Below, one piece after another: positions 1 to 64,000 of a DNA stretch of 64,000 bases. The stretch comes from Cyanidium caldarium. Its lineage: Eukaryota > Rhodophyta > Bangiophyceae > Cyanidiales > Cyanidiaceae. The first letter of the stretch is position 1, and each line of letters opens with the position of its first letter. The stretch is from NCBI GenBank assembly GCA_026184775.1, contig JANCYW010000006.1, positions 248,001 to 312,000 of the forward strand, given 5' to 3'. The notes under the pieces are model-generated. The model searched no databases, had not been told where the DNA came from, and saw nothing but the letters and a program-made list of their open reading frames with translations. The position numbers were made by a program, and so were the translations under genes.

Positions 1-2085
1 CTGCGGGACGGCGACCCATCGGGCGTCCCGCCCGCTCTCACCGCCTCGCCCTTTGCCGCCGTGACGGCATCTGCCGCCGGTGGCAAGTACGGGCGCAGCA
101 GCTGCACCGAATGGGAAGCGCTGGCGGCGCTGGTGAGCGACAGTCGAGAGGCGGCATGGGAGGCGATGGCGGTGCGCGGTGACCGGCTGCGCGCTCAACT
201 CCTCGACGAGCTGCACGATCGCCAGCCGGCACGACGATTGCATGCCGCCACGATTTTGGTGTACTTGCACCGATGGCAAGCGCTGACGTTAAGCCCGGAC
301 GTGCTCATGGTGGTGCTGTCCACTGTCGTGGCGCTGATCCGCGGCAAGGCGTCCGCAGCGGTTCCGCCGGTCGCCGACGGCGGCGGCCGTTCCAAGGCCA
401 CTGCCTGCCGTCGTTCGGCGCACAGTGTATCGCTAAGCGCGGTGCGCCTCCTCACCCGTGCCATACGCGACCAACCGACTCGACAGAAGGCCGCCTTTGA
501 GCTGGACGCTTACGGCGCCCTGACCAGCTGGCTGCCGCCAGAGTCTTCCGCCGCCGATACCAAAGTTGCCGCCCACGGGCATCCCGGGGACCGGCCTTGC
601 AGCGTGTATGCGCAGCGCCAGGCCAAGCGGCTGGCGTGCGTCGATCATCGTCGCAGTTGGGCGCCCAGCGAATGGCGGCACTTCGTGCCGGTGGCCACGG
701 CGTTGACGCATTTATGTTTGCATCTGGAGGAGGCGCGCCGGCTGCTGGCGGGATCGGGGCTGTTGCCGCGCATCATCGAAGCGCTGTGCGCAGAGCGCGC
801 CTCCGGTACGGACGTCGAGCGCCGATGGCGACGGCAGCGACGGCAGCCAGTGCGGCATGCGGCGGCGATGCTTGCGCACTGCCTGACGCGCTCCACAGAG
901 AACCTGAAACACGCTTTGAACGATCCCCAGCTGGTATCGGCACTGCTAGCCACCGTCGGTGATGCGGACGCGTGGCTGTCCACGCGCGTCATCGCCTGTG
1001 CAGCGCTGTGCAATTGCGCGTTGTGGATATCGCCATTGCGTTCCTCGCTTCTGGAAATGCAGGGAGTGGAGCGGTTGAGCGCGCTGTTGGCGGGAGACGG
1101 GTTGGCGTTGAGCCCCGAAGCTATGGATGACGCGGCGATGCACCCGGATCGGTCGGCGCCCCGCTCCAGTATCGATGACGACGTCGGTGACGACGTGCGA
1201 GGCGAGGATGCGCCGGCCGGCTTTCATCAACCACTGGGCCCGGACTCGCTGGTCATTGGGGCGTTGTGGGCGTTGCGCAACCTGGCGTTTGTGGCCACGC
1301 TGGCGGAGAAGAACACCATCCTGTCTCACGTGGGCTGGGCCCGCCTGGTGCGTCTGTATTACGACAGCGAGAGCAAGGTGGTCCAGTGGCAGGCACTGAG
1401 CCTGTTGCGCAATCTGACCGGTGGTCACAACGCCTTTGACGGGAAGGTGTTGTTAGCGGAGCGCGAACCGCTCACCTTGCTGCAGTGGCTGCAGGATGTT
1501 TTGGCGCATGCACCGACGACGGACATGCGCGTGCTGGCGGCGATCTGCGTGGCCAATGTGAGTGTGTGTAGCGGCGCCGAGTGCCAAGATCGACTGGTGC
1601 GCGATGCCGCGTTGATGACCGAGCTGCGGCGAGCGATGCAGTCGTCGGATCCTCGTCTGCGCTTCGTGGCCGCGCACGCCGTAGCCAACTTGACCTGGCA
1701 CGGCCGCGAACCACTGGATGTGGAGGAGGTGGCTGAGGTGAATGCCGAAGCGGACAAGGTGGTAGCGGCGAATACGACGCCGCCAACTGATAAGAATACG
1801 GAGAGGGAGAGTATGGAGGGCGAGGGGAATGGGAGTGTCGTGGCCGTGTCTCCTGCGGATGACTTGCGCGGAACGTGCTCGGACAGGATGCCCGGCGAAC
1901 CGGCAGACACCGAAGCGTACCGCGCCGCGCGACAGCGCTGTGAGCAGTTGGAGGCATTCGGTATCGGCGGACAACTGCGCCACCTGGCCGAGGACGACAC
2001 GGACGCAGACGTATCGCAGCGAGCGCGTGTAGCCTATACACAAATGCAGCGATTGCTGGTGGGCGGAACGACGCGCATAGCATAA
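1..2085 (+). CDS. Armadillo-repeat protein, ARMC8/GID5 (CTLH ubiquitin ligase) candidate, 5' partial
   Basis: The frame is open to the left edge, so the N-terminus lies outside the window; about 694 codons are visible. The C-terminal half carries clear armadillo helices. One block near codons 415-475 reads ALWALRNLAF then QALSLLRNLTGG, and another near 530-590 reads AAICVANVSV then AAHAVANLTWHG. The end (EAFGIGGQLRHLAEDDTDAD followed by SQRARVAYTQM) resembles the closing helix of ARMC8/Vid28, the scaffold that recruits substrate receptors in the GID/CTLH E3 ligase. Low-complexity acidic loops interrupt the repeats near codons 380-410 and 575-635. ARM repeats are certain; the ARMC8 assignment rests on remembered C-terminal similarity, and another ARM protein remains possible. 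Confidence 0.6.
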   Translation: MRDGDPSGVPPALTASPFAAVTASAAGGKYGRSSCTEWEALAALVSDSREAAWEAMAVRGDRLRAQLLDELHDRQPARRLHAATILVYLHRWQALTLSPDVLMVVLSTVVALIRGKASAAVPPVADGGGRSKATACRRSAHSVSLSAVRLLTRAIRDQPTRQKAAFELDAYGALTSWLPPESSAADTKVAAHGHPGDRPCSVYAQRQAKRLACVDHRRSWAPSEWRHFVPVATALTHLCLHLEEARRLLAGSGLLPRIIEALCAERASGTDVERRWRRQRRQPVRHAAAMLAHCLTRSTENLKHALNDPQLVSALLATVGDADAWLSTRVIACAALCNCALWISPLRSSLLEMQGVERLSALLAGDGLALSPEAMDDAAMHPDRSAPRSSIDDDVGDDVRGEDAPAGFHQPLGPDSLVIGALWALRNLAFVATLAEKNTILSHVGWARLVRLYYDSESKVVQWQALSLLRNLTGGHNAFDGKVLLAEREPLTLLQWLQDVLAHAPTTDMRVLAAICVANVSVCSGAECQDRLVRDAALMTELRRAMQSSDPRLRFVAAHAVANLTWHGREPLDVEEVAEVNAEADKVVAANTTPPTDKNTERESMEGEGNGSVVAVSPADDLRGTCSDRMPGEPADTEAYRAARQRCEQLEAFGIGGQLRHLAEDDTDADVSQRARVAYTQMQRLLVGGTTRIA

Positions 2086-2166
2086 AGGCAACGCCTACGA
2101 CAAGACGCATCGTAGAGACACTCGCACGGAAACTCGTGTGCGGAGGCTCGTCGGCGCGCCACCGCC

Positions 2167-3720
2167 ATGCGCGCACTGGGTGGGGCGTTCTGCTCGTGCA
2201 AGCGCCCCCCCCCCAGAGACGTCATGAGACCGCTTTGTCGTGAAGGGTTTGTGTTCAGTTGGGATTGGAGTACACGCGCAGTCGCGACTCGAGGGCGCGG
2301 TATGCGCGGGACTCGTTACGCGACTCGACGACTTTATGTTGTCCCGAAATACCACTTGGACCATGCACACTGGCCTGTGCGCATCTGCTGCACGGCTGAA
2401 AATGTGCAACAACCGCCGCCACCGCCCGGTTCCAACAACGCGAGCACCCCAACCGAGACAGCTCTGCATAATGCACAGTCTCAGGCGCGGGTATCGCCCC
2501 AGGGCGGGCGCTGGTGGGAGAGCGTGCGCGCCGCGGGGACACGGTGGGTGGCGTTGGTGCTCTTGGCGGTGTCGGTGGCGATACGCTGTTGGCCGCGTTG
2601 GCGTTGGTATGCAGTGGAGTATGTGCTGTGGATGTTGCAAATGGGTGTGCAACTGTTGACGCTGGTGGCGTTCATACTGACGTCGCCTCTGACGTATTGG
2701 TTGGCGCGGATGCGTGGGCGCTCGTCTCTGCGCGCCGCTTCCTGGCCGCGCCGCATTCTGTTCGTCGGCGCCGCGGAGAATGCTCTGTTGCGGGCAGCGG
2801 CCCTGGAGCATTGCCAGCGGGTGGACGAAGAGACGACGACGACGACGACAACAACAACAACAGCCTCCGGTGATGTGCCAAAGACATCGTCGACCGACGC
2901 GGTGCACTTGTTTTTCCTGGATAGCAACGCTTTAGCGATGGAGGCGTTACGGACCGAGTGCTTGCGGGCGTTTCCGATGGTACGCGCCACGACATTGCTG
3001 GTGGAGCACCTGGGCGCCGACCGCCGCGCGCTGAGCGACGCCATCCGTGCGGCGGATGCGAGCGCCGGCGGATTGGATGCGGTGTACATCGGCTCGACAA
3101 TGCCGCACGATGACGCGGCAGTGGAGGAAGAGCAGGACGCCGAGGTGCTGCATGGCTACTTGTTGCGGGTGCGCCATGCAGTATCCGCCTCGGCGGCGAT
3201 CATGCGCTCACGCGGACGCGGACATATCGTGGTGCAAGTGCCGCATGAGGTTGTGTGGCCGCGGCCAACAGCGCCTGCCGCATCGGTGGTCGCGGGCACG
3301 GCCGCGGTGCGAGCGTATGCTGCCCGCTTGCGGGCCGATCTCTGGCCCACCGGCATTCGCGTCAACCTGGTGACCGCGATCAGTAGCGGCGACGAGTCGA
3401 CCGCTACCGCTGCAGCCGACACACCGCCGTCGCCCATGCGCATGTGGGAGCGGTTGTATCGGCAGACCGCCAAACCTTCCACCGCCGCCGGTCGGGATGT
3501 CGTGGAGGAGGCGGCGCCGGCGGCGGCATCACCCGCCAACTCCTGGACGCCGCTCGCTCGCCATCTGGTGCGCCAAGTGCGTGACGATGTGGCCGACATT
3601 TACCTCCCGCTGTACACCTCTAGCCTCTACGCGGTGCTCTCCATCACACCGTTGCTGGTGCGCGATGCCTGGCGCGCCTGGCGCTGGCCACCGGCGCGCA
3701 CCACGAGCACCACCGAGTAG
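2167..3720 (+). CDS. Membrane-anchored degenerate short-chain dehydrogenase (probable pseudoenzyme)
   Basis: A 517-residue protein. Two hydrophobic segments lie near residues 125-180, a Rossmann-like SDR fold follows from about residue 195, and a hydrophobic C-terminal stretch sits near 475-500. The fold is recognisable from RILFVGAAENALL (first beta strand), GHIVVQV (fifth strand) and the helix AARLRADLWPTGIRVNLV. The functional residues are missing: the glycine-rich TGxxxGxG becomes VGAAENAL, NNAG is absent, and the YxxxK helix reads VVAGT, with Val for Tyr and Thr for Lys. The topology recalls 3-ketodihydrosphingosine reductase. An ACG/ACA repeat near 2834-2863 encodes about ten threonines. 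In-frame ATGs at 2167, 2224 and 2299 make the N-terminus uncertain. A regulatory or structural role is inferred. Confidence 0.6.
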   Translation: MRALGGAFCSCKRPPPRDVMRPLCREGFVFSWDWSTRAVATRGRGMRGTRYATRRLYVVPKYHLDHAHWPVRICCTAENVQQPPPPPGSNNASTPTETALHNAQSQARVSPQGGRWWESVRAAGTRWVALVLLAVSVAIRCWPRWRWYAVEYVLWMLQMGVQLLTLVAFILTSPLTYWLARMRGRSSLRAASWPRRILFVGAAENALLRAAALEHCQRVDEETTTTTTTTTTASGDVPKTSSTDAVHLFFLDSNALAMEALRTECLRAFPMVRATTLLVEHLGADRRALSDAIRAADASAGGLDAVYIGSTMPHDDAAVEEEQDAEVLHGYLLRVRHAVSASAAIMRSRGRGHIVVQVPHEVVWPRPTAPAASVVAGTAAVRAYAARLRADLWPTGIRVNLVTAISSGDESTATAAADTPPSPMRMWERLYRQTAKPSTAAGRDVVEEAAPAAASPANSWTPLARHLVRQVRDDVADIYLPLYTSSLYAVLSITPLLVRDAWRAWRWPPARTTSTTE

Positions 3721-3790
3721 TCACGATCCGGCCGTCCTAGCTCGCTGTAAATGGCGTCCGCGCTCCCACCGCACCATCTGTTCTTCTTCT

Positions 3791-4387
3791 TCATCGGGCG
3801 GCGCCCAGGTCGGCCTTGGCGCTCATGAGGATGCCGGCGATGACGCCGAACAGACCGAGGGCGGAGGCGAAAATCTCCACCACCAGGATCTTCACAAACA
3901 GGGTGGCATTTTGTGCGTCGGCCAGCGCGCAGCTGCTGCCGGCCACGCCCACGCTCAGACCACACACCAGGTTGCTCCAGCCGACCACCAGACCGGCGCC
4001 GAATAGCGCGTACCCAGAATACGCCGCCAGCGCACTCTTATCCGCACCCGGCTGATACCCGATCCGCGTGGCCATCACGATCGCCACAATAATACCGTAT
4101 ATGGCCACCGCTTCACAGAAGATGACCGACACCAGATTCTTCGAGGCGATGCGCGGCGCCCGCACCGAGGCCCCCACCAGCGACGCACCGGTTATGAATA
4201 TGCCCCACGCCGCGCCCAACACCGACAACCCGATCGCCATGGCCACTCCGACATACGCGAAGAGGTAGGGATTGATGGAGTGGAAGAGGTCGGCGTAGTA
4301 ACCCAGACAGGTGGGCAGGAACCAGAACCACAGACAGGTGCCCGCGGACACGCCCGAGGACGCCGACGACGCTGCAGCAATCGCCAT
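3791..4387 (-). CDS. VMA16: V-type H+-ATPase proteolipid subunit c''
   Basis: A 198-residue membrane protein of the V-ATPase rotor ring, which pumps protons into vacuoles and other acidic compartments. Length and layout fit the c'' (21-23 kDa) proteolipid rather than the 16-kDa c: an extra N-terminal hydrophobic helix is followed by four helices. The proton-binding glutamates are visible as E92 in VSVIFCEAVAIYG and E171 in KILVVEIFASALGLFG. The interhelical loop RAPRIASKNLVSVIF is typical of the family. The start at 4387 is the first in-frame ATG; upstream only a GTG occurs. It is transcribed divergently from the DDT protein gene across 228 bp. Confidence 0.95.
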   Translation of the reverse strand: MAIAAASSASSGVSAGTCLWFWFLPTCLGYYADLFHSINPYLFAYVGVAMAIGLSVLGAAWGIFITGASLVGASVRAPRIASKNLVSVIFCEAVAIYGIIVAIVMATRIGYQPGADKSALAAYSGYALFGAGLVVGWSNLVCGLSVGVAGSSCALADAQNATLFVKILVVEIFASALGLFGVIAGILMSAKADLGAAR

Positions 4388-4615
4388 GAAGACGGGCAAG
4401 GCGACCTGTTCGGACGACAGTAAACACTGAGGGTAATTTCCGCTCGCTGATACAGTCAGCACTGGGCACTTTATGCACACAGGCCACGTTGCCCACTCGT
4501 CCAGCGCCCGTTCTCCGCAGCAAGCAGGCGGGCGGGCGGACGCGTCCCTCGCCTCCCGCGGTTCCCGTCCCGGAACGCGGTGCACCTGTGCGGAGGAGTG
4601 CGTTGCTACCTATTC
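4388..4615. promoter_or_regulatory. Shared divergent promoter region, V-ATPase c'' / DDT protein
   Basis: These 228 bp separate two oppositely transcribed start codons, so both core promoters and both 5' leaders must fit here. I see no TATA box or other element I would name with confidence. The leader directly before the V-ATPase ATG is pyrimidine-rich on its own strand. Confidence 0.35.
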
Positions 4616-7588
4616 ATGCGGCGCAACAAACGCAAGGCGGCAGTGGCAGCGGTGAAGCACATTACGCAGGCACTGAATGGACGAGAAGCGTCGCCCGAGT
4701 CGGCCGACAGTGAGCACAGTGGCGGTGGCTGGCGTGCGGTGAGCGGGGCGGGCGGGGGCTTGCGGGCGGCCTGGCCAGGGCGTTCGGTGCGATCGCGAAC
4801 GGCAGTGGATGGGGCGCGACGGTCGCAGGTAGGGCGCAGCGAGTCACCGTCGTCGTCAGAAAAGAGCGATGCGGTGGACGGGGAGAGTGCGTCCGAGAGT
4901 TTCGAACGGTCGTCGTCGTCGTCGTCGTCAGTATCGTCCTCGGTCACGGAGAACGGATGGAGCGCGATAGGGCGGCTAGGCAATCGACGACGGCGACGGG
5001 GAGACGGAGGCGGGCGGCTGCAGCGAAGGAATCATAGGGTGCATAGCGTTTCTCGGCGGCCTCACCCGGTGGCGCGGGGGGACAAGCGCGCGCGCACCGA
5101 GCTGCCCGCGCCTCCGCCACCGGATTCTCTGGCGCAACCCGACGACCGTGACGTCGACATTCTATCGGTGCGGGATATGTGGCAATTGCCGGCAGCGTGG
5201 CGACTGCTGCAGACCTTCTCCACGCGACTGGGCATCGTCGAGCTGACGCCACCCGAACTGGAGCACGCGCTGGAGGAGCCGCAGTATCATCCGGCGCTGG
5301 CGGAGGCGCTCGCCAGCCTGGTGGGGCATCGCTCACCGCATCTGAAAGGGTCGGCGCAACGCAGTGAGTGGGTGCAACGCGCGGACGATCTGTGGTTTCC
5401 GGCGTTTGCCAAGTATCTGGCGACGCATGCGGACGACCTGATCGCCCAGGGGCTGCACCCGTCGTCGGTGGAACAGGTGCCGGAGGCGGCGCCCGAATGG
5501 GCGATGCTGCAGACCGGCGGATGGGAGGCGTTCTTGCAGCTGACACCCCGACAGCGCCTGTTGATATTGTACGCCCTGTGTGAGCACGTGTTGTGCAGCT
5601 TCGAGGAGCACCACCGATATTTGCACGAGTTGCGACAGCTGCAGGAGGACGACTTGCGCATCCAGCCGGTGGGCGTGGATCGATACGGGCGGTGGTACTG
5701 GTATTTTGATGACAACTGCCGCCTCTATCGAGAGCACGGCGTGCATCGTCCGGAGCAGGTGCCGCCGGGCCCGGTTGCTGCCGACCACAACCGCGATGGC
5801 GGTGGCTACGTGTGGGAAGTGGCCGCCGAGGGCGTCGACTCTCTGCGGGAGCTGATCGGCACGCTGAACGACCACCGCGCCCAGTCCACCGAGCGCGCCC
5901 TGCGTCGTTGGCTAGAGCGGGAGTTGCTGCCGCTGTGGGAGGAGCTCGGTCGCAAGTTGGAGCGGGAGAGCCGGCGCCGCGAGAAGCTGGAACGACTGCT
6001 GGCCACCAAGCGCACCTCGTCGCGAGTGATGGCACAAGAGGAGGCGCGGCGGCGGGAGGAGGAGGAGCGTCGACGTCGCGAAGAGGAGCAGCGGTACTGG
6101 GAGTTGCAGCGGAAACGGGAGGAGGCCGAGCGGCGGACGGAAGCCGAGCGCATCGAACGTGCCGCCCGCCGCCAACAGTTGGAGATGGAGCGGGCGTTGC
6201 GGGCTGCTGAACGCAATCGGGAGTTGAACGAGGCGCCGCGCGACACCGAGAGACGTGCCGCATCCAGTCGCGCCGCCGCGCTCATCGCCGGTGCGGATGC
6301 AGTGGCGCCGGAGGCGTTGCCTTCGGGCGCGGTACCCGAACGGCACGTGCCACCGGAATTGAACTTTGCAGCCGGTGCTGCGGAAAACGATGTGGAGGAG
6401 CTGTCGGACGAAGCCGTGCTACCCTATCGCTTGCTGACCTCGTTCCGCGTGATCGATGGGAGCAGTGGCGCCGATGTCCCGCTCGACGCTTTGGATGACA
6501 TGGTGGAGGCGAGCGCGGCCTCGACGCTGTGCGCGCAGGGTATGGTGGTGGCGGCAGCGGACGCCGCTCGCCATCGACCGCTGCTGGTGCGCACCGGCCC
6601 CATTCAAGAGTGGTGCATCGATTACGGCGAGGTGTGTATTTGGATCCGCACCGCCTGTGCGTGGTACCGCCTGGTCGCGCCGCATGCGGCGTACGCCAAG
6701 ACGTTCTCGAGCACGCGACGCAAGTTTGAATTGGCGGTGCGGGTGAGCATCCTGTGCAGCACGTTGCCGTCGCCCGAGTGCACGTTTCGGAATATGAGCG
6801 CGCTGTTGGCCATGCGTTATGGCAGTATGCGGAGGTACTCGAAAGAGGAGGTGATTCAGGAGGCACGCTTTCTGGTGGAGCAGGCCGAGTTGCTGGGGCG
6901 TCCAGAGATGTTGGACAATGCGTTTATGCGGCGGCTGCGGCGGGAGATCGCCGCCGCCGATGCCCGAGTCCGCATGGAGTGTTCGAAAGCACCACCAACC
7001 GAAACAGAGGCGGCGCTGGTGGTGCGGCTGCGGCTGCCGTCGACGGAGACGTCGCGCGCCTGGTCGGTGGCCGCGAGCCGCGGTCCGGGGTTGTGGACGT
7101 CGGATTGCGTGATGTCCGTCCCCAGACCGGCGGCGGCAGCGGCTACGGTGGCAGGTGCTCAGCAGGTACTGCATGCCGCCGCGGAGACCCTGCGCGAGAC
7201 ACCGGCGCGCACCACCCCCAAGTGGTCGGTAGCGGCCGGCAGCGGACCGGGCCTGTGGGCATCGCACACCCCGGCACTGTCGATACACCGGTCGACATCG
7301 AAACGCGCGAGCGATCGGCGGCGAGACGCATCCATATGGTCGGTAGCGGCCAGTCGCGGGCCGGGTCTATGGCACACGGACATCGAGCGGTATAGCGCGC
7401 GGGAAGGAGCGGTGGCACAGCGATCCGCATCGATACCCACCGCGACCAACAAGACATCCCCCCTGCCGATCGCGTCGCCCACACCAGACGCATCACCGCT
7501 ATGGCCGAACGGCTCTGTCGGATCGATAGTGTTGCCGGCTCAGCGAACCGCACCCGAGGCGCCGAGCACACCGCAGGCGCCTCGGTGA
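4616..7588 (+). CDS. DDT/WHIM-domain chromatin-remodelling factor with C-terminal 12-residue repeats
   Basis: A 990-residue protein. An N-terminal acidic/serine tract (a TCG run near 4910-4930) is followed by a DDT-like helical block around residues 190-300. Then comes a WHIM region with RLLILYALCEHVL and IQPVGVDRYGRWYWYFDDN plus CRLYREHG, the pattern seen in CECR2, RSF1, BPTF and related ISWI partners that place nucleosomes. A long Arg/Glu-rich helix spans about residues 440-540. No bromodomain or PHD finger is visible. The C-terminal 180 residues carry three copies of a Trp-bounded motif close to WSVAASRGPGLW (7061-7096, 7223-7258, 7337-7372). The start at 4616 is the first ATG in frame. 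Family assignment is good; the exact orthologue is not resolved. Confidence 0.75.
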   Translation: MRRNKRKAAVAAVKHITQALNGREASPESADSEHSGGGWRAVSGAGGGLRAAWPGRSVRSRTAVDGARRSQVGRSESPSSSEKSDAVDGESASESFERSSSSSSSVSSSVTENGWSAIGRLGNRRRRRGDGGGRLQRRNHRVHSVSRRPHPVARGDKRARTELPAPPPPDSLAQPDDRDVDILSVRDMWQLPAAWRLLQTFSTRLGIVELTPPELEHALEEPQYHPALAEALASLVGHRSPHLKGSAQRSEWVQRADDLWFPAFAKYLATHADDLIAQGLHPSSVEQVPEAAPEWAMLQTGGWEAFLQLTPRQRLLILYALCEHVLCSFEEHHRYLHELRQLQEDDLRIQPVGVDRYGRWYWYFDDNCRLYREHGVHRPEQVPPGPVAADHNRDGGGYVWEVAAEGVDSLRELIGTLNDHRAQSTERALRRWLERELLPLWEELGRKLERESRRREKLERLLATKRTSSRVMAQEEARRREEEERRRREEEQRYWELQRKREEAERRTEAERIERAARRQQLEMERALRAAERNRELNEAPRDTERRAASSRAAALIAGADAVAPEALPSGAVPERHVPPELNFAAGAAENDVEELSDEAVLPYRLLTSFRVIDGSSGADVPLDALDDMVEASAASTLCAQGMVVAAADAARHRPLLVRTGPIQEWCIDYGEVCIWIRTACAWYRLVAPHAAYAKTFSSTRRKFELAVRVSILCSTLPSPECTFRNMSALLAMRYGSMRRYSKEEVIQEARFLVEQAELLGRPEMLDNAFMRRLRREIAAADARVRMECSKAPPTETEAALVVRLRLPSTETSRAWSVAASRGPGLWTSDCVMSVPRPAAAAATVAGAQQVLHAAAETLRETPARTTPKWSVAAGSGPGLWASHTPALSIHRSTSKRASDRRRDASIWSVAASRGPGLWHTDIERYSAREGAVAQRSASIPTATNKTSPLPIASPTPDASPLWPNGSVGSIVLPAQRTAPEAPSTPQAPR

Positions 7589-7618
7589 GCGATGCAGGGA
7601 ATAGCGAACGAGAGACGT

Positions 7619-7957
7619 CTTCACACACCCATCACCGTCTTCCACGGCAACGCTGTGCGCGCACGGTCCGCACCCTCATTTAGATCGAGCCGTCTCCTCC
7701 GCTTCACACACCCATCACCGTCTTCCACGGCAACGCTGTGCGCGCACGGTCCGCACCCTCATTTCCTCTTACAAACACGCTCGTTGTATTCATCGATCGC
7801 TCCAAAGCCGTCTCCTCCGCTTCACACACCCATCACCGTCTTCCACGGCAACGCTGTGCGCGCACGGTCCGCACCCTCATTTCCTCTTACAAACACGCTC
7901 GTTGTATTCATCGATCGCTCCAAAGCCGTCTCCTCCGCTTCACACACCCATCACCAT
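7619..7957. repeat. 118-bp direct tandem repeat, about three copies
   Basis: Units start with CTTCACACACCCATCACC at 7619, 7702, 7820 and 7938. The copies at 7702 and 7820 are 118 bp and look identical. The first is 83 bp and lacks about 35 bp in its 3' half. The fourth stops after roughly 18 bp. The array begins just after the stop of the DDT gene, and no unit carries a convincing gene. Identity between copies points to recent duplication or ongoing homogenisation. Confidence 0.95.
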
Positions 7958-8096
7958 GTCCCGCGTGCGTCCAGCGCGCGCCCTCGAGCGGGCACACGGC
8001 CACAGAGCGGATCGGAGCGCGCGTCGCGGCCCTCCCGTCAACGTCGCGAGTGCCGATGGAGGGGCGTGTGGTCGGTCGTCGGCTCGGGGTACCGCG

Positions 8097-8140
8097 GTGT
8101 GTGTGCGTGTGTGTGTGTGTGTGTGTGTTTGAGTGTGTGT
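8097..8140. repeat. TG/GT microsatellite
   Basis: A near-uninterrupted run of TG dinucleotides with a few substitutions, about 250 bp upstream of the P-type ATPase start. Together with the 118-bp array it fills the 800-bp gap 7589-8390, where I see no gene. Confidence 0.95.
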
Positions 8141-8390
8141 AGGGTGGCACACGCCGGACGTGTGCCGAGTCGGGAATCCGCTCGACAGGGCACTCGACTG
8201 GAATCGGTGTCGAGAGCGGCCGCGGTCGTGGACGGCGATAACGTTCACGGTGAATCGTGGTAGCGGCGTCCAAGGGGAGGGTGAGCGGGAGAGCGCATGG
8301 ATGGCGAGCGCTCTGACGAGCCATCCGTAGCCACAGCGTAGGAGTGAACGCGTCTCCACAACTCTGGAGAGCGTTGTTCGCAGAGAGCAC

Positions 8391-11084
8391 ATGACACGCC
8401 CCGCCATGACATCGAGTCCCGTGTCTCGTCTGGCGTTCGCCGTGGCCAGCTCCGGCCATCGTCGTCCGGCGCGCCGCATCCCTTTCCGACGGGCGCAGGG
8501 TGGCTGGCGCCCGGGCAAGCGACCGAGCGTGGCGCTAGTGCCGGGTTTGTTCTCAGAACCGGGTGGATTGGGGGTGCGATGGCGGCGACGTGCCGTGAAG
8601 CTGCAGATGGAGTCGCGATCCGAACACTCGACGACGTCATCGGCGTCGGGCAGTTCGGACGATGAAGACACCACTTCCGCCAACGACGGACATGCATCAC
8701 CGAGCATGACGTCTATGGGATGTTGTCGAGCGGGCGCCACGACATCGGGTACAGAAACTGCCGCCGCTGTCCCTTGGGAACGACCTCCGGGCATCGAGGG
8801 CGCCTTGCATTCCGTCATCGAATGGCGCGAGCGCCTACACTGGCAGCTGCTATCGGCAGCACTCTTCACGTCCGCCGTCGCCGCCTCCCTCCTCTTACGT
8901 CTACCGATTGGGCAGAGCGTGGGCAACGCGGCCTCCATCCGGGCACGCCATCAGGCGGCGCGCGTGTCGCTGCTCGCCCTGCTGTGGTGGAAACGCCTCG
9001 CCCTGGCGGTCTCGCTGACGCTATCCGGTCTGCCGGCGGTGTTGGAGTCGGCGCTGTCGTTTGTACGGCAGCCGGCGCTCTCCGTCGATCTGCTGATGAC
9101 GCTGGCCGCGGTGCTGATGCTGGCCGCCGGTCACACCATCGAGGGTTCGCTGCTGATGGTGTTGTTCTCGCTGTCGCGCGCCTCCGAGAGCGCTATCCAG
9201 GCGCGTGCGCGCCGCGACCTCAACGCCCTGCGCGACCGCGTGCCCGAGCGGGCGTGGTTGTTGACAAGTGCAACGGATGACGCAGCCAACGACGATGGCT
9301 TGTTGGAGGAGACGCAGGCGCGCGCCGTGCCCGTCGCTCAACTGCAACCGGGCGACTGCGTGCTGGTCAAGAACGGCGAACTGAACCCATGCGATGCGCG
9401 CGTCGAACGCGGCGACGCCTACGTCAGCCTAGAAGCGATCACCGGCGAGAGCGTGCCGCGACGCGTCACCCGCGGCGACGCGGTCAGCTCGGGCGCGCGC
9501 GTCATCGACAGCTCGATGGTGGTGCGGGTGGAGCGGCGCGCCGACGAATCCACCTTGGCGCGCATCGCCCGCCTGGTCACCGAGGCGCAACACAACAAAC
9601 CGACGCTGGAGCGCTGGATCGATCGGTTCGGGCGGGCGTATTCGGTGGGTGTGTTGGTGGGCGCGGCGCTCATCGCGGCGCTGGCCGCACCGCTGCACAA
9701 TTGGGACTGGCAGGCGCAGCAGTGGCGGCCGGAAGCGCAGCGCATCGGTTGGGCGGGGCAGCGCGGCGCGCTGGATCGGGCCCTAGCGTTCCTGGTGGTC
9801 GCGTCACCGTGTGCGCTGGTGATCGGTGCGCCGGTGGCGTACACCTCGGCGCTGGGCGCGCTCGCTCGCCGCGGCGTGTTGGTGAAAGGCGGGGCGCGCG
9901 CGCTGGAAGCGGCGGCGCGATGTCGACGCGTGGCTTTCGACAAGACCGGCACGCTGACGCTGGGCCTACTGCGTCTGGAAGATGTGCGGGTGGTGGACGC
10001 GGCCGGAGCGCCAGCCGCCGAAGAGGAGGGGGAACGCGGCGGGCACTGGAGAGGAGACGGGCGTCGACGACGATTATTGGCCATGGCGGCAGCGCTGGAA
10101 GTGCACGCCACCCATCCCATCGCCAAAGCGGTGGTGGAGGCGGCAGCGGCGTCCACAACGACCGGCGCCATGTACCGCGCGGAGTCGGTGCAAGTGCGCG
10201 CCGGACAGGGTGTGGAGGGTCGGTTGGTGCCGCTGGCCGGCGGCGATATCACCGCCCACACGGGCCGAGTGCGTTTCGGGCGCGCGGAATTCGCCGTGGA
10301 ACTGCTCGATATCCACACCTCTCGACAAGTATCACAGCGAGTGCAACAGGTGGAGCGAGAGGAGGCGCAACGCGGCCGCTCCACTTCGGTGCTCTGCGGC
10401 GAGGATGGTACGGTGGCGGTGTTTGCGCTGTCGGATCGACTGCGACCGGATGCGCGCGATTGTGTGGATGAGCTGCACGCCGCCGGGTACCGTGTGGACA
10501 TGCTCACCGGGGATACGCGCGAGACCGCCATGGCCATGGCGCGCGCCAGCGGTATCGGTGCGGAGAGCGTGTGGCATGGCCTGACGCCCGACGACAAGTT
10601 GCGCTACGTCGAGCAGCGCGCCGACACCTTGATGATGGTGGGCGACGGCATGAACGATGCGCCGGCGTTGGCGCGCGCTCGCACCGGTGTCTCCATCGGG
10701 TTGCACAGCGCCACCGCGGCATCGGTGTCGGATGTGATTCTGATGGAGGATCGGGAGAGCGGCATACGGCGGTTGGCGTGGCTGTTGCGCAAGAGTCGGG
10801 ACACGCAACAGTTGGTGTATCAGAACGTGGCGGCGGCGTTGATGCTGATTGTGGGCACGGCCGTCGGGGCGGCGACGGGCGGTTTGCCGCTGTGGATGGC
10901 GGTGTTGTTGCACGAGGGCGGCACACTGGCGGTGGGATTGAACGGTTTGCGGTTGTTGTGGGATGCGCCCGTATGGAAGAAGAAGGCGGCGACGGAGCGG
11001 GTTGCGGGATGGTCGGCGGAGGACGATCGGCAGACCGAGGAGCGGCAGCGAGGCCAGCGCGATGCGACCAGCAGCGTTGCCTGA
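8391..11084 (+). CDS. HMA1: P1B-4-type heavy-metal transporting ATPase, HMA1-like, probably plastid envelope
   Basis: An 897-residue P-type ATPase. An Arg/Ser-rich N-terminus of about 70 residues could be a plastid transit peptide. Key motifs are TGES at about T351, the metal-site SPC at 472-474 (FLVVASPCALVIGAP), the phosphorylated DKTGTLT at about D517, the P1B histidine H575 in THP, and GDGMNDAPAL at about 751. HEGGTLAVGLNGLRLL near 841 together with SPC marks subgroup P1B-4 (Co/Zn/Cu/Ca exporters). The plant member HMA1 sits in the chloroplast envelope. The histidine-rich N-terminus of plant HMA1 is absent. The start at 8391 is an ATG; others at 8406 and later are possible. Metal specificity cannot be read from sequence alone. 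Confidence 0.9.
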   Translation: MTRPAMTSSPVSRLAFAVASSGHRRPARRIPFRRAQGGWRPGKRPSVALVPGLFSEPGGLGVRWRRRAVKLQMESRSEHSTTSSASGSSDDEDTTSANDGHASPSMTSMGCCRAGATTSGTETAAAVPWERPPGIEGALHSVIEWRERLHWQLLSAALFTSAVAASLLLRLPIGQSVGNAASIRARHQAARVSLLALLWWKRLALAVSLTLSGLPAVLESALSFVRQPALSVDLLMTLAAVLMLAAGHTIEGSLLMVLFSLSRASESAIQARARRDLNALRDRVPERAWLLTSATDDAANDDGLLEETQARAVPVAQLQPGDCVLVKNGELNPCDARVERGDAYVSLEAITGESVPRRVTRGDAVSSGARVIDSSMVVRVERRADESTLARIARLVTEAQHNKPTLERWIDRFGRAYSVGVLVGAALIAALAAPLHNWDWQAQQWRPEAQRIGWAGQRGALDRALAFLVVASPCALVIGAPVAYTSALGALARRGVLVKGGARALEAAARCRRVAFDKTGTLTLGLLRLEDVRVVDAAGAPAAEEEGERGGHWRGDGRRRRLLAMAAALEVHATHPIAKAVVEAAAASTTTGAMYRAESVQVRAGQGVEGRLVPLAGGDITAHTGRVRFGRAEFAVELLDIHTSRQVSQRVQQVEREEAQRGRSTSVLCGEDGTVAVFALSDRLRPDARDCVDELHAAGYRVDMLTGDTRETAMAMARASGIGAESVWHGLTPDDKLRYVEQRADTLMMVGDGMNDAPALARARTGVSIGLHSATAASVSDVILMEDRESGIRRLAWLLRKSRDTQQLVYQNVAAALMLIVGTAVGAATGGLPLWMAVLLHEGGTLAVGLNGLRLLWDAPVWKKKAATERVAGWSAEDDRQTEERQRGQRDATSSVA

Positions 11085-11099
11085 ACCGCGGACTCCTCC

Positions 11100-11573
11100 T
11101 TACGCCATCTTCAACACGGCGTGTCCGGCGCGACAGAGTAAAATCAGTGCCGCCAGCGACATCCACAACAACCACGTCGCCTGTTGCCACAGCCGACGCA
11201 CCTCATCGCACCCGATCACGGCGGTGTCGAGGCGCACGACGCCCGAACGTATTCGCTGCGCCCAGTGCGCCAGGCCGTCGGCGGTGCGGAAGCGCGGTCG
11301 ATATCCGAAAGCTGCAGTCGCCGCATCGTACCGGAAACTGTGCACGCGCACCGCCTTCAACACCTCCATGCGCATCAGCACCGGTTTGTCGGCCAGCGCG
11401 CGCGCTGCCATCTCCATACACCATCCGAAGGCGTACATCAGCTGCCAGGGCACGTACACATACCAGCGCGGCAGCGGAATGCCGGCCGCCGCCAACACCG
11501 ACTCGAAAACGCCCTGCACCAGCACCGGCCCGCCAGCGTCGCTGATAAAAAACGCATGGCCAGCCACTGCGGT

Positions 11574-11605
<32 letters not shown>

Positions 11606-12389
11606 CTGTCAGCAGCGCCTGCGCTGCCCAGATGTGCGCATCCGCCAGACTGGCCACCTGCACCCAATCCATACACTGCGGTCGGTGTGGCCACAGACGC
11701 ACGTGGTGAAAGCCGCAGTACTTGGCGAGCTGATAATTGCGGTTGAAATGCAGGCGCTCGCCCGGCCCATAAATACCCGCCGGTCGGATGGCGCAAGTGC
11801 GCACGCCGGTAGTGCGGCCGTCGCTCGCCAGTATGCGGCGCTCAGCCTCGGCCTTGGTGGCCGAGTACACGTCGCGGTGGCGGGGCGGAATGGGGGCGGT
11901 GTGCTCGTCGGCGTCGCAGAGATCGCGGTCGAAAGCGCACACCACATTGTGCGAGGAGGTGAGCACGAACGCGCGCAGATGATACTTTTGCGCCAACTGC
12001 AAACAATCGAGAGCGCCGCGCACGTTGGTGGCATATGCGTCGCCGTACCGCAAGGTGCGCGAGTCCGCCGACGCAACGTAGAAACAGACGTGGGCGCCTT
12101 CGAAGGCCGACGCATAGGAGAGCGAAGACGAACCACCAAGGGTGCTGTTGCCACCGACGCGAGCCGCGAAGAAAGATATGTGAGGGTGGTGGCGCCAGTC
12201 GGATGGCGGCGGCTGCACATCCACCACCCGCACCGAGCGAACGCCCGGGTATCGGCGGGAGGCCGGCAGCGGACCGTCGCCCGCATCGCTGCCGTGTAGC
12301 AACTGACGCACCAGCTGCGCGCCGAGGTACCCGCTGCCGCCGACCACCACCACCACCACTTCCGACCAAGACGGGGGATCGGAAGGCAT
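11100..12389 (-). CDS. 3beta-hydroxysteroid dehydrogenase/decarboxylase family (ERG26/NSDHL-like)
   Basis: A 429-residue extended SDR. The NAD site is VVGGSGYLGAQLVRQLL near residues 13-29. An acidic residue ends strand two (VRVVDVQ). The catalytic pair is YSATK, with TSSHNVV upstream. IRPAGIYGPGE and the later FFISDAGGPV are hallmarks of the 3beta-HSD family. A hydrophobic segment close to the C-terminus would anchor it in the ER. The likely role is oxidative C-4 decarboxylation of sterol intermediates, fitting the CYP51 and C-4 methyl oxidase genes elsewhere in the window; an SDR42E-type enzyme is the alternative. The first in-frame ATG is at 12389. The 3' end lies 15 bp from the end of the convergent ATPase gene. 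Confidence 0.75.
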
Positions 12390-12863
12390 ACCGAAAAGCG
12401 GTTGTTCTTCCGCGCTCGGCACGCTTGCGTCGATCGGCTACCAGCACAAGCGCAACCTCGAACGAGAGCGCCGTGCCTACGTCAACCAACCACGAAGCCT
12501 ACACGTATGCCCTCACCATTATCCGCAGCGACTGCCCCGCCTCCCCGTACATCATGACACCACCTGTCCATGATTCCACACACACACACACACACCGCCC
12601 CCGCGAACTCGCCACCGAACACGCTCGCCCGCGTCGCGGCGGCGCGCGGGGAGGCGCGCCCAAAATTTTGCGATCCGTCAGACGCATAGATACATAGATA
12701 CATACATACGTCACGGCAGACGATCCGCACCAAGCACAAGACACGTCCATAGCATCGTTTGTATGACATATGCATCGGTGTCTCCATGGACGGATCTGCT
12801 TTTATCGAGTCAGCACGATGAGCGTCTTTGCATCCAATCTCCATCGTTGATGCGTCTCCCGTC
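12390..12863. other. Intergenic region with CA run and ATAC/ATAG microsatellite
   Basis: About 470 bp upstream of the ERG26-like gene and downstream of the HEAT gene. It contains a CA run near 12577-12595 and an ATACAT/ATAGAT run near 12685-12710. No tRNA-like, snoRNA-like or convincing coding signal was seen. Confidence 0.6.
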
Positions 12864-13790
12864 CTACTCCACGCCCTCCTTTTCGGCCTCGTCGGCCAGA
12901 CGTCGCCATGCTATCTGGGCAGCATCGCGCACGTTGGTGTGCGCGTCTTGCGCCAAGTGCTGCAGGCACTTCTCCGCTGCTTGGCGATAGGCAGCGGTGT
13001 CCGGTGTGTTACATGATGGCATGAGCGCGCCCAGCGCCTCGGCCAGCACTTGTCGGGTGAGAAAGTCACGCGCTTGCGCAAACGGTAACAGCTGCGGCAT
13101 GGCGGCGGTGGCGCCCAGTTCACCCAGTGAGCCGATGCATGCACGTTGCAACGCCTCTTTCTCGGCGGCCGATCGGGTGAACGCACCGCGCAGTCCATCC
13201 ATCAATACGTCGACGGCACGTTGGTCGCGCAGCATGCCCAGCGCCACCGCGGCCGATATGCGCGTGGACCAGTGGTGGTCCTCGAGCAGCGCCAGGCGCA
13301 GCTCTGGCAGGGCGCGGGCGTCGCCTAGATAGCCCAGGCCGGCCGCGGCACTGGCGCGCACCTCACCCGCGTCGTCGGTGCGTAGCATGGTGGAGAGTAG
13401 TTCGTACGAGCGGGCGTTGGGCATATTGCCCAGGGCGATGGCGGTGAACGAGCGATTTTGCACCTCGGGCTCGAACCGCGTCGCTGCCGCTATCAGCACC
13501 GGTGCCGCCTGCTCGTGAGTGGTGCGGCGACACTGCATCACCGCGCGCAATCGTTCTGCCGGATCGGATGACTGCAGCAGTTGCAGTGATCGGGCGGCGC
13601 TCCAATTTGGCGTCGGAGTGGATTCCAGTTGCGAGACGATGCGCCGACGACGGGAGAGCGTTGCCGGTCGAGGTGAACCGGATGGGTGGAGTGGATGGAC
13701 GTGCCGGATCGCCGACCTATTTCCAGCGTTTCGGGAAGCGAAGCGCTTTCTGCCACCATGTATTGCTTGAATGAATCCCAAGTGCGGCAT
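12864..13790 (-). CDS. HEAT-repeat protein of the phycobilisome-lyase/NblB type, probably plastid
   Basis: A 308-residue protein. The N-terminal 65 residues are rich in Arg, Ser, Pro and His and fit a transit peptide. The rest is short alpha-helical HEAT units of the PBS-lyase kind: [34 protein letters not shown] and [19 protein letters not shown] at about 30-residue spacing. Such proteins attach or detach bilins (CpcE/F, NblB), or act as general scaffolds such as deoxyhypusine hydroxylase. The His-Glu metal ligands of deoxyhypusine hydroxylase are not evident. A plastid role in a phycobilisome-bearing alga is inferred. The ATG at 13790 is the first clear start. Confidence 0.65.
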
Positions 13791-14274
13791 GGTGCGTCGT
13801 GTCTTCCCTCGTTCACCCTCTGCGTCTCCTTGGGCGGTGCGACGGCGCCACGACCGGGCAGCGAGATGTTCGCGCGCGCATCGGCTCGCCGTTCCGTTCC
13901 GCTGCGCATGTGAGGGTCGCTTTGGAAGAAAAGGTCCCTGGGCGGCAGCGACTCCGGCGACTGGACGACACGATGGCGGAATGCAAGCGAATGCCGCGTA
14001 CGTTGAGAAGCGTCGCCAAGTGCGGCAACGGCGTTTCGCGCTCGTTGCGACGCATTACTCTTCTGGCAAGGGCCCCGCGGGTATCCTCTCTCCCACGCTC
14101 CTCTTCTGTCTTCCCGCGTCCGTTGTTGCCCTGGATTCTCTCACGCAGGCCCATTCGACATCGTGCGGTGCTCGCTTGCCCCACCGACGGGGATCGGCGC
14201 GGTTGCCGGCGCCTTCACCGATTTTTTTCGTTTCCGTTCCCGCATCCCCTTCGCTCCTCCTCTCGTCACCACGC
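13791..14274. promoter_or_regulatory. Divergent intergenic region, HEAT protein / pyruvate dehydrogenase E1-beta
   Basis: A 484-bp gap between two divergent ATGs. The part nearest the E1-beta start (about 14090-14274) is strongly pyrimidine-rich on the plus strand, with CTCCTCTTCTGTCTTCC and TTCGCTCCTCCTCTCG. No gene or named promoter element was recognised. Confidence 0.35.
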
Positions 14275-15492
14275 ATGGCCCTCTCCCATGCTTCCAAGCG
14301 ACTGCTGCAAGCGTCGACTGTACGCCATGCCGCGGCGTCATCGCCCACCCTGCTGCAAGCGGCGACTTCTGCGCTGATCCGCCTCCCCAGCCACCCGCCG
14401 ACTCGCTTCCGCTCCAGCAGCGCTGGCGGCAAGCCATCGGTGACGGTGCGCGAGGCGCTGAACACCGCGCTGGATCAGGCCATGGAGCGCGATCCCAACG
14501 TGTGCATTTTGGGCGAAGAAGTGGCCCAGTACCAGGGCGCGTACAAGATCACCAAGGGCCTCTGGGAAAAGTATGGCACCGACCGGGTGGTGGACACGCC
14601 CATCACCGAACAGGGCTTTGCGGGGCTGGGTGTGGGCGCCGCGTTCGCCTCCGTCGGAGGTGACGTGCCGCGCGGTGGACGCCTGCGGCCGGTGGTGGAG
14701 TTCATGACCTGGAACTTTGCTATGCAGGCCATCGACCAGATCGTGAACTCGGCCGCCAAGACGCGCTACATGAGCGCCGGCAAGATCCAGGTGCCCATCG
14801 TGTTCCGTGGACCGAACGGAGCGGCCGCCGGTGTGGCCGGCCAGCACTCCCAGGACTACGCAGCATGGTACTCGCATGTGCCGGGCCTGAAAGTGCTGAT
14901 GCCGTACGATGCCGAGGACGCCAAGGGCCTGCTCACCGCCGCCATTCTGGACGACGATCCGGTGTGCGTACTGGAGGACGAGATCATGTACGGACAAACG
15001 TTCCAAGTGGACAGGCGAGTGATGGAGCCGGGTTTCACGGTGCCCATTGGCCAGGCCAAGGTGATGCGTGCCGGTCGCGACGTTACCGTCGTGGCCATAG
15101 GGCGCTGGGTGGGGGTAGCGTTGCGCGCGGCCGAGGCGCTGCGCGCCGACGAGGGCGTCGATGTGGAGGTGGTGAATTTGCGCACGGTGCGACCGATGGA
15201 TGAGACGACCATTTTAGAGTCGGTGATGCGCACGCATCACTGTGTGACGGTGGAGGGCGGATTCCCGCAGAGCGGCGTCGGCGCCGAGATCTGTGCGCGC
15301 ATCATGGAGTCGGAGGCGTTCGACTACTTGGACGCGCCCTGTGAGCGCATTACCGGCGCCGATGTGGTGATGCCGTACGCTAAGAATCTCGAGGCGCGGG
15401 CACTGCCCAGCGAGGATGACGTGAAGCGCGCCGTGCGGCGACAACTGCAACGGCCCGGTGCCACGGACGGCAAATCGGCGGCCGCACGATGA
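14275..15492 (+). CDS. PDHB: Pyruvate dehydrogenase E1 component beta subunit, mitochondrial
   Basis: A 405-residue protein. A Ser/Ala/Arg presequence of about 55 residues is followed by the transketolase-like beta subunit that completes the thiamine-diphosphate site of the pyruvate dehydrogenase complex. Diagnostic stretches are [68 protein letters not shown] and [19 protein letters not shown]. These match the mitochondrial rather than the plastid form. Compared with the usual [14 protein letters not shown], about ten extra residues ([10 protein letters not shown]) lie between AFA and LRPVVEFM; no splice signals bound them. The start at 14275 is the ATG in front of the presequence, after a pyrimidine-rich leader. 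Confidence 0.95.
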
Positions 15493-15547
15493 GGGGTGGC
15501 GGCGACGGTGTGCGCACGGGTAAAGGTGGGCATTCGATGCGCTCCGC

Positions 15548-16564
15548 TCACCTCTGGCTCTGTCGCGCGTCATACTCCTCCAGCTTCCGCTTCACGTTTT
15601 CCAGCGCTCGCTGCATCTTCTCCAGCTCCTCGTGGGCGTTGGGGTTGTATCGGTACAGCCCGTAATACAGCTCGAACGAGTCGCGCACCGTGGTCTCCAC
15701 CACCGCCAACAGCGACTCGAAACCCTTGGTGTTGATCGGGGTGGAGCGGATATCCAACTCGGCCAGCATGCGTCCGGTGGTGTGGGTGATGAACTGGGTG
15801 CTGGCGGCGTAATGGTCGTGGTCGGCGCAGGACATCTCCACCATAGCGCAGCCCTGCTGTCGGAAGATGTCGATAAACGCCTCACAGCGTTCCGGATCGC
15901 GCTGCACGCGCACCCGCTCGTACACGAACGGCAGGCCGTGCCAAGAGTGCTTGCCAGACTCGGGGCCGAACATGGGATGCGTGGCCAGCAGATCGGTCTG
16001 CGGCGGCATATACCGCAGCAGCAGATCGCGCGCGTACGTCTTCACGCTCAATACGTCCACCACCAGGCAATCGCCGAGCCTGTCTACCGGCATTTTTCGG
16101 ATGACGCTCTCGGTAGAGAGGATCGACGTCGCCAGCAACAGCACGTCCACGCGGTACCGATCCAGCACCCGGTCCAAGTCGCGCTCGTACCCGCAGCCGA
16201 GCTGTCGAGCGACGTCCGTGTAGTCGCTGCGCGAGCAGCCGATGACCTTGTGCCCGCATCGCACAAACGCCTTGGCCAGGAATTGCCCGAAGTTTCCAAA
16301 GCCCACGATCACGACGGTCAACGGCCGCGCCATGGACGCGTGAAGCGGGAGCGCGCCAACGACCGAGCTGAGGCGCGGGGCGGCACAGGGCGGAAGCCGC
16401 GATGTGACGAATGTCGAAGTGGTCTCGTGACATCGGCGGGAGGGAAAGGCTTTCGCCACGCTGATGGCGTCGCGGGTGGACGGCAGAGAGGACGTCTCCG
16501 CGCACCGGCTCGCCCTCGTTTGCGCAATTGGCCTCCAGTGCTCTCCCGTCTCTGACGCCTCCAT
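15548..16564 (-). CDS. TYRAA: Arogenate dehydrogenase (tyrosine synthesis), probably plastid
   Basis: A 338-residue protein. About 75 residues rich in Ser, Thr and Arg (a probable transit peptide) precede the NADP site VVIVGFGNFGQFLAKAF. Further plant and cyanobacterial TyrA marks are VDVLLLATSILSTE, ATHPMFGPESGKHSWHG and STQFITHTTGRMLAELD. It would convert arogenate to tyrosine in the plastid. The C-terminus ends in a short charged helix. The ATG at 16564 gives the long form; the next ATG near 16333 would give an unprocessed, cytosolic protein. The long form lies only 44 bp from the divergent TRAPPC1 start. Confidence 0.9.
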   Translation of the reverse strand: MEASETGEHWRPIAQTRASRCAETSSLPSTRDAISVAKAFPSRRCHETTSTFVTSRLPPCAAPRLSSVVGALPLHASMARPLTVVIVGFGNFGQFLAKAFVRCGHKVIGCSRSDYTDVARQLGCGYERDLDRVLDRYRVDVLLLATSILSTESVIRKMPVDRLGDCLVVDVLSVKTYARDLLLRYMPPQTDLLATHPMFGPESGKHSWHGLPFVYERVRVQRDPERCEAFIDIFRQQGCAMVEMSCADHDHYAASTQFITHTTGRMLAELDIRSTPINTKGFESLLAVVETTVRDSFELYYGLYRYNPNAHEELEKMQRALENVKRKLEEYDARQSQR

Positions 16565-16608
16565 CACGCACCCGATGTGACCTGCCGATCACCTACGTCT
16601 CCACTCTC
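16565..16608. promoter_or_regulatory. 44-bp divergent gap between arogenate dehydrogenase and TRAPPC1
   Basis: Only 44 bp separate the two start codons, so promoters or leaders must overlap neighbouring transcribed or coding DNA, unless the arogenate dehydrogenase start is the downstream ATG near 16333. No core element is recognisable. Confidence 0.35.
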
Positions 16609-17100
16609 ATGTCCACCGCGGTGTTTTACAACTTTTACCTGTTCAATCGGGAGGGCGCCTGCCTGTGTTATCGCGAATGGAACCGGCCGCGACCCGGTGT
16701 GGACGCGCTGCAGGATCAGCGAAATATGTTCGGCCTGCTGTTTGCCATGAAACAATTGTGTAACGGCTGGGCGCCGGTGGAAGAAGGCGCTACCGCCCTG
16801 GCGGCCGAGGCGCCTGACGCTGCCTGGGATCCCGACGCGCGACTGCGCACCGCCCGACCGCTGCTGCGCTCCTACACCACTGCCTCCTATCAGCTGCACT
16901 ACTTGGAGACGCCCACCGGGTTGCGATTTGTGCTGACCACCTCGGTGCACGCCGGCGACCTCACGCGCGTACTGCAGCGCATTTACCGCGAGGCGTATGT
17001 GGAGTGCGCCGCGCGCAATCCGCTCTACCGCCTGGGCACCTCGGTGATGAGCGACGCGTTTCGCAAACGTCTGGATGCTATCGTGCGCTCCGCACTCTAG
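16609..17100 (+). CDS. TRAPPC1: TRAPP complex subunit 1 (Bet5)
   Basis: A 163-residue longin-like subunit of the TRAPP tethering and Rab-GEF complex of the early secretory pathway. The N-terminus FYNFYLFNREGACLCYREW matches the Bet5/TRAPPC1 beta strands. NMFGLLFAMKQL, YQLHYLETPTGLRFVLTT and the C-terminal NPLYRLGT with FRKRLDAIVRSL are the other conserved blocks. Length is close to the human and yeast proteins (about 145-159). A small insertion rich in Ala, Glu and Asp lies near residues 60-80. The ATG at 16609 directly precedes the first strand. Confidence 0.95.
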   Translation: MSTAVFYNFYLFNREGACLCYREWNRPRPGVDALQDQRNMFGLLFAMKQLCNGWAPVEEGATALAAEAPDAAWDPDARLRTARPLLRSYTTASYQLHYLETPTGLRFVLTTSVHAGDLTRVLQRIYREAYVECAARNPLYRLGTSVMSDAFRKRLDAIVRSAL

Positions 17101-17196
17101 AGGTCTGTAGCGCCTTGAGTGTGACGGGAGTCGGCTGCCACTGCCCGCAACTGCTCGTTGGCCTGGTCGCAGCTCCGTTTATCGACGAGGTTCGCC

Positions 17197-19776
17197 TCAG
17201 CCGTAATGGTGCACATGGGTGACCGGCGGGCGCGATGCCGACCATAAAATGCTGATGGCGAACGGCAGCTGCGGGTGAAACACATACTGCACGTACTTGC
17301 GGGAGCGGCGCGAGTGACTGCGTGGCGGCGGCGACGTGCGGCTCGAGGGACGCGGTGGTGGCGGTTGCGAGACGTCAGCCGCAATTCCCGCAGCGCTCCC
17401 CGTCGGCAAGCCGGAGCGCCCCTCTGGATTCAGTTTCCAGCGAAACGCGCCGCTGCGCCGCAGCACCAGCCGCACCGCAGGATACTCGGAGCAGGTTGCC
17501 GGATGCGCGCCATCTGCCGACCACAGCTTGCTCTCGTCGTACGAGAAGAGCGTGCGATCCAGCCACGGCGAGGTGTCGTGCGGCTGACACGGCAGCGGCA
17601 GCATCAATGAGCCGCACAATAGGTAGTGTTGAGAGAGAGTGGCGATCGGCAAATGGGCCACGGCGGGCCGCGGCCACCGCGCTGCCGCCGGACCGCCCCG
17701 GAGAGCGCCCAGCGCGTCGACACCCCCGGCCGAGCCATTCTCGACGTGGCCCGACGGGCGACACCCTTCCCGGCCCGCAACCGGAGGGGCCAACGCCGCT
17801 GCGCTGTCCCGTATGGCCGCGGCATGGTGTCGCCAGCCGTCGTCGGTGCCGCTCACCCACTCCGGATGCTGCTGATAGAGTGCGGTGAAGGTACGCGAAT
17901 GGCCGTGCGAGGCGGCCACCACCTCGGTGGTCTTGAAGTTGTACACCACGTACATGGTGGAGGAGAGCACCGCCAGCGCGGCTTGTTGCCCGCGGGTTTT
18001 GCCGCCACTGCTGCTGCCATCGGATGGGGTATGAGAGATATCCGGCAGGGACGGCCGGAAATCACCTATCCGATCCACCATGCGGCTCCCCGAGGGAGGC
18101 GTAGATGCTACCATGGTGGTGCCGACGGATTGTTGCAACATCGCCTGCACGGCGGCTACATCCGGCGACTGCAAACCGGCGATGGATACGCCGGACACAA
18201 ACCACGGCGCCGTCAGCAACGCTTGCGCGGTGCTGCCCTGAAACATGCGCGCCACCGTCGCCGCCGGCATGTAGCGCAACAGCACGTGCTCCGCGTCCAA
18301 CAGGGCCGCGCGCACCAGGACCATCTCGACGATGGCATTGAACGAGGCGGCGAAACGACGATATCCGTCGGCGCCCTTTCTCATCCACTTGCGATACAAA
18401 TACGTCAGCACGCGCTGCTTCACTCCGGTCAGGAGGCGGTCGTTACGCGCCGCGCCGTAGGCGATGCGCTGGGCGGCCATCGCCATGGCCGAACCGGACA
18501 CCGCCGCCGCCGTCGTTGCCGGAAACACGATCGGCGAGGTGGCGCGAGGACACGCCCGCGGCGACAACCGCCATTCGATGCGCTCAGCGCGCAAGCGTGC
18601 TGCCGCCGCGGTCTCTGGGCGAGGTCGTTTCAGGGGCAACGATGGCATTGACGAGGCCTCGGACGCAGCCGCTGCGCCCTCATTCCCCGCCATCACCGGC
18701 ACCTCAGCCGGTGGCGATTCCGTCCGTTCGCCCGCATCCACCGCAGCGGCGGCGGCGTTCGCCTCGTCGCCCTCGCCCGGCCCGGTGTCGTCGGTTGGCT
18801 CCAGGTCTTCGAGCCGCAGCGGCACCACCCGTCGCTTCTGTCGGCGGAAGTCGCGCTCGCGCCGATACTGTCGCGCAATCACCGTCGCATCGTCCGGACG
18901 ACAGTGCGCTCCGAACGACATGACCGGAAACAGGCGCGCGGTCGTCGGTCGCGACGGATCCGGCCGTATCTGCAGCAAATGCAGCGTCTGTTGCGCCAAC
19001 GCCGTCACCAACAACAGATCGCTGCCGTACAAGTGCACGCCGGAGTGGGCATCAAAATTCACCAGGTCGTCGGCGAGCGCGTACACGTCCACCACCTGTG
19101 ACAATTGCAGATCCACCAGGTAGATGAAGACCGTCTGCATGGCCCGGCAGCCCGGGAGGGGCGTCGAGCGGCGCGCTGGTGACTGCGAGGGTGCGGCGGC
19201 GTGGGCGAATGGTGCCGCCGGGCGGGGAACGACGGCGGCGGTCTCGGCGTCGTCGAACCGGCGGCTTCGAGACACCGTCCAGCCGCCGAGGATGACGTAT
19301 CGCGAGCAGGGCGTCACCAGCAGCATATCGCGGAGATAGACGGATGCCGCCGAGCGCTCGTTGCCGTCGGCGATACCCGGCACAGAGGCCCTGCTGCCAA
19401 AGCGGTCTCGCACGGCTTCAGCCACCGGTATGCGCACGGCCGAACCGAACCAGTCGGTGAGACAAGTGGGCGCGGGCGGTGCGTCGCCAGCGGCCACACA
19501 CCGCTGCCATCCTCGGAACGGGTACACCAGCAAGTCGCGCCCGTTCCTATCCAGCGCCAACAAGTACCTCCCGTCCGGAGTGAAGCGCCGCAGAATGCAC
19601 GACGGCGCGGCCACGTCATACGCGTGCGCTCTAAACCCTACACACTCGTACGCCAGGCGCTTCCACGACTCTGCACCGCCCTCACCGCCCCCCAGACATG
19701 CCTGCACTTCACGCCCACCCAGTCGCACACACAAGTTGTCGCTGCGTTCCGCCAGTCGCGCCGGCGAGGTGTCCAT
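17197..19776 (-). CDS. DET1: DET1 homologue, CUL4-DDB1 ubiquitin ligase adaptor
   Basis: An 859-residue homologue of De-etiolated-1, which works with DDB1, COP10 and CUL4 to control photomorphogenesis and transcription-factor turnover. Family marks near the N-terminus are ILRRFTPDGRYLLALDRNGR and a later SRYVILGGW. The C-terminus shows LFSYDESKLWSADG, VRLVLRRSGAFRWKLNPEG and YVQYVFHPQLPFAISILW. It is longer than plant DET1 (about 540 residues) because of inserted low-complexity loops rich in Ala, Pro, Gly and Ser, for example near residues 320-430 and 600-640. The ATG at 19776 is the first in frame. No DDB1, COP10 or CUL4 gene is in this window. Confidence 0.9.
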   Translation of the reverse strand: MDTSPARLAERSDNLCVRLGGREVQACLGGGEGGAESWKRLAYECVGFRAHAYDVAAPSCILRRFTPDGRYLLALDRNGRDLLVYPFRGWQRCVAAGDAPPAPTCLTDWFGSAVRIPVAEAVRDRFGSRASVPGIADGNERSAASVYLRDMLLVTPCSRYVILGGWTVSRSRRFDDAETAAVVPRPAAPFAHAAAPSQSPARRSTPLPGCRAMQTVFIYLVDLQLSQVVDVYALADDLVNFDAHSGVHLYGSDLLLVTALAQQTLHLLQIRPDPSRPTTARLFPVMSFGAHCRPDDATVIARQYRRERDFRRQKRRVVPLRLEDLEPTDDTGPGEGDEANAAAAAVDAGERTESPPAEVPVMAGNEGAAAASEASSMPSLPLKRPRPETAAAARLRAERIEWRLSPRACPRATSPIVFPATTAAAVSGSAMAMAAQRIAYGAARNDRLLTGVKQRVLTYLYRKWMRKGADGYRRFAASFNAIVEMVLVRAALLDAEHVLLRYMPAATVARMFQGSTAQALLTAPWFVSGVSIAGLQSPDVAAVQAMLQQSVGTTMVASTPPSGSRMVDRIGDFRPSLPDISHTPSDGSSSGGKTRGQQAALAVLSSTMYVVYNFKTTEVVAASHGHSRTFTALYQQHPEWVSGTDDGWRHHAAAIRDSAAALAPPVAGREGCRPSGHVENGSAGGVDALGALRGGPAAARWPRPAVAHLPIATLSQHYLLCGSLMLPLPCQPHDTSPWLDRTLFSYDESKLWSADGAHPATCSEYPAVRLVLRRSGAFRWKLNPEGRSGLPTGSAAGIAADVSQPPPPRPSSRTSPPPRSHSRRSRKYVQYVFHPQLPFAISILWSASRPPVTHVHHYG

Positions 19777-20287
19777 GGGCAGGGCGCCTGACGAATTCGG
19801 GGATGGACGCGAGGGTTTCTCGCCCCAGCGTTGGCCGCCCAATGCGACTGGTCTCTGCCCCTGACCCACTCACTCCATAACGTACTGGAAAACCTTTTCC
19901 AGTGTATCTCTCGCTTCGGACGACTCACGCGTCGGTACTCTTCGCGCAGTGCGTCAAATGTCCCGGCAAGTTCATGCTACCGCACGACGGCCACACCGCG
20001 AGACGCGCCACCGGGATGTTCGCGCAGCGCCGCAGAGCGACGGGTTTGCGGTGGGACGGCCCGAATGGGAATGTGTGTGCCTGCGGAGACAATAGCACGA
20101 CGAGCGCGTTAAAGGGAGAGGTATAGGGGAGTGACAGGGGGGTGGATGGGCGTTTACAATATTCACTTGGGGATGAGAGGGATGCACGGAATATTTCACA
20201 TCGGGCGACGATATCATCACCGGACTGGCATCTGCAATGCCTCCAGCCCACCGTCGTCTCTGCGTCCTGCGCTCACGTGCTCTTCGT
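19777..20287. other. Intergenic region with a perfect short palindrome
   Basis: About 510 bp upstream of DET1 and downstream of the E2 gene. ACTGGAAAACCTTTTCCAGT at 19884-19903 is a perfect 9-bp inverted repeat around CC, about 110 bp upstream of the DET1 ATG, and could be a dimeric factor site. The rest shows no gene. Confidence 0.5.
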
Positions 20288-21085
20288 TCACAATGCCGAC
20301 AGGTCCAACACACTCCGGAGCAGCGACGTCAGGACGCCAACGACCAGCACCAGCACGACGGCGTTGAGCCATCGGTCGATGGTGTGCAGACGCTGCGGAG
20401 AGCCCGATATCATGGACGGGGGTGCAGGTGCATGTGTCGATGGTGCTGGCCGCGATAATGACGGCGCCCGGGTCTCCTCGGAGACTACCAATTCCCTCCC
20501 GGACGTATCCTGCTCCGCGCTGGCACCCTCCATATCGGTCGTCGGTGTCGACTCCGTCTCCTCCGTGCCCCCTGGCGCCGCCGCTGCGTTCGATAGCACG
20601 TTGCCGGTGGCGTGATCTATTCCGCAGCGCGCACAGCGCCAAGCGCGCGAGGCCGCGGCCAGCTCGCGGCGATCCTCATCGTTAAAGTCCAGCGCACCCA
20701 CCGCGCCATCGCCCTTGGTGGGCATGAACCCGATGAGGGCAGTGAGCATGGTGCGGATGCCCCAACACGGTTGCCACGTCTCCACGTGGTGCTGCGTTAT
20801 GCTCAGACAGATGCGCTTGCCCGTCTCGAAGCGCCCGTTCGGCGTCAGCAGCACAATCTCCGGCGGTTTGTAGGGGTACTCGGACGGCAACAGCAGCCGG
20901 CCGTGGTACAGCCCCGATTCGAACGCCGAGTCTGCCGGCCCGCGTATCGTAAAGTGCAACTCGAACAGGTCGTCTTCCAGCGGCACGACGGTGAAAAGCG
21001 GTGACGGTTCTCGCGTCAGCTCAGCCAACTCTTGCAGGATGCGCTTGGTGGAAGTGGACGTCGCCGCCCGCCTCGCTGTCGCCAT
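20288..21085 (-). CDS. UBE2J: Tail-anchored ubiquitin-conjugating enzyme, UBE2J/UBC6 type (ERAD)
   Basis: A 265-residue E2. The UBC fold covers residues 12-155, with the catalytic cysteine C93 in GKRICLSITQHHVETW. The Ser after Leu and the tract ETWQPCWGIRTMLTALIG plus FMPT are specific to the UBE2J group, which lacks the usual HPN motif. A Ser/Thr/Pro-rich linker leads to one transmembrane helix near residues 240-259, placing the active site on the cytosolic face of the ER for ER-associated degradation. The ATG at 21085 opens with MATARRAATS. Confidence 0.95.
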   Translation of the reverse strand: MATARRAATSTSTKRILQELAELTREPSPLFTVVPLEDDLFELHFTIRGPADSAFESGLYHGRLLLPSEYPYKPPEIVLLTPNGRFETGKRICLSITQHHVETWQPCWGIRTMLTALIGFMPTKGDGAVGALDFNDEDRRELAAASRAWRCARCGIDHATGNVLSNAAAAPGGTEETESTPTTDMEGASAEQDTSGRELVVSEETRAPSLSRPAPSTHAPAPPSMISGSPQRLHTIDRWLNAVVLVLVVGVLTSLLRSVLDLSAL

Positions 21086-21504
21086 GGATTGGAGGGATGC
21101 GTAAAGTGGGGTGACAATTCACACAGAGACGGATTGGTGGTGGTCACCAGAGGGGCAAAATGGTGTGTCGTTCGGCGGGGTCGCCCGTGCCAGGATAGGC
21201 GAACGTCGTGTCGATCATGCGACGCGGTTGTTGATGGAGAGCCGGGTGGAGCACGCGGCGCGTCTGCCTCGGTCGGGAGACGTTGGACACACGCTCAGGC
21301 GCTCAGTGGTGCTCGCTGAAACCGTTGCGAGAGCGCCAAAGTAGATGAGCGAAGAGCAGACTGCACCTTGAGGAGTACGGTCCGTGGATGAGGGGGCTTG
21401 GAGGTGTTGCTCGGGGACGCGACCGGTGCTTGGCACGGTAGGCTTGTGACGGGCGGTGCGCCTCGTCGCCCAGACCGTTCACGGCGCGTGGATCTGCACG
21501 AGCT
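21086..21504. promoter_or_regulatory. Divergent intergenic region, UBE2J / inositol phosphate kinase
   Basis: A 419-bp gap between divergent ATGs. No gene, repeat or element was recognised beyond its role as the shared upstream region. Confidence 0.3.
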
Positions 21505-23013
21505 ATGGAGTCGAATCAGTCTGAGCGAGAGTTTAACGGCAGACACGCACCTTCCGATGAGGCGGTGAAGCTATCGAGTGCGGCTGCGGCAGCCACCAAC
21601 GGGAAGCCGCAGGATGCTGCCCACGAGGCTCCACCGGTGCTAGGGAGCGGTCCGCTGCGAATAGCCTTCACCTGCAACACCAAGAAGCAGAAGCCGTTTT
21701 TTGACGTGCTCGCGCGAGTGGCTGCCGACTGTGTGGCGGTGTCCAACGGGGCGGACGGGTCGACCGCCGCCGAACGCCCAGCAACCAACGGAGGAGCAGC
21801 TGCGCGTGCATCGGAAGAGACGTTTCGCCTTCGGGTGCCTGTGGAACTGATTGAGCTGGACCTGGAACGCCCGCCCGATTCTCTGGGCCCCTCCAGTGGT
21901 GCCGCGGCTGCCAAAGACACAACCGTCAACGGCCCTGGCTCCTCAAGGGTTTATGATATTCTCCTCCACAAGCGCACCGACGACATGATGGGCGCCGAGC
22001 GCGGCGACCCGGCAGCGCAGCGTCGAATGCACCACCTGGGTGCATATCTGCGACAGACGGTTCCCGAGGCGGTCGTTGATCCGCTGTCGGCAGTGCGACG
22101 ACTCACCGATCGGGTGGCCTTCTCGGCCATTCTGGAGGATGCTGTGGCGGGTGCATCTAGTGCAGGCGCCGAACGGGCATCGGCGTCGCGAATTCGATGG
22201 GCAAAGTGGTGCAGTGGGCGCGGCGATCAGGGCGCGTTGCTCTTTTCGCGTGCTGCTGCGGCGAATATACCGCAGGCGCACTGGGCACCGCTCGACACCT
22301 GGTACGGCGACACCGATCTCGACGTTCTGGTGGCCCGCGCCGACGCAACAATACCCTGGCCCGACGCCATTTGCCGCAGTGGTATGCGGTACCCGCTGGT
22401 GGTCAAGCGACGCATTGCCTGCGGGCCGCGTTCATCCCACGACTTGGCGCTGGTGTTCGACGCCGATGGACTGCAGACGCTCTTGTCGTCGTACGCTCCG
22501 CAGTGCACCGTCAGCGGCACCGAGACGCCGTCGTTTGCTGAAGGCGAGGTGTTCGTGCAGGCGTATGTGCCCCACGGCGATGTGATGTTCAAAGCGTACG
22601 TCATCGGCGATGCCCGTCGCGTCTCCCTTCACGCCCGCGGCACCTTGCCGGTGCCCGGTGGGCACGAGCGCGGCTACCTGGTGCTGAACACGTACGAGTT
22701 TGGCAAGCGCGCCGCCACCTGCCCAGGTGCTGCTGCGCCAGCCACCGCCCATGGCCGGAAGACGGACGCGTCAGCACCCTCCGAGCATCTGCAGGCCGCT
22801 GCCGCGTCACTCGCCCAGGCCGTGGTGGCGCGCATCGGCGTGACGTTGTTCGGCATGGATATGTTGTGCGGGATGCATGATCATGCCCTCTATGTTGTCG
22901 ACATCAACTACTTTCCCTCGTTCAAGGAGGTGCCGCAGGCGCACCAGCAGCTGTTGGCCTATCTGGCCGGCCGTCATCGCCAAGCACAGATGAGGCATGC
23001 TACCAGGCGCTAG
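21505..23013 (+). CDS. ITPK: Inositol tetrakisphosphate 1-kinase / inositol 1,3,4-trisphosphate 5/6-kinase
   Basis: A 502-residue ATP-grasp kinase that phosphorylates inositol polyphosphates on the way to InsP6 and pyrophosphates. Conserved segments are DILLHKRTDDM, VVDPLSAVRRLTDRVAFSAI, YPLVVKRRIACGPRSSHDLA, VFVQAYVPHGDVMFKAYVIG and LFGMDMLCGMHD followed by YVVDINYFPSFKEVP, which holds the metal-binding Asp and Asn. It is longer than typical ITPK (320-420 residues) because of an N-terminal Ala/Asn-rich extension of about 50 residues and loops near 85-110, 215-235 and 405-430. The ATG at 21505 is the first in frame. Confidence 0.9.
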   Translation: MESNQSEREFNGRHAPSDEAVKLSSAAAAATNGKPQDAAHEAPPVLGSGPLRIAFTCNTKKQKPFFDVLARVAADCVAVSNGADGSTAAERPATNGGAAARASEETFRLRVPVELIELDLERPPDSLGPSSGAAAAKDTTVNGPGSSRVYDILLHKRTDDMMGAERGDPAAQRRMHHLGAYLRQTVPEAVVDPLSAVRRLTDRVAFSAILEDAVAGASSAGAERASASRIRWAKWCSGRGDQGALLFSRAAAANIPQAHWAPLDTWYGDTDLDVLVARADATIPWPDAICRSGMRYPLVVKRRIACGPRSSHDLALVFDADGLQTLLSSYAPQCTVSGTETPSFAEGEVFVQAYVPHGDVMFKAYVIGDARRVSLHARGTLPVPGGHERGYLVLNTYEFGKRAATCPGAAAPATAHGRKTDASAPSEHLQAAAASLAQAVVARIGVTLFGMDMLCGMHDHALYVVDINYFPSFKEVPQAHQQLLAYLAGRHRQAQMRHATRR

Positions 23014-23238
23014 ACACGAGAATAAGGCTCTCTCGCTGAAACCCAGAAGGATAGGAGGACTGGATGCGGGGTGATGGACGCGCTTTCCTTATGCCCGCTC
23101 TCCATCGCCGCGCAACCGTGCCATCCGATCGCGGAGTGCCCGTCGGCCATATCCGCTGTTGGGAGGTGCGACGCGCCCCGACAAGGCGCTTGCAGTGCGA
23201 GTGTGCGTCCACAACGGTGTACCTCGTTTGCCACAGCT

Positions 23239-24846
23239 ATGACGAGCACGAGTTTATTCCGCGTGGATTGGGGACCGGCGAGTATGGAGCAGTTGGCCTG
23301 GGTGGTCATGGGGGTGGCGGCGGCGTTGTGGATCGTGTCGTGGCTGGTGCGCGCTTTGGCCAGCGGTCGTTCGTCGGATGGCCGCCGCTCCGGAGAGATC
23401 AAGCGCACCGCCGCCTCTACTCCACCGTTACCGCCGGTGTATTCGGAGGGAGTGCCTGTGGTGGGCAACGTAAAGGCGTTCATGAGCGGGCCGATGCAGT
23501 TCGCCCGGCGCGGATATCAGGCGTGCGGGGAGGTGTTCACGCTGCGCCTGGGGTGGAAGCGGCTGACGTTTCTGGTCGGTCCGGCGGCACACGCGGTATT
23601 CTTCCGGGCTACCGACGAGGAGCTGGATCAGGCGCCGGTGTACTCGTTTTCGGTGCCGGTGTTCGGTGAGGGCGTGGTGTACGACGCGCCGTTGCCGGTG
23701 CGCCTTGAACAGTTCCGCTTTGTGTCCACGGCGCTGCGTCCGAGTCGGCTGCGCGAGTACGTGCCCTGGATGGTGCGCGAGGCGGAATCGTACTTTCAAC
23801 GACACTGGGTGGGTGACTCGGGTACTGCGGACATTTTGCAGTCGCTGTCGCAGTTGATTATCCTGACGGCATCGCGGTGCCTGATGGGTCGCGAGGTGCG
23901 GGAACACCTGTTCGAGGAGGTGAGTCAGCTGTATCACGACTTGGATCAGGGCATGCAGCCGTTGTCGGTGTTTGCACCGCATGCGCCCACGCGGGCCCAC
24001 TGGCGGCGGGACCGCGCTCACCGACAGATGAAGCGGCTGTTTCACCGGGTAATGCAGGAGCGGCGGCAGCGGTATGCCGCCGAAGCCGAACGGGCGCAAC
24101 GGGAGGGACGTGATGGACAGGTCGCCGTCGACGCCGTCAAAGAGGCCGACATGCTGCAGACGTTTATGGATGCCACTTACAAGAGCGGGAAGCCACTGAG
24201 CGATGACGAGATCACCGGACTGTTGATCGCGGTGTTGTTCGCCGGACAGCACACCAGCACCATTACCGGTTCATGGACGGGGCTGTTGGCGCTGCGCGAC
24301 GCTGCAGTGGTGCAACAGCTGCACGAGGAACAGGCGCAGGTGCTTGTGGATGAGCGTGGGCAGTTCGCCATCGATTACGATCGGTTGCTGCGGCTGGATC
24401 GGTTACATCGGTGCATCAAAGAGGCGCTGCGTATGTATCCGCCGCTGATATTCATCATGCGGCAGGTAATGCAACCGCGGCAGTACCAGCAATACACCAT
24501 TCCCACCGGGGATATCCTGGTGGTGTCACCATCGATATCCATGCGCCTGCCGCAGGTGTTCGCCGAGCCGGACCGTTACGATCCGGAGCGATACGCCCCG
24601 CCGCGCGAGGAGGACAAGCAGGCCCCGTTTAGCCATATCGGCTTTGGTGGCGGTCGACACGCTTGCATGGGAGAGCAGTTTGCTTATCTGCAGATCAAGA
24701 CCATATGGAGTGTGCTGCTGCGTGATTTCGACATGGAGGCGGTGGGCGCGCTGCCGCAACCCGACTACGAGGCTATGGTGGTCGGGCCGAAACCACCGTG
24801 CCTCGTCCGTTGGCGGCGGAGGGAGAGGAATGGAGGAAACGTGTGA
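23239..24846 (+). CDS. CYP51: Sterol 14alpha-demethylase, cytochrome P450 family 51
   Basis: About 535 residues. An N-terminal membrane anchor (MEQLAWVVMGVAAALWIVSW) is followed by a P450 fold that removes the C-14 methyl of lanosterol, cycloartenol or obtusifoliol. CYP51 marks include GEVFTLRLGWKRLTFLVGP, the I-helix AGQHTSTITGSW at about 335, the ExxR in KEALRMYPP, and the heme loop FGGGRHACMGEQFAYLQIKT with ligand C476. Candidate ATGs in frame are 23074, 23239 and 23284; 23239 is chosen because it precedes the anchor closely. It lies 225 bp after the kinase gene on the same strand. Confidence 0.95.
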   Translation: MTSTSLFRVDWGPASMEQLAWVVMGVAAALWIVSWLVRALASGRSSDGRRSGEIKRTAASTPPLPPVYSEGVPVVGNVKAFMSGPMQFARRGYQACGEVFTLRLGWKRLTFLVGPAAHAVFFRATDEELDQAPVYSFSVPVFGEGVVYDAPLPVRLEQFRFVSTALRPSRLREYVPWMVREAESYFQRHWVGDSGTADILQSLSQLIILTASRCLMGREVREHLFEEVSQLYHDLDQGMQPLSVFAPHAPTRAHWRRDRAHRQMKRLFHRVMQERRQRYAAEAERAQREGRDGQVAVDAVKEADMLQTFMDATYKSGKPLSDDEITGLLIAVLFAGQHTSTITGSWTGLLALRDAAVVQQLHEEQAQVLVDERGQFAIDYDRLLRLDRLHRCIKEALRMYPPLIFIMRQVMQPRQYQQYTIPTGDILVVSPSISMRLPQVFAEPDRYDPERYAPPREEDKQAPFSHIGFGGGRHACMGEQFAYLQIKTIWSVLLRDFDMEAVGALPQPDYEAMVVGPKPPCLVRWRRRERNGGNV

Positions 24847-25340
24847 GGAGACGAGGGTCAAGTTGGGAGTGCATGGACGGACGTGTCAAGTGACCGAAGA
24901 GGGGAGATCGATCGAGGTGGAACCACAGAACGGACGCTCTCCTCCTCAGAAAGCTACCGGCCGGGCGGGCGTGCATCGGCGGCGAGATATGCGTGTGCAT
25001 GTTTGGCCGGACAGCGAGGACGCGCCGCTGCACCAGCTCCGTGACACCATCGTTCGTCACGCGATTCAAAATCCCGCAAACCCGCGCGCGTCATTCCTCT
25101 GTTCGGGCGCGCGCGTTGTTTTGCAGGACAAAGCGGCCAGTCGAGGGAAATTGAGTAGGGTTTGGAGTGGAGCGCTCTCCCTGTAGAGGGCTTTTCGTAG
25201 TGGCGCTTTGCGGACGCTGAAGATGGTCAAACACGGGCGAGTTGAAGGCGACTTCATCGCCTCGGAACGGTAAATCCTGCCACCGAGAGCGATCCTCTGC
25301 GACGCGACTGCAGTCGGGTAGCCCCGCCAACCGGCACGAC
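24847..25340. other. Intergenic region, nothing recognised
   Basis: About 490 bp between two same-strand genes. I looked for tRNA B-box, box C/D and coding signals and found none that hold. Confidence 0.5.
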
Positions 25341-27884
25341 ATGGAGACCAGCCATATTCAGGATGAGAGAGAGGATTTCGCGCAGAGGCATGGCAAAGAA
25401 AGTCACGACTACGGTCCGCCACTCTGCAAGCCTGCTGCGGCCCCTCGACAGCCTACTCGTTCGCCTCTGCGCCCGATCGAAAATGAACCCACCGAAGATG
25501 AGGAGGAAGACGCACCGCGATACACCGTATGTCTGTTGAAACGCCAACCGAACGCTCCAGCGAACGCCCCAACCACGGCGTCTTCGTTGCAGTGGGCGGT
25601 GAGTGCGCTGAATGCCGCCGGCTACTTCCACGTCATGCACGGCGCGTGCCTGCCGGAGTTTATCCAACAGATTCACAACGCTGAAAGTGCGCGGCGCGCG
25701 TTGGAACAAATGGCCCGATGGCCGTACTTTATCACGCCGGACGGCTCGGCGATCAGTGTGTGGCAGGTGATGGAGCGGCAAGCCGATGCCGCCAGCAAAG
25801 CGCAAGTGGCATGCGTGGCGCTCGATTGGCTGGAACGCGGCCTGGATCTGGCACGCGCCGTGGCCGACAAATGTGCACAGCTGGCGCATGGCTGTGAAAC
25901 TCGAGTGAACGATTTAGAGCACGCCCTCACACAGGCCCATGCCGAACAAGCAGCCCTGGCCAGCCGACAGGAGGTGTGGCTGTCGCGCATGTCCATCAAT
26001 AGCGAGCACACCGACACCGAGGAGCGCGCCGGCTCGAACGATTCGACGCAAAGTCGCGAGGCGCTGGCACACAAATCCGAGTACATCAAACAACTGATTC
26101 GTCACGCGCACACGCCCATCCAGGCGCCTGCGGACGATGACGGCACCGAGCTCGGAATCGACGACGAGTACCTCACCGCGCTGATGAACAGCGTGGATGT
26201 AGCGCACCACGCCACCGAGCGCACCCAACGCTGCAGGTCGCTGGGAGAGAGCTCGTCTCCGGTGGAGGCGATACTGCCGCCAGGTGGCCTGCTGAGCGAG
26301 GCGACGCCCACCGCATCCCTCGCCAATGCCGACAATCCGAAAAAGGAAGCGTCAGCGTCCGCGTCGATTGTCACGGTGGGCGGGACGAGACTGCCGATAA
26401 CATCGGCCGATGCTCCTCTTGCACATGCTGCACCTGCCCACGATACAGCCGTTCCTTTTCATGACCAACTCTGTGCACTGAAACGCGACTTGGAACGGGA
26501 GCGGGCACAACGTCGTGCCCTGGCCGCACGCCTCGCCGAGAAGCAACTGGAGGTGGATGGCATCGAGCGGCAAGTGCTGGAGCTGCAGTGCCTGGCCGAG
26601 GAGCGCGGCCGCGCCGATATCACTGCCAACACCGTGCTGCAGCGGGCGCAGGCACAGGCCGAGAGCCTGCAGGCAGCGGTCGCCCGGCTGCAGCATTGCT
26701 GGATGGAGGCCGAGGAGCGTGCCGCCCGCACCGAACAGCTCGCCGAATGCAACCAGCAACTCAGCGCGCAGTTGGTGCTGATGCAGACGCGCGCTGCCGA
26801 ACGCGATGAGGCGTTGCAGGCCAGGGCCGCTCGCCTGACCGCGTTGGAGCAGTGTTTGGGCGAGGTGCGGCGACGATGCGAGGCGCAAGCGGCGCAGCTG
26901 GCGTCGACCGCAGCCGATTACGAGGCGGAGCTTCAGGAGCGCGACGCCCAACTCGATGAGAGCGCTCAGCGCGATGCCGCGCTCCAGACGGAATGCGCCC
27001 GATTGCAGGCGGCGCTGTTGGCGGCCGACGCCCAGCGGCTGACCGAGCGCGACCGATGGAGCAGCGAGCAGGAGCGTGTCGAGGCGGCGTTGATGGCCGA
27101 GCGCTTGGCGCTGCAGGAACGCGAGCAGCACTGGCAACAACGCCTGCTAGTGCTGGAGCGCGCGTATACCCAAGCGGCCGCCGAACGCGACGCGACTCGA
27201 CAACAGGTGGTGCAGGCGGAGGTGGTACTGGCGCAGCTGCGTGAACAGATGGAGCGGGTGCAGTGGGGCGCCCGGGCTCGCCAGGCCGTGCTGCAACAAT
27301 CGGTGGAGGAGACGCAGACCGCACAGCGGCGTCTGCAGCGCCAGCTGCACGCGCTGCGGCGCTCCACCCATCGATGGATCAAGCGACTGAGTGTCCGCAT
27401 CGAACGGGATGCATCTCCACATGCGGCACACGGTGCGGCGCCAGTGCATCGCCGCGCCCAGCGATCGACCATGGGCATGGACACTGCCGAGCGGTGTCTC
27501 TGGCAGAATGAGCGTTTGGGTGCGCATTCGCTATGGGCACTGCGTGCGCAGGTGGCCACTTCATCCGTCTTGTTATCCTTGCGATGTCTGCAAGCGCATC
27601 GACAACAGCGGGCTGCCACCCGGCCGCGTCGACCGTTGCGACAAGTGACGATCCCGCGCCTCCCGGCGTCTCCGCATCCACCGCACGGTCGGCCGGTGCC
27701 GTGTGTGTTTCCCGTAAGCCGTCCACCGCCACCACCACCACCACCAGCAGCAGCTCGCGCGGCGCGCCCGCGAAATCACCGCCCTGGAGAAGCGTCCACA
27801 GCCACCTATCATTACCGCCTGTTCCCCGCCGCACAAATTTTGTTGCTGCTGCTGCCGCTACCCGCTCTGCCTCGCCTCCTCTAA
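25341..27884 (+). CDS. Large coiled-coil protein of unknown function
   Basis: An 847-residue protein that I do not recognise. A charged N-terminus (about 70 residues, ending in an acidic EDEEEDAPR) leads to a compact hydrophobic region near residues 85-150 (WAVSALNAAGYFHVMHGA, MARWPYFITPDG). Two long coiled-coil blocks follow, near 165-215 and 375-700, rich in Gln, Glu, Ala and Arg with heptad spacing. The tail (from about 700) is basic and then proline-rich (PPPPPPPPAAARAARP). The small folded N-terminal part followed by a rod resembles centrosomal or Golgi scaffolds in design only. The ATG at 25341 is the first in frame. The 3' end is 25 bp from the convergent PpiC-rhodanese gene. Confidence 0.7.
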   Translation: METSHIQDEREDFAQRHGKESHDYGPPLCKPAAAPRQPTRSPLRPIENEPTEDEEEDAPRYTVCLLKRQPNAPANAPTTASSLQWAVSALNAAGYFHVMHGACLPEFIQQIHNAESARRALEQMARWPYFITPDGSAISVWQVMERQADAASKAQVACVALDWLERGLDLARAVADKCAQLAHGCETRVNDLEHALTQAHAEQAALASRQEVWLSRMSINSEHTDTEERAGSNDSTQSREALAHKSEYIKQLIRHAHTPIQAPADDDGTELGIDDEYLTALMNSVDVAHHATERTQRCRSLGESSSPVEAILPPGGLLSEATPTASLANADNPKKEASASASIVTVGGTRLPITSADAPLAHAAPAHDTAVPFHDQLCALKRDLERERAQRRALAARLAEKQLEVDGIERQVLELQCLAEERGRADITANTVLQRAQAQAESLQAAVARLQHCWMEAEERAARTEQLAECNQQLSAQLVLMQTRAAERDEALQARAARLTALEQCLGEVRRRCEAQAAQLASTAADYEAELQERDAQLDESAQRDAALQTECARLQAALLAADAQRLTERDRWSSEQERVEAALMAERLALQEREQHWQQRLLVLERAYTQAAAERDATRQQVVQAEVVLAQLREQMERVQWGARARQAVLQQSVEETQTAQRRLQRQLHALRRSTHRWIKRLSVRIERDASPHAAHGAAPVHRRAQRSTMGMDTAERCLWQNERLGAHSLWALRAQVATSSVLLSLRCLQAHRQQRAATRPRRPLRQVTIPRLPASPHPPHGRPVPCVFPVSRPPPPPPPPAAARAARPRNHRPGEASTATYHYRLFPAAQILLLLLPLPALPRLL

Positions 27885-27909
27885 ACCTATTCCCCTCCTT
27901 TCCGTCTAC

Positions 27910-28812
27910 TCAATATCGCGGCACCGTTGCGTCCACCCGCTGTGCATACGCATCAATGCCGCCCAACAAGTTGATGACGTCGCGGAAGCCCTGCTGACTC
28001 AGATACGAACACATGGTGGCGCTGCGGAAGCCGTGATGGCACATGACGATCACCGGCCGCCCCTTATCCAGTGCCGCGTGATCGCCCTCGACCTGCTCGC
28101 GCCACTGGTCGTACGCGTTGATGGGCAGGTTGAGGAAACCGTCCAGGCGGGCGCGCGCCAACTCGGACGGCTCGCGCACGTCCACCAACTGGTACTGCGC
28201 GCGCCGCTGCGCATCGCGGTATATTTCGGCAAACTCCTCCACCTCCATCACGCCGCGCTGGGATCCGCGTTCCAGCACTTGGATGACGTGCCAGCCGAGC
28301 CCGCTCTGCGCTTTGAGGAACGTGTGCAGCGGCGCTTGCAGACAGGCTTGTTCGAATTCCGGCACCATCTGGCCGCGCCGAAACCACCCCAGATCCCCGC
28401 CGCGCCTCCGACTATCGCAGGTGGAGAGCGTGCGCGCCAGTTCAGTGAAGAGTCGGTCGGCGTCGTTGGTGTGGTTGAGGCGTTCGATGGCGGCGTCGGC
28501 CATAGCCTCGGACTCGACGAGAATGTGTCGGGCACGCATGAAACGCACTGGCGGGGAGGATGAGGGAGAGGTGGCGGCGCAGGCACGCATACGGAATGGA
28601 GCGCGTGGGGCAGAGTGGGAGAGACGAAAGTCGTTGGGTTGTAGGGCGAAGGGCGCGCGCGTGTGAAGCGTCCACGGTTGCACCAGGACGCGTGCCGAGC
28701 TGCGGGCTACACGTGCGCGGCCCGCGCGACTCGACGTGCCACCTCTCGGTCCGTATTTGGTCATCCAGAATGCGTACGTGAGAGGCATGCGCGCTTTGGA
28801 AGGGGACGACAT
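27910..28812 (-). CDS. STR12: Parvulin (PpiC)-rhodanese fusion protein, plastid type (STR12-like)
   Basis: About 300 residues. A basic Ser/Arg-rich leader is followed by a parvulin prolyl isomerase domain (ARHILVESEAMADAAIERL, RRGGDLGWFRRGQMVPEFE, GLGWHVIQVLERG) and a C-terminal rhodanese domain (QLVDVREPSELARARLDGF, VIVMCHHGFRSATMCSYLSQ). The rhodanese cysteine lies in MCHHGFRS. This order matches the plant protein rhodanese/PpiC domain-containing 12 of the chloroplast. ATGs at 28812, 28788 and 28590 are possible; 28812 keeps the transit-like leader. It is divergent from ETF-beta across 277 bp. Confidence 0.9.
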   Translation of the reverse strand: MSSPSKARMPLTYAFWMTKYGPRGGTSSRAGRARVARSSARVLVQPWTLHTRAPFALQPNDFRLSHSAPRAPFRMRACAATSPSSSPPVRFMRARHILVESEAMADAAIERLNHTNDADRLFTELARTLSTCDSRRRGGDLGWFRRGQMVPEFEQACLQAPLHTFLKAQSGLGWHVIQVLERGSQRGVMEVEEFAEIYRDAQRRAQYQLVDVREPSELARARLDGFLNLPINAYDQWREQVEGDHAALDKGRPVIVMCHHGFRSATMCSYLSQQGFRDVINLLGGIDAYAQRVDATVPRY

Positions 28813-29089
28813 CCTGTACGACAGGGAGAGAGGGCGTCGTGGACGGAGGTTGAGAGCGCCCACGCTGAAGCGTGCGACGCCCGCCGCGAGCTCGTTGGCG
28901 CGATCCCAATCTGGCAGCGCAGACGTCACACCGTGAATGGCGTGACGGAAACGCGTGGGAGCGGGGAGCGGGTTTCGAGGCACGCAGCGCAGGCGCACGT
29001 CTGCCACCGTCAACCGACCCCCATCGTCCCGAGCAGAATGAGGCGATCGAGGGGCCCCCTCTAGACATTCTCACCAGTGCCTCCCCATT
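28813..29089. promoter_or_regulatory. Divergent region, PpiC-rhodanese / ETF-beta
   Basis: 277 bp between the two start codons. The last 20 bp before the ETF-beta ATG are pyrimidine-rich (CATTCTCACC, CCTCCCCATT). No further element can be named. Confidence 0.3.
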
Positions 29090-30142
29090 ATGAATAATCT
29101 TCGCATCCTCGTGGCCGTGAAGCGGGTGATTGACTACGCGGTGCGTGTGCGAGTCAAGCCGGACGGGAGTGGAGTGGACGTGGCGCACGTGAAGATGTCG
29201 ATGAATCCATTCTGTGAGATAGCGGTGGAGGAGGCGATTCGGATACGAGAGCGGCTGGGTGCGGATCGGGTGAGGGATTTGGTGGCGGTGACGGTGGGGC
29301 CAGAGGCCAATCAGGAGACGCTGCGGACAGCGCTGGCGATGGGTATGGACCGCGGCATCCACGTCGTGGTGCCGGAGACGGCCGCGGGGGTTACGGGCGG
29401 CAGCGCCACACCGCTGGAACCGCTGGCGGTGGCGCAAGCGCTGCAACGAGTGGCCGATCGAGAGTCGGCCCAGTTGATCGTGCTGGGGAAGCAGGCGATC
29501 GACGACGACTGCAACCAGACCGGCCAGTTGCTGGCGGCGCGACTGAACTGGCCACAAGTAAGTGCAGGCGAGAGGGCGATTCTGCCGAGGCGGGTGAAGA
29601 TGATGAAAGCACAAAAAGCTATCTTTTATTCACGACGGTCTGCTGAAGCATTCAACAGCGATGTAGACGATGCTTTCATATGTCTGGACTTCTGATTTCC
29701 CCGCTCTCTACAGTGGAGTACCGTTGGGCAACAGACACTAACCCCAGCCGCGGACATCATTCATGAATACGTCCGCGGAACTGCACAGGGCACGTTTGCT
29801 TCGGCGGTCGCCTTGGATTGGGAGTCGCCGCAGGGTGCCACGGCGACGGTGACGCGCGAGGTGGATGCCGGGTTGGAGACGGTGCGACTGCGGCTGCCGT
29901 GCGTGATTACCTGCGATTTGCGACTGAACACCCCGCGATATGCCACTCTACCCAATATCATGAAAGCCAAGAAGAAACCCATCGAGCGCCTCACGCTGCA
30001 AGAGCTGGAGGTGGATCCGACACCGCGGTATGCGTGGAAGCGGGTGTCGGAGCCGTCGCAGCGGCGCGCCGGCGTCATGGTGTCCGATGTGAACGAATTG
30101 CTGACGCGACTGCGGGCCGACGGTTGTCTGCCGGAGAATTGA
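29090..30142 (+). CDS. ETFB: Electron transfer flavoprotein beta subunit, two exons
   Basis: Exons 29090-29557 and 29789-30142 encode 273 residues; the intron falls in phase 0 between [10 protein letters not shown] and [11 protein letters not shown]. With ETF-alpha it carries electrons from mitochondrial acyl-CoA dehydrogenases to ETF-ubiquinone oxidoreductase. Conserved blocks are [57 protein letters not shown] and [20 protein letters not shown]. The donor is GTAAGT at 29558, the acceptor GCACAG ends at 29788, and a branch-point-like ACTAAC lies at 29737-29742. Exon 2 restores the exact family reading, so splicing is secure. Unspliced RNA would stop at a TGA inside the snoRNA box D. Confidence 0.95.
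29558..29788 (+). other. Spliceosomal intron of ETF-beta (231 bp)
   Basis: Canonical GTAAGT...CAG borders, phase 0, with ACTAAC 46 nt before the acceptor. This is the only intron I can demonstrate in the window. Its middle is visibly richer in A and T than the surrounding DNA and holds a box C/D snoRNA. Confidence 0.93.
29590..29704 (+). ncRNA. Intronic box C/D snoRNA, dual guide (snR73/U35-like LSU site plus 18S site)
   Basis: Box C ATGATGA is at 29600-29606 and box D CTGA at 29692-29695. The flanks pair as a terminal stem: GCGGGTGAA (29590-29598) with TTTCCCCGC (29696-29704), one mismatch and one G-U. An internal D' CTGA is at 29643-29646. The 12 nt upstream of D', TCACGACGGTCT (29630-29641), are the exact complement of the conserved LSU rRNA segment AGACCGUCGUGA in the peptidyl-transferase region; the D'+5 rule points to its first C, the site of yeast snR73 and human U35. 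The 13 nt before D (29679-29691) complement 18S AGGUCCAGACAUA with one G-U; D+5 points to the first C of GUCC, the human U66 site. The rRNA sequences are recalled, not searched. Confidence 0.88.
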
Positions 30143-30613
30143 GGTAAGAGGCTGAGGGTGTGTCGGTTAACTCTAAAAGTAACTACTCCCGCTGCGATAG
30201 GTGGTGCATATCCTTTTCGGAGCTTGCTGCAGTGAGGTGTTCCGCGGCAGGTTTGGCGGCGAATGTCACGACCCATCGCATTGGTCACGGGCGTCGCTCG
30301 CTTTCGATTCGGATCGCTGCCGTCGTGCGCGTGCGCTTGCCCGGCGTGCACACGGCACGGGAACATCACTCAGGCTGCCGCTGCAGCCGGTTCCTCTTGG
30401 CCTCAACACCCTCATTTCATCCAAAACGGGCGCAAGTGCAGGTCAGTGTGTGGTGGGGAGTTGAATCGTCGAGCTGCACTGGGCACAGCCTGAGAGTAGA
30501 ACGAACTCGAGATTTCCATCGAGGCGGAACGGGCAGCGCGTGCTCGCTCGATCGGATTGCCCGTCTTTTTCACCCTCGGTTGCAACCTCATTGGCTCCTA
30601 CTTGTCTAACAAC
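30143..30613. other. Intergenic region, nothing recognised
   Basis: About 470 bp between ETF-beta and the elongase on the same strand. It must hold the ETF-beta 3' end and the elongase promoter. No gene or ncRNA signature was seen. Confidence 0.5.
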
Positions 30614-31483
30614 ATGCAGGACGTGCGACAGTGGTTGCTCGCTATCGACGATCAGTTGCTCTCCTGGCTGGGTCCGCCACACGCGGTGGCCCGGTCGCTG
30701 CCGTGGATGTTGCACCCGGCGTGGGCCGTGGTGCTCAGCGCGGCGTACTTGTTGATCATAGTGCTGGCTGTACCAACGACGATGCGGCTGTTGCGGATAC
30801 CGCCGCTGCGCATGAAACCCATGATGCGAGCCTACAACTTGTTCATGGTGGCGCTGTCGTCCTACATGGGCATCCACGGCGTGCGCCTCTGGTACGCGCT
30901 ATACTTTCAGCGGCAGGTCGGTCCGTTGCGCCCGCTGTATGTGTGGTGTGTGCCGCTAGAGCTGCCGGGCGCTGCAGATGCCAATTTGCGGCAATGGCAG
31001 AGGGAGATGACGGCGCTGGTGTGGTTGTTCACGTGGAGCAAGGCGGTCGAGTTTGCGGACACGTTGTTCATGGTGCTGGAGGGGCGCATGCGGCAAGTGT
31101 CCTTCTTGCACGTGTATCACCACGTCACCATGTTTCTGTACTGGTTTGTGAACACGTACTTTTACCCGGGCGGCGACTTGTGGTTCTCGCTGGTGCAAAA
31201 CGCGTTCGTGCACACCGTCATGTACGGCTACTACTTTGCCACCAGTTTCGGGTACAATCCGCGCTGGAAGTACTGGATTACATACGCGCAAATGTTGCAG
31301 TTCGTGTTCGATGCGCTGCAGAGCATCCTGGTGGGGTACGTGTACGGCGAGCGGGTGTGCGGTATCCCGGACCGCGTCAGCCGCGGCCTGCTGTGGTACA
31401 TGCTGAGCATGCTGGCGCTGTTCGCCCATTTCCTGCTCACCAGCCGCAAGTCCAAGACGGCGAGGAAAATAAAGGCCGCTTGA
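30614..31483 (+). CDS. ELO-family very-long-chain fatty acid elongase (3-ketoacyl-CoA synthase)
   Basis: A 289-residue ER membrane enzyme that condenses malonyl-CoA with acyl-CoA. The catalytic histidine box HVYHH is at about 166-170, preceded by WSKAVEFADTLFMVL and followed by NTYFYPGGDLWFSLVQNAFV and HTVMYGYYF, all ELO marks. Several hydrophobic helices are evident. The C-terminus KIKAA carries lysines at -3 and -5, a di-lysine ER retrieval signal. Substrate chain length cannot be predicted. The ATG at 30614 is the first in frame. Confidence 0.95.
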   Translation: MQDVRQWLLAIDDQLLSWLGPPHAVARSLPWMLHPAWAVVLSAAYLLIIVLAVPTTMRLLRIPPLRMKPMMRAYNLFMVALSSYMGIHGVRLWYALYFQRQVGPLRPLYVWCVPLELPGAADANLRQWQREMTALVWLFTWSKAVEFADTLFMVLEGRMRQVSFLHVYHHVTMFLYWFVNTYFYPGGDLWFSLVQNAFVHTVMYGYYFATSFGYNPRWKYWITYAQMLQFVFDALQSILVGYVYGERVCGIPDRVSRGLLWYMLSMLALFAHFLLTSRKSKTARKIKAA

Positions 31484-31587
31484 AGCACTGGGAATGGTGC
31501 TTTAAGAGGGGGCGCTCGATCTTGCCCTCACTGCCACCGATGGAGATCGTCCGATCCTCCCTCGTGTCTCTCTACGCGCTCCAAGCT

Positions 31588-32013
31588 CTACAAGTGTTTC
31601 AACGCCGTCAGCACGCACAATACCAAGTTGCCCAACACGCCAAAGAGGTAAACATCGCCGCTATGACGCTTGTTGGGATCGCCAGTGGCGTAGCCGGTGA
31701 AATGGAGCCAGCGGCCGACCAGATACACCGCGCCGAGCGCTGCAGCCGCTACCGGGTACTCCAGCCCGCTCAGCAATAACAGCGGCAAGTAGAACGTGCA
31801 AGTCTCCATGTAGTGCTGGTGCCCGCGCTGTGTGCAGTTGAACACCGAGGTGCCCTGCGGCGGGTTCACCTCGAACATGTTCGGGTACGACACCTTGTAC
31901 TTTCTCCGCGCCTGGCCCACCCGCATGGAGAAGGTGGCGTGCAGCACCAGCGCGGCCACCACGTCCAGCATCACCAGGCCGTAATGCTGGGGAAGTGCCG
32001 AAGTGAGGCCCAT
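31588..32013 (-). CDS. MGST3: MAPEG family protein, microsomal glutathione S-transferase 3-like
   Basis: A 141-residue four-helix membrane protein. MGST3 marks are RRKYKVSYPNMFEV, FNCTQRGHQHYMETCTFYLP and the loop VGRWLHFTGYATGDPNKR. It would conjugate glutathione or reduce lipid hydroperoxides in the ER or outer mitochondrial membrane. The length equals the family norm (about 145-155). The ATG at 32013 precedes the first helix. It converges with the elongase gene. Confidence 0.93.
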   Translation of the reverse strand: MGLTSALPQHYGLVMLDVVAALVLHATFSMRVGQARRKYKVSYPNMFEVNPPQGTSVFNCTQRGHQHYMETCTFYLPLLLLSGLEYPVAAAALGAVYLVGRWLHFTGYATGDPNKRHSGDVYLFGVLGNLVLCVLTALKHL

Positions 32014-32556
32014 GAGGTGAGGAAGGCAACGAGGGGACAGACGGGACACAGAGGGAAAAGGATGTCGCACGCACACCGACGCGCAATGCGCTGCCCGAAT
32101 TCGCCGTGCAGCGACGACGTGGCAGTCGTATGACGAGTGCTACCACGAGAGTTGGATACAGCAACCAGAGACTTGGAAAGAGGGACACCCAACCCGGACT
32201 CATTTCGAATTCTCTATGGCTGCTCAGCGGCTGCTCTTCGACCTTCTTCAGGTATTTCATTCCATGAAACTCAAGCTTGCACCGACGCCCGCCCACCTCC
32301 TCTTTTCTTCGCGCCCCCTTCTGAGCAGACTCTCGCTCTCCCTCAACTTTCACACACGCACCCGGTGTCTCTCTCGCATCCGTTCACCGATTCACTTGAG
32401 ACGGCCTCATCGCCCGTCGCGCCCGGCGAATTCGGCCGGTGACGCGGACCACGGAACGACGCGGCGTTAGCGTCCGGTGAACGCCGCGTTTCAAGTCTCG
32501 CCTTGAACGCGCCTCCCCAAGTGCCTCTACGACACTCTTACCGCATCCTCCTCGAA
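32014..32556. promoter_or_regulatory. Divergent region, MGST3 / GDP-mannose epimerase
   Basis: 543 bp between divergent start codons. The central part has C/T-rich tracts near 32290-32400 (CTCCTCTTTTCTTCGCG, CTCTCGCTCTCCCTC). No gene was seen. Confidence 0.35.
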
Positions 32557-33651
32557 ATGCCGGCACCGAAACCGTCTCAAGTGGAGGAGCGGTTAAAGAC
32601 GGACGGCAAGATCCGCGTGTGCGTGACTGGCGCCGGCGGTTTCATCGCCTCCCACTTGGCGAAGCGGCTCAAAGCGGACGGTTACTATGTGATCGCCGCG
32701 GACTGGAAGGAGAACGAGTACATGGGGCAGGGAGATTTCTGCCACGAGTTTCACCTGGTGGATCTGCGGGAGCGCGAGCACTGTGAACGGGTCAGTCGCG
32801 ACTGCCACACAGTATACAACCTGGCGGCGGACATGGGCGGCATGGGATTCATCCAGAGCAATCACAGCGTCATCCTGTACAACAACAGCCTGATCAGCCT
32901 GCACATGCTTGAGAGCGCGCGGGTGAACAAGGTGAAACGCTTCTACTACGCCTCGAGCGCCTGCATCTACCCCGAGTACGCGCAGCTGACGGAGGATATG
33001 CAGCAGGGCCTGAAAGAGTCGGACGCGTGGCCGGCACAGCCGCAAGATGCGTACGGACTGGAGAAGCTCATGTCCGAGGAGCTATGCATGCACTATCGCA
33101 AGGATTTCGGCATCGAGACCCGCATCGGCCGCTTCCACAACGTGTACGGCCCGCAGGGCACCTGGCAAGGCGGCCGCGAGAAGGCGCCGGCGGCATTCTG
33201 TCGCAAGGTGCTCGTCTCCGATACCGACTTTGAAATGTGGGGCGACGGCAAGCAGACGCGCTCCTTCCTCTACATCGATGACGCGGTGGAGGCGGTGATC
33301 CGTCTGACCGACTCGGACTTTGCCGAGCCGCTGAACATCGGCTCGGAGGAGATGATCTCCATGAACGGCATGGCGGAGCTGATCATGAGCTTTGAGGGCA
33401 AGCAGCTGCCCATTCGACACATTCCCGGTCCAGAGGGCGTGCGCGGCCGCAACTCCAACAACGACCTCTGCCGCAAGGTGCTCGGCTGGGAGCCGCAGAT
33501 TCCCCTCAAGGACGGCCTGCGGCGCACGTACCGGTGGATCAAGGAGCAGATCGAAGAGGAGCGCAAGCAGGGCATTGATCGGGATTATCGCAGCAGTCAG
33601 GTGGTGGCCACGCACGCGCCCACCGATTCCAAGGCTGCCAAGCGCAAGTAG
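32557..33651 (+). CDS. GME: GDP-mannose 3,5-epimerase
   Basis: A 364-residue extended SDR converting GDP-D-mannose to GDP-L-galactose, feeding both ascorbate (Smirnoff-Wheeler) synthesis and L-galactose-containing wall polysaccharides. The NAD site is VCVTGAGGFIASHLAKRLK; the active-site set includes ASSACIYPEY and the YxxxK in AYGLEKLMSEELC. GRFHNVYGPQGTWQGGREKA and TRSFLYIDDAVEAVIRL are near-identical to plant GME. Length matches the plant enzyme (about 370-377). The ATG at 32557 is the first in frame. Confidence 0.97.
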   Translation: MPAPKPSQVEERLKTDGKIRVCVTGAGGFIASHLAKRLKADGYYVIAADWKENEYMGQGDFCHEFHLVDLREREHCERVSRDCHTVYNLAADMGGMGFIQSNHSVILYNNSLISLHMLESARVNKVKRFYYASSACIYPEYAQLTEDMQQGLKESDAWPAQPQDAYGLEKLMSEELCMHYRKDFGIETRIGRFHNVYGPQGTWQGGREKAPAAFCRKVLVSDTDFEMWGDGKQTRSFLYIDDAVEAVIRLTDSDFAEPLNIGSEEMISMNGMAELIMSFEGKQLPIRHIPGPEGVRGRNSNNDLCRKVLGWEPQIPLKDGLRRTYRWIKEQIEEERKQGIDRDYRSSQVVATHAPTDSKAAKRK

Positions 33652-33790
33652 CGCCGAAGCGGGAGGTAGTGGGATGAGGTGCGGGCGCATTGCCGCGTTC
33701 AAGAGCTTTCGCGCGCGTAGGACGCGGGTGTAAAACGTGCGCGGGCACGTTGCTTCAGGGACGTAATCCCACACGGTTCCTGTGTTCCCT

Positions 33791-35083
33791 TTACACGCTG
33801 CACTTGCAGCCGCCCGAATGATTGCACTTTTTGGGGTCGCACTCGCACTGCATCGGGTCGCAATTGCACAGACCGCGACCGTCCGCGTCTCCATGGTCCA
33901 CCGGCTCGGCCGTCGACTCTACCACTGTCGCTTCGTTCGTCGCACAGGCGTTGCAAGTCACCCCGCTCGGGATGTCATTCATCTCGCTCGCGGTGTAATT
34001 CGGCGGCAGCGGCGCTTTCCGCGACGCCGACGAGACGGTCATGCACGCCACCCAGTAACCAGTGGTGTGGCCGGCAATGATGCTCAGGAACAGCGGCACG
34101 CTATAGGTCATCACCGCCAACATCAGCAAATAGTGCAGCGCATACCACGCACCGTGCGCCAGCGAGCGCAACGCGTTGCGCAACCCGGCGCGCTCGGCGA
34201 CGGCATCCCACAGGCGCGTATCGGCCAGCCGGACGGTTGCCAGACTGGCCACCAGTGCCAACACGAACACCAACACACTCGCACAGACTGTGCGCGCCGC
34301 CCCTTGCACCACAAAATGCTTGAACCACAGCACAAAACCCATGGCGCCGGCGTCCCAGAAGAACCACGATGCCATCGACATGTTGCCGCTGTTCATCGGC
34401 GCCATACGACCGCTGTCGGTTATCCAGTTGCCGTACCCGGGCGCCGTGACCACCAGCACCCAAAAGGTGACCGCAAACGCCAGCAACATGCCGGTCAGCA
34501 GCATCAACGCCCGCCAGTCCACGCGCCTCCAGGCGCGCGCCACCAACGTATCCGGGCGGTGTTGCCGCACCCAGGTGGCCACCTCTAGGGCGACCAGCGC
34601 CAGCGCGGCCACGCCCACAAACACGCCGACGGTGACCTCTAGCGGATGTACGTGGCGATCGAACATGCGATGCAGCCGCCGAAAGCCGGTGAACACTTGC
34701 AACAGGAACGAGGCCAGCAGCAGAACGGCCACCGAGCGGTGTGCCCATAGCCACACGCGACGCCGCTTGCTCTCTACGACTGGCCGCAACGCCCCCAACA
34801 GCACCTGACCGAACAACAGCACCGCAAAGGCGAACCCGTTAAAGGCGTGTCGATCGTGCATGCTCAGAAACGCCTGATGCCACACCTCCGTCAAAACGAA
34901 CGCCAGCACCGTAAACATCAACGCCGCCAGCTCCAGCGCCAAGTGAATTCGGAACCAGTGCGAGCAACTGCGCCCGTATCGCGCCACCGCCGTGCCCAGC
35001 ACCAGCAGCACGCCGCCCGCCGCATAACCGATGTCGGCGTGCGCTGTCATCATAGCCGGCACCTCCGGCCAAGCGGACGACAT
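33791..35083 (-). CDS. Cytochrome b561 - CTR copper transporter fusion with cysteine-rich tail
   Basis: A 430-residue protein with three parts. Residues 1-215 form a cytochrome b561 core of about six helices, like the membrane part of DOMON-type reductases; likely heme ligands are H15, H47 (FRIHLALE), H79 (DRHAFNGF) and H115 (WAHRSVAVLL). Residues 225-350 are a complete CTR importer: a Met cluster (MAPMNSGNMSM), WFFW, the helix-2 MxxxM in YLLMLAVMTY and the helix-3 GxxxG in AGHTTGYW. Residues 375-430 hold nine cysteines in CNAC, CNC, CEC and CKC patterns, like a metallothionein. The reading is Cu(II) reduction, Cu(I) import and cytosolic capture in one chain. The ATG at 35083 is firm. It converges on the GME gene. 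Confidence 0.9.
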   Translation of the reverse strand: MSSAWPEVPAMMTAHADIGYAAGGVLLVLGTAVARYGRSCSHWFRIHLALELAALMFTVLAFVLTEVWHQAFLSMHDRHAFNGFAFAVLLFGQVLLGALRPVVESKRRRVWLWAHRSVAVLLLASFLLQVFTGFRRLHRMFDRHVHPLEVTVGVFVGVAALALVALEVATWVRQHRPDTLVARAWRRVDWRALMLLTGMLLAFAVTFWVLVVTAPGYGNWITDSGRMAPMNSGNMSMASWFFWDAGAMGFVLWFKHFVVQGAARTVCASVLVFVLALVASLATVRLADTRLWDAVAERAGLRNALRSLAHGAWYALHYLLMLAVMTYSVPLFLSIIAGHTTGYWVACMTVSSASRKAPLPPNYTASEMNDIPSGVTCNACATNEATVVESTAEPVDHGDADGRGLCNCDPMQCECDPKKCNHSGGCKCSV

Positions 35084-35458
35084 GATGCGATGAGGAGGTG
35101 GAGAGTCGATGCAGGCAGATCAACCGCTCTAGCACGACCGCGTTCCGCCGAGCAGACGCATGCAACTGGGGTCCCCTCGCCAGAGCGAACCTGCGACGCG
35201 CAACGTTCAGTGCTGAGCGCTGGAGTCGCCGATGCGTGCAGCATCGGAGAAATCCCCCGGGAAACCGGATGGGAGCACATCGGCAAGCAGCGGTGCCTAT
35301 GCCCGGTCCAAGACCGTGTGCTTTCCTGTATGCAAGCGCTCGCGTCATCCAAACGCTGTTCCTCTGTTTCGTCATGACTCAACTGCGTTTACCGCCTTCT
35401 GTGCCTCCGCTTCCCCTCACTACGGCGTACCCGCCCACCTTCCCATAACCGCGTGCCC
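35084..35458. promoter_or_regulatory. Upstream region of the b561-CTR fusion gene
   Basis: 375 bp between the end of the beta-barrel gene and the start of the fusion gene. A single GTAC, the core of algal copper-response elements, occurs near 35429, but one copy is expected by chance. Nothing else was recognised. Confidence 0.25.
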
Positions 35459-36037
35459 TTAGAAGAACAGCTTGGGCGGCTTGCCGCTGAGCGTGTACTT
35501 GGCGCGCCACTCGCCCGGTTCGCCGGTCTTGCCTCCCTTGGACAGCACTTTCTGCACGCTCAGCATGCCGTTTTGCACGCCCAGGGCGCATCGCCCCTCG
35601 GTGGAGCACTGCAGACCAGCCATCCACTCATCGTCGGCGATGGTGAACTTGCGCTTCAGGGTGCCTGTCAGCAGTATGTTCCTCTGATCGGCGAGCGCGC
35701 GGTTCGACACGGCCAGTTTCGCCTCAGCGACCGTATCCTCGTCCACCTGCAGCTCCTTTGTGGCGATGGCCTTGACGCCCCACTTGGACAAGTTCTTGCC
35801 CTGCCCCGCCCATGCCACCAACTTCACCGCCACCGGCCAGTCGTCATTGCCCGCCTTGTAGTTGTGCACCAGCGACGCCCGCAGCGACTCGCCCGCTGTC
35901 GCCGACGCCACGTTGGCCCGCTCACGGTTGGCCACCCCGCGCAGCACCAACGTCGTCTTATCGTTCACCGTGTACTCGTACCTAACATCCACCCCGAACG
36001 CCTCCGAACTGCTGCTGAAGAGTATCCCGGTATCCAT
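35459..36037 (-). CDS. Small beta-rich protein, possible plastid outer-envelope channel (OEP21-like)
   Basis: A 192-residue protein without signal peptide or hydrophobic helix. It consists of short alternating strands (VDVRYEYTVNDKTTLVLRG, VKLVAWAGQ, WGVKAIATKELQV, AEAKLAVSNRA, TGTLKRKFTIADDEW, GEWRAKYTLSG), consistent with an antiparallel beta barrel. The start METS/MDTG pattern, the overall length and the strand order recall OEP21 of the chloroplast outer envelope, but the match is weak and recalled only. The ATG at 36037 is the first in frame. Confidence 0.5.
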   Translation of the reverse strand: MDTGILFSSSSEAFGVDVRYEYTVNDKTTLVLRGVANRERANVASATAGESLRASLVHNYKAGNDDWPVAVKLVAWAGQGKNLSKWGVKAIATKELQVDEDTVAEAKLAVSNRALADQRNILLTGTLKRKFTIADDEWMAGLQCSTEGRCALGVQNGMLSVQKVLSKGGKTGEPGEWRAKYTLSGKPPKLFF

Positions 36038-36586
36038 GTTTTTGAACGACGCTCACAAACCGTGCACCCAGCAGCGCCAATGCAAACCGAGCTCGCCGCC
36101 GCGGCCAGCACCCGACACGTCAGCCGCCGCGCTCGCCGGCTGTCGGAGGGGCGCGCTTTGAACGGCGGCGACGACGACGTGGCGAGCGCATCGTGCACGC
36201 CTCGCAACGGCCGCGGCCACGTCAGCGATGATGGCATGGCCGGATCGCCAGATCGCGAGCCGCATCGCCCGCAGGCGCTGCGGCGAATGGCGCGCGGAAC
36301 TCCGCAACAAGGGAACCCCCCGATCGGAGACGAAGGGAATCTCGGAACCGCGATGCGGCTCGACGGCTCGCGCGACAAGGGAAGCGGTGCAGCCAACGGG
36401 GACGCGATGGGTCGCAGGTCGCCGGGGCTGTCGCAGACACGACCGCCGCAGCAGCTGCGGGCACAGCGTGGGACGAGTCGGTAACGGCTGCAGTGCACTC
36501 GGGCGATAAGCAGGCCAGCGAGTTAGTGTGTCCAGCAAGTGACGGGGACGGAAGCGCGCACCCACTCGTTCCCGGCACTGGGCACG
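36038..36586. promoter_or_regulatory. Divergent region, beta-barrel protein / ankyrin protein
   Basis: 549 bp between divergent ATGs. Long but meaningless reading frames cross it. No repeat, RNA gene or element was identified. Confidence 0.3.
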
Positions 36587-38032
36587 ATGGGCGGTTGGCG
36601 TCTTCTTCTCGGACCGTGCGATGGCAGCGGTGCCGAGCGCGTCGAGGAGGACGACCGGTATGGCCGGGGACGTGCCTGGGAAGATATGATGCGCGCGTGT
36701 CGCAGTGGCAACGTCCATACGGTATTGTCGCTGTTGGAGCGGGCGGCAGTGCGGCGACGCCTGAACGAGCGGGACGTCCGAGGGCGCACTGCGCTCATGG
36801 TGGCAGCGCGACACGGCCACGCGCAGGTCTGCCGATGTTTGTTGACTTTTGCAGCCAACGGGGTGCGGGTGAATGCGCGCAACTCGCTGCGCGATGCTCC
36901 CGACGCTGGCATGACCGCGTTAATGTACGCCGCCAGACGCGGCCACGTCGAGACGGTGGACGCACTGCTGGAGGCGCACGCGAAGGTGAATGTCGCGAAA
37001 CACAACGGTGCCACCGCGCTGATGTTCGCCGCGCAATGCGGGTCGGCCCCGGTGGTGCAGCGGCTGCTGCAACATGGCGGATCGGATGTGAATGCGCGCT
37101 CGCGAGACGGCTGGACGGCGCTGCTGGTCGCTTCTTTGGCAGGTGACGCCACGGTAACGCATCTGTTGCTCCAGGCTGGCGCCGATGTGAACGCCACTCG
37201 ACCGGATGGCGTGTGCGCAGTGCATCTGGCGGCCATGTGTGGACACATCGATCTGCTGCGATTGCTGTTGCGGCACGGTGCCGACGTGCAGCGACGGCAA
37301 GAGCGCGGCGCCACCCCGCTGATGCTGGCAGCGCAAGCCGGGCACACTGAAGCGTGCCAACTGCTGATCGATGCTGGCGCAGCACCCGACGAATGCGCCG
37401 ACGACGGCGCCACGCCACTCATGGCCGCGGCATTGCAGGGCTACTTGCACACTTGCGCGGCGCTGTGCAAAGCCGGCGCCAAAGTCGACGCCTCCGCTTC
37501 CGACGGCGAGACCGCTCTGTTCGCGGCAGTGCTGCGTAACCGCGTGGATGTGGTGCGTTTCTTGGTGGAATTCGGCGCCAAATTGGAGGCAGTGAATGGG
37601 CGCGGCCACACGCCGCTCATGTGGGCCGCCTGGTACGGTCAAGCGACGGCGCTGGAGGCGTTGCTGCAGGCGGGCGCGGATGGCAGCGCCGCCGATCCGC
37701 AGGGCAACACCGCGCTTCATTGGGCCGCCCGAGCCGGCCACCAACCCTGCGTGGAGCTGCTGCTGAACCACTGTAGCAGCGTCGGTGAGTGCAGTGCGCT
37801 GCTGCAGAGGCGCAATGCGCACGGACAGACCGCCGTGGAGGTCGGCTGCGCATGCCATCACCCCGAGTGCGTCTCCACGCTGCTGCTGTACGCTTCGAAG
37901 GCGGGTGTGCGAGGCGATAACGAGTCGTTGGCAGCGGCAGAGGCGATCGAACTCAAGTGGGCGGGCGCGCTGCCGATGACGGCGGTGGCGGTGGAACTGC
38001 CGATGCCGCCCGTGGACGCGCCGGCCATGTAG
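36587..38032 (+). CDS. Ankyrin-repeat protein (about 11-12 repeats)
   Basis: A 481-residue protein made almost entirely of ankyrin repeats. Units are recognised by GRTALMVAARHGH, GMTALMYAARRGH, GATALMFAAQCGS, GWTALLVASLAGD, GATPLMLAAQAGH, GATPLMAAALQGY, GHTPLMWAAWYGQ and GNTALHWAARAGH at about 33-residue spacing, with degenerate capping units at both ends. There is no enzyme, zinc finger, SOCS or membrane domain. It is a protein-interaction scaffold; partners cannot be inferred. The ATG at 36587 is the first in frame. Confidence 0.9.
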   Translation: MGGWRLLLGPCDGSGAERVEEDDRYGRGRAWEDMMRACRSGNVHTVLSLLERAAVRRRLNERDVRGRTALMVAARHGHAQVCRCLLTFAANGVRVNARNSLRDAPDAGMTALMYAARRGHVETVDALLEAHAKVNVAKHNGATALMFAAQCGSAPVVQRLLQHGGSDVNARSRDGWTALLVASLAGDATVTHLLLQAGADVNATRPDGVCAVHLAAMCGHIDLLRLLLRHGADVQRRQERGATPLMLAAQAGHTEACQLLIDAGAAPDECADDGATPLMAAALQGYLHTCAALCKAGAKVDASASDGETALFAAVLRNRVDVVRFLVEFGAKLEAVNGRGHTPLMWAAWYGQATALEALLQAGADGSAADPQGNTALHWAARAGHQPCVELLLNHCSSVGECSALLQRRNAHGQTAVEVGCACHHPECVSTLLLYASKAGVRGDNESLAAAEAIELKWAGALPMTAVAVELPMPPVDAPAM

Positions 38033-38133
38033 CCCGGCACTTTCGTACCGCACGAGCGGTAAACAGGCCGCACCGAAAAAAAACGATGCGACTCCATGCG
38101 CGAACGCACCAACGTTACCGTCCACGCTTCACC

Positions 38134-38706
38134 TCATCCTTTTCCCCGCCATCGGCTCCAAACGTCTCTCGCCTGGCGCGCCGTCACTTGCCACGGGGAG
38201 TAGCGCTCGGTATCAAAACCGTCGGCGGCCCAGTCCCAGGCCGCGGTGTAGACGTGCACGCGCCGCACCGATTCACCGCTTTCCGCGTCTACGATCAGTT
38301 CCGGCGCGATATACGTGGCACCTAGAATGCCCTCCGCGTTATATACGCGACCGCGCCACTCGGGATGCCGCGCCAACCACGCCCGAGCGTACGCCCCACT
38401 GCGCACTCCGGCGGTGCAGTACGCCACCAGAACAGCGTGCTCTGCTTCCCACCGCTTCTTCACTTGTTGCTGTATTTGACGCTCGGCTTCGAGCGGTGTC
38501 ACTGCCGTGCGTAATATAGACACCCGACGCTCCTCCGGTTCACGCACGTCCACCAGCAGTACCCGTCGCTGCGGTGGACGCATCTCCAGCCATGAACGCA
38601 ACGTCTCGGTGCGCAACAGAGGCGGTTCATCCGTTGATGCATGTGACATTCGTTCCAATTGTGCCATCCACGTCTCCAGCCTCTTCTGCTTCTCCGACCG
38701 GTCCAT
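38134..38706 (-). CDS. Rhodanese-domain protein
   Basis: A 190-residue single rhodanese domain. LLVDVREPEERRVSIL opens the fold. The active loop is YCTAGVRSGAYARAWL, with the catalytic cysteine and a following Arg as in sulfurtransferases. VYNAEGILGATY closes the domain, after which about 50 residues extend (VRRVHVYTAAWDWAADGF). It resembles bacterial stand-alone rhodanese-like proteins of plastid or mitochondrial origin. The ATG at 38706 (MDRSEKQKRLETWM) gives no obvious transit peptide. Sulfur carrier versus structural role is open. Confidence 0.85.
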   Translation of the reverse strand: MDRSEKQKRLETWMAQLERMSHASTDEPPLLRTETLRSWLEMRPPQRRVLLVDVREPEERRVSILRTAVTPLEAERQIQQQVKKRWEAEHAVLVAYCTAGVRSGAYARAWLARHPEWRGRVYNAEGILGATYIAPELIVDAESGESVRRVHVYTAAWDWAADGFDTERYSPWQVTARQARDVWSRWRGKG

Positions 38707-38985
38707 GAAAAAGGATGCGGCCACCGCACCCTCGGGTGCGCACCGCCCTCGGGTCGGTCTCCGCGCGGGAGGCGATCGCGACAACCAACCGTTACACACA
38801 CACACGCGCGCGTCGTGTGTTGTGCATCTCGCCGCGATGGCTTCTGCTGCGGGCGCTTTTCCGCGCTCGACGTGGAGCGGCCACCGACCGCGTCTCCCAA
38901 CACCGCGCTTTCCGTTTCTCGGCGTGATTCCTCACCTCATCAACGCAGCACACACATACCACTCCCACCCCCACGCTCCTTACTG

Positions 38986-39681
38986 ATGACCCAAAGTGAG
39001 AATTTACCGCCGGGCGTGGTCTCCAAACTGTTTCGCGAGCTGCAATCGATCGAGTCGGACCGCATCGACGGCGTGCGGCTGGTGCGGGAAGCGACCCTGC
39101 CGGCGGGCGCCGACTCGTTGTCGGAGATCGTGGCCGACGTCTCCGGACCGGAAGGCACTCCGTACGAGGGCGGCGTGTTTCGGATGAAATTGGCGTTGGT
39201 GGCGGAGTACCCGGCGCAGCCGCCGCGGGGCTACTTTTGCACCAAGATATTCCACCCGAATGTGAGCGAGCGGGGCGAGATCTGTGTGGACACGCTGAAA
39301 CGGGACTGGCAACCGACGTACGGCATACGACATATCCTCACGGTGGTGCGGTGCCTGTTGATCGATCCCAACCCGGAGAGCGCGCTGAATGAAGAGGCCG
39401 GGCGGTTGTTGCTGGAAGATTATGAGGCGTTTGCGGCCCACGCGCGCATATGGACCCGCGTGCATGCATCACCGCGCATCCACGTTTCGACTGCCGGTGC
39501 TGCCGACGGGGGCGCGCCCGACGCAGATGCGGCCGCCGAAACCAAAAAAGCGCCTGACACATCACCGTCGCCAGCGACGACGACATGCCCGGATGCTTCG
39601 TCCAAAGACCCGCTACGGCAAGTGATGCGTAATACCGGTTCGCCGTTGCGCGAAAAGCGCCGCAGCCTAAAGCGATTGTGA
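38986..39681 (+). CDS. UBE2S: Ubiquitin-conjugating enzyme E2 S (APC/C K11-chain elongating type)
   Basis: A 231-residue E2 with the UBC domain in residues 1-160 and catalytic C100 in HPNVSERGEICVDTLKRDW. IRHILTVVRCLLIDPNPESA and LNEEAGRLLLEDYEAFAA match human UBE2S and plant UBC22. A disordered linker follows, ending in a basic tail with a terminal LKRL, equivalent to the LRRL that docks UBE2S on the anaphase-promoting complex. It should extend K11-linked ubiquitin chains on cell-cycle substrates. The ATG at 38986 is set by the conserved ENLPP start. Confidence 0.95.
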   Translation: MTQSENLPPGVVSKLFRELQSIESDRIDGVRLVREATLPAGADSLSEIVADVSGPEGTPYEGGVFRMKLALVAEYPAQPPRGYFCTKIFHPNVSERGEICVDTLKRDWQPTYGIRHILTVVRCLLIDPNPESALNEEAGRLLLEDYEAFAAHARIWTRVHASPRIHVSTAGAADGGAPDADAAAETKKAPDTSPSPATTTCPDASSKDPLRQVMRNTGSPLREKRRSLKRL

Positions 39682-39730
39682 GTCGCCGCGCTCTGTATAT
39701 ATATATCACGCATGATAAACGCGTCGGCGG
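39682..39730. terminator. Convergent 3' gap with TA run
   Basis: A 49-bp gap between two convergent stops. A TATATATATAT run at about 39696-39706 is the only A/T-rich stretch here and may serve 3'-end formation for both transcripts. This is inference from position and composition. Confidence 0.3.
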
Positions 39731-41593
39731 TCACTCGCGTCGAAGCGACTCCAACACCGTCACCGGATGTCGCCGTTGCGCACACAGCTGCCACACGGCG
39801 TTGCGGAACGCGTCGTCGATCCGCAAACGCGCTTTCAGTTGTGTCATCCAGTCGGCAGCGGGCGTCGTAAGATCCCGCTCCGGCTGGCGCTGGCCCAGCC
39901 ACAACAACGCCGCAGCCTCCTCCGGCGTGAAGGCGTCCGCCATACCGCCGCCCGCATCGACATTCCCATTCTCGCGTCCTGACGCGACCGATCGGTCGGT
40001 ATCGCCATCCGGGTTCCTCTTTGCGTCCTCTTCCGTGGCATCCGGTCGCGGGAAGGGGCGCATCCACCCGCGATCCAGCCAGTCCTTCCACCGCCACAAT
40101 ACCGATCCCTGCACGGTGACTGGCCCCCAGGATCCCAATGCGCTGCCGTTGCTCAAGTTGATCAGCGAGAGATACCGTCGCTGCGGCCGGAACACCTCCA
40201 AAGGCGGCGACTTTGTCCAAGGTGTCCGAGCAGGCGTCGCCGTTGACGTCGGCGACACCGCCGCTCTCAGCATCCGCCGCAGGTTGCGCCGCAACACCGC
40301 CGCCTGACGTACCGCATACACACCCGACTTGGGCAGCGGCCCGCGCTCGCCATCCCACTCGGCGCAATCGCCGGCAGCAAACACCTCGTCCGCAGTGACA
40401 CTCTGCAGCGTCGAACGCACGCGAATAAAGCCCTGTGGCGAAGTGGCCAGATCGGTGGCGTCGCTTAGCCACGACGGCGCCGCAGCCCCGGTGGTGAACA
40501 GCAGCGCGTCGAACGGGATGCGATGGAGGGCAGCAGGTGCCGTCGCTGTCTCGGCAGTCTCTTCGCGGATGACCAGGTCGCCGATGGGAAGAGAGGGCGT
40601 GATGCTGTCCGCAGCATCGTATTCCTCCACCGAACATTGCACGCGCTGACGAGTGGTGTCGATGAGCTGCACTCTGGCGCGCTGCAGTTCGTGGCGCACG
40701 CGCTGCCAGGTGGCCTCTGACAATGTGCTGCGCCACGCCGCCACCAAGGTTACCTGCACCCGGTCATCGCCGTCGCGAACGACACGCGTCAATCGCCGCT
40801 GCAGCGCCAGCGCCAATTCCACACCGGCCGCCCCGGCGCCCAACACCACCAGTCGAAAAGAGGAGGAGGCGCTTGCCGCCTGCAGACGTCGTTCCCACCC
40901 CCGTGCCGCTTGCGCTAGGGCGCCAATCGGCCGCGCGCCCACAACGCAACCCGGACGCAGCTGCACCCCCCCAGGCAACCGCGTCGCACTGCCCACGTTC
41001 ACCGACAACACCTCGTAGTGCAGTCGCACGCACACCGCCGGCGCTCCCGCTCGTCGCAGCCGCGCCCGCACCACTCGCTCCCGGACACTTATACCAGTGA
41101 CCTCCGCCTGTAAAAACAGCCATCCACGTCGTCGCGCCAGCTTATCGAGGGCAATCTGCGCCTCAGGCAACCGATACTGCCCGGACAACACCCCCGGCAC
41201 CATGCCCGAGTAGACCGCCCGCGCCGACTCGCTCACCAACACCCGCACCTCGTCGTCTCCAGACGGCACCGGCCACTCTCGAATGAGCTTGCAGTGCGTA
41301 TGACCGCCACCCACAAGCACCAACCGCGCCACTACCGGAACGCTGAGCAACATGGACCGCACCGAACCGAGGGCGTGGAGGGTGTGCCTCCCGCCCGTCA
41401 CCCCCTCGGCGGTGGGGAAGGAATCGAATGCCGACCGCGCGCGCGTGCGCGCGGTGGAATGCAACATCGCACGCACGCGCGCACGGACAGGTGGTCCGCG
41501 CCTCGAGCGAAGAATGGGTGCGGATGCGCGTGCACCGACACACCCACCGAGATGATGATGATGATGATGCACGTTGCAGGATGCCGGAGACAT
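39731..41593 (-). CDS. FAD-dependent pyridine nucleotide-disulfide oxidoreductase, SelD-N-terminal type, stand-alone
   Basis: Up to 620 residues. After a basic leader, the FAD site LVLVGGGHTHCKLIREW, then AVYSGMVPGVLSGQY, the NAD site LVVLGAGAAGVELALAL and EVFAAGDCAEWDG followed by LPKSGVYAVRQAAVL identify the NDH-2-like family that in cyanobacteria and many algae is fused in front of selenophosphate synthetase. PQRRYLSLINLSNG and LWRWKDWLDRGWM extend the match. Here the chain ends about 150 residues later without a SelD domain. Possible ATGs are 41593 (followed by a His run from CAT repeats), 41467 and 41353. Electron acceptor unknown; a plastid location is inferred from the leader. Confidence 0.8.
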   Translation of the reverse strand: MSPASCNVHHHHHHLGGCVGARASAPILRSRRGPPVRARVRAMLHSTARTRARSAFDSFPTAEGVTGGRHTLHALGSVRSMLLSVPVVARLVLVGGGHTHCKLIREWPVPSGDDEVRVLVSESARAVYSGMVPGVLSGQYRLPEAQIALDKLARRRGWLFLQAEVTGISVRERVVRARLRRAGAPAVCVRLHYEVLSVNVGSATRLPGGVQLRPGCVVGARPIGALAQAARGWERRLQAASASSSFRLVVLGAGAAGVELALALQRRLTRVVRDGDDRVQVTLVAAWRSTLSEATWQRVRHELQRARVQLIDTTRQRVQCSVEEYDAADSITPSLPIGDLVIREETAETATAPAALHRIPFDALLFTTGAAAPSWLSDATDLATSPQGFIRVRSTLQSVTADEVFAAGDCAEWDGERGPLPKSGVYAVRQAAVLRRNLRRMLRAAVSPTSTATPARTPWTKSPPLEVFRPQRRYLSLINLSNGSALGSWGPVTVQGSVLWRWKDWLDRGWMRPFPRPDATEEDAKRNPDGDTDRSVASGRENGNVDAGGGMADAFTPEEAAALLWLGQRQPERDLTTPAADWMTQLKARLRIDDAFRNAVWQLCAQRRHPVTVLESLRRE

Positions 41594-42025
41594 GGTGGTG
41601 GAAGTGGAAAGACAACAAGCTCGATCATCATCACGTCTGACGAGGGGAAATAGGGTGAGGCGGCATTCCTGCAAAGATGCACCAACTTGGCGGCTGAAGA
41701 GGAGAAGCAAGGGTCAAGTGACGTGACGCATGGTGGGCGACGGATCGGTCGACACGGACGCTACCCGAATTCACTCTATAGGAGCAACGCGCAGTGCACG
41801 ACGAGCGTATCGAAAGAGAGACCGTCCGAGGCGACGACGGCCTCGACACGCTTTATGAATATGCAACGCCAGAGCGCACTGCCCCGTCGAGCGGCGGTGT
41901 GGCACACCGTCGGTGATGCGGGAATGCGCGTCCTCTGGATGGACGATCCATCACGGCGTCGTTTTCCAGTGCCGGGCACGGCGTTCGCGCGCAGACGCCC
42001 ACACCCTCCACGACGCGACAAGCGC
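41594..42025. other. Intergenic region between two minus-strand genes
   Basis: About 430 bp downstream of the exonuclease gene and upstream of the FAD enzyme. A GAT/CAT trinucleotide run at about 41550-41570 lies just inside the neighbouring gene. No RNA gene or element was recognised. Confidence 0.4.
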
Positions 42026-45000
42026 TCAGTGTCGTTTGCGTTTGCGTCTGCCTTTTGGTGAGGAATTCGGTGCTTCCGGCAAGGACGCGGAGGTGGTTGT
42101 GGTGGTGGACGGCCACCAAGGAGCTGCACCGGGATGCGCCGCGTACGAATACGGGTGCGCCGCGGGTGGGGAAGCGAACGGCGGCGCCATGGACGTGGGC
42201 GGGTACACGGCCGAACTCGGGGTGGCATACGGCGGTGGCGGATACGATGCACCACCACGGCCATCACCGTATGCTGGGGTATACCCGGGTGGATAGGCCA
42301 GGCTGGTGGCCGTGGCGGCATGGCCATAATAGGCTGCCAGCGACGGGGGCCACCCGACACCATCCCTCGCGGGATAGGCATAGGGGCCGGTCGGTGCCTC
42401 TGCAGATGTGGTTATAGGAACACCACCCGATCCATAAGGCCAGTAGCCGAAGGACGCGTTCGCCGTCGGTGTACCGCTCGACAACGGCACGCTGGGCCAG
42501 GCCACCGCCGTCTTGTCTTCCCGCGCCACATTCATCATTCGTCGTCGTTCTTGGCGCACCTCCGCGGCGGCCTTGCCCAGCGGACCGAATCGCGCCGCCT
42601 TCCACCCGGCCCGACCGGCCAGTACCCCATCCAAATCCGCCACGTGAAGCGCCCGCCGCGGCACGCGCACGCCCGGCAGCAGCCGCGGCACGTGCGCCAG
42701 GTGCTTGGCATTGGTCCAAGCGGCCACCGCCACCACAGGCGCTTCGCCCTGCTGCAGCGATGCCCACCAATCCGCATCGCCGCGCAGACTTTGGTCGGGT
42801 TGCCAGTGCAGTACGCGTCCGAAGAGGCCGCCAGTCGATCGGCCATCGAGCTTGTAACCAGCGGCGGCAGCTCCCTCTCCAGCGCTCGCCTGCTGCAATC
42901 GCCGCAACACTTGTCCCACCGCAGTGTCCGCATGCGCCATCAGCAGCGCCGGCCCAAAGGCGCGCTCCCGACTGGCGCGCGCCAACATCGCCTGCTTGTC
43001 GACATCGTCGCGCACGGCGTGCTCGCCATTGCGCGCTTGATCCAGCGCGGTATGCATGGCGGCGCGCAACCGCCGCTCATCCACAAACGGCAGCAGCGCC
43101 ACGCCCTGCCACGCATGTCGTTTCCCGTTCAAGTCGACCGGGAAATCGGTCGGGTAGTAGTCGATCAGCGGCGAACTCCGGTCCACCATCAAGCGATACA
43201 GCGCCGTCGGCAGACAGCGCGCGCCACTCGCTGCCGGCAACACCGCCATCAGCTGTTCCAGCGGGGTGAAGGGCATACCGCGCTCGAACCGCGCATCCGT
43301 CTGCTGGAACGGGTACCGTGCCAGGTCGCTGGCGAACGGTGCGTAGTGGTACGGGTAGAACCAGGTCCACGACGGACACCCGGCGTAGTAGTACTTGAAA
43401 ACCCACAACAGACCTTCGTAGTAGGCGTGACACAGCCGATCCAGTTCTCGGGAGCGGCCGTCGCTGCCGGTGACCGGTGTCGGCCAGCGCGGAAACTTGG
43501 AGCGGTAGTAGCGCTCCTTCCAACCGGGCACGTGGAAGCGCACCGGGTCGACGCCACCACCGCCACTGCGCCCTTGCGCCTCGGTGTCGATGCGTTGCCG
43601 CAGCCGCTCTCGCAACACCTCCTCGAATCGCTTGCCGTCTGCATCGGTGTAGTGATCCAGGAGTTGTTCGAGCACCTCATCGGATTCATCCGAAGAGGCC
43701 ACTGCGGAGTGCGTGTCGTCGTCGACGGGCGCCGTTTCGTCCGTCGACTCCGGCGTCTCAGTCCGATCGACTGTAGTCTCCGTCGCCGCCACCTCCGAGG
43801 CGGTCGTGGCGGTATCGCCCTTGGCGCCGGCGGCGTCTTCCGGCACGTCGACCACGGAGGTGCCTGCCACCTCCACCGCACGCTCTGGCGCGGTGGCATC
43901 TGTCGCGCCCGCTCGCCCTCGCTTCTGTTTGAGTTGCTCGAGCAGGTGACGGATCTTGTTCTCCTTGACGTGCCGCCGCGACAAGCGCACCATCTCCACA
44001 TTGGGGACGCCGGCTTCCGCCTCGACATCCGTTTTGCGGCGCTTGCTCGGCGCCTCCGCCGCGGCAGGCGCCGGCGCGGCACGTTGAGGCACAACCGCCG
44101 CCACCGCAGCGCCCTTGTCCCTCTGCCCGTTGCGCGCCCGCTCCCGCTGTTCGATGCGAGCGCGCTCCTGAAACACCCGGTCCTCCACTTGGGCCACGTC
44201 CGCCAGCAGCGCACGCACCCGATCGAACAACACGCCGCCCTGACCGTCGGTCAAATACCCCACACGCGGTTGCTGCCGCTTGTACACCTCCATCAGAAAG
44301 TCGACCGCGCCCTCGCGGATATCCAACGACGGCAGATGCGGCAGAAAATCGTTGCCCACGAAAAAGCACAGAAACACGAAATCGTCCACCACGCGCTCCA
44401 AGTCGTACGGCTCGTGGGGCGGTTCAGCGACCTCCTCGGTCAGCGCGCTCCGAAACTCGGCGTCGAGGTATTCTCGCAGGCGATCGGCGTGCAACAGGTC
44501 GTAGGGACGCGGGCGCGGGCGCACCGCACCCTCGCTGGAGGCGTCGGCAACCGCGCTGGCAGTTGCACCGCCATCCGGGCGGTCGGTCTGTGTTTGCCCG
44601 TGCTGCTGCCGCTGCGCCAGCTGCCGCAGGTTGTTCATCGCGGCGTTGGCCGTCTCGCCGAACACCACGCGCTCGCGCAAAACGGTAAAGTGCACCTCGT
44701 GGGTGGCCAGCGCCAGCATAATCAGATCCGCATCCAGCCCGTACAATACGTGGCTGGTGTGCACATCGTAACTAGGCTGGGCGCGCTGCACTCGAATGAA
44801 CTCGGCGATCTTGTGTTCGCCCTCGCCCGGCACGCCGGCGTCGCTGAAGATCACGCTCACCTCGCGCCAACCGGCGCAATGGCGGATGCGCTCGCACACG
44901 TACTGCATCAGCGCCCGCGACAACCGTTCCATGAACGGTGTGCCCGGCGTAATGACGTTGCTATCGAAGCGTTCGGTGTCGGGGCGTTGAGGCGGCACCC

Positions 45001-45463
45001 GCAAGCCCTGTTGTCGCCACAACGCCCGCAGTGCCTCCTCCTCGTCCTCCTTATCGCGCGCCTCTTTGGCGGCCCGAAAACGCCGCGTGCGCTGCTGGTT
45101 GATCTTGGCTCGCGGGGCCACGCCGTCCACCGCCATGTACACCAGCCGCCGCGGTCGCACCAGCGCAAATATGCGGTCGATGTAGCGAAACACCTCGCCG
45201 AACATCTCCGCCTCGGTCTCGGGCGGCGGCCGATCCTCCGGGTGCGCACACGGGTGCACGATCCCGTTCATGTCCAGGTACAGATTGTCATACCGACTGC
45301 CGTCCGGATTGGGCAGTGTCGTGTCCACGTGCAAGTATGCATTGTCCCAGAGGTACTCGGTGGCCGGCGGTTCGCTCCAGTCGGCCGGTTGCTCCTCGGC
45401 CGCCTCCTCCAGTATCTTCGGGTAACGCGCCACAATCCAACGGAAGAACGACGCGACACCCAT
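42026..45463 (-). CDS. XRN2: 5'-3' exoribonuclease, Rat1/XRN2 type
   Basis: A 1145-residue enzyme degrading 5'-monophosphate RNA, used in transcription termination and rRNA processing. The start MGVASFFRWIVARYPKILEE is the invariant XRN N-terminus. The catalytic acidic cluster is carried by DNLYLDMNGIVHPCAHPED, RLVYMAVDGVAPRAKINQQR, IFSDAGVPGEGEHKI and YGLDADLIMLALATHE. FDSNVITPGTPFMERLS is also conserved. CR2 includes FVGNDFLPHLPSLDI and, later, SWTWFYPYHYAPFASDL. The last 110 residues are a Pro/Tyr/Gly/Ala-rich low-complexity tail ending in GRRKRKRH, a likely nuclear signal, which favours Rat1/XRN2 over cytoplasmic XRN1. The ATG at 45463 is certain. Confidence 0.95.
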   Translation of the reverse strand: MGVASFFRWIVARYPKILEEAAEEQPADWSEPPATEYLWDNAYLHVDTTLPNPDGSRYDNLYLDMNGIVHPCAHPEDRPPPETEAEMFGEVFRYIDRIFALVRPRRLVYMAVDGVAPRAKINQQRTRRFRAAKEARDKEDEEEALRALWRQQGLRVPPQRPDTERFDSNVITPGTPFMERLSRALMQYVCERIRHCAGWREVSVIFSDAGVPGEGEHKIAEFIRVQRAQPSYDVHTSHVLYGLDADLIMLALATHEVHFTVLRERVVFGETANAAMNNLRQLAQRQQHGQTQTDRPDGGATASAVADASSEGAVRPRPRPYDLLHADRLREYLDAEFRSALTEEVAEPPHEPYDLERVVDDFVFLCFFVGNDFLPHLPSLDIREGAVDFLMEVYKRQQPRVGYLTDGQGGVLFDRVRALLADVAQVEDRVFQERARIEQRERARNGQRDKGAAVAAVVPQRAAPAPAAAEAPSKRRKTDVEAEAGVPNVEMVRLSRRHVKENKIRHLLEQLKQKRGRAGATDATAPERAVEVAGTSVVDVPEDAAGAKGDTATTASEVAATETTVDRTETPESTDETAPVDDDTHSAVASSDESDEVLEQLLDHYTDADGKRFEEVLRERLRQRIDTEAQGRSGGGGVDPVRFHVPGWKERYYRSKFPRWPTPVTGSDGRSRELDRLCHAYYEGLLWVFKYYYAGCPSWTWFYPYHYAPFASDLARYPFQQTDARFERGMPFTPLEQLMAVLPAASGARCLPTALYRLMVDRSSPLIDYYPTDFPVDLNGKRHAWQGVALLPFVDERRLRAAMHTALDQARNGEHAVRDDVDKQAMLARASRERAFGPALLMAHADTAVGQVLRRLQQASAGEGAAAAGYKLDGRSTGGLFGRVLHWQPDQSLRGDADWWASLQQGEAPVVAVAAWTNAKHLAHVPRLLPGVRVPRRALHVADLDGVLAGRAGWKAARFGPLGKAAAEVRQERRRMMNVAREDKTAVAWPSVPLSSGTPTANASFGYWPYGSGGVPITTSAEAPTGPYAYPARDGVGWPPSLAAYYGHAATATSLAYPPGYTPAYGDGRGGASYPPPPYATPSSAVYPPTSMAPPFASPPAAHPYSYAAHPGAAPWWPSTTTTTSASLPEAPNSSPKGRRKRKRH

Positions 45464-45755
45464 GAGAATAAGGTGGAGGAAAGGGGGCAGGGGCCAGAAT
45501 GGGTGACCGTCCCCGACGTGATGCAGCGTTTCGCGGGTGACAGCGGGATACCGCTTGGTGTACCGAACAGAGCGGACGCCCGACCGTCGTCTCCGACGTC
45601 CGCTCCCCCTAAGGGATTCACTGCGCGCGTCCCTTGTCGGATTCCCTTGCGCGCACGCGTCCACACGCGTCTGCAACGGCAAATCTCATCTCGCTGCCCC
45701 GATTTACCTTATTGATCTGCGTGCGTGCGCGCGCTCCCACGCGTCGGTTGGTCGC
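45464..45755. promoter_or_regulatory. Divergent region, XRN2 / BBD nuclease
   Basis: 292 bp between divergent starts; the exact right border depends on which BBD ATG is used (45756 or 45894). No element was recognised. Confidence 0.3.
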
Positions 45756-47306
45756 ATGCAGCGCGCACGCTCAGTCGGGTGCTGCGTGTCAAGTCGGGGG
45801 CAGCAGCCGCAGCAGCCGCTCGTAAGAAACACAGACGGTGTCTGGCGACGGGCTCCACCTCGGTGGATCAGGACGGCGCTGCTGGAGAGAATTATGTTCG
45901 TGCACGTGGGCGCGTTGACGGCAAGCCGGGTTGCGGCGGGCGGTGCGGTCGGCGTTGACAGCGGTGCGCTGGTTGGCGGGAACGGGTGCGCGAGGGTGCT
46001 GCCGACAACGCGGCTGGGATGTGGTGGTATGGCGCGTCAGGCGTTCTGGACGGGTGCGCGGGTGCTGGGGAGGCACCGGGGCAGTTGCTGGCGTTTTTCG
46101 GACACGTGGGCAAGTGGTTCGACGCGGGCGGTGAGGGAGGCGGTGGTGCGGCACTCGCATTCACCTGCTCGTTGGCGCATGGCGCGCGGGGCGGAGGAGT
46201 CGCCCAACTTCGACGACCCCGAGTGGATACCGGAGCGGGACGAGTCGTACTTGGAGGTGCGTGTGGTGTCGGTGACGCCGTCGGAGAGCGGGCAGGTGGT
46301 ACTGTTGCAGCCGTATTTGGAGCCGTCGCGGCTGCTGCCGGTGCTGGTGGGTGCGCCCGAGGCGCAGTCCATTCTGAACGCCATGCAGCAGTCCACGGTG
46401 GTGCGCCCGGGCACGCACGATTTGATACGCATGTGTGTTGAGGCGTGCAAGGCGCGCGTCAGCCGAGTGGCCATCACACATCTGATGGACAAGACGTTCT
46501 ACGGGCGCGTGTGGATGGTGCGAGGCGGCGCGCACGAGGTGAGCGTGGACAGTCGCCCGTCGGACGCCATCGCCGTAGCGCTGCGCTTTCGCGCGCCGGT
46601 GTGGATGAATCGTCACCTGTTGGACACCGCCGGCATCTCGTTGGAGATGCTATCGCACTCGCCGTCGAACCAGGCGATGGCGTTTGGCATGCCCGGCGGC
46701 GGTCTGGCGGTGATGTTCGGTTTGAGCAGCGGCAGCAGTAGCAGCGGGTCGTCTTCTGAACGCGACCCGGGGCTGGATTTGGATTTGAAACAGCCGCCGA
46801 TGTCGGAGATGTCTTCGGCCACCATCGCGGCCATGTACCGCCGCAAGAACCCCTACAAACCGGACATCGTACTGCGGTTGGAACGGCAGATGCAGGAGAG
46901 TATCGCGCGCGAGGACTACAAGGAGGCGGCGCGTCTGCGCGACGAGATTCGCAAACTGTACCCACTGGATCATCTGCGAACCGCCATGAAGCGCGCCGTG
47001 GCCGCGGAGAATTACGAAGAGGCAGCGCGTATTCGCGACGAGATCGTGGCGTGGAAGATAGCCCACGATCCGGACATGCGTCCCAACACCAAGCGGCGCA
47101 CGGAGGGCGTGGAGGACGAGCCGCCGAAAGATATCTCGGCGGATACCACCGAGAGCCGCGGCGAGGGCGGCGAGAAGGAGAGGGGTGCGGGCGGTGCCAG
47201 CTCCACCGGTGGTAATGCTGGTAACGGCGGTTCGGCGACTGCCGAAGGCACCGATGTGGCCAAAGACACCGACGATCCGGACTGTCCGGGCAACCCGAGC
47301 GCGTGA
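45756..47306 (+). CDS. BBD: Bifunctional nuclease domain protein with two UVR motifs, BBD-like, probably plastid
   Basis: About 516 residues. A basic, Arg/Ser-rich leader of roughly 145 residues precedes a DUF151/BFN domain (LPVLVGAPEAQSILNAMQQS, TFYGRVWMVRGGAHEVSVDS, RPSDAIAVALRFRAPVWMN). Two UVR motifs follow, EDYKEAARLRDEI and ENYEEAARIRDEI, and then an acidic Gly/Ser-rich tail. The combination BFN plus UVR is that of plant BBD1/BBD2, proteins with RNase and DNase activity linked to defence and ABA signalling. ATGs at 45756 and 45894 both leave a transit-like leader; 45756 is shown. Confidence 0.88.
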   Translation: MQRARSVGCCVSSRGQQPQQPLVRNTDGVWRRAPPRWIRTALLERIMFVHVGALTASRVAAGGAVGVDSGALVGGNGCARVLPTTRLGCGGMARQAFWTGARVLGRHRGSCWRFSDTWASGSTRAVREAVVRHSHSPARWRMARGAEESPNFDDPEWIPERDESYLEVRVVSVTPSESGQVVLLQPYLEPSRLLPVLVGAPEAQSILNAMQQSTVVRPGTHDLIRMCVEACKARVSRVAITHLMDKTFYGRVWMVRGGAHEVSVDSRPSDAIAVALRFRAPVWMNRHLLDTAGISLEMLSHSPSNQAMAFGMPGGGLAVMFGLSSGSSSSGSSSERDPGLDLDLKQPPMSEMSSATIAAMYRRKNPYKPDIVLRLERQMQESIAREDYKEAARLRDEIRKLYPLDHLRTAMKRAVAAENYEEAARIRDEIVAWKIAHDPDMRPNTKRRTEGVEDEPPKDISADTTESRGEGGEKERGAGGASSTGGNAGNGGSATAEGTDVAKDTDDPDCPGNPSA

Positions 47307-47883
47307 TAACCGTGACGATGACCCCTCCACAGCGTGATTGACCTTTTGCGGCGCTTTCGTATTCCATCTGTGGGGGCGGCTGTGCATAAAACGATGGTGT
47401 GAAGTTTACGGACGGTGAGGAGGTGTTTGTGGGGTCTCTGGCACGTTGCACACCGCTCTGGCTCCAGCGTGTCCGTTGGCATTCCCTCTCAAGTCGTTGC
47501 GCTTGGATAAGGGCTGGCCGCTTCAGCGGCTACGCTGCCATTCACCGTTGACGATTCGGATGTCGCGAGGTGCCGTACAGTTGTGCAACCCGACGTCGGC
47601 GTGTTGGATGCGAGCACCTGCATGCGGCCGCGCCCGACCTCGCCGTTTCGCAGCGAACCCGACCTCGCCGGATCGATGCGGCAATCTGGGACGGACAGGG
47701 TTGACGGCGTGGCGGACTCGGACGCCGGAGCGACGGTGGCGAACTGCGATATCCGCCTGTGCAAGTCGATCGACAGAGCCAATCCGAGCGTTGGCAGGAC
47801 ACCCATGAAAGCACGTATGGGCGCGACAATAGCCACGCGACGGACGGCGATGCACTCGACACCCTGACGGATAAGCCTGCGAT
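47307..47883. other. Convergent intergenic region
   Basis: 577 bp between two converging stops, unusually long for this window. A minus-strand frame of about 105 codons starting with ATG at 47806 begins with a mildly hydrophobic stretch (MGVLPTLGLALSIDLHRR), but codon use and ending look random. I see no firm gene. Confidence 0.4.
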
Positions 47884-49560
47884 TTACGACGGGCTCGCCG
47901 CAGACGGCATCGCCCCCGCCGCCTGCTGCTGCCGCTGCAACAGCTCCAACAACTTTTCTTGCTGGATAAAGTCGGTGAATATGCGTTTTCCTTCACGGAA
48001 CGCCGCATTCTCCAGCAGCGCCAGATGAAACGGTATTGTCGTCGGTACCCCCTCCACCCGCAACTCCTGAAGCGCTCTTCGCAACTTGCGAATGACCGCA
48101 TCACGGGTGGGCGCCCAACAGATCAGTTTGCCCAACATCGAGTCGTAAAACGGCGGCACCGAGTAGCCGGGGTACACGCAGCCGTCCCACCGTACGCCGT
48201 TCCCGCCCGGTGCCAAGAAAAACGCGATATCGCCGGGCATCGGCCGGAACGTGCGATACACGTCTTCGCAGTTGATGCGCGCCTCCATGGCCCAGCCGCG
48301 CCACTGCACATCCTCCTGGCGCAGCGGCAGCGGCTCGCCGCGCGCCACCGCCACCTGCAGCGCCACAATATCCAACCCGGTGATCATCTCGGTGATCGGG
48401 TGCTCCACTTGGATGCGGGTGTTCATCTCCATAAAGTAGAACTCGCCGCCAGCCGACATGATGTACTCCACGGTGCCGGCACCTGAATAGCCAATGGCGC
48501 GCGCTGCCTTGCAGGCGGCCTCGCCCATGCGCTCGCGCAGCGTCGCGTCCACCGCGGGCGACGGCGCCTCCTCCAGCAGCTTCTGATTGCGCCGCTGCAC
48601 CGAGCAGTCGCGCTCCCCCAGGTGAATCACGTTGCCGTGCTTGTCGCCGATCACCTGAATCTCCACGTGCCGCGGCGACTCGACGAACTTTTCCATGTAC
48701 AACGCGCCGTTGTTGAACGCCATCAGCGCCTCCTGTTGGCACGCTTCAAACGCCCGCGCCAGCTCGCCCTTGTGGTGTACCACGCGGATGCCGCGTCCGC
48801 CGCCGCCCGCCGTGGCCTTGAGCATCACCGGATAGCCGATCTCGTCCGCGACGCGTTCGGCCGCGGCTTCGTTTTCCAACAGACCGTCCGAACCGGGCAC
48901 CACCGGCACGCCGGCGGCTTTCATGGTCGCCTTGGCGCTGCTCTTGTCGCCCATGACCGAGATGGCGTCCGCGCTCGGGCCGATAAAGGTCATGCCGTGC
49001 TCCTCCACGGTGGCCGCAAACGCGGCATTCTCGCTCAGAAAGCCAAAGCCCGGATATACCGCGTCGATGTTCTTGATGTCGCAGGCGGAGATGAGCGCGG
49101 CCATGTTGAGGTACGAATCGCGGCTCGGCGGCGGCCCGATGCACACGCTCTCATCGGCCAGCCGTACCGCCAACGAGTCCTTGTCGATCGTGGAGTAGGC
49201 CTGCACGGTGGTGTAGCCCAGCTCGCGAAAAGTGCGTATGGCGCGCACGGCGATCTCGCCGCGGTTGGCGATGAGGATTCGGTACGCGGCACCGTCGGGG
49301 GCGCTCGCGTCCGTCACGCCATTCGGCGCGGCATCACCAGCTCCATTCTGGGGATCGCCAGCCAGCACACTCATAGCAATCGGGCGCCGAAGGCGTCGGG
49401 GCAACCCATGCACGGTGCTATGGCTTTGTGGACGTCGCCATAGACGCGAGCCCGACGGGCAAATGGCCCTCCCGGGCCCCCGCAGCAGCGCGTGGCGAGA
49501 CGCTCGAGCCGAATAGGCCGGCGTGCAAAACCCCAGCGCACCTAACATTCCGTGATGCAT
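47884..49560 (-). CDS. accC: Biotin carboxylase subunit of plastid acetyl-CoA carboxylase
   Basis: A 558-residue protein. An N-terminal leader of about 90 residues rich in Arg, Ser and Ala is followed by a full bacterial-type biotin carboxylase, the ATP-dependent step of malonyl-CoA formation. Motifs are RILIANRGEIAVRAIRTFRE, YPGFGFLSENAAFA, the glycine-rich ATP loop MLKATAGGGGRGIR, HLGERDCSVQRRNQKLLEEA and EMNTRIQVEHPITEMITGLD. Red algal plastid genomes keep accA, accB and accD while accC is nuclear, which fits. The ATG at 49560 is the first in frame. It ends about 30 residues beyond the usual C-terminus with a Gln-rich helix. Confidence 0.96.
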   Translation of the reverse strand: MHHGMLGALGFCTPAYSARASRHALLRGPGRAICPSGSRLWRRPQSHSTVHGLPRRLRRPIAMSVLAGDPQNGAGDAAPNGVTDASAPDGAAYRILIANRGEIAVRAIRTFRELGYTTVQAYSTIDKDSLAVRLADESVCIGPPPSRDSYLNMAALISACDIKNIDAVYPGFGFLSENAAFAATVEEHGMTFIGPSADAISVMGDKSSAKATMKAAGVPVVPGSDGLLENEAAAERVADEIGYPVMLKATAGGGGRGIRVVHHKGELARAFEACQQEALMAFNNGALYMEKFVESPRHVEIQVIGDKHGNVIHLGERDCSVQRRNQKLLEEAPSPAVDATLRERMGEAACKAARAIGYSGAGTVEYIMSAGGEFYFMEMNTRIQVEHPITEMITGLDIVALQVAVARGEPLPLRQEDVQWRGWAMEARINCEDVYRTFRPMPGDIAFFLAPGGNGVRWDGCVYPGYSVPPFYDSMLGKLICWAPTRDAVIRKLRRALQELRVEGVPTTIPFHLALLENAAFREGKRIFTDFIQQEKLLELLQRQQQAAGAMPSAASPS

Positions 49561-49834
49561 GATATGGTTCTGTCTGCCTGAGTTCGTCCGCCAGTTGGCG
49601 TCCCTTTCCAACGGGACCGAGGCGTGGTGGCCAGGTGCCCACCGCGGCGCCAGAGCGCAACCGGCACGCGACGTCGGCGCGCTCCGATGCGCCGCCGCCG
49701 TTGTGCGCGATCGCCGCGTGCGCCGTTTCGAACGAGGGAGAACACGCGCAAGACGGAGTGTGCGGGAGGGCAGAGGATGAGAGCGAACCGGGTATGCGGA
49801 GCGCCGCCGTCAGCTCCAACGCCCCGCTCTCACT

Positions 49835-51007
49835 TTATACCTCGTGATTGTCCCAGTATTGGAGGGCGTTGGCGATGGCCTGGTCCATGTTAAAGTACTT
49901 GTAGCTGGCAAGCCGGCCAATAAAGTGCACGTGCTGCTCTCGCTCGGCCAGCTGCTGGTACTTGCGGTACAGATCGCGGTTGCGCTGATTGGGCACCGGG
50001 TAGTACGGATCGCCTTCGTCGCTGCTCACTTCCGACACGATCGTGGTGTAGTCGGAACGCTGTTGCAGAAAGTGCTTGTACTCCACGATGCGGGTGAAGG
50101 GCACTTCGGGGCCGGGGTAGTTGACCACCGAGTTGGGCTGGTAATAGCCGGACAGCCGCAGGTGCTGGGTGGTGAACTGGATGGAGCGGTACTCCAGGCG
50201 TGGGTAGCCGGCCTGGCGAAAGTACCGGTCGATGGGGCCGGTGTACACGACGGCCAGCTGGTGTTGTTGCCATCGCCGGCGCACATTTTGCACCGCCTCG
50301 CTTGGCAGTCCCGGGAAGACGGCTCGGTCGCTGTGCAACAGTTCGAAAAAGTCCACGCCCACGCACACGGCGATCCTCGGATGCGCCAGGATGCGCTGCA
50401 CCATCTGGGTGTAGCCGTGCCGCGGCAGTGCCTGGTAGCGATCCGAAAAGTACCGTGGATCCCAGTTGTCACGCACCGGGATGCGCTCCAACACCGACGC
50501 GTCCAGCTGCTCGGGATGTTTGCCCCATTGCTTCCAGGTGTAGGTGTGGAAGATTTGGTGATACAGCCGCGGCCCGACACGGGCGATGGCCGCCTCGCGC
50601 CCATCCCGCGGCGGCCTGGGAACGAGCCCCTCGTGCTCCCGCTCCAACCACTCGCGCATCTCCGCCTCCGAACGGATATGCTGATTGAATAATCGGTTCA
50701 CCGTGGTGATGTTCACGGGCACCGGCACCAGCTTGCCCTCCACGTAGGCGACGACCTGGTGTTCCCAGCGCTCCCATTCGGCAAACCGGCTCACGTATGC
50801 CCATACGCGCTCGTCGTCGGTGTGGAACAAGTGCGCGCCGTACTTGGACACCCGTATACCGTGCTCGTTCACAAAGTCGTAGCAGTTGCCAGCGATATGG
50901 TCGCGTCGCTCCACCACCAGCACCCGCTTGGCGCGCGTCGCCAACCGTTCGGCCGATACCGCGCCGGACAGCCCCGCGCCCACCACCAACACATCAAACG
51001 AGTCCAT
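49835..51007 (-). CDS. glf: UDP-galactopyranose mutase, bacterial-type
   Basis: A 390-residue flavoenzyme interconverting UDP-galactopyranose and UDP-galactofuranose. The FAD site is VLVVGAGLSGAVSAERLA, followed by GNCYDFVNEHGIRVSKYGAH with the substrate-site His. YTWKQWGKHPEQLDASVLER, VVYTGPIDRYF and FIGRLASYKYFNMDQAIANA are diagnostic. The size and sequence style are those of bacterial Glf (about 370-400 residues), not the fungal/kinetoplastid form (about 480-510). No transit or signal peptide is evident, so cytosolic use for galactofuranose glycans is inferred. The ATG at 51007 is firm. Transfer from bacteria is possible. Confidence 0.95.
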   Translation of the reverse strand: MDSFDVLVVGAGLSGAVSAERLATRAKRVLVVERRDHIAGNCYDFVNEHGIRVSKYGAHLFHTDDERVWAYVSRFAEWERWEHQVVAYVEGKLVPVPVNITTVNRLFNQHIRSEAEMREWLEREHEGLVPRPPRDGREAAIARVGPRLYHQIFHTYTWKQWGKHPEQLDASVLERIPVRDNWDPRYFSDRYQALPRHGYTQMVQRILAHPRIAVCVGVDFFELLHSDRAVFPGLPSEAVQNVRRRWQQHQLAVVYTGPIDRYFRQAGYPRLEYRSIQFTTQHLRLSGYYQPNSVVNYPGPEVPFTRIVEYKHFLQQRSDYTTIVSEVSSDEGDPYYPVPNQRNRDLYRKYQQLAEREQHVHFIGRLASYKYFNMDQAIANALQYWDNHEV

Positions 51008-51359
51008 GGAATCGATTTCGGAGGCGGCCGCCTGTAGGCCCTAGTCGCCTGCTAGGTTGCAGGCAACTGGGGTGTCTCGCACCCCTACGGTGGTCATTCC
51101 GCCCACCGAACCGGAGAACCGGAGAACCGCGGCACCCGATCCGAAACGCACCGAGCAGCGCGCGCGCCGCGACAGAAGCGGGTCGGTGAGCGGCTGGAGG
51201 ATGCGGTGGATGCGGTGGATGCGGCCGCCGACAGCATCACCGTCGACGTGAATAGGTGAATCCAGTTTTAGCAAAGACACGCTCACCCTCAGCCGTGCTG
51301 GCGACCGGCAAACGCGTCGATGCGGTGAGAAACGACATCAGCGCCATCTCCTCTCCATC
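51008..51359. other. Intergenic region with GGATGC-type short repeat
   Basis: 352 bp between two minus-strand genes. It contains a short imperfect run GATGCGGTG repeated about three times near 51197-51225. No gene was seen. Confidence 0.45.
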
Positions 51360-52292
51360 CTAGGGCAGTCTGTCAACATCCGCCTTCATTAGCTGCACTT
51401 GGCGAACCGGTTCGTCACGCTGCGCCCGCTTCTCCTCCTTGCGAGGCACGCAGCCGTGAATGCGTCGGTCCCGGGCGATACGGGCGCGGAAGGTCATCTC
51501 CGGCACGGCGCCTTGCAGCGAATGCGCCACGATGCTCTCGGCGCTTTCCCGCACCACCGCATACTCTCGGAAGCGGTACAGGATCTGGTCGGGCGCAAAC
51601 GGCAGTGACCGTCGCGTCAGCTGCCCCAGGAGGTCACCCACGCCCTCCCACGAAAAACACTCCTGTCGGTTGATGCTGTCCCAGCGGTCCGTGTGAGAAA
51701 AAATTCGCCGGTTGCCCAGATCCAACAGATACTCTGACGTACCGGTGAACACCACTCGCGGCCGCCACGGCAGGAAACGCACCCGCAGCGACAGCGTCCA
51801 GCGCGCCACCAGTGTCTCTGGCGTCGTCTCGTACAGGTCGTGCAGCACGAGCTGCCCATCGCCGAACAGCGGCGAGTCCCTCAGCATACCGATATTGCGT
51901 CGGTACGCTTGTATGCCTCGAAAGCGGTTGAGCGGATCCTCAAACCGCACCATCGAGTCGTACAACTCCCAACGCGGGGTGTACGAGGGATCGAACATGC
52001 GCGGGTACTCTTCACGCAAATGTCTCGCTACTTCCGTGGCTTGCTCCGTGCTGAATGCCCGCTCAGCTACCGCGTGCAACGGGACACGACTTTGGGCAGA
52101 GGTTGTCGGGCGGGTGCGCAACGATGGCGAGCGTAGTACGTCCAAAACCGCATGGCGCGTCGCTCGCGGAATCAGCGACGTGCGGCGAAGTGCGGGTATC
52201 CCTGCTGGGTGTGTGACTCCAAGTGCATTCCGCAACGGTGTACCTAGAGGAGGTACTCGGTGAGATAAAGTGAGCGACCCGGCCGCAAACAT
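51360..52292 (-). CDS. DUF2358 (SnoaL-like) protein, probably plastid
   Basis: A 310-residue protein. About 85 residues rich in Ser, Thr, Pro and Arg (transit-like) precede a cystatin-like fold typical of DUF2358 proteins of cyanobacteria and chloroplasts: YDSMVRFEDPLNRFRGIQAY, ETLVARWTLSLRVRFLPWRP and FTGTSEYLLDLGNRRIFSHT followed by DRWDS. The biochemical role of the family is unknown to me. A charged C-terminal tail of about 40 residues follows. ATG choice 52292 is the first in frame. It is divergent from CPSF160. Confidence 0.8.
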   Translation of the reverse strand: MFAAGSLTLSHRVPPLGTPLRNALGVTHPAGIPALRRTSLIPRATRHAVLDVLRSPSLRTRPTTSAQSRVPLHAVAERAFSTEQATEVARHLREEYPRMFDPSYTPRWELYDSMVRFEDPLNRFRGIQAYRRNIGMLRDSPLFGDGQLVLHDLYETTPETLVARWTLSLRVRFLPWRPRVVFTGTSEYLLDLGNRRIFSHTDRWDSINRQECFSWEGVGDLLGQLTRRSLPFAPDQILYRFREYAVVRESAESIVAHSLQGAVPEMTFRARIARDRRIHGCVPRKEEKRAQRDEPVRQVQLMKADVDRLP

Positions 52293-52592
52293 GAGGCCGG
52301 GGTGAACGCGACCGCCCCACGCCGAGGCACGGCGTGGAGGGCCGTCGAACGCGCCCGACGAACGCTCGAAAGGCGGTGCACTGTGTGGAGGAGCCGTGAA
52401 GCGCGAGTTTGGCTTTCCATGAGGCAGAAACACAGCAGGGAGGGTATTTTCACGATCTCGGGGTGACAGAGCACGTTAGAGAAATCGTTTGCAAGTGTCG
52501 ACGCCGCTCGTCTCTGAGAAGGGAACCATCTTCACCCGACCGACGCATCCACGGTACGGCCGCTCCCACCCGACGCGTCCTCAGGTCGCCCC
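52293..52592. promoter_or_regulatory. Divergent region, DUF2358 protein / CPSF160
   Basis: 300 bp between divergent start codons. No core promoter motif can be named. Confidence 0.3.
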
Positions 52593-55500
52593 ATGGATAT
52601 CGCTTGCAAGACCGTGGTACCGCCCACCAGTGTCGTAGCCGCTTGTGCTGGTCACTTTTGCCCGGAGGTGGTGTGTTATGGCGGGGCGGCGGCGACCGCC
52701 GGGCGGCGATCGGGCACTGCGGACCGCGCCTCCGCCAATACGCCAGCTCTCGACGTGGTGCTGTCGCACGGTACCACTTTGGAGCTGTACCGAGTGAGCA
52801 GCGACGACCGCCTATGCCTCGTGTGTCGGGCGGATATTCACGGTCGGGTGGCTGCGCTCAGTCGATGGCCCTCGGCGTCGCGTGTGGTGGACGCGGCCGA
52901 CGGCCGTCCGCAGCTCGTCCGCAAAGACTGGCTGCTGGCCGGTCTGGAGGGCGGTTGGGGCGGCAACGCAGCGGTGCGCAACGCCGGTCGCATCTCGGTC
53001 GCGGCGCTGCTGCTGGAGTATTCGCCACGTCGTTGCGACTGGGTACTGCTGCGCGTATTCACCTTTGCGCTGCAGCGCACGGTGTGGCAGTCGGACGAGG
53101 GCATGATGGGTGTGGCAGCCGAGGTGGGCCGCGTGGCTGACGGCGTCGAACTTCGTGACGGCCGCCTCGTGGGCGATGGCCTGTGGCGTCGCGCTGGCGG
53201 CATCGGCGATGAGCGCCCGCTGGTGTGCGCCGATGGGGAGGCGGCGTCGGCGCCGCATTTCGACGAGGACCCCGATACCCATGGCGCACCGGCCGACGGG
53301 ACGACGTCGGTGATCGACGCGGGCAGTGGTCGTTGCGCGGCATTGGTGGTACCGTTCTGGACCCGCGCTTATGTACTGGCGCCGCCGATTCTTGGCGGAG
53401 GCGACAAAAGCATCGCTGTAGACGGTGCGGAACCGGGCGGCAACACCGACCAGGGCATCCCGCCGGCTTTGGATCCACATCGCCCGCCGTTTCGCGTCAC
53501 CGAGGCGCACGTGGGCGTGCTCAACCCGGCACCGCTGTTTTTCGAGGTGGATCTAGCGGAGCTGCTCGGTCCGGTGCGCATCATCGATGCAGCCTTCCTA
53601 CCGCGCGCCACCCTACCCACCCTCTTGGTGCTGTACGAGCAGCAACCGACCTGGGCCGGTCGCGTGGAAGTCATCGGTAACACCGGGGCGGTGGCGGCCA
53701 TCGCGCTGCCACCGGTGGGTGCCGGGGCGGGCGGCGAGTCGCCCTCCCTGGCCTGGGCATTGACCGGCTTGCCGTACGACTGCGAGCGCCTGTGCCTCTT
53801 GCCCGGTGATGGGCGCAGCGGTGTGTTGGTGTTATCGCCCAACGTGCTGCTCTGGGTGGATGCGGGTGGTACGCTCACCGCTGCACTCAGCCTGAACCGA
53901 TTCGGCGACGAATACATGCTCCTCGACGGTCTGTCCATCCCCGGCGCCCAGTACGGTGGCGACGCGGCGCAACGCACTGACGCCTCGCTGGTGTGCGGGA
54001 TCGCCAACGCGCGGGTGGCCGGACCGCGCAGCGATCGGCTATTGCTGGTGGCCGCCGACGGCACTTTGTATCGGTTGCAGTTGTCGGCGCACACATCGCC
54101 GCCCATGCGACTGACGCCGGTGTTTGCGGAGGCGCACGGGCGCAGCGGGTGCGCTCCCAAGGGCGTGTTCGCGCTGTCGGCGCGGCTGCTGATGGTGGCT
54201 TCGCATTTGGGCTCGTCGATGCTGTTGCGTCTGGAGTGGACATCGGGCAAGCGAGGGCGATCCGGCGCGGGCAGCAAGCGCGCCCGATCCACGGGCCGCG
54301 ACGAGTCGTGGGAAGTGGACGTCGTCGATCGCCTCTTTCAACTCGGTCCGATAATCGACTTGTGTGCCGCCCGGTGGCCGGCAGCGACCGGCGCCCGACC
54401 CTCCACGGCCGAGCTGGTGTGTTGCGTGGGACACGGCAACGACAGCGCGTTGGCAGTGCTGCGACATCACATCGAGCCGACCGACCTGCAGAAGATTGAG
54501 CTCGCCGGGTGTCGACGGGTGTGGACGCTGTACAACGCCGAGGCGGGCACGCGGCGCGAGTCGACCGAAGAGGCGGCGTCGACGACATCGCGATATCACG
54601 CGTATATGGTGCTGAGTCTGCAGCGGTCGACGGTGGTGCTGGACACCGCCCGCGGTTTCGAAGAGGTGCCCGCCAGCGGGTTTGTCACCCAGAGCGCCAC
54701 CTTGGCGGCCGGCAATGTACTCGCCGGTCACTATCTGGTGCAGGTGTGTCGCGACGGGGCGCACCTGATAGACGGCAATCTGGAGCGGGTGCAGACGTAT
54801 TGGCCGCCCAGCGGGTTGTCGGCCGCGGATGGCGGTGACATTGTGGGTGCGACCGTGCGTGACCCGTGGGTGGCGCTGTGGACGGCCGCAGGACACCTGA
54901 CGGTGTTGCGAGTGCAAGCAAACCAGGTGTGGGAGACGATGTGGGAGACCGACGAGGTAAGTTGTGCAGCGGTCTACACCGGACGCATGGTGGAGGATTT
55001 ACGGCGGCTGATGCAGAATGGAGAGCGGCGCGGGCGACCACGGCCGGAGCCGGGAGCATCGGAATCGGTCAGGCAGTGGGAGGACGGGCAATTGAATACG
55101 CTGAATGACGACAGCGCGGTGTTCACGGACGAGGCCGCTGTGGCACTGCTGGAGGAGGAGCGGTTCTTGTACGGACTGGACGGCGGTTCGGCGGGAATGG
55201 ACGACTCGGCCCCGCCGACATCGGCCTCGCGAGCGTTGGCGCACATGGCACGCCAGCAGATGCCGCTCGAGGCGCTGCTGTTGGCAGGCACCACCGATGG
55301 CGCCCTGCGAGTGCATGCGCTGCCTGGAGGCGAATGCCTGATGCAATGCGGACGGCTGTATCTGGGTGCGGCGCTGCTGACCGATGAGCGCGAAGGGGAG
55401 ACGGTAGGCGCGATGAGCACCGCCGCCGATGCGGTTGAGAAAGAGGATGGCATCGTGGCGCTCGACGCATCCACCGCCGCGGCCGTCCGCACAGACGCCA

Positions 55501-57539
55501 CCGCCACAGCGGTCGGCGCCGGCAGCAGGCGCGCGCATCGTAGCCGCCACGCCAAAATCGCCGACCTGGCGATGCACGACCTGAGCGCACGCCACTGCAC
55601 CTGCCTGGTGGCGGTGCTGGCGTCGGGCGAGGCGCTCATCTACCACGGCACCATGTTCGCCGATGCGGCGTTGCGTTTCACCCGCATCGACGGTCTCACC
55701 TCCCTCACCCAAGTGGTGATACCTGCAGCCGCAGCCGGCTCCTCCTCCTCCAAGGCCGGCAGCAGCAGTCGTCGCATTGGGGCAGTGCGCGCCGAGACCT
55801 TTGTCAACATTGATGGGCACTCGGGCATTTGCCTCACCGGCGCTCGACCGTTGGTGGTGTTGGCTGATTCGGGCGCGCCCACCGTGCACCCGCTGCGCGA
55901 CCGTCCGTTCGTGTCGCTGGCGGAGTTGCACAATGTGGCCTGTCGGCGCGGTCTGGTGACCGTCTCGGCCGACGGGACGGTGCGCGTGGGACAGTGGCGC
56001 GGTCTGGAGGCGTATCACTCGGTGGGGCCGTTTCTAGCGCGCAAGGTCCGGCTCGGGCATCCGGCCGTGGAGGCCGGCGTGCGCTTGCTGTACGAACCGA
56101 TATCGGACACCGTGGTGGTGGTGACTTGTCGTCCGTCGCCGGTCACCGAGCGCGTGTTTCGCACGCTCACCGAGGGCAATCGGTACGAGGCGGCGCGCAA
56201 ACAGGCGCAACAACCCAAGCTGTCCACAGAGACGGGCAACGACGGAGAGGTCGCGGCGGCGACGGCGGCGGCAGCGGGTACAGACGGCGGCGAGGCGGAC
56301 AACACCACCGAGGACGCCGCTGTTGCTGTCGCTGCCACCGGTGCCCATGCTGAACTCGAAGCGCGAGAGCAGCGCGTGTACCGCGGCGCCGGCCGGCGAC
56401 ATCTACCATTGCCATATGAACGATACGCGGTGTTGCTGCTGCGCCGCGACACGTTCGAGGTGGTGGCGCGACAGGAGCTCGACGAGTTCGAGGCCGGTCT
56501 GTCGTTGTGCACGGCCCACATCCGCCGCTTCCAGAGCGCCGCCGCCGACGACAACCAACCCCCACGCGTCATCAGCGAACACGACGTGGTGGTGCTGGGC
56601 ACCACCTACCTCAAAGGCGAGCACACCTCCATTCGCGGCCGTCTGCACGTGTTCGAGGTGAGTCGGCAGCACGGCCACGGCCGCACCCTCTACCAGATGC
56701 AACGCCTGGCGGCGTCGGAGGTGAAGGGCGCGGTATCCGCCGTAGCCCCGCTGAAAGGCGGCTACATCAGTTGCTCGGCCGGGGCGCGCCTGGAGGTGTA
56801 CAAACTGGTGGACGACGACATGTCCTGCGTCTCCTTCTACCCAGGCGTCAACCTGTTCTTCTCGCATGTGGCCACGCTGAAGCAGTACATCCTGGCGTCG
56901 GACATGCTGCACAGCGTGTCGTTCCTGTTTTGGCGCGAGCGCAACGTGTCGCAGAACTTTCTGTGTCGGGATGACGCGGCGCGCGAGCTGGTGGCCAGCG
57001 AGTGGCTGATACGCGGCACGCAGTCATGTGTGGTGTCGGTAGACACGCAGGGCAACGTGTTGCAACTGAGTGTACCCAGCGCGACGGATGCCGAGTCGCG
57101 CGGCGGCCAGCGGATGCTGCTCGAGTCGAGCATGCACTGCGGCATGCGGGTGAATGGCGTGCAGCGGATGCGGGTGCAGGAGGAGGATGTGCACGTGCTG
57201 TGGATGGGCAGTGTGGACGGCGCGGTGCTGTTGGTGACGCCGGTGGCGCCCGCGGTACACCAGCGGCTGACGGCGCTATACGCCCGGCTGGCGCTACAAC
57301 CGGAGGCGCGGCGATATGCGCTGAACGTGCGGGGACATCGCGCTTTCCGCGCCCTCACCTACACCGGCGGCGGGCTGGATCGACCGCGCCGCACCCTGCT
57401 CGATGCCGACCTTTTGCACCACTTTATCACGCTCGATGCCGTGCGTCGCAAGGAGCTGGCGCGCGAACTGGGCGTACCCGTAGAGCAGATATTTGATGAT
57501 ATCGCCGCCGTGACCGACACCGCTTTGCAATGCGTGTAA
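52593..57539 (+). CDS. CPSF1: Cleavage and polyadenylation specificity factor 160-kDa subunit
   Basis: A 1648-residue triple beta-propeller scaffold of the mRNA 3'-end processing machinery. It is related in fold to DDB1 and SF3B3, but the details are CPSF160: FQLGPIIDLCAA followed by CVGHGNDSALAVLRHHIEP and a 'GCRRVWTLYN' block; SGFVTQSATLAAGNVLAGHY; VATLKQYILASDMLHSVSFL followed by an Arg/Glu segment; and the C-terminal RRTLLDADLLHHFITLDAVR with ELARELG. Human CPSF1 is 1443 residues; the excess comes from Gly/Ala/Ser-rich loops (for example near residues 965-1000 and 1205-1255). A GTAAGT at 54957 is not used, since homology continues through it. The ATG at 52593 is firm. Confidence 0.9.
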   Translation: MDIACKTVVPPTSVVAACAGHFCPEVVCYGGAAATAGRRSGTADRASANTPALDVVLSHGTTLELYRVSSDDRLCLVCRADIHGRVAALSRWPSASRVVDAADGRPQLVRKDWLLAGLEGGWGGNAAVRNAGRISVAALLLEYSPRRCDWVLLRVFTFALQRTVWQSDEGMMGVAAEVGRVADGVELRDGRLVGDGLWRRAGGIGDERPLVCADGEAASAPHFDEDPDTHGAPADGTTSVIDAGSGRCAALVVPFWTRAYVLAPPILGGGDKSIAVDGAEPGGNTDQGIPPALDPHRPPFRVTEAHVGVLNPAPLFFEVDLAELLGPVRIIDAAFLPRATLPTLLVLYEQQPTWAGRVEVIGNTGAVAAIALPPVGAGAGGESPSLAWALTGLPYDCERLCLLPGDGRSGVLVLSPNVLLWVDAGGTLTAALSLNRFGDEYMLLDGLSIPGAQYGGDAAQRTDASLVCGIANARVAGPRSDRLLLVAADGTLYRLQLSAHTSPPMRLTPVFAEAHGRSGCAPKGVFALSARLLMVASHLGSSMLLRLEWTSGKRGRSGAGSKRARSTGRDESWEVDVVDRLFQLGPIIDLCAARWPAATGARPSTAELVCCVGHGNDSALAVLRHHIEPTDLQKIELAGCRRVWTLYNAEAGTRRESTEEAASTTSRYHAYMVLSLQRSTVVLDTARGFEEVPASGFVTQSATLAAGNVLAGHYLVQVCRDGAHLIDGNLERVQTYWPPSGLSAADGGDIVGATVRDPWVALWTAAGHLTVLRVQANQVWETMWETDEVSCAAVYTGRMVEDLRRLMQNGERRGRPRPEPGASESVRQWEDGQLNTLNDDSAVFTDEAAVALLEEERFLYGLDGGSAGMDDSAPPTSASRALAHMARQQMPLEALLLAGTTDGALRVHALPGGECLMQCGRLYLGAALLTDEREGETVGAMSTAADAVEKEDGIVALDASTAAAVRTDATATAVGAGSRRAHRSRHAKIADLAMHDLSARHCTCLVAVLASGEALIYHGTMFADAALRFTRIDGLTSLTQVVIPAAAAGSSSSKAGSSSRRIGAVRAETFVNIDGHSGICLTGARPLVVLADSGAPTVHPLRDRPFVSLAELHNVACRRGLVTVSADGTVRVGQWRGLEAYHSVGPFLARKVRLGHPAVEAGVRLLYEPISDTVVVVTCRPSPVTERVFRTLTEGNRYEAARKQAQQPKLSTETGNDGEVAAATAAAAGTDGGEADNTTEDAAVAVAATGAHAELEAREQRVYRGAGRRHLPLPYERYAVLLLRRDTFEVVARQELDEFEAGLSLCTAHIRRFQSAAADDNQPPRVISEHDVVVLGTTYLKGEHTSIRGRLHVFEVSRQHGHGRTLYQMQRLAASEVKGAVSAVAPLKGGYISCSAGARLEVYKLVDDDMSCVSFYPGVNLFFSHVATLKQYILASDMLHSVSFLFWRERNVSQNFLCRDDAARELVASEWLIRGTQSCVVSVDTQGNVLQLSVPSATDAESRGGQRMLLESSMHCGMRVNGVQRMRVQEEDVHVLWMGSVDGAVLLVTPVAPAVHQRLTALYARLALQPEARRYALNVRGHRAFRALTYTGGGLDRPRRTLLDADLLHHFITLDAVRRKELARELGVPVEQIFDDIAAVTDTALQCV

Positions 57540-57564
57540 ACACGCCCCCGGTTTCCTCGCCTCA

Positions 57565-58241
57565 TCACGTGGTGTTCTCCTCGGACGGGCCCGTGCCGTC
57601 TCGGTGGAACACCAGGCCCGTATCGCGCACGTTTTCCTCCAGACATTCGTCGCCGTCTCCGTACTGGATGACCGAGTAGGTCAGCACCGACTGGTCGGCG
57701 CGCCCTTCTGTCATCCGCCGCACCGGCCACGGCCGGGTCGCGGCAATGCGCGCCGTGCAGCAGTGCCAGCCGGCGCAGCTGCGGGAACGCCTCCGCTCGT
57801 CGAGGCCACAGCTGGTGGCGAATCGTGTATGCCAACCGTTCGTATGGTCCGCGACGGCAACGCGATGCATCCTCCACACCGCACGGTCGACACATCCACA
57901 TGACCTCGTACGAGGCAGCCGGTCGTATGGTCCGCGACGGCAACGCGATGCATCCTCCACACCGCACGGTCGACACATCCACATGACCTCGTACGAGGCA
58001 GCCGGTCGTATGGTCCGCGACGGCAACGCGATGCATCCTCCACACCACGCAGTCCACACATCCACACCACCTCGTACGAGGAATCGGTCAGGTTCACGAT
58101 CGACAGCAGCGCATTCTCGTTCTCCAGCACTTGTTGCGTCCCATCCAACCGCAGGACGATGGAGAGTTCGAGCGGTTGCCACGGCTCCGCTCCCCATTCC
58201 TCCACCAGGTCCTCGGTGCGGTCGGCCCTGGCCGTGGTCAT
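57565..58241 (-). CDS. Unresolved small gene interrupted by three 83-bp tandem repeats
   Basis: On the minus strand an ATG at 58241 opens MTTARADRTEDLVEEW and runs through PWQPLELSIVLRLDGTQQ and LLSIVNLTDSSYEVVW, which looks like real protein. Another frame ends at 57565 with SVIQYGDGDECLEENVRD and DGTGPSEENTT, also protein-like. Between them lie three 83-bp repeats; 83 is not a multiple of three, so each copy shifts the frame. Either the repeats are intronic (each unit is bounded by TACGAG and GT on this strand) or the gene is disrupted. I do not recognise the protein and cannot place exon borders. The locus spans the gap between CPSF160 and the sterol oxidase. Confidence 0.35.
57841..58089. 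repeat. Three direct tandem copies of an 83-bp unit
   Basis: Copies begin with CGTATGGTCCGCGACGGCAA at 57841, 57924 and 58007. The first two look identical over 83 bp; the third differs at about ten positions, mostly in its second half (CACGCAGTCCACAC for CGCACGGTCGACAC). Divergence of the outer copy suggests it is the oldest, with one later duplication. Confidence 0.95.
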
Positions 58242-58981
58242 TGCTCCCGGTGACCAGGGCCGCCCTGATGTCACACGCTCCCGTGGCACTTTTCAGTTGG
58301 ATCGCCCTCCCAGCTGCCTATTCAGCGCAAGCATCCAAACCGCCGAAAACGCTGTGACCCTCATAGGTGCTGCGCGTGCCTTCTCCACACCCACCCATCT
58401 CCACACTGGTGTCGTGCGCGAGTCATCCAACCATCCCGCAGCTTCATCGCCTGGCACCACGCTCTCGTACCCACACTCACCGCTACGCCAGCCCAATCGT
58501 ACAGCCTGCCGTCCATAGCGTCCCTCGAGAGAGCCGGCTCTATCCACCGACTGGAACTGTCTGCCGTCTCACCCCGCAACATCCATCGTCCCGTACCAGA
58601 CGTCACCCTCCTACCCCCTCAGGTGCAACCATCCTCCCCTGGCACCGAGAGCCAGGCAGCCGCGATAGCGCTCTGAACGGTGTGCCGCCCGTGGGAGGAG
58701 GTGTGTCCCCATCGGATGGCCAACGCGTGACGTGCGCACGAAACGCGATCGCGCGCTCGATGATGGCCGTGCGGGAGGGAGAGGAACGCGCGCGCGCGGA
58801 GCGCCGAAAGCGCCGTGGAGCGCGCATGGATGAACGGCGCGCAGGAGGTGGATTGCGGTTGCAGCGGGGTGGTTTGCGCGAACCAGCCGGGTAGGCCGGA
58901 TTGCGAAAGTTCACCGGTGCCACCGGTCAAACGTTGGTTGGAATCGCTCTTCTTCTCTCAGCCATCACCACTCCCGGAGCC
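58242..58981. other. Long intergenic region upstream of sterol oxidase
   Basis: 740 bp with no convincing gene on either strand. The part near 58780-58830 is very rich in CG/GC dinucleotides. No tRNA- or snoRNA-like element was detected. Confidence 0.4.
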
Positions 58982-59818
58982 ATGTTAGTGGAGTTGACGC
59001 TGCTCATTCTGTCGGTCAGCTGGTCTCCCACGCAACGAGCGTGGGGCTGGCTGTGTGAGCGGACTGGCGATTTCGGTATGACCGTCGGGGGGTCGTTCGG
59101 CGCGCTGGTGCTGGGATATCTTGCGGGCAGCGTGCCGTACCTGGTGCTGGACGGGTGGCGGCCGCGGTTCGCCCACACCGCCAAGGTGCAGCCGGAGCGT
59201 TACGTGAGCGTGCGAGACGTGTGGCGTTGTTTCGTGTCGTTGATGGGGTTGTTCTTTCTGGTCATGTTGCCGCTGATCGCGTCCTCGTATCCGGTGTTTC
59301 GATGGGTGGGCATCCAGCGGCGGCCGCCGCTGCCGACGCCCGACGTGCTGGCGTTGCACCTGATCACCTGTCTGGTGGTGGAGGACTTTGGCAACTATTG
59401 GATCCACCGATGGCTGCACACGCCGTGGATGTACCGCCAGGTGCACTACTGGCATCATCAGTGGACGGCGCCGTTCGGTCTGGCGGCCACCGACGCGCAC
59501 CCCGTCGAAGTGGTCGCGCTGGGTATACCCACCATCGCCGGACCGGTGCTGCTGTCGTCGCACCTGTTCACCACCTTGGTGTGGCTGATGATACGACAGT
59601 ACGAGGCGATCGATATCCACAGCGGTTATGAGTTTCGATGGAACCTCAACCACTGGATACCGTTCTACGCCGGCACCGAACACCACGACTTTCACCACTA
59701 CTTGTACAGCGGAAACTTTGCCAGCATCTTCACGTACTGCGACGAGATTTACGGCACCAACACCGCCTTCAAGCAACGTAAGCGGCAGCTGCCGGCCGAC
59801 GCCGATAAACCGGCCTGA
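58982..59818 (+). CDS. SMO: Sterol C-4 methyl oxidase (ERG25/SMO family)
   Basis: A 278-residue di-iron membrane hydroxylase acting on the C-4 methyl groups of sterol precursors in the ER. The histidine boxes are HRWLH at 142-146, HYWHH at 155-159 and HHDFHH at 234-239, in the order and spacing of the family. LVVEDFGNYWIHRWLH and WTAPFGLAATDAHPVEV are near-identical to plant SMO, and HSGYEFRWNLNHWIPFYAGT supports it. Several hydrophobic helices precede the first box. The C-terminal end lacks a clear di-lysine signal. The ATG at 58982 precedes the first hydrophobic helix. Confidence 0.93.
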   Translation: MLVELTLLILSVSWSPTQRAWGWLCERTGDFGMTVGGSFGALVLGYLAGSVPYLVLDGWRPRFAHTAKVQPERYVSVRDVWRCFVSLMGLFFLVMLPLIASSYPVFRWVGIQRRPPLPTPDVLALHLITCLVVEDFGNYWIHRWLHTPWMYRQVHYWHHQWTAPFGLAATDAHPVEVVALGIPTIAGPVLLSSHLFTTLVWLMIRQYEAIDIHSGYEFRWNLNHWIPFYAGTEHHDFHHYLYSGNFASIFTYCDEIYGTNTAFKQRKRQLPADADKPA

Positions 59819-59890
59819 ACGTGGCCGCGGCGATGACGGTGCCGAATTCGGTCCGCCCGATCGTTCCCCATCGCGAGCGCCACAGCAACC

Positions 59891-61063
59891 CTAACGCTCC
59901 TGGATGGCGTCCCAGAGCATGCGGCGGATCTCTGCCACGCCGCCGCGGTCGGCGCGCTGCTCGAAGGAAAAGTCAAACGCCCGCTCACACACCGGCTCGT
60001 CGTTGATGTCGGCGCACTTTTCCAGGTACGGATGCGCCAGCGCCGTCTCCACCGATATGCGCTCCTCGGGACGGAAGCACAGCATGCGCGAAAGCAGATC
60101 CAGCGCTAGCGGGTTCTCGCAGTGCGGAAACAGCTGTTCCAACGGCGTGCGGTTGCGCCGCGGCAGCGAATGCATAAAGCGCTTGGCGCGGTCGCTGGCG
60201 ATGCCGTCTAGCTCGCGGTCGCTGGGCGTGCCCAGCACCGAGGTGATCAACTGCAATTGGTGGATGTAATCGCGCCCAGGGAATAGCGGTCGCCGCCCCA
60301 GCAGCTCTGCAAAGATGCAGCCCACCGACCAGATGTCCACCGCCGAAGTGTAATGCCGCCACGACAACATAATCTCCGGCGCACGATACCACCGCGTGGC
60401 CACGTACTCGGTGAGGAACGCCTGCTGCTCGGGCGTGTCCGATGACGGGTCCGCGGCCCGCGCCAGTCCAAAGTCGGCGATGACCAGGTCGCAGTTGGCG
60501 CGCACCAACAGGTTGCTCGGTTTCAGGTCGCGATGCAGCACCTTGGCCGAGTGGATGTATTTGAGGCCGCGCAGGATCTGGTACAGGAAGTACTGGAAGT
60601 GGTCATCCTTGAGCGGCTGCCCCGAAGCGATAATCTGGTGCAAATCGGTGTCCAGCAGCGTGCTCACCAAGTACACGTCGTCGAACTCGTTCTGGGTTGC
60701 GCTGGGCTCCACGAATAGATCCTGCAGGTCGATGATGTTCTCGTGGCGCAGGTGCCGCAATAACTTGATCTCCCGCAGCGTCCGACGCGCATCGGTGGCG
60801 TGAGCAAACACCCGACTGATCCTCTTCACCGCCACGTGCGCCCCAGTACGCTGATTGCGCGCCGACACCACCAGACCGTACGCGCCCTGGCCGATCGGAC
60901 GGATGAGCTCATACTCCACCGGCACCGTGAAACGGGTGTTGGCCACTACATAGCTGTGGAAAGCGCGCTGAGGGGTGACGGTGGGTTTGAGGACAGTGCC
61001 GGTGGTTACCATGTCCGTTCCGTTCATGTCTTCTGGTCGAGGACGCTGCTGCAAGTGGTCCAT
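59891..61063 (-). CDS. Mitogen-activated protein kinase, ERK-like with TEY loop
   Basis: A 390-residue serine/threonine kinase. The glycine loop is [12 protein letters not shown], the catalytic Lys is about K80 in VAVKRIS, the catalytic loop is [10 protein letters not shown] at about 177, DFGL follows, and the activation loop holds TEY at 218-220 before [13 protein letters not shown]. The MAPK insert region and the common-docking-like C-terminal segment are present ([11 protein letters not shown]). It would sit at the end of a MAPK cascade. ATGs at 61147, 61063 and 61027 are possible; the longest form would translate a CA microsatellite into VCVC, so 61063 is preferred. Confidence 0.93.
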
Positions 61064-61620
61064 AGCCGATGTACCGTTCGGAGGTAAAACCTTGAAGCGA
61101 CACACACACACACTGGCCGTCCACGTGTTCCCCGCGAAGCGTGTCATCGGCACGTTGCCAAAAATAGACGGTCACAAGACACCGAGCGCTGACGTGACCT
61201 GAGCAAGGTGGTCAGGATGAGAGGCAGATCGAGCGTTGCAGGGGCGATCAGCACCAAGGGGAACGTGCGGTAGCGGTCGACTCGGAACGGAAGCGAACAG
61301 AGGAGTGCGGATGGCTACCTCAAGTCCCGTCTTGTAGGATGGAAGTGCGTAACACGCTCCCCGACAGGATCTGCTGCCTACCTCCGTTTCGACCACCTGT
61401 CCATCTTCAATCCCCCACCCCATGACGCCCTCCGCCCGCTGTTCTTGCCCGCGTCGTTGCGTCCAGCATCGAATATTTCCGCTGCCGTGGCGGCGTCGGC
61501 GTCGAAGATTCGCTCCCGCGCCCGTCGTGCGCACCGGGCGGCCGGCCGCGGTGAGAGGGCGAGCGTGCGCGCCTCGGTCGTCTCGCGTACCATTCTCCAT
61601 ACCTCTTCTCTCCGCTTCAA
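61064..61620. promoter_or_regulatory. Divergent region, MAP kinase / prenylcysteine oxidase-like gene
   Basis: About 560 bp with a CA run at about 61100-61112. The last 30 bp before the plus-strand ATG at 61621 are pyrimidine-rich (CATTCTCCATACCTCTTC). No gene was seen. Confidence 0.35.
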
Positions 61621-63738
61621 ATGCGCGTAGCTATCATAGGTGCCGGTGTTTGCGGCTGCACCAGTGCTTGGTACACCCACCGGGCCCTCCTCTCCCATTC
61701 CACCTCCGACGACGTTGACGACGACGACAACGGCGGCGGCGATGCCTCCAACCTCCGTGAGATCATCCTCTTCGAACAGAGCGACCGCATCGGTGGATCC
61801 GTGCGCTCCGTCACCGTCCACGACCACACCGTGGAGGTGGGCGTGCAGGGCGAGTACAGCAACGCCGACTTGCGGGTACACGAGTTGGTGCGGTCGGTCG
61901 GTCTGCAGGGCCGGATGGTGCGGGAACGCTCACCGACCGGCTGCGGCGTCTACAGCGTGGGCGTGGCGTCGGTGCGCAAAACCGCGCACGACGGCGAGTT
62001 GTGCTACTTGTGGCATCACCACGGTTTCACCCTGCTCGATCGTCTGGAGGGCGTGCTCGATCGTCCTGGCACTTTGCGTGCCGTCCTCTTCATGATCGGC
62101 ATATCGATCGTGCGCTCGGCGCTCTTCTTCGGCGCCGTCACTCGTCCCTTGCAACTAGTCTACATCGCCGTCGGCCTGTGCCTGTGCTATTTAGGCATGC
62201 GACGGGTGGCTTACGTCGCCTGGCTGAACGAGCGCCTGGCGGCCTGGCGCAACCGCCTCGTCCACATCCGTCCGTACCTGCTCACCGCATCCGGTTGTGA
62301 ACGCGCCGCCGAGGGCTTTCAGAAAGAGTGGCGCAAGATGTTCCGCTCCGGGGTGGCCTACTGCTGGTCGGTGGCGCAATTCCTGCGCACCGCCAACTGG
62401 TGGAGCTGGGCCGACGTGTCCACCGCCGTGGCGTGCCGCGATTTCCGCTTTCGATTGAAGTTCATTCACGACGTGTTGGAGCCGCTGACGCTGCAGCGGG
62501 TATTCGGACGGCGGGCGGCCAGCGGTGACGATACGCCACGCCAGCCGCTCATTCTGCAGGTGAACAGTTTGGTGGGGCTGCGGGCTATGGCCGAAATCCG
62601 CACTGCCAAGGACAGCACATTCGTGGTGCAGCAGGGCAGCATGCCGTGGTGTGAGCGGCTGTTGGAGGCGGCCGGCGCCACGGTGCGTTACGGACGCCGG
62701 GTGCGCCGCATCGAGGCGGTGCCGGCGGAATCGTCCACCGATGATGCCGGGGCGGAGCGGAAATGGCGGCTGGTGCTGGACAAACGCGCTCGAGACCATC
62801 ATCACCACGACGGCGACGGCGACGGCAACGACATGCAAGATCTGTTGTTCGACGCGGTGATCATCGCCTGCTCGGATCCGCCGCCGCTGTCGCGGGTGGA
62901 TTACTCGCAGTTGCAGACGCCGCGCAACGACCGGCCCGACGAGCGGCAATCAGCGCCCGAAGCGGCCGTAGTGTCGGCGGCCTTGGGAGACGCCGAGGAC
63001 GCGCCCTCCCACACCTCCACGACCACCGGTTCCTCCTCGCGCACCCCGCTGATGCCAGCGCTGCACATCGTGGTGTTGGTGAGCGGCGTGCTACATCCAC
63101 CAGCGCTGCCCGGATTGGGCGCACGCACCACCGGCGGCCTGCCGGATCTGTTGGTGTTCCGCGAGCCGGTCCTCTGGTCGGATGGCTGGCGAGGGGCCGA
63201 CGACTGCCAACCCGGCTTGGCGTCGATCGAAAGGGTGGCGCGCGTGTCGGCCGCCGAAGCCCATGGCGCGCCAGACGCCTCCCGCTACCTGTACAAGTTG
63301 GTGGTGCTCACCGCGCCCATGCCCTACCCGCCGGCATTCCGGTCGATGGTGTCCGGCGCGCCCTCCGCGGCGCAACTGCAATCCATTGCCGAGACGTTGA
63401 TACCGCCGTCGATGCTGCCGCACCTGTTCGGCGCCGATCAGACCACCTGGCAGCTGCACGGGGTGTACGCCTCGCGACATCACCGCTTCGCCTGTCGCCC
63501 GCTGGTGTCGCACGAAGAGTCCGATCGCGAGCTGGCCAACGTGCTCGGGGTGCGCGCGCTCTACCCCTCCATCATCAAACGGCTAGCACCCGGCATGGAG
63601 ATGAACGCGCTGGGTGCGCGCATGGCCTGCACGCTGCTCAACAAACGCATCCGCTGGATCGTGCCGCGCCCCGACGAGGTGCCCGCGTACGAAGCCATGC
63701 TCAAGTCGCCGCTGAACCGCATCGGCTGGCGAGAATAG
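61621..63738 (+). CDS. FAD-dependent oxidoreductase, prenylcysteine oxidase-like
   Basis: A 705-residue protein starting directly with the dinucleotide-binding motif RVAIIGAGVCGCTSAWYTHR. An acidic insertion follows, then IILFEQSDRIGGSVRSVTV. HTVEVGVQGEYSNADLRVHE is like the second FAD-contact region of prenylcysteine oxidases (PCYOX/FCLY), which cleave prenylcysteine in lysosomes or vacuoles. Two hydrophobic helices near residues 155-190 and loops rich in Asp, His and Ser make it longer than the usual 500 residues. The end (VSHEESDRELANVLGV, APGMEMNALGARMACTLLNK) fits the flavin-binding C-terminus. There is no signal peptide before the FAD motif, which is odd for a lysosomal enzyme. Assignment is moderate; a general amine-oxidase-like flavoprotein is the alternative. 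Confidence 0.6.
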   Translation: MRVAIIGAGVCGCTSAWYTHRALLSHSTSDDVDDDDNGGGDASNLREIILFEQSDRIGGSVRSVTVHDHTVEVGVQGEYSNADLRVHELVRSVGLQGRMVRERSPTGCGVYSVGVASVRKTAHDGELCYLWHHHGFTLLDRLEGVLDRPGTLRAVLFMIGISIVRSALFFGAVTRPLQLVYIAVGLCLCYLGMRRVAYVAWLNERLAAWRNRLVHIRPYLLTASGCERAAEGFQKEWRKMFRSGVAYCWSVAQFLRTANWWSWADVSTAVACRDFRFRLKFIHDVLEPLTLQRVFGRRAASGDDTPRQPLILQVNSLVGLRAMAEIRTAKDSTFVVQQGSMPWCERLLEAAGATVRYGRRVRRIEAVPAESSTDDAGAERKWRLVLDKRARDHHHHDGDGDGNDMQDLLFDAVIIACSDPPPLSRVDYSQLQTPRNDRPDERQSAPEAAVVSAALGDAEDAPSHTSTTTGSSSRTPLMPALHIVVLVSGVLHPPALPGLGARTTGGLPDLLVFREPVLWSDGWRGADDCQPGLASIERVARVSAAEAHGAPDASRYLYKLVVLTAPMPYPPAFRSMVSGAPSAAQLQSIAETLIPPSMLPHLFGADQTTWQLHGVYASRHHRFACRPLVSHEESDRELANVLGVRALYPSIIKRLAPGMEMNALGARMACTLLNKRIRWIVPRPDEVPAYEAMLKSPLNRIGWRE

Positions 63739-63785
63739 GGAGCGGGGATGAAAGGAGCGACATGCGTCTTTATCCACGCTGCACC

Positions 63786-63806
63786 CACACACACACACAC
63801 ACACAC
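63786..63806. repeat. CA/AC microsatellite
   Basis: About ten uninterrupted CA dinucleotides in the gap between two convergent genes near the right edge. Confidence 0.95.
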
Positions 63807-63832
63807 GCTTTCCGTTCCATTTCTTCTTCTGT

Positions 63833-64000
63833 TCAGCTTCTGGTCGAGTCGTGATCCGACGCCGCGACGTCCGCGTCCGACGAGGCCGGCGTCGTGCCGC
63901 CCACAAGCCTACCCGCCCCGCCCAGTCGCGCACGCGCTTCCCATTGCGTTGCTGTGGGGCACGCCGACTCGGTGACGCCCAACAGCGCCGAGCGCAGACT
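63833..64000 (-). CDS. 3' end of a gene running off the right edge
   Basis: On the minus strand one frame is open from the window edge to a TGA at 63833-63835. It encodes 55 residues that end LVGGTTPASSDADVAASDHD plus STRS, with G/C-rich third positions like the neighbours. It would converge with the prenylcysteine oxidase-like gene. The product cannot be recognised from this fragment. Confidence 0.4.
   Translation of the reverse strand, partial: SLRSALLGVTESACPTATQWEARARLGGAGRLVGGTTPASSDADVAASDHDSTRS

Follow-up and report, generated by a model that had tools for sequence, protein, structure and literature searches.

One gene of the red alga Cyanidium caldarium encodes a 430-residue protein (P0001) in which a b561-like helix bundle is followed by a CTR module and then by a cysteine-rich tail, and this fused architecture is real and, judging from its relatives, old within the Cyanidiophyceae. 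We put the probability at about 60% that the product is a one-chain copper uptake protein of these algae of acid hot springs, in which ascorbate-driven reduction of Cu(II), import through the CTR module and capture by a thiolate tail would follow one another. Its parts are of known kinds; the combination, a CTR-family protein apparently carrying its own b561-like module as well as a Cys-rich tail, is one for which we found no description. The first-pass annotation of this DNA knew of no described protein with this order of parts, and our search of the mainly open-access literature, judged by titles and abstract openings, likewise returned no description of a b561-CTR fusion; the listed papers on copper uptake in these algae described none, nor did passages from PMC12218971 and PMC3237598.

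CTR channels carry Cu(I), and extracellular copper is mostly Cu(II) (PMC8867124). How copper reduction is tied to CTR entry in human cells has been called unclear, and in yeast the same inferred division of labor, reduction and then import, is assigned to Fre1/Fre2 and Ctr1 (PMC8867124). The yeast components are separate proteins, whereas the algal protein is one chain and its reductase-like part is of the b561 type and not of the FRE type. The natural fusion puts a reductase-like part, a channel and a receiver in a single chain, and this design would allow their coupling to be probed in one gene, through changes to a His pair, a Met pair or the tail. If the uptake reading is true, the protein would be a compact system suited to acid, metal-rich water. 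The annotation had proposed that a fusion would couple reduction, passage and capture; the order of parts behind that proposal is real and conserved, and the three activities themselves are predictions.

The gene lies at 33791..35083 on the minus strand of the window, the 64,000-nucleotide stretch of contig JANCYW010000006.1 that was analyzed. Translation of the minus strand confirms the earlier statement that a 430-residue chain reads through, with 430 codons and one final stop under both table 11 and the standard code, while the plus strand of the same interval contains internal stops. GC3 in four consecutive parts of the frame is 0.81, 0.94, 0.82 and 0.79, so that the frame looks coding through the b561/CTR junction.

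Eight full-length relatives (P0002-P0009; 394-430 residues, query cover 97-100%, identity 35-94%) were retrieved from about 5.8 billion proteins, of which only the 8000 candidates that shared the most words with the query were scored per search, a filter under which remote b561-CTR fusions outside the Cyanidiophyceae could be missed. The source labels identify P0004 as Galdieria partita and P0008 as Cyanidiococcus yangmingshanensis, and P0006, labelled Galph1/GphlegSOOS, was taken as a Galdieria phlegrea SOOS model; the UniRef name of P0004 is 'Copper transport protein', and that of P0008 starts alike. A Cyanidioschyzon merolae protein was absent among the labelled matches of the protein searches, no bacterial or viral relative was confirmed among 41 pattern matches in genome contigs and 18 in viral contigs, and NCBIfam yielded nothing useful for the four of the nine sequences tested.

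The annotation had suggested looking for the same architecture in other proteomes, and all eight relatives keep the order of parts. Identical throughout the nine sequences are the four heme-type histidines, M235, M237, the MxxxM and GxxxG motifs and six tail cysteines; M230 is confined to the two Cyanidium-type sequences, P0001 and P0002. Trees built separately for the b561-like and CTR parts each split Galdieria-type from Cyanidium/Cyanidiococcus-type sequences, and pairwise distances in one part track those in the other with a correlation of 0.948 (36 non-independent pairs). From this we infer that the fusion is older than the split of Cyanidiales and Galdieriales. Two genes joined by the assembly, which the annotation had named as a way in which its reading could fail, or a chance open frame are practically untenable as explanations: the order is kept in both algal groups and in eight full-length sequences from other sources, GC3 is even along the frame, and the Cyanidium caldarium genome is reported to contain fewer than 50 introns (PMC9812998). 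On the strength of the conserved fusion we ruled both out.

The CTR assignment of this family is solid. The membrane module (residues 238-346; 34046..34372, minus strand) exceeds the PF04145 cut-off of 25.3 in all nine sequences (36.2-48.2 bits), the match covering mainly helices 2-3 and leaving CTR helix 1 outside in most of them. An eight-sequence profile matches the solved CTR1 structure 6m97 at E 3e-7, and hhalign gave 77% probability for helix 1 and 96% for helices 2-3, values that none of 300 column shuffles reached in either comparison. In the sequence alignment with 6m97, MLAVM and GHTTG of the algal protein pair with its MLVFM and GAGLG; they are the MxxxM motif M321-M325 (34109-34123) and the GxxxG motif G338-G342 (34058-34072), both on the minus strand and invariant. 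Ahead of helix 1 lies a Met cluster (residues 227-237; 34373..34405, minus strand) formed by M227, M230, M235 and M237, and every sequence has four or five methionines between W220 and G249. The full CTR set claimed in the annotation could thus be located residue by residue. Like CTR/COPT proteins (PF04145; 6m97), the algal protein has MxxxM in helix 2, GxxxG in helix 3 and a Met cluster ahead of its first CTR helix; it differs from them by the six-segment b561-like module in front and the longer Cys-rich tail behind.

A search of the alga's own genome (8,787,356 bases, 20 contigs) returned this gene as the only CTR match, and no second copy of the gene at E up to 1. The result bears on whether the same chemistry might operate in a vacuole-type membrane, releasing stored copper to the cytosol as CTR2-like proteins would. 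CTR2 acts at vacuoles (PMC12731240), and the algal sequence has about 11 residues ahead of its first hydrophobic segment, with no location signal identified. Such a placement would nonetheless leave the cell without an uptake route through its sole CTR match, and a long Met cluster is commoner in surface CTRs and missing from CTR2 (PMC12731240), so that we judge a vacuolar role unlikely.

The front module (residues 12-172; 34568..35050, minus strand) is b561-like, with a similarity that is remote. Its four heme-type histidines, which the annotation had recognized as b561 histidines, are H15 (35039-35041), H47 (34943-34945), H79 (34847-34849) and H115 (34739-34741), all encoded on the minus strand and invariant. 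With a PF03188 cut-off of 23, P0007 scores 35.3 bits and P0006 22.5, and the other seven sequences, P0001 included, have no match; as a yardstick, the b561 stretch of a plant CYBDOM protein scores 33.7 bits. Sequence and profile searches with the family matched no solved b561. Direct hhalign comparison of the b561-like block with fragments of 4o6y/5zle gave a score of 29.7 and a probability of 38%, against 22.8 for the best of 300 column shuffles, 17.1 for the reversed block and 10.6 for the CTR block (145 circular shifts reached 29.8 at best, but local stretches survive them and they are no real control). A search for PF03188 in the alga's own genome found no match, and as the controls were silent too it is uninformative.

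The columns of this alignment place H47, H79 and H115 on H84, H118 and H157 of 4o6y. H15 precedes the start of the local alignment, and its distance to H47 is 32 residues, compared with 33 from H51 to H84 in 4o6y. The invariant H69 (34877..34879, minus strand) falls on H106 of 4o6y, equivalent to H108 of Dcytb, a histidine that binds metal at the outer site and whose variants retain 20-25% of ferric reduction, and the likewise invariant R108 (34760..34762, minus strand) falls on R150, equivalent to R152 of Dcytb, which binds cytosolic ascorbate (PMC6123691). Dcytb and AtCytb561 (PF03188; 5zle, 4o6y) therefore share with the algal protein three aligned heme histidines, the outer metal-site histidine and the ascorbate arginine; they differ from it in that the similarity is remote, the lysines K79/K83 that Dcytb has at its ascorbate site are not matched by residues at the equivalent positions, and a CTR module is fused behind.

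The Arabidopsis Cu(II)/Fe(III) reductase HYP1, a CYBDOM protein with five b561 helices, reduces Cu(II) with cytosolic ascorbate, and its modelled ascorbate arginine lies seven residues before the last histidine (PMC10784544). The spacing of its histidines is 34/33/36, against 32/32/36 in the algal protein, which resembles HYP1 further in having an arginine seven residues before the last histidine and a first histidine without a preceding helix (PMC10784544). Pfam found a DOMON domain in none of the nine sequences, and we consequently do not file the protein as a CYBDOM, from which it also differs by the CTR channel fused behind. No solved CYBDOM structure was found, the sole listed match (E 0.12) being an unrelated bacterial chain that we took as chance. 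An origin from DUF4079 was considered and set aside: weak matches appeared in five of the nine sequences, all below the cut-off (12.2 bits for P0001), so that a distant relation is possible. Two proteins of the same genome do exceed the DUF4079 cut-off (G000:C5:401162-401581, L007; G000:C1:50058-50486, L008).

The remoteness of the b561 similarity lends some weight to the alternative that the module serves Fe(III), the ascorbyl radical or another acceptor, or is inactive, with the CTR part joined for folding, regulation or assembly and Cu(II) reduced elsewhere. Proteins of the b561 type act on iron and on the ascorbyl radical (PMC6123691, PMC4425144), and the genome encodes one ferric-reductase-type protein (G000:C14:239698-240003, L002; it has an FAD-binding domain and is the single Ferric_reduct match when E values up to 1 are allowed). 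That the module is fused to a Cu(I) channel, however, suggests copper, and the retention of the four heme-type histidines, H69 and R108 in all nine sequences argues against lost function; we regard this alternative as improbable.

Averaged hydropathy peaks at residues 25, 55, 90, 125, 157, 202 and 275, followed by a long stretch at about 316-342, and we read the protein as six helices and then three CTR helices, the last two of them close together as in 6m97. The sixth hydrophobic segment and the linker (residues 192-219; 34427..34510, minus strand, assigned from hydropathy) belong to the least conserved membrane stretch, residues 146-219, which is 20-31% identical to the non-Cyanidium sequences. 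In all nine proteins each heme-type histidine lies 8-11 residues ahead of the center of its segment, an offset that would bring H15 and H79 to the same face, with H47 and H115 at the opposite one. The annotation's b561 reading depends on histidines in opposed helices, and the segments appear to alternate as a b561 needs. The loops placed inside carry 4-6 (loop 3), 1-6 (loop 5) and 3-6 (loop 7) basic residues and loop 2, placed outside, carries 0-1, the exception being the outside loop 4 with 3-4. Since R136 and R139 of this loop lie about where Dcytb has K181 and R187, which border its outer pocket (PMC6123691), the basic character of the loop may be functional. Under this predicted topology the Met cluster would share a face with the outer heme, and the Cys tail with the inner heme.

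The tail (residues 377-428; 33800..33955, minus strand) contains nine cysteines, at positions 377, 380, 406, 408, 413, 415, 420, 426 and 428; three more lie elsewhere in the chain (C40, C267 and C347). All nine noted in the annotation are thus present in P0001, but C377 and C380 are confined to P0001 and P0002, while C406, C408, C413, C415, C426 and C428 are invariant and C420 is kept in seven of the nine sequences. The conserved part, CxCx4CxCx4Cx5CxC (33800-33868, minus strand), packs seven cysteines into 23 residues, and the three Cyanidiococcus-type sequences have extra CC pairs upstream of it; in whole-protein shuffles CxCx(3-5)CxC arose in 10 of 20000. The label 'metallothionein-like' given earlier holds for this CxC pattern and not for family membership, as no metallothionein family matched at E up to 10 (P0001-P0008) or up to 1 (P0009), and a CxC pattern alone is not enough for a metallothionein. 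The tail shares the CxCx4CxC spacing of metallothioneins and of Mac1, where it forms the core of the copper-sensing motif (PMC4992176); it differs from both in that it matches no metallothionein family and sits on a membrane protein. By its cysteines the tail resembles a Cu(I)-thiolate site.

Such a site might store copper, pass it on or sense it. As a sensor, the tail would inactivate or remove the transporter once the cytosol is replete with copper, instead of serving capture and hand-over, a serious possibility that we nevertheless place below an even chance. Shut-off of yeast Ctr1 works through its tail, which favors a sensor. So do the core shared with Mac1 and the withdrawal of animal CTR1 in answer to Cu(I) (PMC8867124); the human CTR1 tail, by contrast, passes copper to Atox1 (PMC12731240). 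A sensing tail and the one-chain uptake model are compatible, and one does not exclude the other.

In the one-chain uptake model, a cytosolic donor, most likely ascorbate, would pass an electron to a putative inner heme on H47/H115, from which it would cross to an outer heme on H15/H79 and reduce Cu(II), whose binding place would lie close to H69 and to the outer loop R136-L-x-R139-M-F, itself conserved. Also on this face, the Met cluster would take the resulting Cu(I) and deliver it to the CTR pore with its MxxxM and GxxxG motifs, and the cytosolic CxC tail would catch it for hand-over. Several points speak against this model: PF03188 fails in eight of the nine sequences, the searches matched no solved b561, hhalign gives the b561-like block 38% in an alignment that omits H15, K79/K83 are unmatched, loop 4 is basic, and solved b561s are dimers (PMC6123691) while CTR is a trimer (PMC8867124), which makes the assembly of the fused chain ambiguous. 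More tentatively, at well under even odds, the protein may be a redox-driven machine dating from the Cyanidiales/Galdieriales ancestor, in which ascorbate electrons would run through two hemes to Cu(II) at H69, Cu(I) would be transferred, never set free, to a Met cluster in its own or a neighboring chain, the CTR pore would be ringed by its own reductases, and the thiolate tail would act as an Atx1-type chaperone.

The genome offers a lead on this last function. HMA domains gave two matches (E up to 10; 14 of 14 control genomes positive), both in one P-type ATPase frame (G000:C11 about 111270-112175, L003), the sole HMA frame found. The genome search revealed no Atx1-like HMA protein apart from this ATPase, and as the Atx1 query, empty, was run without a positive control, the missing protein is a lead and not proof of absence.

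Ascorbate is a plausible donor in view of two further genes. A GDP-mannose 3,5-epimerase (32503-33651, plus strand; PDB match E 8e-165), which belongs to the ascorbate pathway of the plant type, is convergent with the b561-CTR gene, their ends 139 bases apart, and one ALO-domain protein is encoded in the same genome; the adjacency of epimerase and fusion gene may be due to chance. Upstream of the fusion gene, on the same strand, a 192-residue open frame (35459-36037, minus strand) has no Pfam match at E up to 0.01. The remaining neighbors encode an ELO elongase (30557-31483, plus strand), a MAPEG protein (31588-32076, minus strand), an ankyrin-repeat protein (36539-38032, plus strand) and a rhodanese-domain protein (38134-38805, minus strand).
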